Source: a virus. Taken from it: 33,331 nt of DNA. Under the pieces are notes generated by a model that had not been told where the DNA came from, did no database searches, and saw nothing but the letters and a program-made list of their open reading frames with translations. Shown in pieces: positions 1-33,331 of the stretch. Made by a program: the position numbers and the translations under genes. The stretch covers positions 1 to 33,331 of the IMG/VR virus record IMGVR_UViG_3300042523_000108; one strand, given 5' to 3'. Every line of letters starts with the position of its first letter. Position 1 is the stretch's first letter.

Positions 1-87
1 AGAGTGGTTGCAGACGGAGGCACGTTTGAAGCGGTTAATTGTATGCAAACACAAATCACAGATTTACAAAATATAAACATTAATTAA
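1..87 (+). CDS. C-terminal fragment of GTFEA-repeat tail protein (allele of the gene at 32757)
   Basis: The window opens inside a reading frame giving 28 residues that begin RVVADGGTFEAVNCMQ and end DLQNININ before TAA at 85-87. This is the same C-terminus as the 90-residue protein at 32757-33029, with a few substitutions (DGG for DNG, QTQ for QTT). I see it as the second strain variant of that gene, cut by the contig end. The receptor-binding gene starts two bases after the stop. Confidence 0.75.
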   Translation, partial: RVVADGGTFEAVNCMQTQITDLQNININ

Positions 88-389
88 TATGGGAAACGCA
101 TATAATAACGCTTCACTTTTGGTAACGCCAAACGGGTACAAAGCAAGCAAAATTTATTCAGCCAAGCCAACAGACGGAAGCGGGGATTTGGCATTTAGTA
201 GGGCTTCAACTGCAATGAGGCGTAATAGTGCAGGCTTATGGGAAAGTGTAGCCAACAACATACCAAGACTTCAATACCCCATAGGTGGTGGTTGTCCAAG
301 TTGGTTGTTTGAGCCGCAAGCGACAAATAGCGTAAATTATTCAAACAATCTATCTTTGGGCTGGAGTAATTTGGGTGGAAATTCAATAA
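1..389. repeat. Left copy of terminal near-repeat (wrap-around allele)
   Basis: Bases 2-389 align without gaps to 32944-33331 at a constant offset of 32942. By eye there are about 26 substitutions before base 263, then 127 consecutive identical bases (263-389 = 33205-33331) up to the last base of the window. A perfect match of exactly 127 nt ending at a contig end is what a k=127 de Bruijn assembler leaves when a path rejoins itself. Inference: circular genome of about 32,942 bp with two alleles at this locus. A true tandem duplication is the alternative. Confidence 0.8.
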
Positions 390-1240
390 TTGTAGATACG
401 ACCACTCCATGTGATTTATTTGTAGCACAAAATGGAACTAGACTCAGAAAAAATATCGCAGAGGGTACTCAAGCTCAGTTTAGAGAAAATACTTTTACCC
501 CTACAAATGGAGTTACTTATGTTATTTCGTTTTTTGCTAAAAGTTTAGTTGGAACAAATGAAATTAACATTGACTTGGTTGACTCTCCTTTTGCAGCACC
601 CATTCCTATTACAAATACATGGAATAGATACGAAGCAACTTTAACAGCAACAGGAGGAAGCACAGGACTAGATATAGGATTTGGTAGTAGTTGCGCTCTA
701 AATAACGAGATTGTAATCTGCGGTATTCAAATAGAAGTTGGCAGCGTAGCAACCTCCCCAATCATAACGGCAGGTAGTGCGGTAACTAGGTTGGCGGATG
801 TAAGTAATACAACGGGGTTAAGTGCGGTCATTGGGCAAACGGAGGGAACAATGTATTGGGAAGGTAAATTGCCACAAGACCAAACTTCATCAGCTAAATA
901 TTTACTTCATTTGTATGGTGCAAGTCCTACTATTATTATAACAACTATATCCACAGTTATAAATATATTAAGTGGGGCAATAGACTTAAGTGTTGCATAT
1001 ACCGCAGGCGCAAATGCAAAAATAGCTATATGCTATAATAATAATGGAAATTTTAGAGTATTTGTAAATGGTGTTAAAACAAATGAAGTAAACACTTTTG
1101 TAGGAGCAGCAAGAACAAGTTTAGCTTATGGTAGCAGAGGGGGTGCAGGAGATATTCAACCAAATACCACTTCTAATCTTACAATGTTATATACAACCGC
1201 CCTTTCAGATAGTGAGGCAATAGAATTAACTACAATATAA
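89..1240 (+). CDS. Receptor-binding / LamG-like tail protein
   Basis: This 383-residue protein probably sits at the tail tip and binds host surface sugars. Residues 1-100 form a conserved N-terminus (TPNGYKASKIYS, then DLAFSRAS, IPRLQYPIGG, SWLFEPQATN), a pattern I associate with tail proteins of Bacteroidota phages. Residues about 100-230 look like a beta-sandwich carbohydrate-binding module (FRENTFTPTNGVTYVISFFAK). Residues about 240-383 look like a concanavalin A/LamG fold (GTMYWEGKL, then NNGNFRVFVNG and a closing LYTTALSDSEAIEL). It follows a small GTFEA-repeat gene and precedes the lysis genes. Its first 58 codons differ from the second allele at the right end of the window. The exact ligand cannot be read from sequence. 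Confidence 0.8.
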   Translation: MGNAYNNASLLVTPNGYKASKIYSAKPTDGSGDLAFSRASTAMRRNSAGLWESVANNIPRLQYPIGGGCPSWLFEPQATNSVNYSNNLSLGWSNLGGNSIIVDTTTPCDLFVAQNGTRLRKNIAEGTQAQFRENTFTPTNGVTYVISFFAKSLVGTNEINIDLVDSPFAAPIPITNTWNRYEATLTATGGSTGLDIGFGSSCALNNEIVICGIQIEVGSVATSPIITAGSAVTRLADVSNTTGLSAVIGQTEGTMYWEGKLPQDQTSSAKYLLHLYGASPTIIITTISTVINILSGAIDLSVAYTAGANAKIAICYNNNGNFRVFVNGVKTNEVNTFVGAARTSLAYGSRGGAGDIQPNTTSNLTMLYTTALSDSEAIELTTI

Positions 1241-1244
1241 AATT

Positions 1245-1616
1245 ATGAATTACATAAAATACGAATTCCCGCCTGCAATTTGGGCAGAATTACAAAAAGA
1301 AATACAAGAAACTACAACTATTAATGAACAAACTTTAAAAAGTTGGAAAGATTGCGCAGTTGTTGAAATTGGTTTTATTTGCTTAGAAAAAGGGGAAGTA
1401 GACGGCAAAGAAACTTGTATAAAGCAGTCGGATAAATGGGCAGTAGATATTTTATTTTACGCTGCAATACCTGCAAGTTATGAACCTTATGAAGTTTATC
1501 CAAACCCAAAAGGTGAGGTTCATTCTTTTTGGGGTGATGAAGATTTGTACTTGAAAACTTTTTGTGGTAAATATCCTGAATCAGAGTATTGCAAAATACC
1601 ATCATCAATAAAGTAA
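1245..1616 (+). CDS. Hypothetical protein between tail fibre and PAS protein
   Basis: A 123-residue soluble protein that I do not recognise. It is rich in Trp, Tyr and Cys (ICLEKGE, FCGKYPESEYCKIP), has no signal peptide or membrane segment, and starts four bases after the tail gene stop. The position directly behind the receptor-binding gene is where small fibre chaperones or tip accessories are often found, so an accessory role in tail tip assembly is possible; this is inference from position only. Confidence 0.65.
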   Translation: MNYIKYEFPPAIWAELQKEIQETTTINEQTLKSWKDCAVVEIGFICLEKGEVDGKETCIKQSDKWAVDILFYAAIPASYEPYEVYPNPKGEVHSFWGDEDLYLKTFCGKYPESEYCKIPSSIK

Positions 1617-1617
1617 A

Positions 1618-2364
1618 ATGAAGAATCTACCTAAAGAAGAATTACTTAGCAGACTAGAAGCAATTAATAGAAGTAACGCTATTATTTACTTTGACCTTAA
1701 CGGCTTTATTCTTGGCGTTAATGCAATCTTTTTGAAGGCTATGGGCTTTCAAGAAGATGAGCACGACAAGCTTATTGGCAAGCATCACTCTATCTTTGTT
1801 GAATATGAGTATAGCAAGTCAGAGGAATATGTAAAGTTTTGGGAGGTTCTAAGAAGCGGAAAGTTCTTTGAAGGGGAGTTTGAAAGGAAGAAGATTGATG
1901 GTAGCCCAATTTATTTGCAGGCTACCTATAATCCAATCTTTGATGAAGACGGAAACATCACTAAAATAATGAAGATTGCAACCGATATTTCTCAAATGGT
2001 TGTAAGTAAAAAAAAGATTGATGAATTATCCGCTAATCTACAAGCAGAATTAGAGAACTCAAACAAGCTAAAAGAAGCGATTGAGATAGAAAAGGATGCA
2101 GCCCTTAATGACTTGGATGCAAGTATTAAGAAAAGCCAAAACGAACTAATAAAAGTGATTGTGAAAAGTGCTTTATTTGTCATTATGAGCGTGGGCTTCA
2201 TTACAACTATCATGTATTCATTCGCTATTCTTTCAAATAAAGATACTCAGATAATCGGCTCAACTTGGAGTAATATGTTTAGTGTTTTATTGACTAACGC
2301 ATTCTCAATAGTCGGAACAATAATGGGTATCAAATACGCAACCTCAGATAATCAACCTAAATAA
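1618..2364 (+). CDS. PAS-domain protein with two C-terminal membrane segments
   Basis: 248 residues. Residues 10-125 form a PAS domain of the kind seen in bacterial chemoreceptors: NAIIYFDLNGFILGVN, GKHHSIFV, YVKFWEVLRSGKF, then QATYNPIFDEDGNI and KIATDIS. Residues 128-175 are a charged coiled coil, 182-205 and 219-240 are hydrophobic segments forming a hairpin, and the end reads GTIMGIKYATSDNQPK. There is no HAMP, methyl-accepting, kinase or cyclase domain, so it is not a truncated chemoreceptor with a working output. It ends three bases before the endolysin gene and lies upstream of the holin. The membrane hairpin resembles small phage holin-like proteins, suggesting a membrane protein whose state depends on a PAS ligand. 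Function is inferred from position; the PAS call is firm. Confidence 0.8.
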   Translation: MKNLPKEELLSRLEAINRSNAIIYFDLNGFILGVNAIFLKAMGFQEDEHDKLIGKHHSIFVEYEYSKSEEYVKFWEVLRSGKFFEGEFERKKIDGSPIYLQATYNPIFDEDGNITKIMKIATDISQMVVSKKKIDELSANLQAELENSNKLKEAIEIEKDAALNDLDASIKKSQNELIKVIVKSALFVIMSVGFITTIMYSFAILSNKDTQIIGSTWSNMFSVLLTNAFSIVGTIMGIKYATSDNQPK

Positions 2365-2366
2365 AT

Positions 2367-2831
2367 ATGCAATTAAGTACTAATCTTTCATTAGCCGAAG
2401 TTACTAGAAGCGAAACCGCAAAACGTAGAGGCATAAGCAATATGCCAACACCAGAGCATATCGAAAACTTTAAAAAGTTAGCTGCAAATATATTTCAACC
2501 AATCAGAGAACACTTTGGCAAACCTATTATAATCAGTTCAGGTTACAGAAGCGCAGAGTTAAACAAAGCTATCGGTGGTTCATTGTCTAGCCAACATTGC
2601 TCAGGTGAAGCGATTGATATTGATATGGATGGAACGGACATTACCAACAAGCAAATCTTTGATTACATTAAAGAAAACTTAAATTTTGACCAAATGATTT
2701 GGGAGTTTGGAACAGATACTAATCCTGATTGGGTTCACGTCTCATTCGCTTCTAACAGGTCACAAAGAAAACAAATATTAGTTGCTAAAAAAGTAAATGG
2801 CAAAACTACTTATATCCCTTACTCAAAGTAA
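2367..2831 (+). CDS. Peptidoglycan peptidase, M15 family (endolysin)
   Basis: A 154-residue zinc peptidase of the M15 (D-Ala-D-Ala carboxypeptidase-like) family that would cleave peptide cross-links of the cell wall at lysis. The expected ligands are visible: His77 in SSQHCSG, Asp84 in GEAIDID and His124 in WVHVSF; Glu113 in IWEFG is the likely general base. SGYRSAELNKAIGG (58-71) is the usual lead-in. No signal peptide is present, so export should need a holin, and a holin gene follows at once. The domain fills the whole chain, as normal for single-domain endolysins in small phages. Confidence 0.9.
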   Translation: MQLSTNLSLAEVTRSETAKRRGISNMPTPEHIENFKKLAANIFQPIREHFGKPIIISSGYRSAELNKAIGGSLSSQHCSGEAIDIDMDGTDITNKQIFDYIKENLNFDQMIWEFGTDTNPDWVHVSFASNRSQRKQILVAKKVNGKTTYIPYSK

Positions 2832-2832
2832 A

Positions 2833-3213
2833 ATGAAAGACAAATACTTAGTCTATTTGACAACTGGCTTAATAGCCTATTTAACCCCTATTTTAACCTC
2901 TCTATTGCTTGTGGGAGGTTTGGTTATGTTTGATTGGATTACAGGCATTATAAAGAGCCATAAACTAGGAACATTAAGCAGCCGAGCAATGGTTAAAAAG
3001 TTTTATACTGCATCTTCTTACTTAGTTGCAATCGCAGCGGTAAGATTATGCGAGGTTTATTTTGGTGACCAGATTCCACTTGTTAAGCCTGTGATAGCTA
3101 TGATTGCTTTAAGCGAGTTGCAATCTATGAGAGAAAACATTGAAGCAATTACGGGAGTTGATTTACTTAAAAACTTATTTGGATTCTTACAACGCAAATC
3201 ACAATCAGAATGA
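2833..3213 (+). CDS. Holin, phage_holin_4 / Hol_Tox family
   Basis: Starting at ATG 2833, two bases... one base after the endolysin TAA, gives 126 residues; an earlier in-frame ATG at 2797 lies inside the endolysin gene and is less likely. Hydrophobic segments at about 10-35 and 55-75, the motif FDWITGIIKSHKLG and the C-terminal SELQSMRENIEAITG match the toxin-secretion/phage-lysis holin family (PF05105), which typically ends with an E..S..EN helix. It would open the inner membrane to release the M15 endolysin. It is followed by an overlapping membrane protein gene. Confidence 0.85.
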   Translation: MKDKYLVYLTTGLIAYLTPILTSLLLVGGLVMFDWITGIIKSHKLGTLSSRAMVKKFYTASSYLVAIAAVRLCEVYFGDQIPLVKPVIAMIALSELQSMRENIEAITGVDLLKNLFGFLQRKSQSE

Positions 3214-3548
3214 TTTACTTCCTACTAGTACTTACAATCGCTTCAAATGCAGTTATGGATGCCATAATGAGCAATGATTCATTTGCTAAGTATGGTATGT
3301 GGTTTAGTCGTGATGGTTGGAAAACTAAACACGCCTTTGCAGATTGGATGGCGCAGTTTATTCCTGAGTGGTTATCTGAGTTATTGGCAGGCACAGTTCT
3401 AGTAATGTTTACTGAGTTATACAAGTTTGCAAAAATGATTATGATACTTTCTTTTTTGATTGCCATATTCGGCTTCACTTGGTATACGCTAATCATTTAC
3501 ATTATTTGGGGCGCATTGTTTTCAATTTACTACACTTTGATAAGGTAG
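3210..3548 (+). CDS. Small three-pass membrane protein, possible lysis accessory
   Basis: 112 residues with hydrophobic stretches at about 2-18, 55-72 and 75-108, and a polar middle (MWFSRDGWKTKHAFADW). The start overlaps the holin stop as ATGA. No family recognised. Its position between holin and phosphoesterase suggests a holin partner or antiholin, but nothing in the sequence proves it. Confidence 0.65.
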   Translation: MIYFLLVLTIASNAVMDAIMSNDSFAKYGMWFSRDGWKTKHAFADWMAQFIPEWLSELLAGTVLVMFTELYKFAKMIMILSFLIAIFGFTWYTLIIYIIWGALFSIYYTLIR

Positions 3549-3549
3549 A

Positions 3550-3774
3550 ATGGAAGAAGAAGCGGAAGTTTACTACGAAGATTATGACACAAGGTCTGAG
3601 GTAATTAACCAATGCCATTCTGCTTTAACTGCCATAGAATATGTTGACCCATACGATAAGAAAGGGCAGGAGCAAAAGAACAGAATTAAACGCAAGGCTT
3701 TAGACGTTTTAGACTATTACATTTCGGAAATTCACGCAGAAATATTTGACGTAACCCATGAAGAAGAAGACTAA
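3550..3774 (+). CDS. Acidic hypothetical protein
   Basis: 74 residues, strongly acidic at both ends (MEEEAEVYYEDYD and DVTHEEED), with a central Lys/Arg-rich helix (KKGQEQKNRIKRKALDVL). It begins one base after the membrane protein stop and overlaps the next gene by 17 nt. I do not recognise it; translation is probably coupled to the phosphoesterase downstream. Confidence 0.6.
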   Translation: MEEEAEVYYEDYDTRSEVINQCHSALTAIEYVDPYDKKGQEQKNRIKRKALDVLDYYISEIHAEIFDVTHEEED

Positions 3775-4765
3775 ATCAGAATTGACTAAGGAGGTAATGT
3801 TGGAGAACCCAACAATTACTACAAATAGAACGCTTGCAAAAGTTCTTTTAAATAAATATCCAATGTTATATAAAGACTTGGAGGATGCAAGGGAGTCTGT
3901 AAGATATGTTCAAGGCAAGTCAGGCGTGAAGAAACATAAACAAATAAATGAGAAAATTCCTATCTTCTTAGAAAAGTTAAACGCTGAGCGTGCAAAGTAC
4001 GATTTAGACCTAAGAACCCAAGAAGATAAGACACCTTACATATTTGGGGAGAACCATAATAAGGCACTTGTAGTGGGCGATTTTCATTATCCATATACAG
4101 ACATTGATTCACTAACTTTAGCTTTAGAATACGGCTTTAATGAAGGCGTAGACTGCATAATTATAAATGGAGATAGCTTAGACTTTAATACCATATCAAG
4201 ATTCGTATCTAAACCAAACGAGATGCGAGTAATGGAACAGATTGAAGGAGTTAAGAATTTACTAGCTTGGATGCTAAAAGTTATGGATGTGAAAATAGTA
4301 TTTCATGCAGGTAATCATGACAAGAGAATTGAAGATTATGTTATAAGGCAAGCACCAGAGTTATACTTGAACAATAAGTTAGAAAAGTTATTGATGCTTG
4401 AGGATATGAAAATAGATTACGTTCAAGATTATCGGTTCATGAAGTTTGGCAAACTAAACATTGCACACGGACATCACATTGTAAAGGGCATATTTGCACC
4501 CGTAAGCCCTGCAAGGGGAGTGTTTACCAAAACAAACACATCAACACTTATAAGCCACGTTCATAGAACCTCTGAACACATGGAATCAGACATGAATGGA
4601 AACGTATTAGGATGCTTTTCAATAGGTGCTATGACAACGATAACGCCAGACTATAACCCACAAGTAAGCAAACACAATCAAGGTTTTGCAATAGTTACGA
4701 AAGACCCTAAAACGGGTGATTTTGAGGTTAATAATAAGAAGATAATCAATAAAAAGATACGATGA
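3758..4765 (+). CDS. Calcineurin-like metallophosphoesterase with N-terminal HTH-like region
   Basis: 335 residues. The metallophosphoesterase core is clear: VVGDFHYPY (Asp108, His110), INGDSLDF (138-143), FHAGNHDKR (GNHD at 185-188), HGHH near 238 and SHVHR near 267, giving a full two-metal site. The first ~60 residues (KSELTKEVML, TNRTLAKVLLNKYP) look like a helix-turn-helix, suggesting DNA binding. Such HTH-phosphoesterase fusions occur in other phage genomes, and nuclease or phosphatase roles are possible; the substrate cannot be told. It is oddly placed in the middle of the lysis genes. Confidence 0.85.
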   Translation: MKKKTKSELTKEVMLENPTITTNRTLAKVLLNKYPMLYKDLEDARESVRYVQGKSGVKKHKQINEKIPIFLEKLNAERAKYDLDLRTQEDKTPYIFGENHNKALVVGDFHYPYTDIDSLTLALEYGFNEGVDCIIINGDSLDFNTISRFVSKPNEMRVMEQIEGVKNLLAWMLKVMDVKIVFHAGNHDKRIEDYVIRQAPELYLNNKLEKLLMLEDMKIDYVQDYRFMKFGKLNIAHGHHIVKGIFAPVSPARGVFTKTNTSTLISHVHRTSEHMESDMNGNVLGCFSIGAMTTITPDYNPQVSKHNQGFAIVTKDPKTGDFEVNNKKIINKKIR

Positions 4766-5025
4766 ACGAGAAGCGCAAACAAGCTATTATTGATTTAATT
4801 AATCTAATGTTTTCTATTAGCAAACATAACGTATCTTATGACGATGTTGTTGGCAGACAAGATGCTTGGTATAACGATTACACGATGACCTTAGAGCAAA
4901 ATCACGAATGGATTGAGCAAGGTGTGAAATATTTATCTAAGAAGTTAAAGATTACTCACGTTGCTGCACGAAAAGAAATGCTTTGGGTAAATTGGATGTG
5001 GGGATTAAAGATTATTGAACAATGA
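4762..5025 (+). CDS. Hypothetical protein, Trp-rich C-terminus
   Basis: 87 residues overlapping the phosphoesterase by ATGA. Predicted mostly helical with a Trp-rich end (MLWVNWMWGLKIIEQ) and no signal peptide. Not recognised. Both stop-start overlaps with its neighbours argue that it is a real, translationally coupled gene. Confidence 0.6.
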   Translation: MNEKRKQAIIDLINLMFSISKHNVSYDDVVGRQDAWYNDYTMTLEQNHEWIEQGVKYLSKKLKITHVAARKEMLWVNWMWGLKIIEQ

Positions 5026-5402
5026 AAAATTTATACATATTATTAGCCCTTACAACCTTAGTAAGTTGCTACACAAAGAAGAAATGCGTTGAGAAATTCT
5101 GCACAACCGATACATTAGAGGTAACGCTTCACGATACTATCCGCACCGAAACAATCAGAAAAGACACGGCATTTCTTTACAAGGGCGATACAATCACTAT
5201 CATTAAGGATAGGCTGCAAATAAAGTATTACAGAGTAAACGATACTACTTACATAGAGGGTGCTTGCATTGGCGATACAATTTATATCACCAAATCGGTA
5301 AAAATCCCTACACTTCAACCCAAACCACATCCCTTTAAGTGGTATTGGTTACTATTCGCTGCACTATTTGGAGCAGTTATAGTGCTTACTATAAAAAAAT
5401 AG
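5022..5402 (+). CDS. Unimolecular spanin (u-spanin) candidate lipoprotein
   Basis: 126 residues with a lipoprotein signal: MKNLYILLALTT followed by lipobox LVSC (Cys16), so the mature N-terminus should be lipidated. The middle is a Thr/Asp-rich beta-like region (LEVTLHDTIRTETIRKDT). A single C-terminal membrane helix lies at about 104-123 (WYWLLFAALFGAVIVLTI) followed by KK. Outer-membrane lipid anchor plus inner-membrane helix in one chain is the layout of u-spanins such as T1 gp11, which fuse the two membranes in the last step of lysis. Position at the end of the endolysin-holin block supports this. The beta-rich rather than coiled middle also fits u-spanins. Confidence 0.7.
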   Translation: MKNLYILLALTTLVSCYTKKKCVEKFCTTDTLEVTLHDTIRTETIRKDTAFLYKGDTITIIKDRLQIKYYRVNDTTYIEGACIGDTIYITKSVKIPTLQPKPHPFKWYWLLFAALFGAVIVLTIKK

Positions 5403-5443
5403 GCTTCATTTTCAGTTAGTTACGCAATACATAAATATTTATT

Positions 5444-5473
5444 TTGCATAGTTAAATAATTATTTTACTTTTG
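5444..5473 (+). promoter_or_regulatory. Promoter P1 (Bacteroidota type)
   Basis: TTG (5444-5446) followed by CATA, 19-nt spacer, then TACTTTTG (5466-5473), a match to the Bacteroidota -33 TTG / -7 TAnnTTTG consensus. The same TTRCATA-N15-TAnnTTTG arrangement recurs at P2 and P3. It lies in the first sizeable gap after the lysis block and would start the early small-gene run. Confidence 0.75.
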
Positions 5474-5515
5474 TCCTCAGATAGCAGCAACGTAGTTGTT
5501 ATTTTAATTTTTTTT

Positions 5516-5824
5516 ATGGTTACTTTACTTATTTCTCCTTTCGGTTTTGCTCCTACAAAAGTAGGTTACAATCAGTATGTAAAAGCTGGTGGTTCAATGG
5601 AATATGCTTCTTTTAAAGTTTTTGAAAGAAGAACTGCTAAGGAAATAGCAGCAGAAAAGATAACTCGTTTTTATGCAGCAATGCATTATTATTATGACCA
5701 ATCAATTTATTACAAGTCTATTGGTGACCAAGCACAATATGAGCTAATGGTTGAGGCTTGCGATATTAGAGCAAAGCAATTAGGCGAAGCTCATAGAGAA
5801 TTAGCTTTATTAGAATCAAATTAA
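5516..5824 (+). CDS. Small protein with hydrophobic N-terminus, early gene
   Basis: I choose ATG 5516 (102 residues) because an upstream TTG at 5471 in the same frame lies inside the -7 box of P1 and so could not be transcribed. The N-terminus MVTLLISPFGFAPTK is mildly hydrophobic; the rest is a Tyr-rich helix (YAAMHYYYDQSIYYKSIGDQ) and a helical Leu/Glu-rich end. It is the first gene after P1, so probably expressed very early. Family unknown. Confidence 0.6.
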   Translation: MVTLLISPFGFAPTKVGYNQYVKAGGSMEYASFKVFERRTAKEIAAEKITRFYAAMHYYYDQSIYYKSIGDQAQYELMVEACDIRAKQLGEAHRELALLESN

Positions 5825-5825
5825 C

Positions 5826-5847
5826 TAACAAGGGGGAGCAATCCCCC
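5826..5847 (+). promoter_or_regulatory. Leader hairpin A: TAACAAGG with GCAA tetraloop
   Basis: GGGGGA (5832-5837), GCAA loop of GNRA type, TCCCCC (5842-5847): a perfect 6-bp, GC-rich stem in AT-rich DNA. There is no T-tract, so it is not a standard terminator. It ends exactly 16 nt before ATG 5864. A second hairpin, before ATG 8798, shares the TAACAAGG lead-in and the 16-nt distance. Confidence 0.6.
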
Positions 5848-5863
5848 ACTAAATCAAATAACA

Positions 5864-5986
5864 ATGGCAACACTAATCACACTTACTTGCATGGCTATTT
5901 TAACCAGCATATTTTGCAGATATGTTGAAGCAAACAACAAGGCATCTAAGAAGACTAAAAAAGAAAACACAATAACATACTTATAA
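5864..5986 (+). CDS. 40-residue single-pass membrane peptide
   Basis: ATG 5864 to TAA 5984-5986 encodes MATLITLTCMAILTSIFC, a membrane helix, then RYVEANNKASKKTKKEN and a short end. The lysine-rich tail would face the cytoplasm. It follows leader hairpin A and is followed one base later by the next ATG, filling an otherwise empty gap. Function unknown; small early membrane proteins in phages often act on host or superinfecting phages, which is only a possibility here. Confidence 0.6.
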   Translation: MATLITLTCMAILTSIFCRYVEANNKASKKTKKENTITYL

Positions 5987-5987
5987 A

Positions 5988-6173
5988 ATGGCAAACATAA
6001 CTAAACCAAAACGTAAAGTGGCAACAACGCTGCTCAATGTAGACCTACCGAATAGGCTGCAAGACCTTCAAGTAAGGCGCAACAAAATCAAAGCAGATGC
6101 TGAACCAATCGTTTCAATCGCTGACCTACACAATGAGGCTATTGAGATGCTATTAAGAAAGGAGCAACTATGA
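5988..6173 (+). CDS. Ribbon-helix-helix-like small protein
   Basis: 61 residues: a basic arm (TKPKRKVATT), a strand-like LLNVDLPNRLQDL, a charged helix, and a second helix SIADLHNEAIEMLLRKEQL. This pattern (LP..L, then a Ser-capped helix with EAIEMLL) resembles ribbon-helix-helix DNA-binding proteins such as Arc or CopG. If right, it is the best candidate for a phage transcription regulator in the early block. The similarity is by eye only. Confidence 0.55.
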   Translation: MANITKPKRKVATTLLNVDLPNRLQDLQVRRNKIKADAEPIVSIADLHNEAIEMLLRKEQL

Positions 6174-6358
6174 TGTGGCTATTTACAATCACTTTGCTTG
6201 TCGTAATAGTTGGCAAGGAAGCTAGGAAAGAAAAGCAAGATTTCATTAAACGCAACGGCATGACACGCAACCAACTATTCAGAGCGTGTAAGTACATGAG
6301 AGGCGAGAACGGCAAAGTAAGCTATCGGGAACTACTTCAAAACATGAATAATAATTAA
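6170..6358 (+). CDS. Single-pass membrane protein
   Basis: 62 residues: MMWLFTITLLVVIVG is a membrane helix, followed by a basic cytoplasmic part (KEARKEKQDFIKRNGMTRNQ) and a helical end. Start overlaps the previous stop as ATGA and is preceded by AGAAAGGAG, one of the few good Shine-Dalgarno sequences here. Family unknown. Confidence 0.6.
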   Translation: MMWLFTITLLVVIVGKEARKEKQDFIKRNGMTRNQLFRACKYMRGENGKVSYRELLQNMNNN

Positions 6359-6361
6359 GCC

Positions 6362-6595
6362 ATGAAACGCACAGAATTAAAACTGAAAATTAAAAGAGCG
6401 ACTGATAACACCATCAGGCTATTTAATAACTACGGAAAGCAAATCAAAGTTTGCAACTCAGCCAATAGCACGGATGAAGACTTCACAATCCTAACCAAGA
6501 TTAAAGAAGACTGGCACTTAGCAAGCCTTGAAGCCACAAAATACGAAACATTACTTACTAGCTTTTATAATAAGAAAAATGGAATACATAATTGA
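6362..6595 (+). CDS. Hypothetical helical protein
   Basis: 77 residues, basic N-terminus (MKRTELKLKIKRATDN) and likely all-helical. Starts three bases after the previous stop and overlaps the next gene by 17 nt. Not recognised; gene status rests on packing and frame. Confidence 0.55.
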   Translation: MKRTELKLKIKRATDNTIRLFNNYGKQIKVCNSANSTDEDFTILTKIKEDWHLASLEATKYETLLTSFYNKKNGIHN

Positions 6596-6818
6596 TGATG
6601 CTAAGAAGCACCAAGCACTACTAGATTACGTTGAATCGGACTTGATAGATAGAGTTTATGAGGCTAACTGCCCAACTGCAATAGAAACACTTAAGAAAAT
6701 CAAAGCGGTTGCGTTACATCCCGAACTAGCAGATAAAATAGATGCTGCTTGGACTATAAGACAAAACGAAATAAACCAGTTAAACTATTTAGATAAGCTA
6801 GGTTCAACTTATTTCTAA
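6579..6818 (+). CDS. Hypothetical helical protein
   Basis: I choose ATG 6579 (79 residues, MEYIIDDAKKHQALLDY) over the in-frame ATG at 6528, which would overlap the previous gene by 68 nt. The chain is helical (PTAIETLKKIKAVALHPELADKI split by a Pro) with no membrane segment. It is the last gene before promoter P2. Family unknown. Confidence 0.55.
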   Translation: MEYIIDDAKKHQALLDYVESDLIDRVYEANCPTAIETLKKIKAVALHPELADKIDAAWTIRQNEINQLNYLDKLGSTYF

Positions 6819-6825
6819 ATAATTA

Positions 6826-6855
6826 TTGCATAATAAAAGTAATTAACTATATTTG
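6826..6855 (+). promoter_or_regulatory. Promoter P2 (Bacteroidota type)
   Basis: TTG (6826-6828) followed by CATA, 19-nt spacer, TATATTTG (6848-6855): same geometry and same TTGCATA box as P1. Predicted transcription start is about 6 nt further, some 15 nt before ATG 6876. It would drive the recombination and nucleotide metabolism block. Confidence 0.8.
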
Positions 6856-6875
6856 CACACACTATTAACAACAAC

Positions 6876-7121
6876 ATGAGCAACACAACACCAATGCAAG
6901 AACTATTGGACTACATCCAAAATTCCAATGCGCTCACATTCTTACCCGAGCAGCTATCCTCAGTAATTGAGAAAAAGTATTTACCACTAGAAAAATCAAC
7001 CATTACCAATGCGTTTGATGCTGGCGAATCTAACATTTGGAACTCAAAAAGAGATGAAGGTTTTGATTTTGAAGGAGGTGCAGATTATTACAAACAAACT
7101 TTTACTAACAACAATGACTAA
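6876..7121 (+). CDS. Small conserved-looking phage protein
   Basis: 81 residues; central EKKYLPLEKSTITNAFDAGE and a C-terminal GGADYYKQTF. Short proteins with this PLEK..I..A...G layout and a YY.. tail are familiar from Flavobacterium-type phages, but I know no function. First gene after P2. Confidence 0.65.
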   Translation: MSNTTPMQELLDYIQNSNALTFLPEQLSSVIEKKYLPLEKSTITNAFDAGESNIWNSKRDEGFDFEGGADYYKQTFTNNND

Positions 7122-7299
7122 CACAGAATCAATCAAAGCCGTTTTAATCAAGCAGATTATTGATAGCGGCAGTAACATCCCACTAGGCACTTTAACAGGT
7201 AACATTAACCTGCTTATCAAGTCGGCTGAGTTGGATGGCTTTACGCAAGCTAAAGAAATTATGTTTCCAACTATTACAGACCATCCAAATACTATCTAA
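7114..7299 (+). CDS. Hypothetical small protein
   Basis: ATG 7114 gives 61 residues (MTNTESIKAVLIKQIIDSG) overlapping the previous gene by 8 nt; the longer in-frame start at 7009 would lie deep inside that gene. Helical, with NIPLGTLTGNINLLI in the middle. Unknown function; abuts the next ATG at 7300 directly. Confidence 0.55.
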   Translation: MTNTESIKAVLIKQIIDSGSNIPLGTLTGNINLLIKSAELDGFTQAKEIMFPTITDHPNTI

Positions 7300-7641
7300 A
7301 TGGAAAACAAAACACACTTTAAAAAGCTACTTAATCCAATGTATTTAGGTAGCCATGACCTTGAGGCTGGCAAAGAGTACAAAGTAACCATTGAACGCAT
7401 CCAACAAGATGTAGAAGTAATTGGCGATGGCGGCAAGAAACAAAAGAAAGCTATTTGTCACTTTAAGGGAGCATCTAAACCAATGATTTTAAACGCTACC
7501 AATATGAAAATGATTAGCGTAGTAACAGGCTCAAAGTTTATTGAGGATTGGATAGGAAAATCAGTCTTTATATCAATAAAGCAAGAAAGAGCATTTGGCG
7601 AGTCTATGGATGTAGTACGAGTATTAAACAAACAAGCATAA
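7300..7641 (+). CDS. Conserved phage protein paired with exonuclease
   Basis: 113 residues, beta-rich: EYKVTIERI, a KKQKKAICHFKG strand, MILNATNMKMI, IEDWIGKSVFI and DVVRVLN. The W-I-G-K-...-I pattern occurs in small phage proteins that precede YqaJ-type exonucleases, possibly OB-fold DNA-binding partners. The stop overlaps the exonuclease start (TAATG), so the two are translationally coupled. Role in recombination is inferred from this pairing. Confidence 0.65.
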   Translation: MENKTHFKKLLNPMYLGSHDLEAGKEYKVTIERIQQDVEVIGDGGKKQKKAICHFKGASKPMILNATNMKMISVVTGSKFIEDWIGKSVFISIKQERAFGESMDVVRVLNKQA

Positions 7642-8381
7642 TGGACAACTTAATATTTAGGTGCCATTCATTAGGTGATTTAATGGGTGCTAAAGGATTA
7701 GGCTTGACTGGCGAAAAGCGAGCAATACATTCCTACATTGAAATGTTCGAAAACAGAACAAGTGAGATAAAGTCAAAATATTTAGAAAAGGGCATTTTTA
7801 ACGAATCTGAGGCAATTACTTTAGTTAATGATGTATTGCAGTCTAACTTTACAAAGAACGAAGTAAGGATGGCTAATGACCTTATTACGGGTGAATGCGA
7901 TATTGAAGACTCAAACGAAATTGTGGATGTAAAATGCAGTTGGGATAGATTTACGTTTTTAGACTCGTTTTCTGGTGGCGGCAAGAATTACGAATGGCAA
8001 CTTAGAGGTTATATGCAACTATACGAAAAACCAAAAGCCAGTGTAATTTATTGTTTAACCGACAAACCCGACCACATGATGAAAAAAGAATTGGAACGTG
8101 CAGCAGATAAATATAATGGTGATTTGCCTGACACAATTATGATTCAAATGGTAATAAATTCTTTTTTTGATAGGGATAATTTTAACCTATTTTTACAAGA
8201 GATACCAATAGACCTAAAAGACAGTTACGTTCAAAGGGCGATTGATAACTTTGTTCACATACCTAAAGAAAACCGAATTAAACGCTTTCAGTTTGATTAT
8301 TCTGAGGCTACTAATGCAAAGATAGGCGAGCGAGTAAATGATGCTAGAAACTATTTAAAAACCATCTTCAATGAAAGTTAA
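7641..8381 (+). CDS. YqaJ/lambda-Exo-like PD-(D/E)XK exonuclease
   Basis: With start ATG 7641 (TAATG overlap) the product has 246 residues; the longer in-frame start at 7548 would intrude on the previous gene. The nuclease core is visible: Asp87 in TGECDIED, the DVK motif at 96-98 (EIVDVKCSW), and the YqaJ helix with Gln120 and Tyr124 (YEWQLRGYMQLY). It should resect DNA ends for single-strand annealing recombination or replication. A matching annealase such as Beta or RecT was not found; the DUF3127 protein downstream may cover single-strand binding. Confidence 0.8.
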   Translation: MDNLIFRCHSLGDLMGAKGLGLTGEKRAIHSYIEMFENRTSEIKSKYLEKGIFNESEAITLVNDVLQSNFTKNEVRMANDLITGECDIEDSNEIVDVKCSWDRFTFLDSFSGGGKNYEWQLRGYMQLYEKPKASVIYCLTDKPDHMMKKELERAADKYNGDLPDTIMIQMVINSFFDRDNFNLFLQEIPIDLKDSYVQRAIDNFVHIPKENRIKRFQFDYSEATNAKIGERVNDARNYLKTIFNES

Positions 8382-8481
8382 ACCATTTAAACCTTTAGGC
8401 AATAAAGTAAAGAAGCCTAAAATAAAACTAAACAAATCACAAAAATTAGACAAATTAATTAAATCACTTTTTATCAAATAA
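8371..8481 (+). CDS. 36-residue lysine-rich peptide
   Basis: ATG 8371 overlaps the exonuclease end by 11 nt and reads MKVKPFKPLGNKVKKPKIK, then LNKSQKLDKLIKSLFIK before TAA 8479-8481. About a third of the residues are Lys and almost none are acidic, so it could bind nucleic acid. It fills the gap to the DUF3127 gene exactly. Supported by frame and position only. Confidence 0.45.
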   Translation: MKVKPFKPLGNKVKKPKIKLNKSQKLDKLIKSLFIK

Positions 8482-8484
8482 ATT

Positions 8485-8745
8485 ATGGAAATCCAAGGCG
8501 TATTAAAACAGATTCTACCATTAGAATCAAACGAAACAAAGTCAGGAAAGGCTTGGCAAAAGCAAACGATTATCGTAGAAACCCAAGAAACTTATCCAAA
8601 GTTAATTGCAGTTGAGGTAAGCGAGAAAGCAATAAGCAGGCTGCAAGACTATCAAATAGGTCAAACTATAACCTGCTCGATTAACATCGAATCTAGGGAG
8701 TATAATGGCAGGTGGTTTACATCGGTAAAGGCGTGGAAAATCTAA
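8485..8745 (+). CDS. DUF3127 OB-fold-like protein
   Basis: 86 residues matching DUF3127 (PF11325), a family common in Bacteroidota: MEIQGVLKQILPLES, SGKAWQKQTIIVET, AVEVSEK, then SINIESREYNGRWFTSVKAW. The family is usually taken as OB-fold, single-strand DNA-binding-like. Here it follows the exonuclease, so a role in protecting or annealing the resected strand is likely. It is also a useful host marker. Confidence 0.85.
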   Translation: MEIQGVLKQILPLESNETKSGKAWQKQTIIVETQETYPKLIAVEVSEKAISRLQDYQIGQTITCSINIESREYNGRWFTSVKAWKI

Positions 8746-8747
8746 AT

Positions 8748-8781
8748 TAACAAGGCGGTAGGCGGGAAACTGCTTACTGCC
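8748..8781 (+). promoter_or_regulatory. Leader hairpin B: TAACAAGG, 10-bp stem
   Basis: Stem 8754-8763 (GGCGGTAGGC) with 8772-8781 (GCTTACTGCC), two G-T pairs, loop GGGAAACT. No T-tract follows. It starts with the same TAACAAGG as hairpin A (here 8748-8755) and also ends exactly 16 nt before an ATG (8798). Stem sequence differs from hairpin A, so shape and spacing rather than sequence are shared. Confidence 0.6.
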
Positions 8782-8797
8782 ATTAACAACTAACACA

Positions 8798-9043
8798 ATG
8801 ACAAAAGTAATAATAATAGGAGAGCAACTCGAAAAGAAAGAATTAAAACCGATTAAGTTTGTATACTTCTTTTCAATTCAACATGGTGCTGAGGAAACGG
8901 AAATAAAACCTAAAAGCTACGAAAACATAGAATTGATTTGTAAAGATTTTGCAGCCTTTGGTTTTGATTTAATGTATGCCTACTTTAATGATAGAAACGC
9001 TGGCTCTTTATATCTAGGACACTTTAATGACGGCATTGTATGA
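8798..9043 (+). CDS. Hypothetical protein after leader hairpin B
   Basis: 81 residues: a beta-strand start (TKVIIIGEQL), FVYFFSIQHGAEETEIKP, then FGFDLMYAYFNDRNAGSLYLG. No family recognised. It overlaps the next gene as ATGA. Confidence 0.6.
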   Translation: MTKVIIIGEQLEKKELKPIKFVYFFSIQHGAEETEIKPKSYENIELICKDFAAFGFDLMYAYFNDRNAGSLYLGHFNDGIV

Positions 9044-9333
9044 ACCAAAAACTAATTAACGAATACATCCAATGGAGCAAAGAAACCTTTGGCGATGAAA
9101 GATGGCTAGACGTATTATCCAAACTGCGACACGAAGAAGTTTGGGAGTTTAGAAAGGCAGTAGTCTTAGACGGCAGAACTGAGCAAGCGGATGAACTAGC
9201 AGACTGCTTCCTATTAATGTTTAAAATGGCGCATTTAACAGGCTTTAACGTAGAAGATATAGAGGCAGCGATGGCGAAGAAATTAATTGAATTACATACT
9301 AGAACTTACGAAAATGGAAAAAGAATCAAATAA
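9040..9333 (+). CDS. MazG-like nucleotide pyrophosphohydrolase (DUF550 type)
   Basis: 97 residues. The metal-binding pattern of all-alpha NTP pyrophosphohydrolases is seen as LRHEEVWEFRKAV followed by QADELADCFLLMFKMAH, then an AAMAKKLIEL helix. Such enzymes hydrolyse dNTPs to dNMPs and pyrophosphate; in phages they may clean nucleotide pools or remove modified dNTPs. Length fits the small phage forms. It lies among replication genes. Confidence 0.75.
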   Translation: MNQKLINEYIQWSKETFGDERWLDVLSKLRHEEVWEFRKAVVLDGRTEQADELADCFLLMFKMAHLTGFNVEDIEAAMAKKLIELHTRTYENGKRIK

Positions 9334-9526
9334 AATGACGGCAGTTGAGTGGTTATGGGAACAAATAGATGAAATCTTGCCTTTTTCAGTAGATACAGAA
9401 ACAGGTATTAAGTTATACAACGCCAAAGAACAAGCCAAAGAAATGGAAAAAGAGCAGAATAATAGGTATTATAATTCTGGTAAATGTATGAAGATATATA
9501 AAGAATTTTACGGAGGTAACAAATGA
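9314..9526 (+). CDS. Small TAVEWL-motif phage protein
   Basis: ATG 9314 gives 70 residues (MEKESNKMTAVEWLWEQ); an in-frame ATG at 9287 is further inside the previous gene and one at 9335 begins directly at TAVEWL. The AKEQAKEMEKEQ helix and the TAVEWL start are familiar from many Flavobacterium-type phages, without known function. Overlaps the next gene by ATGA. Confidence 0.65.
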   Translation: MEKESNKMTAVEWLWEQIDEILPFSVDTETGIKLYNAKEQAKEMEKEQNNRYYNSGKCMKIYKEFYGGNK

Positions 9527-9720
9527 CACCACAAGAAAAAGCAATAGAGTTAGTAGATAAATTTTATTTAATTGAGGAAAGCCAAGAATGTGATGCGTGG
9601 ATTGACGGATATTTAGCAAAAAAATGTGCATTAATTGCAGTTGATGAACTATTGGAAGAATGTAGATTAGAAAGAGATTGGTATTGGGAACAAGTTAAAA
9701 CCGAAATAGAAAAATTATGA
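9523..9720 (+). CDS. Small helical phage protein
   Basis: 65 residues: TPQEKAIELVDKFYL, KKCALIAVDELLEECR and a C-terminal YWEQVKTEIEKL. This arrangement is common next to TAVEWL proteins in Bacteroidota phages. Role unknown. Overlaps both neighbours by four bases. Confidence 0.65.
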   Translation: MTPQEKAIELVDKFYLIEESQECDAWIDGYLAKKCALIAVDELLEECRLERDWYWEQVKTEIEKL

Positions 9721-10061
9721 CACTACTAATAAGCAAACCAAACTTTTACGTCAGAGTTCACGGGGTTAACAAACACAAGATTACACTTGACGGCATCATT
9801 TGGGCAGTAACTAAAGTAAGCGGCTACTCAGAAAAGGAACTAACATCCAACAACCGCAAACGAGAGATATTGTGGTGGAGGCATTGCATAGCTTACTTAG
9901 CTTGCAAGCATACTTATTCAAGCCTACAATCAATCGGATTAAGATTAGGAGGGCGTGACCACACAACTATAATGAACGCTAGGACAAAGATTCAGAATTA
10001 TCTTGATTATAAGGATGCACTTTTTGTGGATAGGATTAAAAAAATTGAAACGCTATTATGA
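9717..10061 (+). CDS. Stand-alone DnaA domain IV-like DNA-binding protein
   Basis: 114 residues. The signature GGRDHTTIMNAR (78-89) is that of DnaA domain IV, the part that reads DnaA boxes, preceded by the expected helices (KITLDGIIWAVTKVSGYSEK, then a CIAYLACKHT helix). There is no AAA+ ATPase domain, so it could bind DNA but not drive melting by itself. The gene ends about 300 nt before an iteron-like cluster and the primase gene, so it may mark the phage origin or compete with host DnaA. Domain call is solid; role is inferred. Confidence 0.85.
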   Translation: MTLLISKPNFYVRVHGVNKHKITLDGIIWAVTKVSGYSEKELTSNNRKREILWWRHCIAYLACKHTYSSLQSIGLRLGGRDHTTIMNARTKIQNYLDYKDALFVDRIKKIETLL

Positions 10062-10342
10062 TATTAGAAAGAACTATTATCCAAAACTTGCTTATGGCTT
10101 ATATGTGCAGCAAGGCAGCATCAGAGGCAATGCAGACTGTTTGGAGTTGCAGAGATGCAATAGACAACAAGCACATAATAGGAGTAATTAAAGAAGCTAA
10201 ACCCAAAATAAACTACTTCATAAAACAAATTGATGAAACCTTACTAAGCGATGCCAGATTCAAAAGCAAAGATTGGGAGCAACTTCAAGATTCGATGTAT
10301 AAGGTGCTAGAGGGTTTGGATGATGAATTAAAGAAACTATGA
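10058..10342 (+). CDS. Hypothetical helical protein
   Basis: 94 residues, all helical, with SKAASEAMQTVWSCRDAI and an acidic-amphipathic C-terminus (YKVLEGLDDELKKL). Overlaps the DnaA-like gene and the following small gene by ATGA each. Not recognised. Confidence 0.6.
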   Translation: MILERTIIQNLLMAYMCSKAASEAMQTVWSCRDAIDNKHIIGVIKEAKPKINYFIKQIDETLLSDARFKSKDWEQLQDSMYKVLEGLDDELKKL

Positions 10343-10479
10343 AAAAGTGCGGAAAGGAGAATGACACATTAGACGCATTGTCACATTTTTTGGCTAGTTC
10401 ATCTGTTATAGAAATGATAATGGCAAAAGTTTTTCCAAAAGTTTCTGAAAAGGTCAAAAATGTGTCTCATCTGGAATAG
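10339..10479 (+). CDS. 46-residue small protein
   Basis: ATG 10339 overlaps the previous stop (ATGA) and the frame runs to TAG 10477-10479: MKKCGKENDTLDALSHFL, then ASSSVIEMIMAKVFPKV and EKVKNVSHLE. Coupled start and lack of any other frame support it. The iteron-like repeats begin within it (10361), so the DNA may serve two purposes. No family. Confidence 0.5.
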   Translation: MKKCGKENDTLDALSHFLASSSVIEMIMAKVFPKVSEKVKNVSHLE

Positions 10480-10532
10480 CCCTTGCAAACATTGAGTTTT
10501 TTATATTGCAATGTGTCATTTCAATGTGTCAT
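10361..10532. repeat. Iteron-like cluster, AATGTGTCAT / ATGACACATT (candidate origin or operator)
   Basis: Two direct copies of CAATGTGTCAT lie at 10509-10519 and 10522-10532 (13-bp period). The reverse complement ATGACACATT is at 10361-10370, and near copies are TGTCACATT at 10379 and AATGTGTCTCAT at 10459-10470. Between them is AT-rich DNA (GAGTTTTTTATAT). The position just before the primase-helicase and after a DnaA-domain protein suggests a replication origin; a repressor operator is the alternative. Confidence 0.55.
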
Positions 10533-10589
10533 AACCGACATTTTTATTAAAAAGATTTGCACAATGGTATTAGTTTTAATAAATAGATG

Positions 10590-10597
10590 TAGTTTTG
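10590..10597 (+). promoter_or_regulatory. Promoter P4, -7 box only
   Basis: TAGTTTTG matches TAnnTTTG. No good TTG lies at the expected 19-nt distance, so an activator may be needed. The predicted start, about 10602-10604, coincides with the 5' edge of the structured leader RNA, which supports the assignment. Confidence 0.5.
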
Positions 10598-10602
10598 TTC
10601 TA

Positions 10603-10689
10603 TAAAATCGGGTTTCAGCGGCGGCTGTCTAAAAGGTTTGAATGACCCTTTCCCGATATTTTTTAAGTCATTCAACTAAAACATTCAAA
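10603..10689 (+). ncRNA. Structured leader RNA: three-way junction with two alternative pseudoknots
   Basis: Closing helix ATCGGG (10607-10612) with CCCGAT (10652-10657), extendable by A-T pairs. Inside, hairpin 1 is CAGC-GGCG-GCTG (10616-10627) and hairpin 2 is AAAGG (10632-10636) with CCTTT (10647-10651). The loop of hairpin 2, TTTGAATGAC (10637-10646), is complementary to two downstream sites: GTCATTCAA (10667-10675, 9 bp) and CATTCAAA (10682-10689, 8 bp), the second only two bases before the primase ATG. A T-run (10659-10664) follows the closing helix. So the same loop could either pair next to a terminator-like T-run or mask the start site. This is the design of a switch or of a small terminated RNA. 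I do not recognise it as a known riboswitch class. Confidence 0.6.
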
Positions 10690-10691
10690 GT

Positions 10692-13070
10692 ATGAGTAAA
10701 ATATTAGTATCAGTATTTAAGAGCGCACAAGATGCCTCTAACCCTTTTCATAGGGCAGTAGAAATTTGCTTGCAGCGAATTATCGAAGGAAATTCCAAAG
10801 AACTTGTAGAAAAGTTTAGATTAACCAAAGAAGATAAGTATAAGAAGCAATTGCCTGGTGTTTGTTTTAATGGAACTTTTAGCCATAGAGCCAATAAAAA
10901 TATTATAGAACCTAGCGGTTTGATGATTGTTGATTTTGATAAGTTCCCAAATATGGAAATATTAAATCAAACTAAGCAGAGATTAATAAATTTACCTTAT
11001 ATCTTTTCTGTATTCATTTCACCATCTGGTAGCGGATTAAAAGCATTGGTTAAGATTCCAAAGGATGCCGAAAACTTTAAAGGTTACTTTAATGCTTTTA
11101 TGGCTGAGATTGACAGTCCTTATTTTGATAAGTCAACTAAAGATATAAGCAGATTTTGTTACGAAAGTTATGACCCTGAACTATATTATAATCCCGATGC
11201 GATTGAATACGATACTATTGAGGTAGAAGAATACACAGAGATTGGTTCAACTTATAGTGATGTGGTAGTTCCATTAAAATCTGAATCACAAATTATTGAT
11301 AGGCTAACTACTTGGTTCAATAAAAAGTACAGTATGGCAAATGGTGAAAGGAATAGTAATCTTTTTAAGTTTGCTATGAGTTTAAATGATTTCGGCATTA
11401 GTCAAATAACTTCATCTAATCATCTGCTTAAATATGCTGAAAAAGATTTTAATGGCAATGAGATACAAGACTTGGTAAATAGTGCCTACAAGCGTGGTAA
11501 AAATACCTTTAGCACAAAGTTTTTTGAAGATAGCAACACAAAGTCACATATTCAAAAACAAATATTAAGTGGCAAAAGAGTTGAACAAATTAAGACTAAC
11601 TTAGAAAGAGCATCTAATCCACACGAAATAGAAACCATTGAGCGAGTTAAGGAATCGATGGAGGTAGATGACTTTTGGAATGTATCAGATAAGGGTAGAA
11701 TTTCATTAAGTCCTCTTAAATTTAAGAAATGGTTAGAGCAAGAAAACTTTATGAAGTATTATCCTGCGGGCGGTAATACTTATACATTCATAAAAAGACA
11801 AGGTAATTTTATTGAGGAAACAAATGAGAAACGAATAAAGGATTTTGTTTTAGAATACTTACTTGCCAATGATAAAATAGGAATTAAGCCATACGATTAC
11901 ATAGCAGGTAACCCTCAGTTCTTTACTCCAAACTATTTATCCTTTCTAAAGTCGGCAGACATTAAAATGAAAGAGGATACTCAAACAGAGTGTTTTATTT
12001 ATTATGAAAACTTAGCCTTAAAGATTACCGACAACAAAACTGAAAAGATAGACTATCTAAATTTAGATGGCTACGTTTGGAAGAATCAAATTATTAATAG
12101 AACCTATACAGACACCGACCATCACGAGGCAATATTCAGAGAGTTTATCTGGTTAATTAGCGGTAAGAATAGAGATAGATACAATACTTTTAAATCAGTT
12201 ATTGGTTATCTATTGCACACCTTTAAGACATCAGCAAATAACAAGGCTATTATTTTCAACGATGAAACAATAAGCGAGAATCCTAATGGCGGAAGCGGCA
12301 AAGGTGTGTTTTGGAATGCTATTTCTAAGATGAAAAAGGTTAGCATGATTGATGGAAAATCGTTTGAGTTTACAAAAACTTTCCCTTATCAGACAGTTAG
12401 CACAGATTGTCAAGTTCTGGTGTTTGATGACGTTAAAAAGAACTTTACTTTTGAATCATTATTTAGTTTAATTACTGAGGGAATTACCATTGAGTACAAA
12501 GGGCAGGATGCAATTAAGTTACCAATCCAAAAAAGTCCTAAAATATTAATTACTACTAACTACACGGTGGGTGGGGTAGGTGGTTCATTTGAGCGCAGAA
12601 AGTTTGAGGTTGAAATGAGCAGCTACTTTAATTCAAACAATACACCTCTAGACCATTTCGGGCATTTATTATTTGATGATTGGGTTGATGAAGAATGGGC
12701 AAGGTTTGATGCTTATATGGTTAATTGCTTGCAGTACTATTTAAAGAATGGTTTAGTTAATAATGAGTTCGGAAATCTTTTAACTAGAAAGTTTATTGTT
12801 GAAACTGCTCACGAATTTTTTGAATGGACCAAAGAAGGAAACATTAAACTAAACGAAAGGCTTTACAAGGGAACTATATTTGAAGATTTTGTTAATGAAT
12901 ATCCAGACTTCAAGAAGTTTCTAAGTCAAAAGAAATTTAAGAAGTGGTTAGAACTCTATGCAATATTTGTTGATGCAAAATATACAGAAGGTCGAGGTGT
13001 GGATGGTAGATGGTTTCAACTTTCAAAAGATATTATCGAGCCAATGTTTAAAACAGATATACCTTTTTAA
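10692..13070 (+). CDS. Primase-helicase: VirE-N/BT4734-like domain plus DUF5906-type helicase
   Basis: 792 residues. N-terminal domain (about 1-180) matches the BT4734/VirE-N family: SGLMIVDFDKF (75-85) and SPSGSGLKALV (110-120), the pattern of an archaeo-eukaryotic-type primase core. A helical middle follows. The C-terminal part (about 500-700) is a phage SF3/DUF5906-like AAA+ helicase: Walker A in NPNGGSGKGV near 530, Walker B VLVFDDV near 577, sensor KILITTNY near 620 and an arginine pair in SFERRKFEVE near 635. It should prime and unwind DNA at the phage fork. Start ATG 10692 follows the structured leader and lacks a Shine-Dalgarno. Confidence 0.85.
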   Translation: MSKILVSVFKSAQDASNPFHRAVEICLQRIIEGNSKELVEKFRLTKEDKYKKQLPGVCFNGTFSHRANKNIIEPSGLMIVDFDKFPNMEILNQTKQRLINLPYIFSVFISPSGSGLKALVKIPKDAENFKGYFNAFMAEIDSPYFDKSTKDISRFCYESYDPELYYNPDAIEYDTIEVEEYTEIGSTYSDVVVPLKSESQIIDRLTTWFNKKYSMANGERNSNLFKFAMSLNDFGISQITSSNHLLKYAEKDFNGNEIQDLVNSAYKRGKNTFSTKFFEDSNTKSHIQKQILSGKRVEQIKTNLERASNPHEIETIERVKESMEVDDFWNVSDKGRISLSPLKFKKWLEQENFMKYYPAGGNTYTFIKRQGNFIEETNEKRIKDFVLEYLLANDKIGIKPYDYIAGNPQFFTPNYLSFLKSADIKMKEDTQTECFIYYENLALKITDNKTEKIDYLNLDGYVWKNQIINRTYTDTDHHEAIFREFIWLISGKNRDRYNTFKSVIGYLLHTFKTSANNKAIIFNDETISENPNGGSGKGVFWNAISKMKKVSMIDGKSFEFTKTFPYQTVSTDCQVLVFDDVKKNFTFESLFSLITEGITIEYKGQDAIKLPIQKSPKILITTNYTVGGVGGSFERRKFEVEMSSYFNSNNTPLDHFGHLLFDDWVDEEWARFDAYMVNCLQYYLKNGLVNNEFGNLLTRKFIVETAHEFFEWTKEGNIKLNERLYKGTIFEDFVNEYPDFKKFLSQKKFKKWLELYAIFVDAKYTEGRGVDGRWFQLSKDIIEPMFKTDIPF

Positions 13071-13072
13071 TT

Positions 13073-14302
13073 ATGTTTGAATTAAGAGATTATCAACAAA
13101 TTGCAGTTAATAACGGCAATGAGATATTAAAAGCCAATGGCATATTAATATTGAACTTTGAAGTTAGAACAGGTAAAACTCATATTGCTTTGGCTATTGC
13201 AAGTGATTATCAAAATACTTTGTTTGTCACTAAAAAGAAAGCGATAAGCAGTATTGAATCAGACTATAAAATGGCTGAACATTGCAATAAGCTAACGGTT
13301 ATTAATTACGAGCAGCTAAGTAAATACAAAGCGGAGTATGACTTAGTAATATTTGATGAATCTCACGGACTAGGAGCGTTCCCAAAGCCAAACAAAAAGA
13401 TTAAAGAGGCGGCTAATGTTTGCTTAAATGGATGCGATGTTATTTTAATGAGTGGAACACTTATGCCAGAATCCAATGCCCAGATATTTCATCAATTATG
13501 GGTGAGCAGTTGCAGCCCATTCAAAGATTATAAGAACTTTTATAGGTGGTTTGAATCATTTGGTAAGCCTAAATTAAAATATACATCATACGGAACTTGT
13601 AATGATTATAGCGATGTTAGTTACGATAAGATAAGACCTTACATTGAACCGATAATATTAACTAAAACACAGGGCGAAGCGGGGTTTGTTAGCGAAATAG
13701 TGGAGCAGGTGTGTACAGTTATAATGCAGCCAAGTACTTACAATGTAATTACCAAGTTAAAGAATGATAAAGTGGTTGAAGGTAAGAATGGAGTAGTTCT
13801 GGCAGATACGGCAGTAAAGGAAATGCAGAAGTTACACCAACTATACAGCGGCACAATAAAGTTTGAAGATGGAAGTAGGTTTGTATTTGATGAAACAAAG
13901 TCTAAGTTCATAGCACAAAAGTTTAAGAATCAAAAGATAGCCATATTTTATAAGTTCATTGCTGAACTTGAAGCAATCAAACGGCATATTGATGTAACAG
14001 ATAATATACATGAGTTCAATACCACAGATAAAAACATAGCCTTGCAGATAGTTAGTGGCAGGGAAGGGATAAACCTAAGTGCAGCTAGTGCGATTGTTTA
14101 CTATAACATTGATTTTAGCGCAGTAAGTTATTGGCAGAGCAGAGATAGGATGACTACTAAGGATAGAGTTAAAAGTAATATCTATTGGATATTTTCTCAT
14201 AAAGGGATAGAGAATCAAATTTATAAAGCAGTAATGAATAAGAAAGACTTTACACTTCAAACTTTTAAGAAATGGCATCAAAACACCAATCAAGGATTAT
14301 AA
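13073..14302 (+). CDS. SF2 DNA helicase (SNF2/DEAD-like)
   Basis: 409 residues. Motif Q-like start FELRDYQQIAV, Walker A EVRTGKT (30-36), motif II VIFDESHGLG (DESH near 95), motif III LMSGTLMPES near 125, and motifs V/VI IVSGREGINLS and QSRDRM in the C-terminal half. An ATP-dependent DNA translocase or helicase common in phage replication blocks, where it may handle forks or recombination intermediates. It starts two bases after the primase stop and overlaps the nuclease gene by 31 nt. Confidence 0.85.
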   Translation: MFELRDYQQIAVNNGNEILKANGILILNFEVRTGKTHIALAIASDYQNTLFVTKKKAISSIESDYKMAEHCNKLTVINYEQLSKYKAEYDLVIFDESHGLGAFPKPNKKIKEAANVCLNGCDVILMSGTLMPESNAQIFHQLWVSSCSPFKDYKNFYRWFESFGKPKLKYTSYGTCNDYSDVSYDKIRPYIEPIILTKTQGEAGFVSEIVEQVCTVIMQPSTYNVITKLKNDKVVEGKNGVVLADTAVKEMQKLHQLYSGTIKFEDGSRFVFDETKSKFIAQKFKNQKIAIFYKFIAELEAIKRHIDVTDNIHEFNTTDKNIALQIVSGREGINLSAASAIVYYNIDFSAVSYWQSRDRMTTKDRVKSNIYWIFSHKGIENQIYKAVMNKKDFTLQTFKKWHQNTNQGL

Positions 14303-14517
14303 AGAAAATGGAAGCGGATGGATGGTATGTGGTTAATCTTATCAAAACAAATAAGAACGGCATACCAGACTTGATGTGTCTCAAGGATGGTAAATGTGTT
14401 TTTATTGAATGCAAAGAATATACAGACACGCTAAAGCCATTACAAAAATTTAGGATTGAAGAACTAAACAGAATGGGATTTACTGCTTATGTGGATAAGG
14501 CTGAAAAAATTAAATAA
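14272..14517 (+). CDS. VRR-NUC domain nuclease
   Basis: 81 residues, a minimal VRR-NUC (PD-(D/E)XK) nuclease: GIPDLMCLKDG (Asp33), CVFIECKEY (Glu46, Lys48), then PLQKFRIEELNRMGF. Stand-alone phage VRR-NUC proteins are thought to cut branched or Holliday-like DNA. Start overlaps the SF2 helicase, and such helicase-VRR-NUC pairs are a frequent phage arrangement, suggesting joint work on replication or recombination intermediates. Confidence 0.85.
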   Translation: MASKHQSRIIKKMEADGWYVVNLIKTNKNGIPDLMCLKDGKCVFIECKEYTDTLKPLQKFRIEELNRMGFTAYVDKAEKIK

Positions 14518-14518
14518 G

Positions 14519-14548
14519 TTACATATTAAATATTTATTTATACTTTTG
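14519..14548 (+). promoter_or_regulatory. Promoter P3 (Bacteroidota type)
   Basis: TTA (14519-14521) followed by CATA, 19-nt spacer, TACTTTTG (14541-14548). The geometry is identical to P1 and P2, with TTA in place of TTG. It gives the sigma-like gene at 14562 its own start. Confidence 0.7.
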
Positions 14549-14561
14549 TAATACACTAACA

Positions 14562-15113
14562 ATGAAAAAGTCAAAAATCATAGAGGCTATCTACAAAGAC
14601 TCTGCTTACCGAAATGTATGCAGAAACATAGCCTCACCTGCTTTATTTGAAGACTTGTTTCATGAAGTTATTATTAACCTGCTAGATATGCCAGATGAGA
14701 AAATAATAGAGGCTAAAGAAAAAAAATATTTAAAGTTCTTATTCGTAAAGATTGCACACAATAGTTGGAACTCAAAGCACTCGCCATTCTACCGAAAGTA
14801 TCGGCACAATGACCAAACCGAGAGCATAGACTTATTGATTGGCTTGGAAGGTGACTTAGACCCTGAACTAGAAAATAGGGAAGATGTGTTCCAAACCTTC
14901 ACCCAAGAAGTAAAAGACAAGATTGATTCGTTAGATTGGTATGACCAAACACTTTTAAAGTTATACATTGATATAGGGGAGTTCAGGAAGATATCAGTTA
15001 TGACGGGGATAAAATATGGAGCGGTCCAATACACTATTCAAAAAACAATTAAAAAACTAAAACTTGAAAATTATGACAGATTTAAAATCTTTAGCGATTC
15101 TTACAACACTTAG
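14562..15113 (+). CDS. Sigma-70-like transcription factor
   Basis: 183 residues. Region-2-like helix near 25-45 (SPALFEDLFHEVIINLLD), a basic stretch (KYRHNDQ) and a region-4-like helix-turn-helix at about 138-172 (DQTLLKLYIDIGEFRKISVM, then TGIKYGAVQYTIQKTIKKL). This is the layout of short ECF-like sigma factors found in Bacteroidota phages. It has its own promoter and sits at the border between replication and structural genes, as expected for a late-gene activator. The late TATTTA motif described under findings could be its target. The sigma call is by pattern; it could be another HTH activator. Confidence 0.65.
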   Translation: MKKSKIIEAIYKDSAYRNVCRNIASPALFEDLFHEVIINLLDMPDEKIIEAKEKKYLKFLFVKIAHNSWNSKHSPFYRKYRHNDQTESIDLLIGLEGDLDPELENREDVFQTFTQEVKDKIDSLDWYDQTLLKLYIDIGEFRKISVMTGIKYGAVQYTIQKTIKKLKLENYDRFKIFSDSYNT

Positions 15114-15333
15114 TGCATCATTCGGAATAGGTGCGAGTGATTTCTTAACTAACATCTATGGGCAACTATTCGGGGAGCAACTAGCTAAACCTTTCGGATG
15201 TTCGTTCTGTATGGCATTTTGGGGCGGTGTAATCTACTCTTTATATTTAGGCAATGGAATAGTTGATTCGTTTATGATTGGTTGCGCTAGTAGCGTTATG
15301 AGTGCGTTTATTTCTAAATTCCTAAACGTATGA
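15073..15333 (+). CDS. Small membrane protein with CxxC motif
   Basis: ATG 15073 gives 86 residues; an in-frame TTG nine bases earlier is less likely. Two to three hydrophobic segments (SLAILTTLSASFGIGAS, MAFWGGVIYSLYLG, SFMIGCASSVMSAFI) and a motif KPFGCSFCMAFW. Small membrane proteins with this C-x-F-C-x-x-F-W pattern are frequent in Flavobacterium-type phages at this spot before small gene 15330. Function unknown. Overlaps the sigma gene by 41 nt. Confidence 0.65.
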   Translation: MTDLKSLAILTTLSASFGIGASDFLTNIYGQLFGEQLAKPFGCSFCMAFWGGVIYSLYLGNGIVDSFMIGCASSVMSAFISKFLNV

Positions 15334-15554
15334 ACCAAGAACAATACGAAAGACTAAAACCATTTAAAGAAAGGTGGTTGACTTTTAAAACCAATCACGC
15401 TATGAAGTGGAGCAGTTTAGAATTGTTAGCTTTCCAACAAGCGCATAAAGATTTGTTTGGATATGTGACCGCAAACATTTACTGCGGTAATTGCCAGAAC
15501 GAGTTAATTCATAAAATATTTAACGCATTGGAGGAATATGAGTCTAAAATTTAA
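15330..15554 (+). CDS. Small conserved-looking phage protein with CxxC
   Basis: 74 residues: YERLKPFKERWLTFKTN, FQQAHKDLFGY, and a C-terminal YCGNCQNELIHKIFNALEEYE. The CxxC could bind zinc. Often seen with the preceding membrane protein in Bacteroidota phages. Overlaps both neighbours. Confidence 0.65.
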   Translation: MNQEQYERLKPFKERWLTFKTNHAMKWSSLELLAFQQAHKDLFGYVTANIYCGNCQNELIHKIFNALEEYESKI

Positions 15555-16293
15555 ACACTCGGGCGCAAGTGGAGATATACTCTACGCTATGCCTGCTATT
15601 CAGAAAGCCTGTGAGATACACGACAAAGAGGCGATTCTTTACGTTAACATTAACGCACCTAATGTTGGCGGCAATCCTACGTTCAAACACGCATACGGAA
15701 ATGTTATGTTAAACGATTACGCTTACAAGATGCTTAGACCTTTACTAATGGAGTTTGACTTTATCTACGATGTGCTACCTTATAGGAATCAGAAAGTAGA
15801 TTATGACCTAGACAAGTTCAGGAGCATAGGAATGAATTTGGCTGCCTACGATATTAAACGATGGTATGCTTTAGCCTTTCCTGAGTTAACAAACGTGGAT
15901 TACTCTGAGCCGATATTGCACATTGATACTATGCCAAGTGATTACATAGTGGTAAACAGAACCGAACGCTATCAAAATCCGAATATTGATTACACTGTCT
16001 TAAACGACCTTAAAGAAACTATTTACTTCACAGGTTCAAGTGCCGAGTATTCAATATTCAGTCAAAAAGTAAACTGCAAGTATCTGGCGGTAGAGAACTT
16101 CTTAGACTTAGCACGAATTATAAACAACTCAAAACTATTTATCGGCAATCAATCAATGAACTTTGCCATCGCTGAATCGTTAAAGTGTAAGCGAGCGTTA
16201 GAGATATGCTACTATGCGCCCAATGTTATACCTGCGGGTGGTGAATACTTTGAGTTATGGAATACTGAAGGATTAATTAATGCAATAAAATGA
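15538..16293 (+). CDS. Glycosyltransferase family 9-like protein
   Basis: 251 residues. HSGASGDILYAMPAIQKA (7-24) matches the N-terminal GT-B loop of heptosyltransferase-like enzymes, and the C-terminal FLDLARIINNSKLFIGNQS followed by NFAIAESLKC matches the sugar-nucleotide site where ADP-heptose transferases carry GNDSG. Start is preceded by a good GGAGG. It is probably coupled to the GT4-type gene after it. Likely modifies virion proteins, DNA or the host surface; sequence does not say which. Confidence 0.75.
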   Translation: MSLKFKHSGASGDILYAMPAIQKACEIHDKEAILYVNINAPNVGGNPTFKHAYGNVMLNDYAYKMLRPLLMEFDFIYDVLPYRNQKVDYDLDKFRSIGMNLAAYDIKRWYALAFPELTNVDYSEPILHIDTMPSDYIVVNRTERYQNPNIDYTVLNDLKETIYFTGSSAEYSIFSQKVNCKYLAVENFLDLARIINNSKLFIGNQSMNFAIAESLKCKRALEICYYAPNVIPAGGEYFELWNTEGLINAIK

Positions 16294-17348
16294 GAATACT
16301 ATTAGTAACAGGTCAAAAAATAATGGGTGGCGAATACCACAGGTTAATCGTTCCACATTCTAAGATGCACTTGCAAGGACACGAGGTCAGCCAAATGACA
16401 AGCATTGACCACGTTCCCGAATCGCAGCTATCTCAGTTCGATTTAATAATTGCGAGCAGGTCAATCTCAAGAATAGGCAATGAAGAAAACGTATGGAAGA
16501 TTCTAAAAAGATTAGGCATCCCCGTAATAATAGATACGGATGACCATTATCAACTAAGCGATAGCCACGTTTTAAAAAAAGAGTGGAAGCTAAACCACAG
16601 GGCAGAGGCATTGATTTACAACTTTAGTCAGGCGGATGCAATAATGGTGACTACTCCTTATCTCAAGTATGTGGTGTCGCAGTTTAACAAAAACATAGAG
16701 GTATTTCCAAACACAATCGACTTTGAACAACCTCAGTTCATACCGAACCCAGAGATAGAAGCAATGAAATCCGAATTGGTTAACATAGGATGGAGTGGTT
16801 CAGTAACACACTTAGAAGATTTGCAACTAATTGAAGGCGAAATCCTATCTTTGAACAAAAGTCCTTATAAGGATTACAAGTTCATGCTTGCAGGATTCTA
16901 CGATGGAGATTCAATTTGGCACAAGTACGAAAAGATATTTACTTCAAACTACATACTAGATGACAATAATTACGGCAGGATAAACGCAGCAGATGTTTAT
17001 AGCTATGCACAAGCGTATAATTTAATGGACATCGGATTGATTCCTTTAAGATATAACGAGTTCAATAGAGCAAAGTCTGAATTAAAGATGTTGGAGATGG
17101 GTGCATTCGGTTTAGGTGTAATCGTTTCGGATGTGGAATCGTATCAATGGATGAGTAAACACGGCAAGAACTGCTTAGTGGCAGGTAAAAAAGATTGGTA
17201 CAAGTCAATGCGAAGATTGATTGAAAACCCTGAGTTGAGAAAAGACTTAGGCAGTCAACTAAAAGAAGATGTTATGCAAAATAGCAATGAAGCGTTATGG
17301 CGTAAGTACAGAATGGAATACTACGAGAGTGTTATAAGTAACAAATAA
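16290..17348 (+). CDS. Glycosyltransferase, GT4/GT-B type
   Basis: 352 residues with two Rossmann-like halves: MRILLVTGQKIMGGEYHRL at the start, IIDTDDHYQLS near 90, VFPNTIDF near 138, NIGWSGSVTHLEDL near 166, and the C-terminal E-x7-E-like AKSELKMLEMGAFGLGVIVS near 260-278. A retaining transferase acting on a nucleotide sugar. Overlaps the GT9-like gene by ATGA; the pair lies just before the terminase, so a virion target is plausible. Confidence 0.8.
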   Translation: MRILLVTGQKIMGGEYHRLIVPHSKMHLQGHEVSQMTSIDHVPESQLSQFDLIIASRSISRIGNEENVWKILKRLGIPVIIDTDDHYQLSDSHVLKKEWKLNHRAEALIYNFSQADAIMVTTPYLKYVVSQFNKNIEVFPNTIDFEQPQFIPNPEIEAMKSELVNIGWSGSVTHLEDLQLIEGEILSLNKSPYKDYKFMLAGFYDGDSIWHKYEKIFTSNYILDDNNYGRINAADVYSYAQAYNLMDIGLIPLRYNEFNRAKSELKMLEMGAFGLGVIVSDVESYQWMSKHGKNCLVAGKKDWYKSMRRLIENPELRKDLGSQLKEDVMQNSNEALWRKYRMEYYESVISNK

Positions 17349-17350
17349 TA

Positions 17351-17361
17351 TATTTAAAGTT
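17351..17361 (+). promoter_or_regulatory. Late motif 1: TATTTA, 5 nt, ATG
   Basis: TATTTA at 17351-17356, five bases, then ATG of the small terminase at 17362. First of six such sites with identical spacing. Could be a -10-like element giving near-leaderless late mRNA, or a translation signal. Confidence 0.5.
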
Positions 17362-17799
17362 ATGGGAAAGAATAAATACATAGAAACGCCAGAGAAGATG
17401 TGGGAACACTTTGAGGCTTATAAGACAGAGGTTAAAAGTAATCCAAGAAAGAAGCACGTATTCGTAGGAAAGGATGGAGTAAGCGATTATGAACTATTGG
17501 AAAGACCTCTTACTTTAGATGGGTTTGAGTGCTATTGTTACGATAACAGCATTATAAGCGATTTAAGCCAATATTTTGCAAATACTGAACAAAGGTACAC
17601 CGATTATCAAACTATCTGCTCACGCATACGCAAAGCTATCAAGGATGACCAAATTCAAGGCGGCATGGTTGGGCAGTATAACGCAAGCATAACTCAGCGA
17701 CTAAATGGTTTGACAGAGAAGGTTCAGAACGAGCAAAACATTAACATTAATAAAATGCCTGAATGGTTAAAAGCACCGATTGAAAACAATGAGGTTTAA
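17362..17799 (+). CDS. terS: Terminase small subunit
   Basis: 145 residues: IETPEKMWEHFEAYKTE, LERPLTLDGFECY, RYTDYQTICSRIRKAI and DQIQGGMVGQYNASITQRLN, matching small terminase / gp3-like packaging proteins of Bacteroidota phages. It selects phage DNA and hands it to the large subunit encoded directly after, with an 11-nt overlap. Confidence 0.85.
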   Translation: MGKNKYIETPEKMWEHFEAYKTEVKSNPRKKHVFVGKDGVSDYELLERPLTLDGFECYCYDNSIISDLSQYFANTEQRYTDYQTICSRIRKAIKDDQIQGGMVGQYNASITQRLNGLTEKVQNEQNININKMPEWLKAPIENNEV

Positions 17800-18952
17800 T
17801 CCTAACTTAGTTCATATTGATAATACGTTTAAGGTAGACCGAAAAAGAATCGCAATCCTGCAAGGTGGGAGTAGGTCAGGAAAGACTTATTCAGCCTTGC
17901 AATGGATTGTTAGAACGTGCGTAGAGCATACAGGACTAACTTATTCAATAGTGCGTAAAACTTTGCCTGCATTAAAGGCGAGTTCAATGCGTGACTTTTT
18001 CGATATACTAAAGGAGGCTGAACTATACTCAGAGGCTAACCACAACAAGACCGAGAACACTTACCTGCTAAATGACAACCTCATTGAGTTCTTTAGCGTA
18101 GACGATGCCAGTAAGATAAGAGGGCGAAAGCGTGACATCCTATTTGCCAATGAAGCCAACGAGTTAGAGTTAGAAGATTGGAGGCAGTTGTTACTAAGGA
18201 CAACAGGCAAAGTAATTATCGATTATAACCCATCGGACTTTGAACATTGGATATACGAGCAAGTGATTCCTAGAGAGGATGCTAAGTTATTAATCACGAC
18301 ATACAAGGACAATCCGCATTTACCCGATTCACTTAAGAAAGAGATTGAGCAATTAGAGAGTGCCGACCCAGAGTATTGGAAGATATTTGGACTAGGTCAA
18401 AGAGGGCAACTAAAAGGTTTAGTATTTAATAATTTTACTGAGGGCTACCAAGTGCCACAAGATGCAAACTTTATCGGATATGGATTAGATTGGGGTTTTA
18501 GCAATGACCCGACTGCGGTAGTTTCGTTTTACAAGTATAATCAAGAACTATACATTCGTGAAGAACTTTACGAGCGTGGACTAACTAACCAAGACGTAGC
18601 AGACAAGTTACGGAACATAGGTGTAGAACGAAGGGATGAAATATTTGCAGATAGTGCCGAGCCTAAAAGTATTGAAGAAGTGTATCGTTTAGGTTACAAT
18701 ATTAAACCAACTGCAAAAGGAAAAGACTCGATTATTAATTCAATCGATATTCTAAGGCGTTACAAGCTAAACCTAATCGGTTCAAATCTACTTAGAGAGT
18801 TTAGGACCTATAAGTGGAAGATAGACAAAGCAGGTCACACGCTAAATGAACCAATCGACTTTAATAATCACTTAATAGATGCAACTAGGTATCTTGCACT
18901 AATGAAACTTCAAGAGCGTAACTCTGGCAAGTACACCATAATGAGAGCATAA
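17789..18952 (+). CDS. terL: Terminase large subunit
   Basis: With ATG 17789 the protein has 387 residues (a TTG at 17780 is possible). ATPase: Walker A GGSRSGKT (26-33), Walker B DILFANEANEL. RNase H-like nuclease: GYGLDWGFSNDPTAVVSF, IFADSAEPKSIEEV and a final NNHLIDATRYLA. This is the Terminase_3 (PBSX/Xtm-like) motor that packages DNA into the prohead and cuts it. With contig-end structure it fits headful or circularly permuted packaging, but that is not proven. Confidence 0.95.
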   Translation: MRFNPNLVHIDNTFKVDRKRIAILQGGSRSGKTYSALQWIVRTCVEHTGLTYSIVRKTLPALKASSMRDFFDILKEAELYSEANHNKTENTYLLNDNLIEFFSVDDASKIRGRKRDILFANEANELELEDWRQLLLRTTGKVIIDYNPSDFEHWIYEQVIPREDAKLLITTYKDNPHLPDSLKKEIEQLESADPEYWKIFGLGQRGQLKGLVFNNFTEGYQVPQDANFIGYGLDWGFSNDPTAVVSFYKYNQELYIREELYERGLTNQDVADKLRNIGVERRDEIFADSAEPKSIEEVYRLGYNIKPTAKGKDSIINSIDILRRYKLNLIGSNLLREFRTYKWKIDKAGHTLNEPIDFNNHLIDATRYLALMKLQERNSGKYTIMRA

Positions 18953-18993
18953 TCAACAAGTTAAAAAAACAATTACACAAAACTAAAATAATA

Positions 18994-19004
18994 TATTTAC
19001 TACT
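18994..19004 (+). promoter_or_regulatory. Late motif 2: TATTTA, 5 nt, ATG
   Basis: TATTTA at 18994-18999 within AATAATATATTTA, five bases before ATG 19005. The extended sequence matches late motif 1 over TAATATATTTA. Confidence 0.5.
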
Positions 19005-19640
19005 ATGGAGCGTGAGTTCAAAGAAATAACCATCAAGGAATACGTTAGCACATTGGCACAGATGCCTTATGAAAGTGAATTAGAATACTTGCAAAGGCGT
19101 GTATCAATCGTTTTAAGGCAACCAATCGAATCAATCAAGGCTTTGCCTCATACTATCTTTATGGATTACGTAGAGCGTTTAAAAGCGATTGAGGATAACT
19201 TGAGCGGATACAAGATTAAAAAAAAAATAAAGATTAGCGGCAAGTGGTTTGCAGTTGACACCGACATAATGAAGATAACCACAGACCAGTTTATTGATGC
19301 CTCAGCATTTAGCAAGGTAGCAGAAAAGGAGTTACATAAGTTCATAGCGGTATTCCTAAAGCCTATGACGTGGCGATTTGGAAAGGTGGCTGCATACGAT
19401 GGCAAAGCACACAAAGAAATAAGCGACCTAGTGTTTGAGAAGATGACAATGAAAGATGCGCAACCACTTCTGGTTTTTTTTTGCAAGGTCTTACACGAAT
19501 TATCTACTCATATAAGAACCTCTTTGGAGGCGGAAGTGGAAGCGATAGTAAAGGATTTGAATCCAAATGGGGCTACATCGTTACAATCGATAACCTCGCA
19601 AATCGAGATGCTACAAAATGGGACTACTTCTTTAAAATGA
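19005..19640 (+). CDS. Tail assembly chaperone, zero-frame product (G-like)
   Basis: 211 residues, helical, with ELEYLQRRVSIVLRQPIE early on and a conserved-looking middle (DQFIDASAF, then AVFLKPMTW). At 19474-19482 lies a run of nine T read as GTT TTT TTT TGC, an ideal T_TTT_TTT slippery site. After it, the -1 frame stays open to 19708 and encodes a sequence typical of these tail proteins, whereas the zero-frame tail (52 residues) looks less so. This is the G/GT arrangement of siphophages, where a minority frameshift product helps wrap the tape measure. It lies upstream of the tape measure as expected. Confidence 0.65.
   Translation: MEREFKEITIKEYVSTLAQMPYESELEYLQRRVSIVLRQPIESIKALPHTIFMDYVERLKAIEDNLSGYKIKKKIKISGKWFAVDTDIMKITTDQFIDASAFSKVAEKELHKFIAVFLKPMTWRFGKVAAYDGKAHKEISDLVFEKMTMKDAQPLLVFFCKVLHELSTHIRTSLEAEVEAIVKDLNPNGATSLQSITSQIEMLQNGTTSLK
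19474..19482 (+). promoter_or_regulatory. Slippery T9 site for -1 ribosomal frameshift
   Basis: Nine consecutive T with zero-frame phasing GTT TTT TTT TGC, so both tRNA-Phe anticodons re-pair fully after a one-base slip back. No strong stem is obvious directly downstream. Confidence 0.6.
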
Positions 19641-19708
19641 ACGTGATTGAATTTTTAAACTTAATATGCTACCAAATAGATAGAGAAGACAATGAGCGTA
19701 AACTATGA
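19481..19708 (+). CDS. -1 frameshift extension of the tail assembly chaperone (T-like)
   Basis: Frame -1 relative to 19005, 75 codons, with no ATG at its beginning (only TTG at the end of the T-run), so it should be translated by frameshifting into a fusion of about 234 residues. It contains a Gly/Ser linker (LFGGGSGSDSKG) and then FESKWGYIVTIDNLANRD, WDYFFKM and FLNLICYQIDRE, a pattern (KWG...LA..D..K.D) common in tail chaperone-like proteins of Bacteroidota phages. A miscounted homopolymer in the assembly would instead make one plain gene. Confidence 0.65.
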   Translation: MQGLTRIIYSYKNLFGGGSGSDSKGFESKWGYIVTIDNLANRDATKWDYFFKMNVIEFLNLICYQIDREDNERKL

Positions 19709-20312
19709 GGCACTACTTGGTTCGATAGGTGAAGATTACGTTCCTATTGAAGACATTAAGTTTGACACCTTTATTGGGCGGTCATTGTTTAACGTGGCTA
19801 ATGAACTCAGCGAGGCGTTAAAGAGTAACCTAGACCAAGCAGACTTAAGGGATTCAGAGTTGAAGCAGTCTATTGTTGCTATGCCTGTAAGCGTGGCAGG
19901 CAATGAATACTACGTGGCAATCGAAGGTAATGATTATGCCTTCTTTGTCAATAGTGGTGTTAACGGATTAAGGACTAAGCATGGCTCAATTTATAGTTTT
20001 AGGACTAGATTTCCAAGTAAGCCAATGGTCGACAACTTAATGAGGTGGATAACTAAGAAAGGTATTCCACTAGATTCAAGATATTCGCAAACTAGAAACC
20101 TAACTAAAAGAGCAAGGGCAAAGGCTCAGATAGACGAGAAAAGAAAACGAGCCACAGCGATAGCGTTTGGAATAAAGCAGAACGGATTGAAGCCGACCTA
20201 TTTTATAGACACGGCAATAAGTGATACAGAGGTTACAAGAATGAGCAACGCAATAGCGGAAAAATTCGGCAAGCAGATAATAGTAAGTGTAGAGATAAAC
20301 TTGACAAGATGA
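19692..20312 (+). CDS. HK97 gp10-like tail / head-tail completion protein
   Basis: 206 residues. The middle reads EYYVAIEGNDYAFFVNSGVNG, SFRTRFPSKPMVDNLMRWITK and later GLKPTYFIDTAI, resembling gp10-like neck or tail completion proteins where a Y..YVE.G motif is followed by P.R.Fl. It overlaps the frameshifted chaperone by 17 nt. Assignment by motif order, moderate certainty. Confidence 0.55.
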   Translation: MSVNYEALLGSIGEDYVPIEDIKFDTFIGRSLFNVANELSEALKSNLDQADLRDSELKQSIVAMPVSVAGNEYYVAIEGNDYAFFVNSGVNGLRTKHGSIYSFRTRFPSKPMVDNLMRWITKKGIPLDSRYSQTRNLTKRARAKAQIDEKRKRATAIAFGIKQNGLKPTYFIDTAISDTEVTRMSNAIAEKFGKQIIVSVEINLTR

Positions 20313-21490
20313 TAACAATAATAGAAAGCCCTAATAATTGGCAAAACTTATTTAATGAAATAGTGATAGGTGTGAGCGGTGGTAATAGCACGCAGCCTAA
20401 TTACCAGTTCTTATGTGATGTAAACGTAAGCGGACAAAGCAACCCTGTAACTAGGTTAACTTTACCTAAGCAACCACTAGTGGGAACTGTTCAAATAAAC
20501 GTGGCAGACATAGTAAAGAACTACGTTACCTTTGATTTTGGCGGATTCAACTCGACAGATATAGTGCCTTGCGTTAATTCTCAGGCAAAGTATTGGTTGC
20601 AACTAGGCGAGATATACGATAATGCAAGCGGAGTGCCTGTTATCTATCCTAACCTAGCTCAGTTTGGAACAAGTGGCAGCCCTAAGTTAGGCAGCAATGC
20701 GATATTTGATTTCTTAGATTGGACTAAAACTGCGTTCAATCCTGACAAACAATTAAAGCCTAGTAACCAAGTTAGCTTAAACGATAACTCATACAGAGAG
20801 AAAATAAGGATAGGTCAACAAAGATTTCTTACCTTCTTTGATTTAGGCAATGAGATATTTATAGTAGATGTTAATGTTTACAATAGTGCAGGCAGTTCAA
20901 TAAATTCAAGTTCTTATTCAACTTATACGGCAGCCTCTGGAATCGTATCGTTAAACATTGGTGAATCGTTCTTGACTTTTATGGGTGTATCGTTAGTGGG
21001 TGCAGCATATTACAGAGTGGATATAAAGAATAGCAGCGATGAATTAGTATTTACTAAAACCATAGACGTAGATAGTTCATGTGCCAATTACGAGATATAT
21101 CGTTTACATTGGCTAAACTCATTGGGCGGCTTTGATGCGTTTAACTTTACAATGGTAAGCACCGAAAGCGTAGAGATAGAAAACAAAGAGTATAAAAAGG
21201 TTCAGGCATTAGGCTACCAAAAAACAGATAGACTCAAAACAAAATACTTCACAAAGCTAACCGAAAGGATTACACTTAACTCTGACTTATTGACCGATGC
21301 AGAATCAGCAGCATTGGAGCAGCTAGTAGTTAGCCCAGTGGTAATGTTAGAAACAAGTTCGACATCTTACGTTCCTGTGAACATAGTTGCAAACAATTAC
21401 GTTAAACGTAAATATGAACAAGGCAGACAGATTCCAAACCTTCAAATCAGCATTGAGTATTCATTCGATAATTACCGCCAATCGCTATGA
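20309..21490 (+). CDS. Putative distal tail protein
   Basis: 393 residues, beta-rich and nearly Cys-free, starting IIESPNNWQNLFNEIVIGVS and containing FLDWTKTAFNP and IYRLHWLNSLGGFDAFNF. The last motif and the position directly before the large tail protein and tape measure are usual for distal tail/baseplate components in Bacteroidota siphophages. ATGA overlap with the gene before; TGATG overlap after. Confidence 0.6.
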   Translation: MITIIESPNNWQNLFNEIVIGVSGGNSTQPNYQFLCDVNVSGQSNPVTRLTLPKQPLVGTVQINVADIVKNYVTFDFGGFNSTDIVPCVNSQAKYWLQLGEIYDNASGVPVIYPNLAQFGTSGSPKLGSNAIFDFLDWTKTAFNPDKQLKPSNQVSLNDNSYREKIRIGQQRFLTFFDLGNEIFIVDVNVYNSAGSSINSSSYSTYTAASGIVSLNIGESFLTFMGVSLVGAAYYRVDIKNSSDELVFTKTIDVDSSCANYEIYRLHWLNSLGGFDAFNFTMVSTESVEIENKEYKKVQALGYQKTDRLKTKYFTKLTERITLNSDLLTDAESAALEQLVVSPVVMLETSSTSYVPVNIVANNYVKRKYEQGRQIPNLQISIEYSFDNYRQSL

Positions 21491-24135
21491 TGCAAACCGA
21501 AATAAAAATACTTCAATACTTGAATGGTCAGGTTGTTAAAACTTTTATCCTAGACCTTTACGATAACATCCCTATTCCTGTTAATAAGTCTATCATAGAT
21601 ATTAAAGAACCTGAGAAAAGAAAATCAGATTACACGCTACCTATCAAAGTGCCTGCAACGGCAAACAATAGAGCAATCTTCTCAAACATCCAAGATTTAA
21701 ACAGGTCGACAAGCAACAGAACGGCTACCAACTTCAACCCTGACTTTAACGTGAACTTGAAGTCTGAAGCGTTAATTATTCGCAGTGGTATAATCTTAAT
21801 GCGTGGTAATTTGCAGTTGACACAGATACCTGTAAATGACCAAGAAGCCGAGTTTGAGTTAGTTATTATTGGCAAACTTGCAAACCTATTCCAAGACTTA
21901 GGAGATAAGAAGTTGTCAGAAATTGACTTGTCAGAATATAATCACGCTTGGACTATTAACAACGTCACAAATAGTTGGGCAACTAGCATTATAAAAAACG
22001 GCTCAAGCTATGTTAACTTTTCAGGTGGAACTCCAACGGGAGAAGGATATGTTTATCCGTTAATTGACAATGGGCTTAGTTCATTAGTTAATAATGTAGC
22101 AGCAGAACTTGAGTACGAACTTGAGAAGACTATGTATCCTGCGATTTACATCAAACAAATAGTTGACAAAATATTTAGTGCAGCAGGTTATCGATATAAT
22201 TCAAGGTTCTTTGATTCGACTATATTTAAAAAGTTGATAATGCCTTTTACAGGTGGCTCATTTACGGCAACCGAAAGCGTAATTAATGATAAGACTTTTA
22301 TAGTATCAAACAACCTATCTACAAACTACACAACTACAAACAATGTTGGTTCAAGTGGTATAAAAAGATATTTGTTTAATTCAATTATTAAAAATACAAC
22401 TGTTCCAAGTGTTGATGTTACTAATGATAAAATAGATATTAATGCGTCTACTCAAGGTAACATGGTTTTTACGTTTACTGCACTTTTAATATTCACAAAT
22501 ATTTCTGGTAATACCTTTTCATCAGGAGCAAAATTTAATGTGTATTTTGATATAGTTATTTTTAGAGCAGGCAGGAGAGAAACAGTTGCTCAACAAGTTG
22601 TTTTATTAGATGCAGTTGGATTGGCTAATTTAGGCACAATAAACAAAGAAGTTAATTTAAGTTCACAAGAATTAAATGTTATTGATGGAGATGATGTTTA
22701 TCTAGAATTTTCTTGGATTTCTGTAATTAACCCATCAGGACTTAGAGTAACAATAGCACCTGCAACTTTTAGAAATTCGCCAAGTTCAAAATATACTGAG
22801 GGCGATACACTAAGACTAAGCGATGCACTACCTAGAGAAATAAAACAAAAGGATTTTTTAACGTGGTTGTTTAGGGCGTTTAATCTTTACGCTATACCTG
22901 ACACGATAGATGCTAATAAGTTAATCATTGAACCACGTGACGACTTTTACACTTCGGATGTGGTAGACATTACAAACAACCTAGACGTAAGCAGCGAAGT
23001 GATGATTAACCCAATGGGCGTGCTAGACTTTAGGGATTTTGTTTTAAAGTACAAAGAGGATAAAGATGAATACAACTCTAAGTATCAAGACCTATTCGGT
23101 GAGGTGTATAGCACTAAAAAGTACACAGTTGAAAACGATTTCTTAACTCAAACCAATACAGTAGAAATAGGATTCAGTCCATCACCATTAGCAAATTCAA
23201 ACGGATACCATGACAGAATCTACACCAAGATAAGAAAGCTAGACCCAAATAGTAGCAATAGCGAACTGCCTTCTTACAATATTAGAATGCTTATCTATGG
23301 CGGCTTAGTTGCAACAAGTCAAGGATGGCAAATAAAGACTAGACTAAGTGGGACTTCATTTATTATAGTTGGATTCCCCTATGCAGGAATGTTAGATAGC
23401 ACATCAGCACCCACGTTTGATTTAGGATTTGCGCAACCTAAAGCCATTAATTACGGACTTGGTTCAACTGCTTACACGAATGGTAATCTATTTAAGCGTT
23501 ATTGGGAAAAGACTATACTAGAAATAACCGACAAGGATTCTAAAATAATCACGGCTAAGTTTCAATTCAATGAAGTAGAGTTTAACGCTTTAAGTTTTAG
23601 AAAAATTTACCTACTCAATAAACAATATTACAGACTATACACCATTAAGCACGATTTGAACTCGGATGGGTTGGTAGAGATTGAACTATTGAAACTTAAA
23701 ACAGCACCTGCGTTCACGTTGGTATCAGGCACAGGTAATGGTGGTAGCGGTGTTATTCTATCAGATGAGGAATTGCCAATGTATGTTAGGGCAGACAATA
23801 CAGACTATTTTGATTCGCAGGCTAAAACTCAATTTAGAACTAGAGAGCAAACAACGGGTAATATTTATTTACAATTCGGTAGCGATATAAACTTTTTAGA
23901 AGGTAGCGGAGATGCTTACCTACCTGATGCAGCAACTATTCAACCTTTGACAGGCGACCCGATAATAATCGTTAAGAACATACATGGTGGCTCAATAAGG
24001 ATATACCCAATAAATGAAACTAACCTAGTTAATGGCGGTGCAAGTTACAACTTGCAGAATCACCATTGCGTTTGGTTTGTAGCTTATAAAGGGAATTGGC
24101 AAATATTAAACACAGTAAACACGGGAGGCGGATAA
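21487..24135 (+). CDS. Large tail tip / baseplate hub protein
   Basis: 882 residues. N-terminus YDNIPIPVNKSIIDIKEPEK, YTLPIKVPATANNRAIFSNI and GNLQLTQIPVND is familiar from Bacteroidota phage tail proteins that form the hub. A segment at about 255-435 is a Ser/Thr/Asn-rich beta-sandwich encoded with noticeably more AT-rich codons than the flanks, probably a swapped-in domain. LRVTIAPATFRNSPSSKYTEG marks its end. The C-terminus (780-882) looks like a small carbohydrate- or receptor-facing beta domain. A 30-residue gene follows with TAATG overlap. Confidence 0.7.
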   Translation: MMQTEIKILQYLNGQVVKTFILDLYDNIPIPVNKSIIDIKEPEKRKSDYTLPIKVPATANNRAIFSNIQDLNRSTSNRTATNFNPDFNVNLKSEALIIRSGIILMRGNLQLTQIPVNDQEAEFELVIIGKLANLFQDLGDKKLSEIDLSEYNHAWTINNVTNSWATSIIKNGSSYVNFSGGTPTGEGYVYPLIDNGLSSLVNNVAAELEYELEKTMYPAIYIKQIVDKIFSAAGYRYNSRFFDSTIFKKLIMPFTGGSFTATESVINDKTFIVSNNLSTNYTTTNNVGSSGIKRYLFNSIIKNTTVPSVDVTNDKIDINASTQGNMVFTFTALLIFTNISGNTFSSGAKFNVYFDIVIFRAGRRETVAQQVVLLDAVGLANLGTINKEVNLSSQELNVIDGDDVYLEFSWISVINPSGLRVTIAPATFRNSPSSKYTEGDTLRLSDALPREIKQKDFLTWLFRAFNLYAIPDTIDANKLIIEPRDDFYTSDVVDITNNLDVSSEVMINPMGVLDFRDFVLKYKEDKDEYNSKYQDLFGEVYSTKKYTVENDFLTQTNTVEIGFSPSPLANSNGYHDRIYTKIRKLDPNSSNSELPSYNIRMLIYGGLVATSQGWQIKTRLSGTSFIIVGFPYAGMLDSTSAPTFDLGFAQPKAINYGLGSTAYTNGNLFKRYWEKTILEITDKDSKIITAKFQFNEVEFNALSFRKIYLLNKQYYRLYTIKHDLNSDGLVEIELLKLKTAPAFTLVSGTGNGGSGVILSDEELPMYVRADNTDYFDSQAKTQFRTREQTTGNIYLQFGSDINFLEGSGDAYLPDAATIQPLTGDPIIIVKNIHGGSIRIYPINETNLVNGGASYNLQNHHCVWFVAYKGNWQILNTVNTGGG

Positions 24136-24227
24136 TGCTAGAATACATAAAGAATTTTGAGTTGATTTATAAGATAGTTCAACTAAATGACAAGAAGTTA
24201 AATGACGTAATTAAACATATTAAATAA
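24135..24227 (+). CDS. 30-residue peptide between hub and tape measure
   Basis: ATG 24135 shares bases with the hub stop (TAATG), and its TAA 24225-24227 shares bases with the tape measure ATG. It reads MLEYIKNFELIYKIV, then QLNDKKLNDVIKHIK, an amphipathic helix. The perfect fit on both sides makes translation very likely. Role unknown; it may simply couple translation or act as a small tape measure partner. Confidence 0.6.
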   Translation: MLEYIKNFELIYKIVQLNDKKLNDVIKHIK

Positions 24228-25906
24228 TGGTAAAAGATATTTTATTAAGACTTGGCATCGACATAACAGGTGCTAAGGAAGGCTTGCAAGAAGGCACAAA
24301 AGAATTTAAAGAGTATGAGAAATCGGTCAAGAAAGCACAGCAAGAAACCGACAATATGCTCGATGCTAGTTCACAATTGCCAGGAGTTATGGGGCAGGCA
24401 TCGGCAGGCGTTAAAGGTTTAATAGGCACAGTCAGAACATTAACCACTACTTTATTAGCCAATCCACTAGGGGTAATATTTGCAGCAGTATCGGTTGCGG
24501 TGGCAGGACTTGTAGCAATCTTCAAAGATTTTGCACCTATTACGGATTTAGTAGCAGATAAGATAGCTTATTTGGGTGGAGCATTTAGAGGTTTGCAAAC
24601 TTCTGTTTATAGCTTAGTAACCACAGGTAAATTAGCAGCAGGCGCAATAACGGCAGCAGGGCAAGCAGCAGAAAACGCATCAAGAATGCAAAGAAATTAT
24701 AATGACAATTTAAGTGCATTTAATTTAAAGCAAGAACAACTTGAAGTTCAGATTGATAAGTTATTAAAGCAAGCAAAGAATAAATCTATAAGCGATAAGG
24801 AAGCACAAGATTTAATTAAGCAAGCCACAAAATTACAAGATGAACAAATCAAAGGTTTAAAAGACAACGCTAGAGAGGAAACTGCCATCTTAGTTGAAAA
24901 GGCAAAAGCAGCAGGTGCAACTCAAAAACAAATATTAGCTATTCAAAGTGGGGCAAGGATTGAAAGTTTAAACAATGTTCAAGATGGAGCAGATGATGAG
25001 TTAATTGCATTGCAAAATAACTACACAAAAAGAATAGGAGAGCAAGGTAGGTTAGAAGAAAAAACTATTAAAATAGAAAACGCAAAAGCACTACGTGATG
25101 AAAAGATAAAAGCAGCAGAAGAAAAAAGGGCAGCCGACAAAGCTAAAGCGGATGAAGAACAAAAGAAAAGAGAGGAAGCCGAAAGTAAAGATAGAGATGA
25201 AAGAGCCAAAGAATACGATGAGCAACAAGCCAAGCAACTAGAAAACGATAGGGCTAGAACCAAGTCACTTAACGAATCAAGGCGTGAACAACGTGCGCAA
25301 GAAAATGAAGACTTAAAAGCAATTGCAGCAGATGAGTTATTGACTAATGAAGAAAGATTAGCAGCCATTCAAGAGTTAAATGCAAGGAGGATTTTGTCTG
25401 ATAAGGAAGCAGCAGATGCATCAGTAAAGATTGCAGAGGCTGAGGCAAATGCTAAGATTCAGACTTTACAAGGTTATAGCCAATTATTAACTCAAATATC
25501 AAACTTAGCAGGTAGAGAAACCGCAGCAGGTAAAGCCCTAGCAGTTGCAGCCACCACTATCGATACCTATGTAGCGGCATTTAGGGCGTACAAGGAAGGT
25601 TTTAAAATTGACCCAACGGGAACTTTCTCTTTAATTTCAGCAGCAGCAGCAGCAGCGACAGGTATAGCAGCAGTCAAAAACATTCTATCGGTTCAAGTTC
25701 CAAACGGAGGTGGCGGAGGTGGTAGTGTTCCATCAATGAACCTACCTACTACTAGACCTTCAAGTGGATTCACAATGTTAGGAAACGAAGACCCATTAAG
25801 AACCACAAACGAGGGAGGCATGGTTCGAGTATTCGTTACTGAATCCGATATTACTACTTCACAAAATAGAGTAAGCAGCATCCAAGCAAAGGCGACAATA
25901 GGTTAA
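24227..25906 (+). CDS. Tape measure protein
   Basis: 559 residues. N-terminus VKDILLRLGIDITGAKEGL, hydrophobic segment at about 75-105 (LANPLGVIFAAVSVAVAGLV), long charged coiled coil at about 160-420 (AEEKRAADKAKADEEQKK), an alanine-rich stretch near 470 encoded by repeated GCA, a Gly6 linker near 495 and a conserved end GGMVRVFVTESDITTSQNRV. This is typical for tape measures of Bacteroidota siphophages. At about 0.15 nm per residue the tail would be some 80-85 nm long (estimate). Confidence 0.85.
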   Translation: MVKDILLRLGIDITGAKEGLQEGTKEFKEYEKSVKKAQQETDNMLDASSQLPGVMGQASAGVKGLIGTVRTLTTTLLANPLGVIFAAVSVAVAGLVAIFKDFAPITDLVADKIAYLGGAFRGLQTSVYSLVTTGKLAAGAITAAGQAAENASRMQRNYNDNLSAFNLKQEQLEVQIDKLLKQAKNKSISDKEAQDLIKQATKLQDEQIKGLKDNAREETAILVEKAKAAGATQKQILAIQSGARIESLNNVQDGADDELIALQNNYTKRIGEQGRLEEKTIKIENAKALRDEKIKAAEEKRAADKAKADEEQKKREEAESKDRDERAKEYDEQQAKQLENDRARTKSLNESRREQRAQENEDLKAIAADELLTNEERLAAIQELNARRILSDKEAADASVKIAEAEANAKIQTLQGYSQLLTQISNLAGRETAAGKALAVAATTIDTYVAAFRAYKEGFKIDPTGTFSLISAAAAAATGIAAVKNILSVQVPNGGGGGGSVPSMNLPTTRPSSGFTMLGNEDPLRTTNEGGMVRVFVTESDITTSQNRVSSIQAKATIG

Positions 25907-25924
25907 AATAAACAATCAAAATAA

Positions 25925-25935
25925 TATTTAAAAAC
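25925..25935 (+). promoter_or_regulatory. Late motif 3: TATTTA, 5 nt, ATG
   Basis: TATTTA at 25925-25930 within AAAATAATATTTA, five bases before ATG 25936. It opens the head gene block after the tape measure. Confidence 0.5.
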
Positions 25936-26820
25936 ATGGAGTTACCATTATACGAACTATTTATTGACCTAGAGGATGAATCAGGCGTTGACTTTATTGC
26001 GCTAGTAGATGACCCTGCAATTAAAAAGAATTGGCAAGCGTTCCAAAACTTTCAAGATAGCTACTCAGACTATCCAGAGGCAGCCAAAGAAAACGCTAAA
26101 ATCGCTTTGAGATATGCAGAGGAAAACGGATGGGGCGATTGTGGAACGGCAGTAGGTAAGGCAAGAGCCAATCAATTAGCTAATGGAGAACCAATAACAA
26201 GAGAAACCATTGCACGAATGGCAGCCTTTGAACGCCACAGACAAAGTTCACAAAAAGAACTAGGTGATGGATGCGGCAGGTTAATGTGGTTAGCTTGGGG
26301 AGGTGATGAGGGAGTAGAGTGGGCACAAAGAAAACTTGCACAAATAGATAAAAAGACTGAGTTTAAATTTACGGCAGACAAAGAAAAGAGAATTATTAGC
26401 GGACCAGCAATGGTTGCTAACTTACCGATTTATAGAAGGCGCAAAGATGGCTCAGAATATTATGTAATGTTTAAAGCCGAAACCATTAAGAGCGTGGTAG
26501 AGAAGTTTTTTAGAAATCAGTATTCTAACAACTTCAACATCATGCACCGCAAAAACCTCTTAGCGGATGGTGTTTACTTAATCGAATCCATGATTATTGA
26601 CTCAGAACGTGGTATTAAAACGCCAATGGGATTTGAGGAGTTAAGTGAAGGCAGTTGGTTTATATCCTGCAAAGTAGACAATGACAAAGTATGGGATGAC
26701 TACATTAAAACAGGTGTGTTCAACGGATTTTCAGTTGAGGGTGAGTTTATTGAAAAGAAGATTAGTCACGCAAATAAGCAGCTAGATGAGATACTAGCAA
26801 TACTCGAAAAAGTAAGATAA
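25936..26820 (+). CDS. XkdF-like prohead serine protease with inserted domain
   Basis: 294 residues. The protease part (20-30 and about 145-290) has KRIISGPAMVANLPIYR, EYYVMFKAETI, His204 in NNFNIMHRKN, IESMIID (Ser218) and GVFNGFSVEGEF, matching the XkdF/S78-like family that trims capsid and scaffold. Between them, residues 46-137 form a separate helical domain: RYAEENGWGDCGTAVGKARA, RETIARMAAFERH and LMWLAWGGDEGVEWA. This helical unit recurs in phage head proteins, but its role is unclear to me. Head-maturation function fits with scaffold and capsid genes next. Confidence 0.75.
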   Translation: MELPLYELFIDLEDESGVDFIALVDDPAIKKNWQAFQNFQDSYSDYPEAAKENAKIALRYAEENGWGDCGTAVGKARANQLANGEPITRETIARMAAFERHRQSSQKELGDGCGRLMWLAWGGDEGVEWAQRKLAQIDKKTEFKFTADKEKRIISGPAMVANLPIYRRRKDGSEYYVMFKAETIKSVVEKFFRNQYSNNFNIMHRKNLLADGVYLIESMIIDSERGIKTPMGFEELSEGSWFISCKVDNDKVWDDYIKTGVFNGFSVEGEFIEKKISHANKQLDEILAILEKVR

Positions 26821-26843
26821 ATTAAAACAATAAAAAAAACAAA

Positions 26844-26854
26844 TATTTACATTT
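26844..26854 (+). promoter_or_regulatory. Late motif 4: TATTTA, 5 nt, ATG
   Basis: TATTTA at 26844-26849 within ACAAATATTTAC, five bases before ATG 26855 of the scaffold candidate. Confidence 0.5.
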
Positions 26855-27481
26855 ATGGAAGCACAAGAAGCTATTAAAAGAATCAAGATTGCATTAGGTA
26901 TGGAAAAGCCTGAGCAAGAATTTAAAGAGGCTAAGTTAGCCGATGGAGTAACTATCGTTACTTGGGATGGTGAATTACTAGGAGCAGACTTAATGGTGAT
27001 TAGCGAAGAAGGTAAGATACCTGCACCAGATGGAGACCACACTTTAGAAAGTGGCGAGATGGTAACTGTTGCCGATGGTAAAGTTATTAACATCGAACCT
27101 GCTAAAGAAGAAGAAGAAGAAGTTGAAATTGAATTAGCAGCAGAAGACGCAGAGGTTGAAGCCGAAATTGAATCAGAAGACTATGACATGAAGTCGGTAG
27201 TTAGTATGCTTAAAGAGTGTATGACTAAGATTGAAATGTTAGAGAAGAAGATGGGCGAAACTAAAATGGAAGAAAAGGTTGAAGAAGCTATGAGCGCAAT
27301 CAACAACCACAAAGAAGCATTTGTTCAGTTAGTTGATTTAGTAGACAAAATAGCTAAATCCCCAAGCGAAGAACCTGCCGAAAAAAGCGGACTATTCAGT
27401 TCTATGAAAGTTTCAAAAGAACAACAAGATGAGAAATTAAACGATTTTGCAGAAGCACTTAAAAATTTAAAAACAAAATAA
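26855..27481 (+). CDS. Scaffold-like acidic protein
   Basis: 208 residues. N-terminal beta domain (TWDGELLGADLMVISEEGK, then PAPDGDHTLESGEMVTVADG), a very acidic linker (EEEEEVEIELAAEDAEVEAE), and a coiled coil MKECMTK-like region (ECMTKIEMLEKKMGETKME) with a basic end (ALKNLKTK). Position between protease and major capsid and the acidic coiled-coil makeup indicate an internal scaffold, probably cut by the XkdF-like protease. Confidence 0.7.
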   Translation: MEAQEAIKRIKIALGMEKPEQEFKEAKLADGVTIVTWDGELLGADLMVISEEGKIPAPDGDHTLESGEMVTVADGKVINIEPAKEEEEEVEIELAAEDAEVEAEIESEDYDMKSVVSMLKECMTKIEMLEKKMGETKMEEKVEEAMSAINNHKEAFVQLVDLVDKIAKSPSEEPAEKSGLFSSMKVSKEQQDEKLNDFAEALKNLKTK

Positions 27482-27487
27482 AAAATT

Positions 27488-28438
27488 ATGGCATTTAATG
27501 TAACCGCTTTAGCAGCATATACTAAAGCAAACGAAACCCAGCTATTAACTAAAGCCCTTTTTGGTGCTAAGTCAATTAGCTTATTTACTCCACAAATCGG
27601 AGTTAAATCTACTCAGCAAGTAAACACTATGGATACTGACGCAGTATTCCAAGCAGATTCTTGCGGATGGTCAGCTAGTGGAACTACTACCTTCTCAGGT
27701 CGTACTCTTACTGTTGCTGCAATCAAAGTTCAAGAGGCATTATGCCCTAAAGATTTGAACACTAAGTATCTTCAGTTAACTTTGCCTAGAGGTTCAAAGG
27801 ATGATTCTATTCCTTTTGAGCAAAAATATGGCGAGTACAAAACAGGTTTAATCGCTGAGCAATTAGAAACAGGTGTATGGCAAGGTAACACCGCAAGTGG
27901 TAACCAAGCATTGGCTCGTTTCGATGGTTTAATTAAAATCATTGATGCAGCATCAGGTGTAATCGAAGCAAACGTTTCAGGATTTATGACAGGCGCACCA
28001 TACAGCGTTTCAGGTGGTATCACAGTAAACAACGTAATTGCAATTATGCAAGGTGTTTACAGAGCATTACCTGTTGAGTTATTAGGCAAAGCAGACGTTA
28101 AAATCATGGTGGGTATGAACACCTTTAGAACTTACCAAATGGCTTTAACCAACGCTAACCTTTTCCATTACAACACAGATTCTTCTGCAAGTAATTTTGA
28201 AATCGTTATTCCTGGTACTAACTTAACAGTAGTAGCTTTAAATGGTTTGAATAACACAAACAGAATCTACGCTGCTCAGTTATCAAACATTTTCTTCGGA
28301 ACTGACTTGTTAGGAGAAGAAGATAACTTTGAAATCTTCTACGCTAAAGAAGCAATGGAAGTTCGTTATAACGTAGCGTTCAAAGCAGGTGTGCAGATTG
28401 CATTCCCTGAAGAAATCGTTAAGTTCACATTGGCTTAG
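27488..28438 (+). CDS. Major capsid protein
   Basis: 316 residues: MAFNVTALAAYTKANETQLL, LFTPQIGVKSTQQVNTMD, TVAAIKVQEALCPKDLNTKY and later EDNFEIFYAKEAMEVRYNVA, GVQIAFPEEIVKF. The C-terminal pattern is that of HK97-fold capsids in Bacteroidota phages. Fewer rare codons, a strong A-rich start region and a terminator right after the stop fit high expression. The gene lacks the TATTTA-5 nt signal and probably shares the scaffold transcript. Confidence 0.85.
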   Translation: MAFNVTALAAYTKANETQLLTKALFGAKSISLFTPQIGVKSTQQVNTMDTDAVFQADSCGWSASGTTTFSGRTLTVAAIKVQEALCPKDLNTKYLQLTLPRGSKDDSIPFEQKYGEYKTGLIAEQLETGVWQGNTASGNQALARFDGLIKIIDAASGVIEANVSGFMTGAPYSVSGGITVNNVIAIMQGVYRALPVELLGKADVKIMVGMNTFRTYQMALTNANLFHYNTDSSASNFEIVIPGTNLTVVALNGLNNTNRIYAAQLSNIFFGTDLLGEEDNFEIFYAKEAMEVRYNVAFKAGVQIAFPEEIVKFTLA

Positions 28439-28444
28439 TTCATA

Positions 28445-28474
28445 GGGGAGGGTAAAATCTCCCCTTATATTTTT
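28445..28474 (+). terminator. Intrinsic terminator after capsid gene
   Basis: Stem GGGGAG (28445-28450) with CTCCCC (28459-28464), loop of 8, followed by TTATATTTTT. It would limit or insulate capsid-level transcription. A good Shine-Dalgarno (AAGGAG) for the next gene lies just downstream. Confidence 0.8.
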
Positions 28475-28493
28475 AACAAAAAGGAGATAAAAA

Positions 28494-29006
28494 ATGAGTT
28501 GTGCAATCACATCAGGATATACATTAGATTGTAAAGATGCAATCGGTGGTATAAAGAAAGTATACTTTGGAAACGCTGAACCTAGTGCAATGACATTAGG
28601 AACAAACGCTTCAGGAGTTATTACAAGTGTAAGCGGTATCTCTTTCTATGCTTATGAATTATTACCACAAGGTAAAAATAACTTTACCGAAACTATTAAT
28701 TCAAATGCAGAAGTAGGTACTTTATTCTACACCCAATTATTGAGTTTAGAATTTACAAAATTAACCCAAGCAACCCGCAACAAATTAGCTACAATAGCTA
28801 AAAGAAGAAACGTAGTAATCGTAGAAACACACGATGGCACTTTCTTTATGTTGGGCGAAACTTATGGGTTAGAGTGTTCAGGCGGTACTGCTATGAGTGG
28901 TGCAGCTATGGGCGAATTTCAAGGTTATCAATTAGCTTTAACAGGTATGGAGAAAAATCCAATGGACCAAGTTTCAGCTATCACTTCATTTACGATAGTT
29001 AGTTAG
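28494..29006 (+). CDS. Putative major tail tube protein
   Basis: 170 residues: SCAITSGYTLDCKDAIGGIK, VYFGNAEPSAM, NNFTETINSNAEVGTLFYTQ and ATIAKRRNVVIVETHDG. The CAITSGYTLDCKD...GGIK start is common in the gene after the capsid in Bacteroidota siphophages and has been taken as the tail tube or a related tail protein. It has the strong AAGGAG-N6-ATG signal and a terminator at the end, so it is probably abundant, as a tube protein should be. Confidence 0.6.
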   Translation: MSCAITSGYTLDCKDAIGGIKKVYFGNAEPSAMTLGTNASGVITSVSGISFYAYELLPQGKNNFTETINSNAEVGTLFYTQLLSLEFTKLTQATRNKLATIAKRRNVVIVETHDGTFFMLGETYGLECSGGTAMSGAAMGEFQGYQLALTGMEKNPMDQVSAITSFTIVS

Positions 29007-29031
29007 TTTTCGATGTTAGTTGTATAAGAGA

Positions 29032-29056
29032 GGCTGCCTATATGGTAGCCTTTTTT
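29032..29056 (+). terminator. Intrinsic terminator after tail tube candidate
   Basis: Stem GGCTGCC (29032-29038) with GGTAGCC (29044-29050), one G-T pair, loop TATAT, then six T. With the terminator at 28445 it brackets the tube gene as a separate unit. Confidence 0.85.
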
Positions 29057-29076
29057 ATTATATTTAGTGTAAAGTA

Positions 29077-29087
29077 TATTTAAAAGT
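29077..29087 (+). promoter_or_regulatory. Late motif 5: TATTTA, 5 nt, ATG
   Basis: TATTTA at 29077-29082 (GTATATTTA), five bases before ATG 29088 and directly after a terminator. A start signal is needed exactly here, which favours the promoter reading. Confidence 0.55.
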
Positions 29088-29579
29088 ATGGTGATACTAA
29101 ATCAAGGGGCAAACAACGTAATCTTAACACTCACAGAAAAGGTGACAATAAGCAACCCTGTGTTTCTATTTGCCCTTAGTTCAATTCAGACAAATGCAAC
29201 TGTTTATTTTATCGCTCAAGATACCTCACAATACAAAGAGCGTTATAATAAATTCATTTGGAATGTTAAGACAAACCCTAACAACTTTGCAGGCGAGTTT
29301 AACCTACCTATTGAGGGCTTATATTCTTACCAAGTATATCAGACTTCAATCGTTAATCCAACAGAGTTTAGAACACGAGTATTAAGCAACAATGGAACGT
29401 TTGAAGCGTACACTTGTTACGAGCAAACTATATTAGATTTATATGGACTTACAACCGCAAGCGATGCGGTTCAATATATTACAAAAACATTAGAAGTAGG
29501 GAATGTTCAGTATGGTTATTCTGAGCAAGATTTAACTATTTACGAATTACCAACAACACAAATCAAGATTTATGAGTAG
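29088..29579 (+). CDS. Head-tail region protein with GTFEA motif
   Basis: 163 residues, beta-rich (MVILNQGANNVILTLTEKVT). The motif RVLSNNGTFEAYTCYEQTILDL at about 98-119 matches the repeat found twice in the protein at 32757 and once in the fragment at 1-87. It overlaps the portal gene by 8 nt. Probably a small structural protein; function unknown. Confidence 0.6.
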   Translation: MVILNQGANNVILTLTEKVTISNPVFLFALSSIQTNATVYFIAQDTSQYKERYNKFIWNVKTNPNNFAGEFNLPIEGLYSYQVYQTSIVNPTEFRTRVLSNNGTFEAYTCYEQTILDLYGLTTASDAVQYITKTLEVGNVQYGYSEQDLTIYELPTTQIKIYE

Positions 29580-31365
29580 AGTTCAGTTTGCAGGCGAAGA
29601 TATTGACAAGTACAAAACGCCAGAGTTTTATCAGGAGAAGAATAAGAAATACGTGAACTTCGGTTCGGATAATTTATATCCATTATACCTTGTAGACTTG
29701 TTTAACAGGTCGGCAAAACACAACGCTATTTTAACAGGAAAGCAGACTTACGTTTATGGAGCAGGTTTAAAGATGGAAGGCGTATGGGATTTATTTGCCA
29801 ACGCAAACAGATTTGATTCTTTAGATGAAATTTTCAATAAGTGCATATTAGATAAGTTATTGTATGGCGGTTATGCCTTGCAGATTATTTGGGATAGAGT
29901 AGGCGAATCAATAGCCGAGATTTATCACATGGACTTTAGCAAGATTCGCTCAAACGTAGACAACACCGAGTTCTATTTTTCAAACGATTGGGCAGACCCT
30001 AAAAGCAAGCAGAAAAGTTACAAGGTATTTAACCCTGAAAAGAAGGTAGGCGCACAAATATATTATTACAGAGATTACAGACCTGCAACGGCTACTTATC
30101 CTTTACCTGAATACATCGGTGCTATTCCTTATGTGGAGTGCGATGTAGAAATAGCGAATTATCATAGAAGCAACTTACATAATGAGTTCTTTTTTGGTGG
30201 TATTTTGTCTTTTAACAATGGCGAGCCAACGGAAGACGAGAAGCAAGACTTAGTACGTAGGTTAAATAGACGTCACAAAGGCACAGATAACGCAGGAAGA
30301 TGGATAATAAACTTCTCAGATAGAGTAGACAACGCCCCAACAGTTATCCCGATTCAGCCTAACGAATTAGACAAGCAATTTAACCTACTTAATGAGCAGG
30401 TTCAACAAGAAATATTTGTTGCTCACAAGATAACTTCGCCAATGTTCTTCGGGATAAGAGTTGAAGGTCAATTAGGTGGCAGAGCGGAAATGATAGATTC
30501 ATTTAAACTATTCGAACAAAACTACATCAGACCAATTCAGCAGCATTTTGAGCAACTATTCAACTACTTAGCTAATAAGTCAGGCAGCACGGCAACACTT
30601 GAGGTAATGCCTTTAGAAATGTTTAAACCTGCGTTTACTGAGCAGACCTTAATTCAGATAGCTACTAGACCAGAGATGCGTGAAATGGCAGGTTTACCAC
30701 CTGAGCCTGAAATAGTAGAAGCAGAGCCAATGCAAATGAGTAGCCAAGATTGGGAACGTGAAATAAGAGTGTTCTCAGAGTTTGGCGAAAGTGCGGACTT
30801 ATACGATGAAATAGAATCTAGAAAGATAACTTTTAGCGATGACCATTACGAGTTTGAGAGCCATTTAGAGTTTAACGAAAAGGAATTATTCGCTACTATT
30901 TACGAGCCAACCACAGCCGAAAAAAAGTTGTTAGATATAGTTACTAAGAACCCGTTAATTTCTCAGACTGACATTGCTAAAATAATGGATATGACTAGGG
31001 GCGCAGTCGGCAATATGTTAGACAAACTAAAGCGTGAGAAATTACTTGGCATTACAGAGGGTGCTTGGAACATTTTAACAGTGCCACCTAGAAGCAGCGT
31101 TTTAGATAGGGTGACAGATGAGTTATCGAAGTTTAATGTAAAGTATAAATACACTGGTCCAAGAGATAACAAGAACAGAGATTTTTGTAGAGCATTACTG
31201 AACTTAAACAAGGTTTATACAAGAGCAGAAATTGACAAGATTAGCGGCATAGTTGATAGAAATGTTTGGACAAAAAGAGGCGGATGGCAAACAGTCAAAG
31301 GCACAGATATTCATTTACCATTTTGCCGCCATCAATGGAGTTCAGTATTAGTAAAGAAAAAATAA
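29572..31365 (+). CDS. Portal protein with C-terminal winged-helix and Cys/His extension
   Basis: 597 residues. Portal part (1-~390): GSDNLYPLYLVDLFNRSAKH, TGKQTYVYGAGLKMEG, FFGIRVEGQLGGRAEMIDSF and YIRPIQQHFEQLF. Residues about 445-495 read as a winged helix-turn-helix (LLDIVTKNPLISQTDIAKIM, then MTRGAVGNMLDKLKREKLL). Residues about 520-597 resemble the C-terminus of Mu F/SPP1 gp7-like head morphogenesis proteins (YTGPRDNKNRDFC, YTRAEIDKISG, TKRGGW, PFCRHQW). So portal and minor head protein look fused with an inserted wHTH. The portal call is firm. Confidence 0.85.
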   Translation: MSRVQFAGEDIDKYKTPEFYQEKNKKYVNFGSDNLYPLYLVDLFNRSAKHNAILTGKQTYVYGAGLKMEGVWDLFANANRFDSLDEIFNKCILDKLLYGGYALQIIWDRVGESIAEIYHMDFSKIRSNVDNTEFYFSNDWADPKSKQKSYKVFNPEKKVGAQIYYYRDYRPATATYPLPEYIGAIPYVECDVEIANYHRSNLHNEFFFGGILSFNNGEPTEDEKQDLVRRLNRRHKGTDNAGRWIINFSDRVDNAPTVIPIQPNELDKQFNLLNEQVQQEIFVAHKITSPMFFGIRVEGQLGGRAEMIDSFKLFEQNYIRPIQQHFEQLFNYLANKSGSTATLEVMPLEMFKPAFTEQTLIQIATRPEMREMAGLPPEPEIVEAEPMQMSSQDWEREIRVFSEFGESADLYDEIESRKITFSDDHYEFESHLEFNEKELFATIYEPTTAEKKLLDIVTKNPLISQTDIAKIMDMTRGAVGNMLDKLKREKLLGITEGAWNILTVPPRSSVLDRVTDELSKFNVKYKYTGPRDNKNRDFCRALLNLNKVYTRAEIDKISGIVDRNVWTKRGGWQTVKGTDIHLPFCRHQWSSVLVKKK

Positions 31366-31366
31366 G

Positions 31367-31957
31367 ATGTTAAACACAACAGTACTATTTATAGGGGAAG
31401 CAGCACTAAAGCAAGAAAGTGTTATTAGTGAAAACGTAGACCCAAAACTTTTGATACCTACTATTAAGGAGGTTCAGAATATTTATATCCTGCCATTATT
31501 GGGAACTGCTTTGTATAACGAATTAGTTACCCAAGTGAGTGGCAATAGCGTGAGCGCAGATAACACCATTTTATTGCAGTCATACGTTCAGCCAACGATG
31601 ATAAAATATTGCGTCTACGAGTCTATGTTAGATTTAAGTTTCAAGTTCCAGAACAAGAACGTGGCAACTAAATCGAGCGAGTTCAGTCAGCAAGCAAGTT
31701 TAAACGATATTAGATACTTAATGGATAAGGCAATCAATAGGGCGCAGTATTATGCTGAGCGAGTGACCTTGTTTTTGATGGCAAATAACATGAAATATCC
31801 TGCTTACTTGAATCAAGGCAATGCAGACATTTCAACAATTTATCCAACCGCTAAGAACTACTCAAATGGTATGTATTTGGGTGGCGATATTGATTGTGAT
31901 GATATACCTGCAAGAATAAAGTATCAAGGCAATAACCCAAGAAGGTGGATGTTATGA
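31367..31957 (+). CDS. Head-tail connector / adaptor protein
   Basis: 196 residues: DPKLLIPTIKEVQNIYILPL, LGTALYNELVTQVSGN, a helix VQPTMIKYCVYESMLDLSF and RYLMDKAINRAQYYAERV. This layout is typical of the connector after the portal in Bacteroidota phages (DUF6712-like). It would form the neck ring under the portal. Starts one base after the portal stop. Confidence 0.65.
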   Translation: MLNTTVLFIGEAALKQESVISENVDPKLLIPTIKEVQNIYILPLLGTALYNELVTQVSGNSVSADNTILLQSYVQPTMIKYCVYESMLDLSFKFQNKNVATKSSEFSQQASLNDIRYLMDKAINRAQYYAERVTLFLMANNMKYPAYLNQGNADISTIYPTAKNYSNGMYLGGDIDCDDIPARIKYQGNNPRRWML

Positions 31958-32088
31958 GAAAAGAAGGAAGCAAGAATAAAAGTAACGTAGAGAAATTAAA
32001 ACAATTTGTAAAGAAATATGAAGGTCACTTTAAATCAGTTGATTGCCGAGTTGCAAACAATAGCAACAAACCACGAGCAAATAAATAG
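31954..32088 (+). CDS. Possible 44-residue basic protein
   Basis: ATG 31954 overlaps the connector stop (ATGA): MRKEGSKNKSNVEKLKQFV, KKYEGHFKSVDCRVANN and a short Lys-rich end, TAG at 32086-32088. It overlaps the next gene by 71 nt in another frame, so the C-terminal half may be chance. The stop-start coupling is the main support. Confidence 0.35.
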   Translation: MRKEGSKNKSNVEKLKQFVKKYEGHFKSVDCRVANNSNKPRANK

Positions 32089-32452
32089 CTTTTTCTTTGG
32101 TGACATTGCAGACTTAGGAACGGAAAGCCCTATGCAGTATCCTGTATTTTACGCAGATGTAACTCCTTCAAATTTTACTTACAAAGTTATTGCAGTTAAC
32201 TTGCAAATTATGGTAATGGACATTGTTAAAAAAGACCTCTCTAATGAGAACGATGTGTTGAGCGATTGCTTGCAAATTATGGAAGATATAATTATCAAGT
32301 TACGTGACCCAAGTAAGGTCTATTTAATACAAGATTCAATCAGTCTAAACCCTTTTAGCGATTCTCAGGGAGATGAAGTAAGCGGATGGACTGCTAATGT
32401 TACCATAAATATTCCAAGCACTTACAATGAATGTGCAGTTCCTTCAAATTAG
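32018..32452 (+). CDS. Tail completion / neck protein
   Basis: 144 residues: KVTLNQLIAELQTIATNHEQ, INSFFFGDIADLGTES, TYKVIAVNLQIMVMDIVKKD and SDCLQIMEDIIIKLRD. The pattern (short helix, FF.GD, beta core, D.L.DCLQIM.DI) is that of small neck or tail terminator proteins found at this site in Bacteroidota phages. Confidence 0.6.
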   Translation: MKVTLNQLIAELQTIATNHEQINSFFFGDIADLGTESPMQYPVFYADVTPSNFTYKVIAVNLQIMVMDIVKKDLSNENDVLSDCLQIMEDIIIKLRDPSKVYLIQDSISLNPFSDSQGDEVSGWTANVTINIPSTYNECAVPSN

Positions 32453-32470
32453 TATAAAATAAAAAAATAA

Positions 32471-32481
32471 TATTTAACAAT
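32471..32481 (+). promoter_or_regulatory. Late motif 6: TATTTA, 5 nt, ATG
   Basis: TATTTA at 32471-32476 within AAATAATATTTA, five bases before ATG 32482. Confidence 0.5.
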
Positions 32482-32754
32482 ATGACAGATTCAAATAAGA
32501 TTTTAGGCGGCAATGGATGTTTATTCATTGATGCAGCCTCAACAGGTAACAGATTCTTTTCGTTAGTAGTGAATGCCGATTGCGTGTTAAGCGTTTTAAC
32601 TAGCGCAGGTGGTCAGAATTTGCTAACTCAATATAACTTATCAGGCAAAACATTAAGTGCAGGAACTATTATCCCTATGTTCAATGGCGACCCAATCGCA
32701 GCAGTAACTCCAACAAGCGGAAGTTTAATCGGCTACGGATATAGGGAGGTTTAA
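32482..32754 (+). CDS. Small virion-associated protein
   Basis: 90 residues, beta-rich with few charges: NKILGGNGCLFIDAAS, GNRFFSLVVNADCVLSVL, TIIPMFNGDPIAAVTPTSGS, LIGYGYREV. Such short beta proteins near the fibre genes are common in Bacteroidota phages and may decorate head or tail. Function not known. Confidence 0.65.
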   Translation: MTDSNKILGGNGCLFIDAASTGNRFFSLVVNADCVLSVLTSAGGQNLLTQYNLSGKTLSAGTIIPMFNGDPIAAVTPTSGSLIGYGYREV

Positions 32755-32756
32755 CT

Positions 32757-33029
32757 ATGGCACTAGGTTTTGGCATAGGCATACCATTTATAAGACGTAG
32801 AGGCGGAACAGCCAACACTATCGTTAAAGACTTCAAAGCAAGAGTTGAAGCAGACGGAGGCACGTTTGAGGCTTATTCGTGTATGGTTTCTCAGATTAAC
32901 GAGTTATTAGCACAGCCGCAAATAGTTACTACTTTTAATTTACGAGTGGTTGCAGATAATGGCACGTTTGAAGCGGTTAATTGTATGCAAACTACTATCA
33001 CAGATTTACAAAATATAAACATTAATTAA
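32757..33029 (+). CDS. GTFEA double-repeat protein before receptor-binding gene
   Basis: 90 residues. N-terminus MALGFGIGIPFIRRRGG, then two copies of one unit: ARVEADGGTFEAYSCMVSQI (27-46) and RVVADNGTFEAVNCMQTTI (63-81), each followed by xxL. The unit R-V-x-A-D-x-G-T-F-E-A-x-x-C-M is also in the protein at 29088. Two bases separate it from the receptor-binding gene, so it may be a tail tip connector or an adaptor of that protein. Function inferred from position. Confidence 0.7.
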   Translation: MALGFGIGIPFIRRRGGTANTIVKDFKARVEADGGTFEAYSCMVSQINELLAQPQIVTTFNLRVVADNGTFEAVNCMQTTITDLQNININ

Positions 33030-33331
33030 TATGGGAAACGCATATGATTCGGCTTCACTTTTGGTAACGCCAAACGGGTACAAAGCAAGCAAAATTTATT
33101 CAGCCAAGCCGACAGACGGCACAGGGGATTTGGCATTTAGTAGGGCATCAACTGCAATGAGGCGCAATAGCGCAGGCTTATGGGAAGAAGTTGCCAATAA
33201 CGTGCCAAGACTTCAATACCCCATAGGTGGTGGTTGTCCAAGTTGGTTGTTTGAGCCGCAAGCGACAAATAGCGTAAATTATTCAAACAATCTATCTTTG
33301 GGCTGGAGTAATTTGGGTGGAAATTCAATAA
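32944..33331. repeat. Right copy of terminal near-repeat
   Basis: Pairs with bases 2-389. Differences from the left copy are clustered substitutions with no gaps, for example around 32958-32961, 32993-32996 and 33185-33204; the last 127 bases are identical. Confidence 0.8.
33031..33331 (+). CDS. Receptor-binding tail protein, second allele, truncated by window end
   Basis: The first 100 codons of a protein almost identical to that at 89-1240 (NAYDSASLL for NAYNNASLL, PTDGTGDLAF for PTDGSGDLAF, LWEEVANNVPR for LWESVANNIPR). It runs off the window. I read it as the alternative allele of the same gene, not as a second gene. Confidence 0.75.
   Translation, partial: MGNAYDSASLLVTPNGYKASKIYSAKPTDGTGDLAFSRASTAMRRNSAGLWEEVANNVPRLQYPIGGGCPSWLFEPQATNSVNYSNNLSLGWSNLGGNSI

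Follow-up and report, generated by a model that had tools for sequence, protein, structure and literature searches.

A structured RNA with one hypervariable loop, followed by two short sequences complementary to that loop, lies directly ahead of the replication gene in the 33,331 nucleotides of viral DNA analyzed here (the window), and we confirm that this layout of loop and site pairing is real and far beyond chance. The pattern of conservation and change among relatives indicates that the leader is probably a self-made brake on virus replication, one that could also tell related viruses apart. We lean toward a mechanism, with considerable room left for others, in which a self-targeting antisense leader would control the phage replication gene via a terminated RNA of ~60 nt that blocks translation initiation. 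The leader represents an RNA family without an Rfam entry in more than 100 uncultured Bacteroidota-type phage contigs; to our knowledge, few systems have been described in which RNA controls phage replication (P4 CI, P1/P7 c4).

Results

A sequence-only reading of the window had described a leader RNA in front of a primase, with one loop able to choose between two downstream partners. On re-reading, its coordinates for the leader proved exact to the base, the complementarity of the loop to both partners (9 bp and 8 bp) is exact in the sequence, and the gene that follows is indeed of the primase type (792 aa; PF08800, phrog_18375), with its ATG at 10692 (Table 1). The RNA, sites A and B and the target gene all lie on the plus strand. 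A repeat search recovered the pair of loop and site A independently, and within the 33-kb window GTCATTCAA occurs on the plus strand at 10667 only and its complement at 10638 only. The single-sequence fold energy of the leader is unremarkable (z = -0.54), and generic promoter and terminator scans were uninformative, the terminator scan not flagging the leader hairpin with its U-run, so the case rests on comparison with relatives.

Table 1. Positions of the leader RNA, its sites and its target gene in the window, and loci with leaders of the second class
Feature	Position or locus	Strand	Evidence
-7 promoter box TAGTTTTG	10590..10597	+	Sequence; fits Bacteroidota consensus TAnnTTTG
Three-way-junction RNA	10607..10657	+	Helices covary in 21 relatives; model R1 match
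P1	ATCGGG 10607-10612 / CCCGAT 10652-10657	+	Sequence
P2	CAGC 10616-10619 / GCTG 10624-10627	+	Sequence
P3	AAAGG 10632-10636 / CCTTT 10647-10651	+	Sequence
P3 loop TTTGAATGAC, hypervariable, proposed antisense seed	10637..10646	+	28 distinct loops in relatives
U-run directly after P1, putative intrinsic terminator; T-run at 10659-10664	10657..10664	+	T-run in all 78 leaders
Site A GTCATTCAA	10667..10675, -25 to -17 from start codon	+	9 bp with loop
Site B CATTCAAA	10682..10689, -10 to -3 from start codon	+	8 bp with loop
Primase/helicase-type replication protein, 792 aa, BT4734-like (VirE) N-terminal domain	10692..13070	+	PF08800 E 3.7e-21; phrog_18375 DNA primase/helicase E 1.9e-24
Second-class leaders before first gene	L011, L019, L025, L027-L030, L053, L225-L227, L267, L174, L178		

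A protein search for relatives yielded 80 IMG/VR loci, and about one third of their distinct leaders have the same layout with different loops. A sequence pattern built on the common form of P2 matched 77 contigs, and patterns on P3-P1-T-run and on another form of P2 matched 83 and 34, partly the same ones; all patterns combined place the leader RNA in more than 100 IMG/VR contigs. R1, a covariance model of the leader RNA, matches the window with 55.6 bits (E 1.6e-12; the window is a member of the R1 seed) and finds one strong copy per locus, weak second matches being at chance level. The relatives that carry the RNA are environmental contigs. Sequenced phages (INPHARED) gave chance 18-nt matches only, GTDB species genomes scanned with one exact pattern gave none, primase relatives in genomes yielded no R1 match that stands up, and the RNA was not seen in relatives among isolated phages. 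Rfam at gathering and relaxed thresholds returned nothing relevant for the leader RNA, and a literature search covering open-access papers and few subscription journals found no account of such an RNA in Bacteroidota phages. First genes of unrelated kinds (BT4734-like/PriCT, VapE-like, DUF3987 and DUF6291) follow this RNA. Of two weak R1 matches, the one at L240 (5251-5303, 20.3 bits) resembles a distant junction without a clear loop-site match, and this junction-like RNA (5216-5320) is flanked by a 16-nt direct repeat, GGCTTGTTTATTAATT, and stands ahead of another gene; the one at L190 (20.0 bits) has no layout of this kind.

In an alignment of 21 relatives, partly chosen and annotated with the structure in mind and thus favoring it, pairing is seen in 97.2% of helix cells and double-sided change in 9 of the 14 pairs; neither value was reached in 500 shuffles, and when the helix alignment was slid as a control only 49-67% of cells remained paired. 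The double-sided changes in P1 and P2 are independent of how the alignment was chosen. On this evidence we take the helices to be real. The sequence-only reading had staked itself on such a comparison, and in the relatives both loop-site pairings are conserved and the helices covary. The nearly invariant parts of the leader are P3 and the short junction stretches UU and NU, and the P2 loop varies freely; P2 itself is often identical (GTCGGAGGCATCCAC) across many contigs and is also present as several unrelated hairpins (GGAGGCATCC, GGTTAGCTGCC, CAGCGGCGGCTG and GTTGAGCCGATCAAC).

The match between loop and sites was tested on 17 distinct loop types and then on 28. Across the 28, the duplex energy of a loop with its own site A is -9.7 kcal/mol versus -3.2 for swapped loops, and with its own site B -6.6 versus -2.4 kcal/mol. 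None of 50,000 permutations equaled the own-site advantage, for A and for B separately; these permutations take loop types as independent, and since several share a CACTGT core the effective number is smaller, with an effect that is very large. Ranked against all other loops, a site's own loop pairs best in 22 of 28 types at site A and in 8 of 28 at site B, from which we conclude that site B is weaker and less specific than site A; L280 has no clear site B, and the site is weak in several other leaders. In 27 of 28 loop types perfect complementarity goes no further than the loop edge, and in one it extends beyond; such a restriction to the loop is expected if P3 stays folded. Position is likewise constrained: A sites begin at -20 to -26 from the start codon in 27 of 28 loop types, and B sites in relatives lie at -6 to -13 from the ATG and end 0-6 nt ahead of it. 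Bacteroidota lack a Shine-Dalgarno sequence and favor A at -3, -6 and -11 to -15 (PMC7366714), and it is this A-rich stretch, favored by their ribosomes, that sites A and B flank and overlap.

The junction had been described as beginning at the predicted transcription start, and the relatives bear this out: TAnnTTTG, the Bacteroidota -7 consensus (PMC7366714), stands ahead of all 78 distinct leaders and, in 68 of them, 4-5 nt before the first G-run, so that the RNA would begin at or next to P1. Within the 16 nt that follow P3, all 78 leaders have a T run of 4 nt or more, and in 62 of them the longest run is 6 nt or more; counting against a terminator, P1 has only 4-7 bp.

Loop types switch between genes that are otherwise nearly the same. 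First genes 94-99% identical carry different loops, with both sites changed to match, although the list of switched loci also includes loops that differ only by an added UU (e.g., L096/L143). At L079 and L092, whose proteins are 99.1% identical, the flanking promoter and coding sequence match at near 100% and the replacement is confined to ~70 nt; L084 and L114 differ mainly in loop, spacer and sites. Gene trees, which are quick trees with some open forks, give at least 8 loop-type changes in the VirE-type clade and at least 11 in the DUF3987-type clade, where loop type is hardly clustered (11 changes versus a shuffled-label mean of 12.3). The same loop types recur ahead of unrelated genes, which suggests that a short loop-site cassette has been exchanged between loci; recurrence through convergence is possible instead, and the swapping could possibly reflect neutral recombination and not selection for type. 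Nearly identical replication genes with loop and target sites swapped make for an unusually clear natural experiment.

A separate set of repeats lies in the DNA just upstream of the RNA promoter. The window has two 11-nt direct repeats, CAATGTGTCAT, at 10509 and 10522 (10509-10532), 13 bp apart, with an inverted copy at 10360 (10360-10370), ~140 nt upstream of the direct pair. A similar arrangement recurs in many leaders: some 75-110 nt ahead of the RNA come short direct repeats spaced 10-13 bp apart, and an inverted copy lies farther upstream. The sequence of these repeats follows the gene family: GTTTACAG is found in DUF3987-type loci with four different RNA loops, and TAGGTACACATT in the VirE-type loci L058 and L092. 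The upstream repeats behave as protein-binding DNA would, and the loop and sites do not; possibly they are a replication origin or an operator. Shortly upstream of the RNA, at 9717-10061, the window encodes a 114-aa protein that consists mainly of a DnaA C-terminal helix-turn-helix (PF08299, E 2.6e-18) and might bind these iteron-like repeats.

Discussion

In the mechanism that we favor, transcription would start from the TAnnTTTG promoter at the 5' edge of P1, and most transcripts would stop at P1 and the U-run, freeing an RNA of ~60 nt whose P3 loop would serve as an antisense seed. The minority that read through would be primase mRNAs with two seed-complementary sites, at about -25 to -16 and -10 to -3 from the start codon. 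The seed would pair with sites A and B, in trans from the free RNA and/or in cis from the mRNA's own loop, and this pairing would be expected to block translation initiation and so limit the replication gene. Because the RNA comes from every genome copy, and from the same promoter as the mRNA, such a brake on replication would be dosage-dependent and scale with copy number; because loop and sites switch together, it would presumably act only on phages of the same loop type, in the manner of an incompatibility or superinfection-immunity type. The specificity of the loop looks to be RNA-RNA, since it is the upstream repeats, and not the loop, that follow the gene. Of the two functional options raised in the sequence-only reading, a small terminated RNA with an antisense loop fits best. 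The proposal that the two pseudoknots are mutually exclusive holds for a single loop acting in cis, but need not hold for a free RNA acting in trans, copies of which could occupy both sites.

More tentatively, and with rather more doubt than belief, we suggest that the free RNA acts in trans on every co-infecting genome with its loop type, as a widespread RNA-typed system of incompatibility or superinfection immunity among Bacteroidota phages, in which frequency-dependent selection would drive exchange of the loop-site cassette but leave promoter, junction and replication gene in place. If trans action is true, then which phages can coexist in one cell would be predictable from their short loop sequences. 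Among the 26 window proteins scanned (Pfam and/or PHROGs), none was recognized as an integrase or repressor, and no prophage or lysogen carrying the leader RNA was found in GTDB genomes with the one exact pattern, so that classical prophage immunity is without support; the leader-bearing phages may be virulent.

Several other explanations account for part of these observations. It is possible, if on the unlikely side, that the leader is purely a cis-acting pseudoknot switch with no trans RNA, in which the loop pairs with A or B of the same mRNA, the choice of partner setting the level of primase translation or readthrough. The loop and its two sites are packed into ~55 nt of a single transcript, all of the covariation data fit this reading equally well, and the average superiority of A over B is what a default and an alternative partner would give; moreover, with its own loop on every mRNA, cis pairing could dominate and make trans action unnecessary. 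However, the U-run ahead of site A points to many transcripts that stop short of both sites, and a new loop brings no advantage to a cis-only switch, although loop types do change between genes as much as 99% identical; such rapid switching is easier to understand if the partner sits in another molecule. The terminated RNA might instead pair with the nascent readthrough transcript and cause premature termination or decay and not a block to translation, as its closest functional precedent, the P4 CI RNA, uses premature termination of the replication operon (PMC4825925); we regard this as unlikely, given where the sites lie: at the start codon, B reaching to within 0-6 nt of the ATG, as expected of a ribosome block.

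Two further readings would place the specificity outside RNA-RNA pairing. The riboswitch-like logic raised in the sequence-only reading, or a protein-binding leader, would have a metabolite or a phage or host protein select between the pseudoknots, and a structured leader with a terminator-like stem, alternative pairings and a P2 often identical over many contigs would suit it. We consider it very improbable, because no conserved ligand pocket or unpaired core is seen: near-invariance is limited to UU, NU and P3, only the two short stretches being conserved outside helices, the loop of P2 is free to vary and P2 itself comes as several unrelated hairpins. A binding pocket, moreover, needs no hypervariable loop with two matching sites, and no Rfam family matches. 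Finally, loop, site A and site B could be three DNA binding sites (iterons or operators) for a replication protein, with the RNA structure secondary, since one inverted and two direct copies beside a replication gene form a common iteron or operator layout. This we rejected as scarcely credible: near-identical proteins have different copies, one copy always falls exactly in a hairpin loop with covarying helices, and the loop does not track the gene, whereas the separate upstream set of repeats does, as protein binding predicts.

By analogy, the self-targeting leader that we favor would work like the P4 CI and P1/P7 c4 RNAs and is not a member of either family, as site placement, fold, sequence and host differ and Rfam gives no match. 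The CI RNA of phage P4 (the seqA/seqB/seqC immunity system) base-pairs with two stretches of its own leader and halts replication-gene expression (PMC4825925). Like the RNA described here, it is a small same-strand RNA in the untranslated leader of a replication operon (PMC4825925), and its antisense segment has two complementary partners on its own transcript. In P4, however, the sites flank the RNA (seqA upstream, seqC downstream), whereas here both lie downstream, at the start codon; the P4 RNA is made by processing and causes premature termination, whereas the window RNA is predicted to run from its own promoter to the U-run; and fold and sequence are unrelated. P4 immunity acts in lysogens, and none are known here. 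The loops of the P1/P7 c4 RNA are complementary to the ribosome-binding-site region, and loop differences lead to heteroimmunity between related phages (PMC12197685). The c4 RNA (RF01695) shares the predicted pairing of a loop around the ribosome binding region of its target, the sites here lying within ~26 nt of the start codon, but its target is ant (antirepressor) and not a replication gene, and both host phylum and fold are different; RF01695 had no gathering-threshold match in the window and none up to E 5 at 10500-10750.

In some plasmids, Rep is controlled by counter-transcribed RNAs such as ColE1 RNAI and R1 CopA, which combine a conserved fold with a variable loop that sets incompatibility, and act as a dosage-dependent brake on replication initiation from the strand opposite their target. 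The leader RNA resembles them in its conserved fold and hypervariable loop with matching sites, and differs in that RNA and targets share a strand and only a short loop match is involved. The loops and sites of these leaders offer natural orthogonal antisense pairs for Bacteroidota. Within that phylum, Bacteroides has no evident homologue of Hfq or ProQ that is known (PMC7366714).

At 14562-15113 the window encodes a protein of 183 aa that weakly resembles RNA polymerase sigma factors (phrog_1740, E 7.3e-7) and could have a bearing on which promoters are used.

A second class of leader precedes the replication gene in other members of these gene families (Table 1): next to the promoter is a 5' segment of 6-8 nt, and after it comes a terminator hairpin with a loop complementary to the 5' segment. 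Examples are CTCTCTGA at L027, GATCTCAC at L267 and the covarying ACGCAC/ATGCCG/ATGCAG at L225-L227; the class has no Rfam match. Over 20 such leaders, own pairing amounts to -10.9 kcal/mol versus -7.5 (0 of 20,000 permutations), a result that the four mis-parsed leaders included in it (L021, L024, L042 and L045) weaken and do not inflate. Because a second class of self-complementary, terminator-bearing leaders exists, such leaders may be a general device for the replication genes of these phages. One of them, L174, lies in a Dysgonamonadaceae MAG.
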